Assembly: GCA_003647765.1 (NCBI GenBank)
Contig: QMNM01000012.1
Location: 1 to 13,183, forward strand
Reading direction: 5' to 3'
From: Candidatus Cloacimonadota bacterium
Lineage (GTDB): Bacteria > Cloacimonadota > Cloacimonadia > JGIOTU-2 > B8-G9
Length of the DNA stretch: 13,183 nt
Positions 1-13,183 of the stretch are shown one piece after another. The notes beneath the pieces were generated by a model that saw only the letters and a list, made by a program, of their open reading frames with translations, ran no database searches and had not been told where the DNA came from. The stretch's first letter is position 1; each line of letters begins with the position of its first letter. The position numbers and the translations under genes are program-made.

Positions 1-840
1 CTTCTAAAAATCGGGACTACTACTGAACTTACTGAAGCGTTTGAAAAAGTTAAAGATTTTTGGCAATCAACCGACGATGAAGCAAAGCAAAACGCCAAAA
101 GAGTAAAAGAATTACTACCAACTGCACTTTCACAAGCGAACACATCAGCCGAACCTGTAATTAAGAAAATTATTGAACTTCAAGATTATTTAGTTGATAA
201 GAGTGTGTGGTCTTTTGGTGGTGATGGTTGGGCTTATGACATCGGATATGGTGGACTTGACCATGTTTTGGCTTCAGGCAAAAATGTGAATGTTCTTGTG
301 CTTGATACAGAGGTTTATTCAAATACAGGTGGACAGGCATCTAAAGCAACTCCAACTGGTTCTGTTGCAAAGTTTGCTGCTGCTGGAAAGAGAACTAAAA
401 AGAAAGACCTTGGCAGAATGGCAATGATTTATGGATATGTTTATGTTGCGTCCATTGCAATGGGAGCAAGTAGAAATCAGTGTCTAAAAGCATTTCTTGA
501 AGCAGAAGCATACAATGGACCTTCAATAATTATTGCATATTGTCCCTGTATAAATCATGGATTAGATATGACAAAATCTCAAGCAGAGGAAAAACTCGCT
601 GTTGACACTGGCTACTGGATACTCTATCGCTATAATCCGATGCTCGCAGAACAAGGCAAAAACCCACTTATTCTTGACTCAAAAGAGCCAAAACTTGATT
701 ATGACGCTTTCCTGAAGAATGAAATTCGCTATCGTACTCTTATGCAGCAGTATCCTGACATTGCCAAAGTATTATTCAAACAGGCGGCAAAAGAAGCTAA
801 AGAACGATACGAACAATATAAGAAAATGGCTGAAATATAA
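1..840 (+). CDS. nifJ: Pyruvate:ferredoxin (flavodoxin) oxidoreductase, C-terminal part (5' truncated by window)
   Basis: The frame is open from base 1 to the TAA at 838-840 and gives 279 residues, about the last quarter of a protein that is usually near 1170-1190 residues. The enzyme decarboxylates pyruvate with CoA to acetyl-CoA and CO2 and passes electrons to ferredoxin or flavodoxin in the cytoplasm. The visible part is the thiamine-diphosphate domain. It has GDGWAYDIGYGG starting at residue 74, then DTEVYSNTGGQASKATPTG, both hallmarks of the family. YCPCINHG at about 180-187 contains the cysteine (C183) expected to be the late ligand of the proximal [4Fe-4S] cluster; C181 is an extra nearby cysteine. 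The other cluster cysteines and the pyruvate-binding domains lie upstream of the window. An internal GTG at 205 is not a start, because the homologous sequence continues before it. A terminator follows, so this gene is probably unrelated to the surface locus downstream. Confidence 0.96.
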   Translation, partial: LLKIGTTTELTEAFEKVKDFWQSTDDEAKQNAKRVKELLPTALSQANTSAEPVIKKIIELQDYLVDKSVWSFGGDGWAYDIGYGGLDHVLASGKNVNVLVLDTEVYSNTGGQASKATPTGSVAKFAAAGKRTKKKDLGRMAMIYGYVYVASIAMGASRNQCLKAFLEAEAYNGPSIIIAYCPCINHGLDMTKSQAEEKLAVDTGYWILYRYNPMLAEQGKNPLILDSKEPKLDYDAFLKNEIRYRTLMQQYPDIAKVLFKQAAKEAKERYEQYKKMAEI

Positions 841-849
841 AATTAAACG

Positions 850-934
850 CTAACTGATACGAACTATACGAACTCATGCGGACATTTTTTATTTCTATTT
901 CTAAAATTAAATCTTTCGCGATGAGTCAGTTTAG
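850..934 (+). other. Imperfect long hairpin in the nifJ 3' region
   Basis: CTAACTG (850-856) can pair with CAGTTTAG (927-934, one bulged T). After an unpaired left-hand stretch, ACTCATGCG (872-880) can pair with CGCGATGAGT (917-926, one bulge). The loop is AT-rich. The unpaired left side contains most of the tandem ATACGAACT repeat. A second ATGAGTTCG (941-949) could instead pair with CGAACTCAT (869-877), so two folds are mutually exclusive. It may act as a processing or stability element of the nifJ transcript; no function is proven. Confidence 0.4.
857..874 (+). repeat. Perfect tandem 9-bp repeat (ATACGAACT x2)
   Basis: ATACGAACT occurs at 857-865 and is immediately repeated at 866-874 with no spacer. 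It starts 17 bases after the nifJ stop codon. TTCGCGAT also occurs twice nearby (915-922 and 946-953), so the region is a small mosaic of short direct and inverted repeats. No gene is encoded here. Confidence 0.7.
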
Positions 935-1010
935 TTTGTGATGAGTTCGCGATAATTTCTTATAAAAATTGTACATATCGTTCCATAGCAAAATACTTTG
1001 TACAAGCAGA

Positions 1011-1040
1011 AGCCCTGAGTTAATCTTAGGGCTTTTTTTA
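1011..1040 (+). terminator. Rho-independent terminator
   Basis: AGCCCTGAG (1011-1019) pairs with CTTAGGGCT (1025-1033) as a 9-bp stem with one G-U pair, a TTAAT loop, and a following run of six or more T. This is a textbook intrinsic terminator reading in the + direction. It lies 170 bases after the nifJ stop and probably ends the nifJ transcript, separating it from the regulated surface locus. Confidence 0.85.
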
Positions 1041-1207
1041 TTATATAAATTTTGCAAAACTGTACCATATTGAGAAAATTATCAAAAAATAGATATCTAC
1101 TTATCTTATTATAGTATAAACCATTATACAATTACTTGTTTCATAATGAGAATTTATAGTTGACAAATTTTAACACAATTTTTAAATTTATTACAAATTC
1201 TCTACAA
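1041..1207. other. AT-rich upstream region with short dyads, no gene
   Basis: No credible coding sequence is present on either strand. The stretch holds several perfect short palindromes: TTTTGCAAAA (1050-1059), TAGATATCTA (1090-1099), GTATAA-N4-TTATAC (1114-1129) and TCAT-A-ATGA (1141-1149). It lies about 80-180 bases upstream of the sigma-54-like promoter, where upstream activator sites for NtrC-family proteins usually sit. Chance palindromes are common in AT-rich DNA, so only position makes these candidates. Confidence 0.4.
1114..1129. promoter_or_regulatory. Candidate upstream activator dyad GTATAA-N4-TTATAC
   Basis: A 6+6 bp perfect inverted repeat with a 4-bp centre (ACCA) lies about 100 bp upstream of the -24 element at 1229. 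Spacing and length fit an enhancer site for a dimeric Fis-type helix-turn-helix protein such as the regulator encoded at 1311-2660. It is the longest dyad in the region, but binding is only inferred. Confidence 0.3.
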
Positions 1208-1236
1208 TTCATACTATTATTTAATTTTGGTATAAT
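1208..1236 (+). promoter_or_regulatory. Alternative overlapping sigma-70-like promoter
   Basis: TTCATA (1208-1213, four of six matches to TTGACA) is followed after 17 bases by a perfect TATAAT (1231-1236). This could give basal expression of the regulator. The -10 hexamer lies inside the sigma-54 element, so at most one polymerase form could use the site at a time. In AT-rich DNA a TATAAT by chance is likely, hence the modest confidence. Confidence 0.35.
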
Positions 1237-1243
1237 TATTGCT
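1227..1243 (+). promoter_or_regulatory. Sigma-54 (RpoN) type -24/-12 promoter
   Basis: The sequence TTGGTATAATTATTGCT matches the sigma-54 pattern TGGCAC-N5-TTGCW. The -24 GG is at 1229-1230 and the -12 GC at 1241-1242, separated by exactly the required 10 bases, and the TTGCT half is perfect. Transcription would start near 1253-1255, leaving a leader of about 55 bases before the ATG at 1311. The first gene of the unit encodes a sigma-54 activator, so autoregulation is plausible. The same bases also contain TATAAT, so a sigma-70 reading overlaps. Confidence 0.7.
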
Positions 1244-1267
1244 TATCTAAAATATTAGGAATTATGA

Positions 1268-1285
1268 CAGTCAATCGTCTGACTG
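1268..1285 (+). promoter_or_regulatory. Leader hairpin CAGTCA/TGACTG
   Basis: CAGTCA (1268-1273) and TGACTG (1280-1285) form a perfect 6-bp stem with loop ATCGTC. The hairpin sits between the predicted start site and the ribosome binding site of the NtrC-family gene. The 18 bases at 1270-1287 resemble 2698-2715 in front of the next gene (14 of 18 identical). It could be a protein operator or an RNA element; which is not clear. Confidence 0.45.
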
Positions 1286-1298
1286 ATCAATGCAAAAA

Positions 1299-1304
1299 AA
1301 GGAG
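1299..1304 (+). promoter_or_regulatory. Shine-Dalgarno AAGGAG fixing the start at 1311
   Basis: AAGGAG ends 6 bases before the ATG at 1311. The earlier in-frame ATG at 1290 has no ribosome binding site, and its first codons would overlap this one. The protein starting at 1311 (MDNILIIDDE) begins as receiver-domain proteins usually do, so 1311 is preferred. Confidence 0.85.
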
Positions 1305-1310
1305 TTAGGC

Positions 1311-2660
1311 ATGGATAATATTTTAATTATAGACGATGAGAAGAACATAATATCATTTCTAAAATATAACATAATTCAAGAGGGATATAATTGTTTCTCT
1401 GCTGAAGATTGCCAAGAAGCGGAGATTATCTTACGAAACAACCCAATAGATTTGATTTTACTTGATATTAACCTTCCAGATAAAGATGGCATCACATATC
1501 TGCACGATATAAAAGTCCGATACAGAGATTTGCCAGTTGTTATGCTTACTGCATCCAGAGATGTGGACAATGTAGTAAAGTCCATAAAGAATGGTGCTTA
1601 TGACTATATTACCAAACCAATTGATTTAGACCGAATGTTCTTAATCATAGAAAATGCTCTAAAATTGAAAAGGTTAGAGTCCAAAGTAAGTCAATTGGAA
1701 AGGGAGTTGAGTGAGATTAAACACTTGAATGGCATAGTTGGGACTAGTAAGCATTTACAGGATATAATAGAAAAGATAGAAATTGCATCTGCAACGGATG
1801 TCAATGTTGTTATTCAAGGCGAGAGTGGCACAGGAAAAGAATTAGTAGCTCATTCTATACATAATAATTCTGAACGAAGAAATAAACGAATGGTTGTTGT
1901 CAATTGTGGAGCAATTCCAGATACCCTATTTGAAAGTGAATTTTTTGGATATGAAAAAGGGGCATTTACATCATCTATATCCAGACATATCGGTTATTTT
2001 GAACAGGCAAATCAGGGGACTTTATTTTTAGATGAAATATCAGAAATTCCACTTCATTTACAAGTGAAACTTTTAAGAGCAATTCAAGAAAAAGAGATTA
2101 GAAGAATTGGCGGAACAAAAGATATTCCTATAGACATAAGGATAATTGCAGCTACAAGTAAAGACCTTAAAAAAGAAGTAGAGAAAAACAATTTCAGGGA
2201 AGACCTCTATTATAGATTATATGTATTCCCAATAATAGTGCCACCTTTAAGACAAAGAAAAGATGACATTCCATCATTAGTCGCATATTTCATCAATATG
2301 TTCAACAAGAAAAACAACAAGAATATCAGGGGAATACAAAAAGAAACGCTTGAAATATTAACTTCTTATCACTGGAAAGGGAATGTAAGAGAATTAGAAA
2401 ATGTTATTGAACGAGCAATGTTAGTTGAAAGAACTGATAAATTAACACCTCTCTCTCTACCTCAATATATATTAAGAGAAAAAGAAGAATATCTAAATGG
2501 TCAGTATGAAGAGAATATTCCTTTAGAAGGAATAGAGAAAATGCATATACGGAGAGTTCTTAAAAAATGTAATTATAATAAAAATAAAACGACCAAAATT
2601 CTTGGCATTAGTAGAGCGACTTTATATAGAAAAATAAAAGAATATAACTTAGAGAAATAA
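1311..2660 (+). CDS. NtrC-family sigma-54-dependent response regulator (REC-AAA+-Fis HTH)
   Basis: This 449-residue cytoplasmic activator remodels sigma-54 RNA polymerase by ATP hydrolysis once its receiver is phosphorylated. The receiver (1-120) has D8/D9, phosphoacceptor D52 in LLDINLP, T80 and K102. The AAA+ domain (about 140-375) has Walker A GESGTGKE (170-177), Walker B GTLFLDEISEI (236-246) and arginines in FREDLYYRL (295-303). A Fis-type helix-turn-helix follows at about 424-445 (KTTKILGISRATLYRKI). The length is normal for the family. One oddity is that the sigma-54-contacting loop reads GAFTSS (217-222) instead of GAFTGA. It is the first gene after a sigma-54-like promoter and lies 84 bases before a receiver-kinase gene that may be its partner. 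It probably controls the downstream surface and polysaccharide genes, and perhaps itself; the targets are inferred from context. Confidence 0.93.
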   Translation: MDNILIIDDEKNIISFLKYNIIQEGYNCFSAEDCQEAEIILRNNPIDLILLDINLPDKDGITYLHDIKVRYRDLPVVMLTASRDVDNVVKSIKNGAYDYITKPIDLDRMFLIIENALKLKRLESKVSQLERELSEIKHLNGIVGTSKHLQDIIEKIEIASATDVNVVIQGESGTGKELVAHSIHNNSERRNKRMVVVNCGAIPDTLFESEFFGYEKGAFTSSISRHIGYFEQANQGTLFLDEISEIPLHLQVKLLRAIQEKEIRRIGGTKDIPIDIRIIAATSKDLKKEVEKNNFREDLYYRLYVFPIIVPPLRQRKDDIPSLVAYFINMFNKKNNKNIRGIQKETLEILTSYHWKGNVRELENVIERAMLVERTDKLTPLSLPQYILREKEEYLNGQYEENIPLEGIEKMHIRRVLKKCNYNKNKTTKILGISRATLYRKIKEYNLEK

Positions 2661-2670
2661 GTAACTACAT

Positions 2671-2721
2671 AGCCACCAAGACACAAAGGGAGAATCGGTC
2701 AGACGCCAGACTGATGTGGCT
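2671..2721 (+). promoter_or_regulatory. Structured leader between regulator and kinase genes
   Basis: AGCCAC (2671-2676) can pair perfectly with GTGGCT (2716-2721), closing a loop that holds TCAG (2699-2702) and CTGA (2711-2714). The 18 bases at 2698-2715 are 14/18 identical to 1270-1287 ahead of the previous gene. The left part (CCACCAAGACACAAAGGG, 2673-2690) resembles a sequence I recall as dispersed between genes in many bacteria; this is from memory and unverified. The ribosome binding site AAAGGA (2733-2738) lies outside the structure, 6 bases before the ATG at 2745. Confidence 0.4.
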
Positions 2722-2744
2722 GAAATTACTTTAAAGGAATAATT

Positions 2745-3866
2745 ATGAATAGAAGAATTTTAGCAGTTGATGATGAGGACATTATCCGGTTGCTTTATAA
2801 AGAGATATTAGAGAATAAAATTATCCAGATGTATTTTCCAAGATTTGAATTAACAATTGCTTCTCAAGGGGAAGAAGCTGTTAAATTGGTGAAAGAAGCG
2901 TATGAAGACGAGAATCCCTTTGCTTTGGCTTATGTTGATGTCAGAATGCCACCAGGTATAGATGGATTAGAAACTGCATTTCAAATGCGTAAAATTGATA
3001 AGGATATTGAAATTGTACTTGTTACAGGATATAATGATTATAGTTCAAACGAGATTATTCAAAAAGTAGGCACACCACGAAAATTGACATTTCAAAAGAA
3101 ACCTTTTACTCCAACAGAACTGATACTTACTTCAGTTTCTCTTACAGAAAAGTGGAATTACGAAAGAATAAAAGATGATTTTGTGTCCATTGTGTCTCAC
3201 GAATTACGGTCACCATTGACCTCTATTATTGGCTTTCTTGATACTCTACTTAGAAACCCAAATATGAAATCGGATATGCGCCAAAGTTTTATTCAGACAA
3301 TAAGAAAAGAATGTATTAGATTAGAAGATATTATTGATAAAATTTTAAGATTTGAGGATTTAACAAAGGAACATCATAAATTAGAAGTTAGCAATATTGA
3401 TGTAGAAAACCTAATTCCTGAAATAGCAAATCAGATGCAACATCTCTTTGAGAATCGTAATATAAATTTTTATTATGAACTTTGTAATGTCAAACAGATT
3501 AAAGGAGAGGAGAATCTGCTTCGTGAAATGCTAATCAATTTAATTGAAAATAGTAGTAAATTCACTAAAGAGGGATATGTAAAACTATCATGTAAAAAAG
3601 AAGATGATAATATTGTTTTTGTAGTTGAAGACACTGGTTGTGGTATTAAAGAAGAGGAAAGAGAGATTATCTTTAAAAAATTCACAAAAGGAGAGCAATC
3701 TATACAAAATAAACGAGGATTAGGATTAGGGCTTTCTATAGTTGCTGATATTGTCAAAAAGCATAAGGGAAAGATAAGTTTTGAAAGCCAAGTCAATCAA
3801 GGAACTAAATTTATTATATCAATGCCTATTGATATTACAAAGAAGATTGATAACGATGAACAATAA
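2745..3866 (+). CDS. Soluble receiver-histidine kinase (REC-HisKA-HATPase)
   Basis: The protein has 373 residues and no signal peptide or membrane segment. The N-terminal receiver (1-125) has acidic residues D9/D10, phosphoacceptor D65 in YVDVRMPPG, T94 and K119. A HisKA dimerisation domain follows, with the phosphorylated histidine H152 in SHELRSP. The ATP-binding domain has the N box LINLIENSSKF (N269), the G1 box DTGCGI (296-301) and the G2 box GLGLGLSIV. All catalytic motifs look intact. With a receiver as its only recognisable input, the kinase is likely switched by phosphotransfer from another kinase rather than by sensing a ligand directly. The neighbouring NtrC-family protein is its obvious candidate output. 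The start has AAAGGA 6 bases upstream. The 3' end overlaps the next gene by 11 bases, implying coupled translation. Confidence 0.92.
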   Translation: MNRRILAVDDEDIIRLLYKEILENKIIQMYFPRFELTIASQGEEAVKLVKEAYEDENPFALAYVDVRMPPGIDGLETAFQMRKIDKDIEIVLVTGYNDYSSNEIIQKVGTPRKLTFQKKPFTPTELILTSVSLTEKWNYERIKDDFVSIVSHELRSPLTSIIGFLDTLLRNPNMKSDMRQSFIQTIRKECIRLEDIIDKILRFEDLTKEHHKLEVSNIDVENLIPEIANQMQHLFENRNINFYYELCNVKQIKGEENLLREMLINLIENSSKFTKEGYVKLSCKKEDDNIVFVVEDTGCGIKEEEREIIFKKFTKGEQSIQNKRGLGLGLSIVADIVKKHKGKISFESQVNQGTKFIISMPIDITKKIDNDEQ

Positions 3867-6800
3867 AACTATTGTTATTATTTTTATATTACTATCTGCT
3901 CACTTAATAGCACAACAGCGATTTAATTTGAGTAATTGGGATAGTAATATAAAAATCAAAGGTAAGAATCCATACGACTTTTTGGGAAAGAGTTGTGCAA
4001 TTGCAGATGTTAATGGTGATGGTATTATGGATATTATCATTTCTGCAAGTTCAGCTGACCCTTATGAGAGAAATTCCGCAGGAGAGGTATATATAATCTA
4101 CGGAAAAACTAACTTTTCCCAGAATGAGGAAATATCGCTGAACCAAAGCAATCCTGATGTAACAATTATAGGTGCTAAAAATGGTCATCAATTAGGATAT
4201 TCTATTGCTACTGGGAATTTTAATAATGACTTATATGAAGACATTGCTATTAGCGCCCCTTATGCAAATACAGATGAGTATAATGGATGTGGTCTAGTCT
4301 ATATTATATTTGGCAATTCTAATATTCCATCAGAGATTGATCTTCAAAGTGGTGGCTATGATTGTCTTATAAATGGCTGTCAGGATAATGAACATATTGG
4401 TATTTCTCTGGCTACTGGCGATATAAATGGTGATAGTTACTGTGAGCTTATTATTGGTTCTCCGTATTCGGATTATGATACAAAAGCAAATTGTGGAGCT
4501 GTATATATTATCTTCGGTAGTAATTCTATTCCCAATATTATTGAACTTGCTAATGATGAACAAGATATAAAATTTGTAGGTGCTAATATAAATGACGAAT
4601 TGGGAATGTCTGTTGCTATTGGAAAGGTGAATAATGATGATTATTTTGATATTTGTATTGGTTCGCCCGGCTCTGACCCAAATAATAGAGATAAAGCTGG
4701 AATTGTTTATCTATTTAAAGGCAGGAGTATATTTATTGATACATTGATTGATCTGGCTGAAAATCCTGATATGTTTTGCAAATTTTATGGTGCAAATCAA
4801 GATGGAGAAATAGGATATTCTGTGGATTTAGCAGATGTAAATGGAGATAATCTTGCTGATATTCTTTTGGGTGATAAAATAGATAATAACGGTTTTGGCT
4901 CAATATCTATCATTACTGGTAGAAATAATTTCCCTTTAATCTATGACCTATCAATCACATCTCCTGATGTGAAAATCATTGGCACACGAAATGATTCCTA
5001 TTTAGGTGAATATGTTTCTCATTGCAATTTTAATCAGGATAATTTTGCTGATGTAGTAATCGGAATCCCTTATGCAAACATAAAGAGTGGTAATGGAGCA
5101 GGTATTATTTATATTCTATTTGGCAATAGTCAAATCTCTGGCCAAGTGAGCTTAGATGATAGAACAAATTATGATCTTATTATATTGGGTGCAGGTTCTA
5201 ATGATAATATTGGGCAGACATTTGCAACTGGTGATATAAACAATGATGGAAAGAATGATATACTATTTGGCTCTGTAAATGGAGAAAATAATGGTATTGG
5301 GTATCTGATTTTTGGCGGTCTGCCATATATCCAAAATAGAGACCCTGATATTGATGAAACTGGTGTTCAAGTTAACCATTTAGTAGAGTTTGACTTGATA
5401 GATGATGACGAAGGAATAGACATCTTTTCTGTGTTAGTAGTTATTGCTGGCATTACTTATAATTGTAATGATACTCTTCATTTTTCTTACATAGGAACAT
5501 CCAATAATTACTCAATAAAAATCACTCCTGAACAAGCTTATGGTTATAATCAATTTATTGATGTAACTGTTGATTGTTCAGATTTGCATACTCCTGATGC
5601 CTATAATATGCCTAAAGAAATATATTCATTTAGAACAAAAGAAGATACAGACCCACCTTATGTTACTAATTTAGACCCAGAAGCAAATGAACTTGATGTG
5701 CCTGTTAATACAAACATTAGTTTTGATATATCAGATTTGGGGGATGGTGTAGATATAAATTCTGTGATAGTTAGCATTGAAAATGATACATTTTCTATTG
5801 ATGATAATAGTTTCCTCTATTCAGGCACTCCTGAAAAATATAGCATAACTATTGTGCCTGATGAATATTTTGCCTACGAACAGGTAGTTTATGTATCTAT
5901 TGATGCACAGGATTTATCGCCAACTCCTAATGTTATGCTAAGTTTTACTTACTCTTTTACTTGTGCAAGTGATACAGTCCCCCCTTATGTAAGCAGTTGT
6001 AATCCTGCTTATGGTGATACTATTGGCAGAAATTCACCAATAACTGTATTGCTTAAAGATGATGAGACAGGTGTAGATACGAGTTCCATAGCATTCAAAA
6101 TAGATGGTATTGACTTAACATATTATACTAATCTGATTCCTATCTCAATGGGATATAAAATCAGCTACTTGCCTTGTGACTCAAATTTTTACTATTCTTA
6201 CAATCAGCATTCAATTACAGTATTAGCAAGTGATTTGGCATCAATACCTAATTCCGTAGATACTACTTCTATATTTTACTGTGTACAAGATAAAGACCCG
6301 CCTTATACAGATAATCATTTCCCAGAAATGTACTGGTCTGATGCAGCAACAAATACAAAATTCTGCATTGAGATAAAAGACGACCTAATGGGAGTAGATA
6401 GTAATAGTATCTATATCAAGATAAATAATGATGAAATAATTGTTAGTGCCAATACTTTAATCAGCTCAATTGAAAATGGCTTTTTAATAACATATTATCC
6501 TGATGGCAGATGGACTTACAATCCTCCTGCTCCTATAAATGTAGTAATAAATGCACAAGATTTAGCAGATCCACCTAATATAATGCCAGAACAATCATAC
6601 TACTTTATTTGCACACTTGATACAGTAGAATGTTATATTACTAATCTCAATCCACCTGCTAACTTCACTGGTGTAAGCATAAGCACAAATGTCTATTTTG
6701 AAATAAAAGATCATAAAACAGGCGTCAATCCTAATTCTATTCAACTTATTGTTGATAGTGTGGATTGTTCAGAATACCTGGAAATAAATTCTGTATCAGA

Positions 6801-8514
6801 TGGATATTCTGTATTTTATGATTCACCAGAGGATTTTGATTTTGAACAGCAAGTTCATTTGCAAGTGATTGCAGAAGATAACGCTATTATTCCTAATGTG
6901 ATGGATATTTCTTATTCATTCTTTTGTCAAGGAGATACAATCCCACCTTACATTTTAAACCAAAATCCTGCACCAAACGAGCCAAGTGTGCCAAGAGATA
7001 CAGATATCTATTTAGAAGTAGCTGATGATGGCGTTGGTGTAGATACTACAACTATTGAACTATTCGTTAATAATCAACCAGTCAATTTCCAATTACAAGC
7101 TTTGCCAAATGGATATAGCTATGCAATTACTCATAACCCAGATACTTTATTTAGTTATAACCAAGTAGTAGAAGTTTCTGTTACTTGTCAGGATTTAGCT
7201 GCAAATGTTATGCCATTACAGATTTATTCTTTCCGCTGTGTTGATGATGACTACAACCCACCATTTCTGCAAAATCAGAATCCAGCACCTGAAAGTGAAA
7301 ATATACCTGTAAATACAACTATATACCTAGAAGTATTAGATGCTGATACTGGTGTTGATTCCAGCTCAATAAGATTAGAAGTCAATTATGTTGATATTAC
7401 CTTTTATACTAATACAGAAATAACAGCTATTTCATCTATCAATGGGACAGGATATTCTTTAGCATACAATCCAACAAATGATTTTAACTATAGTGATGTA
7501 GTGAACATTCATATTGAAGCAAAGGACAATTCAAGTAATCAAAATCAATTAAACATATCTTATTATTTTAGTTGTGTAAAAGACACAAATCCGCCTGTAC
7601 TATTAGAATATTGTCCTGGTGATTATGGCTATCCAAATTCTGTAATTAGTTTAACCTTTACAGATACTCTTTCAGGAATTGATTCCTCATCTTTCATTTT
7701 GAAAGTAAATGACGAATTCATATCTTCATATATAGACACACTTTTTGATAAAATATATCAGGCCAATTATGCAAATTCTGAATATTATGCTGAGGACACA
7801 ACTGTATCCATTTTTTATTCAATCAGTGACAACTGTGGAAACACATTAAGTGATAATTTATCATTTATAGTTATACAAGATACATTTCCGCCTTATTTAG
7901 CGAATATTTCACTGCCAGTTGGTTCTACTTATGCAAAGATTGGAGATACTTTATGGATAGATGTTTTGGACAAAGGTATGGGAATAAGAAAAGAAGATAT
8001 TGAATTTTACATAAATAGTATGGATATGAAGTATCAGACGCAATTATTCTCCAATCCATTTGGCTTTGACCCTGACTCTCTTGGTTATCGCATGAAGTTC
8101 ATCTTGGACGATAAATCCTTTTATCAGGGTGAGCAGATTATATGCAGAATCTTTGCCTGTGATGTTGCTGTGCCAAGCAATAAAATGGATTCTACATTCG
8201 TCTTTTTATTGGAAATCCCTCACGATAAAAAAGACAAAGTTGTTATTATACCCCCAATTATCACTCCTAATCACGACAATAAAAACGATGAGGCAATTAT
8301 TTATGTGCCTACTAATAAAAATGTTAAAGCAGCAATTTATAATAGATTTGGTGAAAAAGTGAAGGACCTATTTATGTCTCATAAGAATGATAAATATTGC
8401 TTTATCTGGGATGGAATGGATAATTCAAATAAATTACAAAGTAGCGGATTGTATATTTATCAAGTAAAAATTGGTAGCAAAACATATCAAGGGACAGTGG
8501 TATTAGCAAGATGA
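3856..8514 (+). CDS. Giant exported FG-GAP propeller / Ig-like repeat surface protein with CHU_C/FlgD-like C-terminal domain
   Basis: This 1552-residue protein probably acts outside the cell as an adhesin or matrix protein. The ATG at 3856 is preferred over a TTG at 3781 because it starts a signal peptide (MNNKTIVIIFILLSAHLIAQ) and overlaps the kinase stop by 11 bases. Residues about 30-490 hold seven FG-GAP repeats, each with a calcium-loop motif such as DVNGDGIMD or DINNDGKND (at 50, 120, 188, 256, 326, 390 and 459) and VYIIFG-like strands, enough for a closed seven-bladed integrin-type propeller. Residues about 490-1460 hold nine Ig-like modules of 99-111 residues, most opening with DTxPPY and containing a GVD-S core. 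Residues 1466-1552 (TPNHDNKNDE, NRFGEKVKDL, WDGMDNS, SGLYIYQVKIG) resemble CHU_C/FlgD-Ig tails, which in type IX secretion substrates direct export. The following gene overlaps by ATGA and encodes a PorV-like protein, a natural partner. The ligand is unknown. Confidence 0.88.
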   Translation: MNNKTIVIIFILLSAHLIAQQRFNLSNWDSNIKIKGKNPYDFLGKSCAIADVNGDGIMDIIISASSADPYERNSAGEVYIIYGKTNFSQNEEISLNQSNPDVTIIGAKNGHQLGYSIATGNFNNDLYEDIAISAPYANTDEYNGCGLVYIIFGNSNIPSEIDLQSGGYDCLINGCQDNEHIGISLATGDINGDSYCELIIGSPYSDYDTKANCGAVYIIFGSNSIPNIIELANDEQDIKFVGANINDELGMSVAIGKVNNDDYFDICIGSPGSDPNNRDKAGIVYLFKGRSIFIDTLIDLAENPDMFCKFYGANQDGEIGYSVDLADVNGDNLADILLGDKIDNNGFGSISIITGRNNFPLIYDLSITSPDVKIIGTRNDSYLGEYVSHCNFNQDNFADVVIGIPYANIKSGNGAGIIYILFGNSQISGQVSLDDRTNYDLIILGAGSNDNIGQTFATGDINNDGKNDILFGSVNGENNGIGYLIFGGLPYIQNRDPDIDETGVQVNHLVEFDLIDDDEGIDIFSVLVVIAGITYNCNDTLHFSYIGTSNNYSIKITPEQAYGYNQFIDVTVDCSDLHTPDAYNMPKEIYSFRTKEDTDPPYVTNLDPEANELDVPVNTNISFDISDLGDGVDINSVIVSIENDTFSIDDNSFLYSGTPEKYSITIVPDEYFAYEQVVYVSIDAQDLSPTPNVMLSFTYSFTCASDTVPPYVSSCNPAYGDTIGRNSPITVLLKDDETGVDTSSIAFKIDGIDLTYYTNLIPISMGYKISYLPCDSNFYYSYNQHSITVLASDLASIPNSVDTTSIFYCVQDKDPPYTDNHFPEMYWSDAATNTKFCIEIKDDLMGVDSNSIYIKINNDEIIVSANTLISSIENGFLITYYPDGRWTYNPPAPINVVINAQDLADPPNIMPEQSYYFICTLDTVECYITNLNPPANFTGVSISTNVYFEIKDHKTGVNPNSIQLIVDSVDCSEYLEINSVSDGYSVFYDSPEDFDFEQQVHLQVIAEDNAIIPNVMDISYSFFCQGDTIPPYILNQNPAPNEPSVPRDTDIYLEVADDGVGVDTTTIELFVNNQPVNFQLQALPNGYSYAITHNPDTLFSYNQVVEVSVTCQDLAANVMPLQIYSFRCVDDDYNPPFLQNQNPAPESENIPVNTTIYLEVLDADTGVDSSSIRLEVNYVDITFYTNTEITAISSINGTGYSLAYNPTNDFNYSDVVNIHIEAKDNSSNQNQLNISYYFSCVKDTNPPVLLEYCPGDYGYPNSVISLTFTDTLSGIDSSSFILKVNDEFISSYIDTLFDKIYQANYANSEYYAEDTTVSIFYSISDNCGNTLSDNLSFIVIQDTFPPYLANISLPVGSTYAKIGDTLWIDVLDKGMGIRKEDIEFYINSMDMKYQTQLFSNPFGFDPDSLGYRMKFILDDKSFYQGEQIICRIFACDVAVPSNKMDSTFVFLLEIPHDKKDKVVIIPPIITPNHDNKNDEAIIYVPTNKNVKAAIYNRFGEKVKDLFMSHKNDKYCFIWDGMDNSNKLQSSGLYIYQVKIGSKTYQGTVVLAR
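3985..5320 (+). repeat. Seven FG-GAP (integrin alpha-type) repeats
   Basis: The seven coding repeats have calcium-loop motifs whose first codons are at 4003, 4213, 4417, 4621, 4831, 5023 and 5230, a period of 64-70 codons. Repeats 1, 3, 5 and 7 have the closest match to DxNxDG; repeats 2, 4 and 6 carry N or Q in place of the Gly (NFNNDLYED, KVNNDDYFD, NFNQDNFAD). The count of seven matches one complete beta-propeller, so the domain appears whole rather than expanded or eroded. Confidence 0.85.
5323..8200 (+). repeat. Array of about nine Ig-like modules (period about 320 bp)
   Basis: Module boundaries, taken at the proline-rich junctions, start near 5323, 5653, 5980, 6298, 6628, 6943, 7258, 7591 and 7888. 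Junctions read DTDPPY, DTVPPY, DKDPPY, DTVECY, DTIPPY, NPPF, NPPV and FPPY. Each module carries a (T/M/V)GVD-type core followed by a strand ending in an acidic 'AxDL' or similar. Six consecutive modules end in F-x-C or similar just before the junction. The DNA of the modules has diverged, so recent tandem duplication is not evident. Confidence 0.8.
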
Positions 8515-9971
8515 AATTTACTTTTATGGAATTTATTTTTATTATGTTATTTCCTGTATTATTATTCTCTGCTTTTGAGGATAGACCTGGTGTAAGGTCT
8601 TGTGCAATGGGCAATGCTTATACTTCTATTGCTAATGATGCTTATGCAGCATATTGGAATCCAGCATTACTCAGTAGATTAAATTCCGTAGAAATCGCTA
8701 CTGATTTTCGTAAGTATTTATGGAACTTGGACAATGACGATTTAAGTTATACTTATATTGCTTTTGCTTATCCTTTTGGCAGATGGGGAACACTATCAGT
8801 AAATGGTGGAATGTTTAAAGCAAACATCTATTCAGAGAATCGGTTCGGTTTGCAATACGGATTTCACATAATACAAGATAAATTCGGTATAGGATTTAGT
8901 ATAGATAATCTATCCAAACGGTTTTCTCTAAATAAATATATTAATGATGACCCGTTATTTGATAATTATGGCACAAAAGTGAATAACTATGTTATTTCAT
9001 CTGGATTATATGCTAACATTTTCCGTAATTTTATGATAGGTCTTTCAATAAAAAATATAAATGAGCCAAACATAGCATTGAATAAGGAAGATAAGGATAT
9101 ATTGCCAATAAATACAAGTTTTGGGCTTTCTTATTATTGGAGATGGTTTCTCTTTGCTATGGATATAGAATGGCAAGATGAACTTCTTAATGATGAACGA
9201 ATTATCAGAATTCATAGCGGATTAGAGTGCAAACTCAATAACAAACTGAAACTGCAAACTGGTTATGATAGTAAATTCGTCAGCTTTGGTTTTACATTGA
9301 ATTTTCTCGGCAAGCAATGGATTAACAAAATCGTAGACCCAATTACTTCAAGAGAGATTGTTGATATTAAGTCAATAAATTGTATTCTTAATTACTGTGT
9401 AAGATACCCATTTTCTGGTATTTATTCCACTTATGGTGACCACTACATTGGGCTTCGCCTTCAATATAGTAATTCACGAGCAGAATCACAAGGAGTAACA
9501 AAATATGCTCCTTCAAGAATAAAAACTGAAACTCGTTATGAAACAAAGGTTAGAATTGATACTATGTTTATTGAAAAAGTGAGATTAGACACACTTGTAA
9601 AAGAGACAATTATAAAAGATACAATAATTATTGAAAAACCTGTTCCAGATTCAACTCTATTAGCAATGGCAGCTGAGTTAGAAGCACAAAAAGTAAGATT
9701 AGCAGAACAGAAAAAGATAAATGAGGCATTAAAACATCTTTTGAACTCACTAAAATTGTATTACGCAAATGAGTTTGAGAGTGCAGAGAAGGAGTGCAGA
9801 ACAGCTATTAATTTAGCACCTAATTTGGTATTAGGATATTTAAGATTAGGTTCTATATTGTATCGTCAAGGAAAAGTTGATGAAGCAATGAAATATTGGA
9901 AAAAGGCATATAAAATGGATCCAAATAATGAGGAACTAAAAAAGATATTTGAGAGCGGTGTAAAACAATAA
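8511..9971 (+). CDS. PorV/UPF0164-like outer-membrane beta-barrel protein with C-terminal TPR tail
   Basis: The protein has 486 residues, starting at an ATG that overlaps the previous stop as ATGA. Residues 1-22 look like a signal peptide (MEFIFIMLFPVLLFSA core). The mature start, RPGVRSCAMGNAYTSIANDAYAAYWNPALL, matches in outline the opening of PorV/UPF0164 barrels (G-A-R-x-L-G-M-G-x-A-x-x-A, then YWNPA). Residues to about 320 alternate in the manner of beta strands rich in aromatic residues. A linker (347-376) holds three 10-residue repeats with D-T at positions 4-5. A basic/acidic helix and two TPR-like helical pairs (about 400-486: SLKLYYANEFESAEKECRTAINLAP and the unit after it) form a probable periplasmic tail. 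In type IX secretion PorV shuttles substrates to the surface attachment complex; here it may receive the preceding giant protein. That role is inferred, and the TPR tail is not part of classical PorV. Confidence 0.75.
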   Translation: MKFTFMEFIFIMLFPVLLFSAFEDRPGVRSCAMGNAYTSIANDAYAAYWNPALLSRLNSVEIATDFRKYLWNLDNDDLSYTYIAFAYPFGRWGTLSVNGGMFKANIYSENRFGLQYGFHIIQDKFGIGFSIDNLSKRFSLNKYINDDPLFDNYGTKVNNYVISSGLYANIFRNFMIGLSIKNINEPNIALNKEDKDILPINTSFGLSYYWRWFLFAMDIEWQDELLNDERIIRIHSGLECKLNNKLKLQTGYDSKFVSFGFTLNFLGKQWINKIVDPITSREIVDIKSINCILNYCVRYPFSGIYSTYGDHYIGLRLQYSNSRAESQGVTKYAPSRIKTETRYETKVRIDTMFIEKVRLDTLVKETIIKDTIIIEKPVPDSTLLAMAAELEAQKVRLAEQKKINEALKHLLNSLKLYYANEFESAEKECRTAINLAPNLVLGYLRLGSILYRQGKVDEAMKYWKKAYKMDPNNEELKKIFESGVKQ

Positions 9972-9982
9972 GTAGCTTCGCA

Positions 9983-10010
9983 CTTACATTAAAAAGTTAT
10001 ATGTAGGAGG
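9983..10010 (+). promoter_or_regulatory. Strong Shine-Dalgarno with a hairpin over its upstream edge
   Basis: AGGAGG (10005-10010) stands 4 bases before the ATG at 10015. It is the best ribosome binding site in the window. CTTACAT (9983-9989) can pair with ATGTAGG (10001-10007, one G-U), which would hide the first part of the AGGAGG. The 43-base gap has no promoter that I recognise, so the downstream genes are probably read through from above. Confidence 0.45.
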
Positions 10011-10014
10011 AAAA

Positions 10015-10857
10015 ATGGATTGTTTAGAGTATTGGAAATTAGAAGAGGCACCTTTTGAGGAAAATGCTGACCCTAAATTTTTTTATGAGAGCATAGACCA
10101 TAAAGAAGCATTGGAACGGCTACGATATATAATTGAATCACATAATATGAATATAGGATTACTCACAGGGGAAATTGGTGCTGGAAAGACAATTACAAGA
10201 AATGTTCTTCGTGAAGAATTATTACAAAATGAAGAACATAATCTTGTAGTTTGTCTTGATACTTCTAATTATAGAGATATTGATATTATAAAGGAAATTT
10301 TATATCAATTAACAGGGTCTAATCCTGAGAATCTGCCAAATAACAAATATGTATTGATAACAAGATTGAAGCGATTTTTAGCAACAGAGGTCGTTATATC
10401 AGCAAAAAGAGTGTTTGTATTTCTTGATGAAGCTCAAAAAATTGGACCGCACTATCTGGACTCTATAAAGGACTTAACTAATATATCTTACAATTATGAA
10501 TCTCCTATTACTCTCATATTTATTGGTCAGCCAGATTTATTAACGAAAATTAAGAAACTGCCACAAGTTGACCAGCGAATAAGTATGCGTTATCATCTGA
10601 ATCGGATGACAAGAACTGATACAGAAAATTACATCAAACATAGATTAAAAAGAGCCGGACTTGAAGAAGATATATTTTCTGAAGATGCTTTTTACTTAAT
10701 TTATTCTAAAACTGATGGCATACCTCGTGAGATAAATCGTGCCTGTAAAATCGCACTTGACTATGGATTTTCAGAGGAACTGAATATAATAACCAAACAA
10801 GTAATGTCCATTATCTTTGATGACTTAAATAGATATGAAAGAAGGGATCTTGGGTAA
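10015..10857 (+). CDS. ExeA/GspA-like AAA ATPase of the exopolysaccharide-locus type
   Basis: This 280-residue ATPase opens with the characteristic ExeA-type segment (YWKLEEAPFEENADPKFFY, with the bulky residues of 'F-G-L-x-x-x-P-F-x-x-x-P-D-P-x-F-x-y'). It has Walker A GEIGAGKT (52-59), Walker B VFVFLDEAQ (133-141), sensor-like FIGQPDL (169-175) and arginines in QRISMRYHL (187-195). It lacks the transmembrane segment and peptidoglycan-binding C-terminus of full-length ExeA. Short ATPases of this form are typical of PEP-CTERM/exosortase exopolysaccharide loci, where they sit near chain-length proteins, as here. No exosortase is visible in the window. Its cellular task in such loci is not well established; energising export or assembly at the envelope is a family-based guess. 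A related MuB/TniB-type transposition ATPase is less likely, because there is no transposase nearby. Confidence 0.85.
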   Translation: MDCLEYWKLEEAPFEENADPKFFYESIDHKEALERLRYIIESHNMNIGLLTGEIGAGKTITRNVLREELLQNEEHNLVVCLDTSNYRDIDIIKEILYQLTGSNPENLPNNKYVLITRLKRFLATEVVISAKRVFVFLDEAQKIGPHYLDSIKDLTNISYNYESPITLIFIGQPDLLTKIKKLPQVDQRISMRYHLNRMTRTDTENYIKHRLKRAGLEEDIFSEDAFYLIYSKTDGIPREINRACKIALDYGFSEELNIITKQVMSIIFDDLNRYERRDLG

Positions 10858-11797
10858 AACTGGTATTATAGAAATTATATTACTCTTACTTTTATTGCCA
10901 AGATTAGTTTTTGCATATACTTTTGCTTGGCTGAGTGATGTGCATATTGAAATTGGAAAGGAGAGAATTGTTGACCAAGAGATGCGATTTTCGTTAAGCA
11001 CTACTATATTAGAAAATGCTGTTAGAGATATAAATGAAAATAAAGATATAGATTTTGTAATTATAACAGGTGATATTCTAAACAATGGTCGTTCATGGAA
11101 TTTAGATGCAAGTAAATTTATACTTGATAAATTGAATAAGCCATATTTTGTAGTTATAGGCAATAATGATTTTGCTATGCCAATATCTGGTATTGGGATT
11201 AGTAAGACGACTTTTCATACTGCTTTTGCTGATAACGAACCAAATTTTAAGGGAGGAATCTGGTCTTATTCACCTGTTAAAGATCTGCTTCTAATCGGAA
11301 TTGATAATATTAATCCAATTAGTGGCGGTGAAGCATGGACAGAAAATCTTATGAAAAATCTTGAAAAGCATCTAAAAAGTAATAACAGAAAGGATGTTAT
11401 TATACTTGTTCATTATCCAATAGTGGAATTAAATTATCAAAAGAATGGAAAATTGTTATACTCTGCAATGGAGTTTATGGACTTATGCAAGAGATACAAA
11501 GTTAGTTTTATTTGCAGTGGGCATTATCATTATAAAGAATTCCAGAAAATAGACAGTATCTTTAATTTCATCTGCCCAGCTTTAATTGAGTTCCCACATC
11601 AGTATCTGACAGTATTAGTTTCTTCAAAAGAGGTTAATATCTCTTCTCACAATGTATTAGACATTATAACAATTGAAGAATCAAGGAATAAATTAGCAGG
11701 GAAAATTAGAAAATTACTTTACTCTTATCCTGATATTAGTGAACAACAAATATTAGATAAGATGATTGGTAAGAAAGTGTATAATTATGCAAGATAA
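10835..11797 (+). CDS. Calcineurin-like metallophosphoesterase, probably exported or membrane-anchored
   Basis: The 320-residue protein starts at ATG 10835 inside the ATPase gene (23-base overlap). The N-terminus (IIEIILLLLLLPRLVFA, residues 11-27) is a signal peptide or anchor, which places the enzyme outside the cytoplasm. Metal-binding motifs appear in order: SDVH (D35, H37), GD (D80), GNND (109-112), VHYP (H193) and GHYH (H230, H232). This is the full dimetal set, except that the GNH(D/E) histidine, the usual acid residue, is Asn111. The enzyme may therefore be slow or use another proton donor, as some family members do. It sits between an exopolysaccharide-type ATPase and a Wzz protein; a role in removing phosphate from a polysaccharide, lipid carrier or surface group is possible but speculative. 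An internal TTG at 10850 is the alternative start, but its spacing to AAGGG is too short. Confidence 0.85.
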   Translation: MKEGILGKTGIIEIILLLLLLPRLVFAYTFAWLSDVHIEIGKERIVDQEMRFSLSTTILENAVRDINENKDIDFVIITGDILNNGRSWNLDASKFILDKLNKPYFVVIGNNDFAMPISGIGISKTTFHTAFADNEPNFKGGIWSYSPVKDLLLIGIDNINPISGGEAWTENLMKNLEKHLKSNNRKDVIILVHYPIVELNYQKNGKLLYSAMEFMDLCKRYKVSFICSGHYHYKEFQKIDSIFNFICPALIEFPHQYLTVLVSSKEVNISSHNVLDIITIEESRNKLAGKIRKLLYSYPDISEQQILDKMIGKKVYNYAR

Positions 11798-13183
11798 GAC
11801 AGATACATCCAGATTATCCCTGACTAAAATGCGTCAGAAAAAGGAAGAGATAAATAATTATTCATCTTCCTCTGGCAAGACATATACTTCTTCAAGAGTG
11901 GGGAAAGGTATATTTAACTTCTTCCAAAAGAGCAAAGGTTCATTAGATAAGAAGTTAGATGAACTAATAAGAAAGAAAAATATAGAAGAATCTACAGAGA
12001 TAAATATTAAAGAATATCTGGAAATCGCTTACCATTATAAGTTTTTGATATTACTTATTTTATTAACAGTGGTTCTGGCTATTTTTGCATATACAAAGAG
12101 GCAAAGGGATATTTATAAAGCAAGTACAAAGATTTTTATTCAGCAAGACCTAATGGAATTGCAGATAATAAATAATAAACCTATGTTCAAGCAAGACCTT
12201 GACATTAAAACATGGCTACAGATTATTAAGTCATCAGAGATAGCCAAAAGAGCTTCCAAGATACTTGAAGGAAGAGTATCTCCCTCCCAAATTTCAGCAA
12301 TGATTGAGTGTAAAACAGAAAGAGATGAGGAGCATATAGTAAATATTATTGCTACCTCTACTAATCGTGTAGAAACAGCTGAGGTTGCAAATGCTATGTA
12401 TCTTGCGTTAAAGGAGTATGATACAGAAGTTCGTTCAACTGGTTTTAATAACTCCCTTGATTACATTAAGTCCCAACTAAAAACCAAACAGGATGAATTA
12501 GATAAATTAGACGAACAAATAGAGAATTTCTACCATGCTCATAACATAAATAAATATACTGATGATGTGGAGATTAATTTACAAAATGTTAATAAATTTC
12601 GGGAGATGCTGAGCACTGCTGAAGTTGAATTGTCTGCTGTAAAAGCTAATATTAATAGCATTAAGGAAAAGTTGAAAAGTGAAGAGACCGATATAGTAGC
12701 ACAAACGACTTATAGCGAGCCACTAAAAATACGATTAATGAACTTGGAAGTTGACTTAGCAAGAGCTCTAACAAAGTATACGGAAAAACACCCTAAGGTA
12801 CAGGCAATTAAAAATAATATTGAGAATGTTAAAAGATTAATTCAAGAAGGTGCAGAAAAAAATATCCAGTTAAAAAATCTTTCTGCCAACCCTATAAGGC
12901 AACAACTTGTTAATGATCTTATTGAAAGAGAGGGAGAATCTATTTCATTAGAACAGAAAATCAATGCCTTAAAAAAACTCATAAGTAGCTATGACATCTT
13001 ACCAGAATATAGAACAGAGTTGAATAAATTACAAAGACAAAAGAATGCTCTTGAAAATGTGTTAGTCAATTTGCAGAGTCAGTTAAATGAGATAAAATTG
13101 AATGCCAATATAAAAGTAAGTAGAATTTATCAGCTTCAAGAGCCAGTTGTGCCATCATCACCAGCAAATAGTGGTAAGATGAA
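11787..13183 (+). CDS. Wzz/GumC-type polysaccharide chain-length determinant (3' truncated by window)
   Basis: The frame is open from ATG 11787 to the window end: 465 complete codons, overlapping the previous stop by 11 bases. Residues 1-80 are a hydrophilic Ser/Lys-rich cytoplasmic extension. Residues 86-103 (FLILLILLTVVLAIFAYT) are a membrane helix, followed by YKASTKIFI, the usual Wzz start of the periplasmic domain. Residues about 225-440 are mostly helical and coiled-coil-like (LDYIKSQLKTKQDELDKLDEQ; ALTKYTEKHPKVQAIKNNI), with the T-x-x-HPKV signature of the GumC/BY-kinase-adaptor family. The end, LQEPVVPSSPANSG, resembles the proline-rich segment that comes just before the second membrane helix, so only that helix and any C-terminal kinase or tail are missing. 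The protein sets the length of an exported polysaccharide at the inner membrane. The N-terminal extension is longer than in typical family members. Confidence 0.9.
   Translation, partial: MQDKTDTSRLSLTKMRQKKEEINNYSSSSGKTYTSSRVGKGIFNFFQKSKGSLDKKLDELIRKKNIEESTEINIKEYLEIAYHYKFLILLILLTVVLAIFAYTKRQRDIYKASTKIFIQQDLMELQIINNKPMFKQDLDIKTWLQIIKSSEIAKRASKILEGRVSPSQISAMIECKTERDEEHIVNIIATSTNRVETAEVANAMYLALKEYDTEVRSTGFNNSLDYIKSQLKTKQDELDKLDEQIENFYHAHNINKYTDDVEINLQNVNKFREMLSTAEVELSAVKANINSIKEKLKSEETDIVAQTTYSEPLKIRLMNLEVDLARALTKYTEKHPKVQAIKNNIENVKRLIQEGAEKNIQLKNLSANPIRQQLVNDLIEREGESISLEQKINALKKLISSYDILPEYRTELNKLQRQKNALENVLVNLQSQLNEIKLNANIKVSRIYQLQEPVVPSSPANSGKM

Follow-up and report, generated by a model that had tools for sequence, protein, structure and literature searches.

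What kind of system is encoded by a locus in which a giant surface adhesin stands between two-component regulators and the beginning of a polysaccharide export cassette? We addressed this question in a 13,183-nucleotide stretch of DNA (the window) from a Candidatus Cloacimonadota metagenome-assembled genome, G000. The window spans one complete contig (C12), and its end falls within the Wzz gene, thereby splitting the locus in two. It carries the following features, all on the forward strand:

1008..1036, +, intrinsic-terminator-like hairpin, 3' of the PFOR gene
1228..1243, +, sigma-54-like -24/-12 site, TGGTATAATTATTGCT, a consensus match only, with 2 mismatches
1311..2660, +, NtrC-type response regulator with receiver, sigma-54 AAA+ (Sigma54_activat) and Fis HTH domains (Pfam)
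2745..3866, +, receiver-HisKA-HATPase protein (Response_reg, HisKA and HATPase; Pfam) with the receiver N-terminal and no sensor domain matched
3856..8514, +, surface adhesin of 1552 aa with signal peptide, FG-GAP, Big_5 and CHU_C
8511..9971, +, PorV/PorP-family outer-membrane barrel with linker and TPR (PorV family, TPR, PorP_SprF)
10015..10857, +, AAA_22 (ExeA-like, TIGR03015-like) ATPase, gene 1 of the cassette
10835..11797, +, exported calcineurin-like phosphoesterase (Metallophos; Pfam)
11787..13183, +, N-terminal part of a Wzz/BY-kinase fusion (Wzz/TIGR03007-like), open at the contig end

The original prediction of seven tightly packed genes agreed exactly with the open reading frame positions, taking the signal-peptide ATG as the start of the adhesin and an ATG as the start of Wzz. 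The regulator is followed after a gap of 84 bp by the receiver-kinase, which overlaps the adhesin gene by 11 bp; the adhesin gene overlaps the PorV/TPR gene by 4 bp; and after a gap of 43 bp come the ATPase, the phosphoesterase and Wzz, with overlaps of 23 and 11 bp. The identities predicted for these genes were each supported by Pfam or NCBIfam matches. Judging by the sequence, the hairpin is the upstream boundary between the locus and the PFOR gene.

The adhesin combines an integrin-alpha-like FG-GAP propeller (about 3856-5325), which matches integrin alpha-V, with about nine Ig-like repeats and a C-terminal CHU_C/type-B T9SS sorting domain (about 8245-8496). The CHU_C match exceeds the Pfam cut-off (2.9e-9), and the score against TIGR04131 lies slightly below the cut-off (32.3 bits, cut-off 35). 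In the PorV/TPR protein, the PorP_SprF match exceeds the Pfam cut-off, the periplasmic linker carries a conserved VRIDTLVKE..DT motif, and the C-terminal TPR lies at about 9747-9938; the best PDB match of its model was a chain of the T9SS-RemA CTD complex 8gl6. We propose that this barrel is the carrier or anchor of the adhesin. T9SS-like export of the adhesin, as originally predicted, is plausible, the SprA translocon being encoded in the same genome (contig C80, a 2026 aa frame exceeding the cut-off).

Positions 1-480 of a second G000 contig, C27, encode the C-terminal end of the Wzz/BY-kinase fusion; about 210 residues between the two parts are missing (a gap size estimated from the relative G084). 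Broken halves of this gene occur in G000 on C12 and C27 only, the composition of the two contigs agrees, and unbroken cassettes in G084 and G094 support their adjacency; no end-to-end overlap of 8 bases or more was found between them. We infer that the two contigs adjoin, with about 0.6 kb unassembled between them. C27 reads, in order, BY-kinase end, LCP transferase, Wza, rotor, MotA, MotB, and its first three genes are thus most likely the next ones after the window, in line with the expectation of polysaccharide genes downstream. The cassette is contiguous in G094 (ATPase-phosphoesterase-Wzz/BY-kinase-LCP-Wza), where the phosphoesterase also takes position 2; this gene is missing from the G084 cassette.

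The original prediction had likened the polysaccharide part to PEP-CTERM loci. The ATPase, Wzz, BY-kinase and Wza do resemble TIGR03015, TIGR03007, TIGR03018 and TIGR03027 of PEP-CTERM/XrtA loci, but all four family scores are far under the curated cut-offs (ATPase against TIGR03015, 151-163 bits, cut-off 324.5; chain-length protein against TIGR03007, 66-125 bits, cut-off 278.9). Furthermore, exosortase was not found in the genome itself or in 57 relatives, in a search that detected an archaeal control. Together, the low scores and the missing exosortase rule out PEP-CTERM membership. Glycosyltransferases, Wzx and Wzy were not seen in the readable part of the locus.

The rotor protein on C27 consists of a FliF-like periplasmic ring domain, one transmembrane helix and FliG middle and C-terminal domains, and its gene is followed by those of flagellar-type MotA and MotB. 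Its C-terminal half was identified as FliG_M/C by Pfam (6e-20), by PDB FliG (E 2e-30) and by Foldseek (E 6e-9). The N-terminal half aligned with true Cloacimonadota FliF (hhalign, 91%) and matched FliF MS-ring/RBM3 structures (Foldseek, probability 1.00). The AlphaFold models, of the rotor as of the PorV/TPR protein, are of moderate confidence (pLDDT 67-68). MotA matched flagellar MotA/PomA in the PDB (1e-48), and the MotA/MotB stator features, a plug and a peptidoglycan-binding domain, are present. The ion-binding Asp is present in 20 of 21 MotB sequences, the exception being that of G087, and the FliG torque residues are kept only in part in the rotors. The likeness to the bacterial flagellar motor thus extends over the MotA/MotB families, the FliG middle and C-terminal domains and the FliF-like ring domain with its transmembrane helix. 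In contrast to that motor, the FliF-like and FliG-like parts here form one chain of about 470 aa that lacks RBM1/2 and the FliG N domain, FlhA is missing, and the motor genes adjoin those for the adhesin and PorV. FlhA, the flagellar type III export gate, was absent from the genome itself (88.8% complete) and from all 7 further genomes with a rotor that were searched, but was present in 7 additional relatives.

The gene order was compared across related genomes. In 18 further genomes, an operon adhesin-PorV/TPR-rotor-MotA-MotB occurs without polysaccharide genes, with a large adhesin 5' of PorV/TPR wherever the contig extends that far, and in 3 more the same genes are co-located in a rearranged order. 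An adhesin and/or PorV gene is adjacent in 21 of the 23 rotor-bearing genomes of the phylum; a few genomes also have rotor-MotAB copies without an adhesin. Since rotor, MotA and MotB directly follow in 18 genomes, the motor is the conserved partner of the adhesin/PorV pair. The idea of a composite locus joining this pair to polysaccharide export holds insofar as G084 has adhesin, PorV/TPR, rotor, MotA, MotB, ATPase, Wzz/BY-kinase, LCP and Wza on a single contig; it overlooked the motor, whose genes take the place of the cassette in the 18 genomes. A plain adhesin-and-capsule locus was dropped as the main reading, the conserved partners of the pair being motor genes. Polysaccharide export is best read as slime or capsule export joined to the motor in a few lineages only.

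From the observed gene content and synteny, we infer a function in motility. We hold, with a probability of roughly 60%, that the locus, of which the window covers the first half, encodes an envelope-spanning motor by which a surface adhesin is moved or put under force, here together with polysaccharide export. The adhesin would cross the outer membrane through SprA and remain bound to the PorV/SprF-like barrel. MotAB, anchored to peptidoglycan by an OmpA (or LysM) domain, would conduct ions and thereby turn a ring of FliG-like domains, and the fused FliF-like ring would pass the torque on to the periplasmic side and may there engage the linker/TPR tail of the carrier. Displacement of the adhesin could then result in gliding-like movement or draw the cell over a surface. 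A surface or slime polysaccharide used with the motor would come from the Wzz-BY-kinase/Wza/LCP cassette, and both sets may be under the two-component regulators. Sigma-54 control may be local at best, because sites sought upstream of homologous motor operons gave no consistent signal; the candidate site in the window lies 67 nt 5' of the NtrC-type gene, and about 0.3% of shuffles of the same 250 nt reach an equal score. A sigma-70 promoter scan returned no more sites than in shuffles.

The Bacteroidota T9SS gliding machine (SprB-SprF, GldJKN/GldLM, SprA) likewise combines SprA and an ion-driven stator with a type-B CTD adhesin, whose gene lies next to that of a PorP/PorV-family barrel carrier bearing a periplasmic tail. 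In that machine, SprB is anchored by SprF (PMC9143113), which connects it to the moving track (PMC12635249). However, in place of GldLM the motor here comprises flagellar-type MotAB and a FliF/FliG-like rotor, and the carrier has a TPR tail where SprF has a Cys-X-Cys tail. The present locus also resembles the Agl-Glt gliding machine of Myxococcus, in which ion-driven stator homologues are coupled to a barrel in the outer membrane and to TPR and adhesin proteins.

T9SS export employs PorV-type carriers, and the rotor and MotAB might power export of the adhesin as a substitute for GldLM rather than its movement on the surface. SprA is present and GldM was matched in 0 of 58 genomes, in a search where no positive control registered; nevertheless, we regard this as unlikely. 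SprA occurs in nearly all relatives, most of them without the rotor operon, so T9SS secretion works without the rotor and does not require the motor. Less probable still is a surface sensor or anchor in which stator and rotor receive the load on the adhesin and, instead of driving locomotion, send a signal or hold the cell in place. Two-component genes adjoin the locus in G000 and G091, and an MscS-type channel gene lies 3' of MotB in several genomes, but neither is general, and a complete FliF/FliG ring protein with two stator subunits is a lot of machinery if sensing is the only task. 

We give little credence to the original view of a locus for the joint surface display of adhesin and polysaccharide, which would make the motor genes unrelated genes of another contig: the gene order in the window and the cassette linkage in G084 agree with it, but 21 genomes link the adhesin/PorV genes to the motor, against at most 2 that link them to polysaccharide genes, and of 124 genomes only 3 have a close orthologue of the ATPase, each of them alongside the rotor. 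A functionless relic of a lost flagellum, despite the FliF/FliG/MotAB homology and the true flagella of some relatives, is very improbable and was set aside, given that FlhA is absent, that the rotors form a clade separate from all sampled true FliG, including that of flagellated Cloacimonadota (UFBoot 100), and that the frames are intact and the gene order is retained over many genera.

Beyond the locus itself, the motor reading suggests, more tentatively, that non-flagellated Cloacimonadota may glide by a further class of motor, in which a minimal rotor, a single FliF-FliG fusion driven by flagellar-type MotAB, pulls a T9SS-exported, partly integrin-like adhesin via PorV/TPR, with polysaccharide export in some lineages. 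To our knowledge, FliG is regarded as a flagellar hallmark, and the known gliding machines have stator homologues without a FliG rotor; AglRQS is TolQR/ExbBD-like, and we know of no FliG partner for it. A 2026 review of gliding does not mention FliG (PMC13104615), and no FliG-based gliding or adhesin system was found in the open-licence PMC literature, preprints and subscription papers lying outside the scope of that search. If the motor reading is true, a flagellar motor would be working without a flagellum, in genomes without FlhA, and would offer a compact five-gene system for the study of torque transfer across the periplasm. It would also bear on the origins of gliding motors, and on whether rotor-stator pairs predate flagella or descend from them, and would give a little-known, uncultured phylum a testable surface lifestyle.

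The seven genes of the window are packed as the original prediction described, with overlaps of 11, 4, 23 and 11 bp and gaps of 84 and 43 bp, and domain searches upheld the assignment of each one. Two-component genes lie upstream of the set, and a sigma-54-like site is present at 1228-1243. The adhesin is the following gene.

3856-8514, + strand: adhesin, 1552 aa, with signal peptide, FG-GAP propeller, Ig-like repeats and CHU_C tail

Its propeller matched integrin alpha-V in the PDB (E value = 5e-12), and the CHU_C tail was recognized at 2.9e-9. In the next protein, PorV/TPR, a linker joins a PorV/PorP-type barrel to a TPR tail; its AlphaFold model (pLDDT 67.5) best matched one chain of 8gl6, the T9SS RemA-CTD complex, a chain that is probably PorV judging from its length and context, and after that FadL-type barrels.

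The window spans the whole of contig C12, from a genome of 1.97 Mb in 360 contigs (88.8% complete; all data here are draft metagenome-assembled genomes), and its end falls inside the Wzz gene. A search of this genome for the Wzz/BY-kinase family gave four places: a complete fusion on C36, a separate Wzz on C71 and two partial genes at contig edges. C12 has an N-terminal half at its 3' edge, and the 10.5-kb contig C27, whose genes are listed next, has a C-terminal end at its 5' edge.

C27:1-480: BY-kinase end
C27:480-1589: LCP/SLBB protein
C27:1593-2249: Wza-like protein
C27:2557-3987: rotor-like protein
C27:3988-4734: MotA
C27:4731-5405: MotB

The two contig ends do not overlap. When aligned to the intact 904-aa protein of G084, a relative from another family, the C12 fragment extends to residue 535 and the C27 fragment picks up at 746, leaving about 210 residues (about 630 bp) missing by that reference. 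Tetranucleotide composition correlated between C12 and C27 at r = 0.88, compared with 0.28-0.62 against loci of other genomes, and we infer that the contigs are adjacent.

The rotor (about 440-525 aa) has a signal-like N terminus, a periplasmic domain, one transmembrane helix and the FliG middle and C-terminal domains. Its C-terminal half matched Pfam FliG_C (6e-20) and the PDB structure of A. aeolicus FliG (2e-30) but, in a profile alignment, not the true FliF of Cloacimonadota (0.3%). The periplasmic part runs helix-strand-long loop-strand-helix-strand before the membrane helix, the element order of FliF RBM3, and its profile matched the true FliF of flagellated Cloacimonadota in a single comparison (91% probability, E value = 1.2e-6). 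Foldseek also found both FliF MS-ring structures and FliG. Taken together, these matches point to a minimal FliF-FliG fusion that lacks RBM1/2 and the FliG N domain. In a tree, FliG and the rotors were cleanly separated by a long branch (UFBoot 100), and the rotors of the window genome and G084 were sisters (91; FastTree 0.94). MotA is of the flagellar type (PDB MotA/PomA, 1e-48), and MotB has an OmpA domain; 20 of the 21 MotB proteins keep the transmembrane Asp. In a 193-aa MotB-like protein of G087 (C438, L154, reverse strand) this ion-binding Asp is replaced by Asn (FANLM vs YADLM), so that stator may be inactive or altered; in that of G005 (L067:9579-10001), LysM replaces OmpA, a swap of peptidoglycan-binding module. 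Cys429 of the window PorV (about 9795-9797), within the TPR, is invariant in 13/13 aligned PorV/TPR proteins; the rotor periplasmic domain showed no invariant Cys, and a SprF-GldK-like disulfide partner is therefore not evident.

The rotor gene occurs in 23 of 124 phylum genomes, and the adhesin/PorV pair recurs in relatives. In 18 genomes the rotor directly follows PorV/TPR and, on contigs that are long enough, MotA and MotB come next; a large Ig/cadherin/PKD-type protein stands upstream of PorV/TPR in every examined contig that extends far enough. This five-gene version contains no polysaccharide genes. Most of its adhesins have no propeller, a feature present in the window genome, G084, G091 and G094; in the latter three, adhesin, PorV, rotor, MotA and MotB are together in changed order, and in G091 other two-component genes precede the rotor. 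G103 is the only genome with a rotor but without the pair nearby, and second rotor copies without an adhesin occur in G058, G101 and probably G037. These cassettes (L157, G058:C74; L156, G103:C7; L158, G101:C232; L097, G037:C104) comprise, where complete, rotor, MotA, MotB and a 376-aa protein, lie just 3' of pyrG in three of the four genomes, and may represent a paralogous motor. A candidate 24th rotor genome, G122, was rejected, its match covering the FliG part only, as in an ordinary FliG. In G028 (L108:2-8404) and G111 (L171:1-8688) the large proteins upstream of PorV are at least 2800-2900 aa long, with a frame of over 5800 aa in G028; both far exceed the window adhesin. In several genomes MotB is followed by a gene for an MscS-type channel (L069:7691-8590; homologues in L101, L105, L106, L107 and L172), and in L096 the opposite strand 3' of MotB encodes a secreted beta-propeller-like repeat protein of 1065 aa (5638-8835, minus strand). 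A wide scan with one short peptide pattern gave 12 loci in Cloacimonadota with an operon-type rotor, the remaining 10 being proteobacterial with the FliG region matched alone; restriction to Cloacimonadota would apply just to that single pattern.

The predicted composite of adhesin and polysaccharide genes does exist, and the observation is confirmed, but the prediction was only partly right: at the conserved centre of the locus stands a flagellar-type motor, coupled to the adhesin and its carrier. Two genomes, G084 and G094, support the composite locus, keeping its modules together in differing gene order. A single 40-kb contig of G084 has PorV and the adhesin (1554 aa) sharing a strand, with rotor, MotA, MotB, ATPase, Wzz/BY-kinase, LCP and Wza running divergently from them. 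In G094, contig C433 has ATPase, phosphoesterase, Wzz/BY-kinase (860 aa), LCP and Wza, the order inferred for the window genome, and C429 has rotor, MotA, MotB, a propeller adhesin (1543 aa) and PorV. Among the 123 other phylum genomes, the window ATPase has close orthologues (49-50% identity) in these two only, plus a distant match in G090. G084, G094 and the window genome all have the rotor gene, and three of three by chance would have a probability of about 0.006 if the genes were independent. No glycosyltransferases were seen in the locus of the export cassette as far as it is readable, and a search for exosortase in the window genome and 57 relatives found none.

FlhA was found neither in the window genome nor in seven other rotor genomes searched; it is present in seven other relatives, all with a FliG-only match. 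SprA, the T9SS translocon, is encoded on C80 of the window genome and was found in 54 of 58 genomes. A search for GldM gave no match, nor did any positive control, and so carries no weight as evidence of absence. Gene content, domain make-up and synteny are established; in the proposed mechanism, the adhesin would be exported by the T9SS and held by PorV/TPR as SprF holds SprB (PMC9143113), which SprF ties to a moving track (PMC12635249). MotAB would turn a ring of FliG-like domains, whose fused ring domain would hand force to the PorV linker/TPR tail, a region conserved among operon PorVs, and the adhesin would move. The polysaccharide export cassette, perhaps for slime or capsule, would have been added in two or three lineages.

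FliG goes unmentioned in a 2026 gliding review (PMC13104615), and a 2025 MotAB survey names it once, as flagellar partner. We found no description of a flagellar-type motor joined in this way to an adhesin and carrier in the open-licence literature searched. The system differs from the flagellum in a defining feature and carries a rotor that, to our knowledge, belongs to no known gliding machine; for its working, adhesin-based gliding is the closest model.
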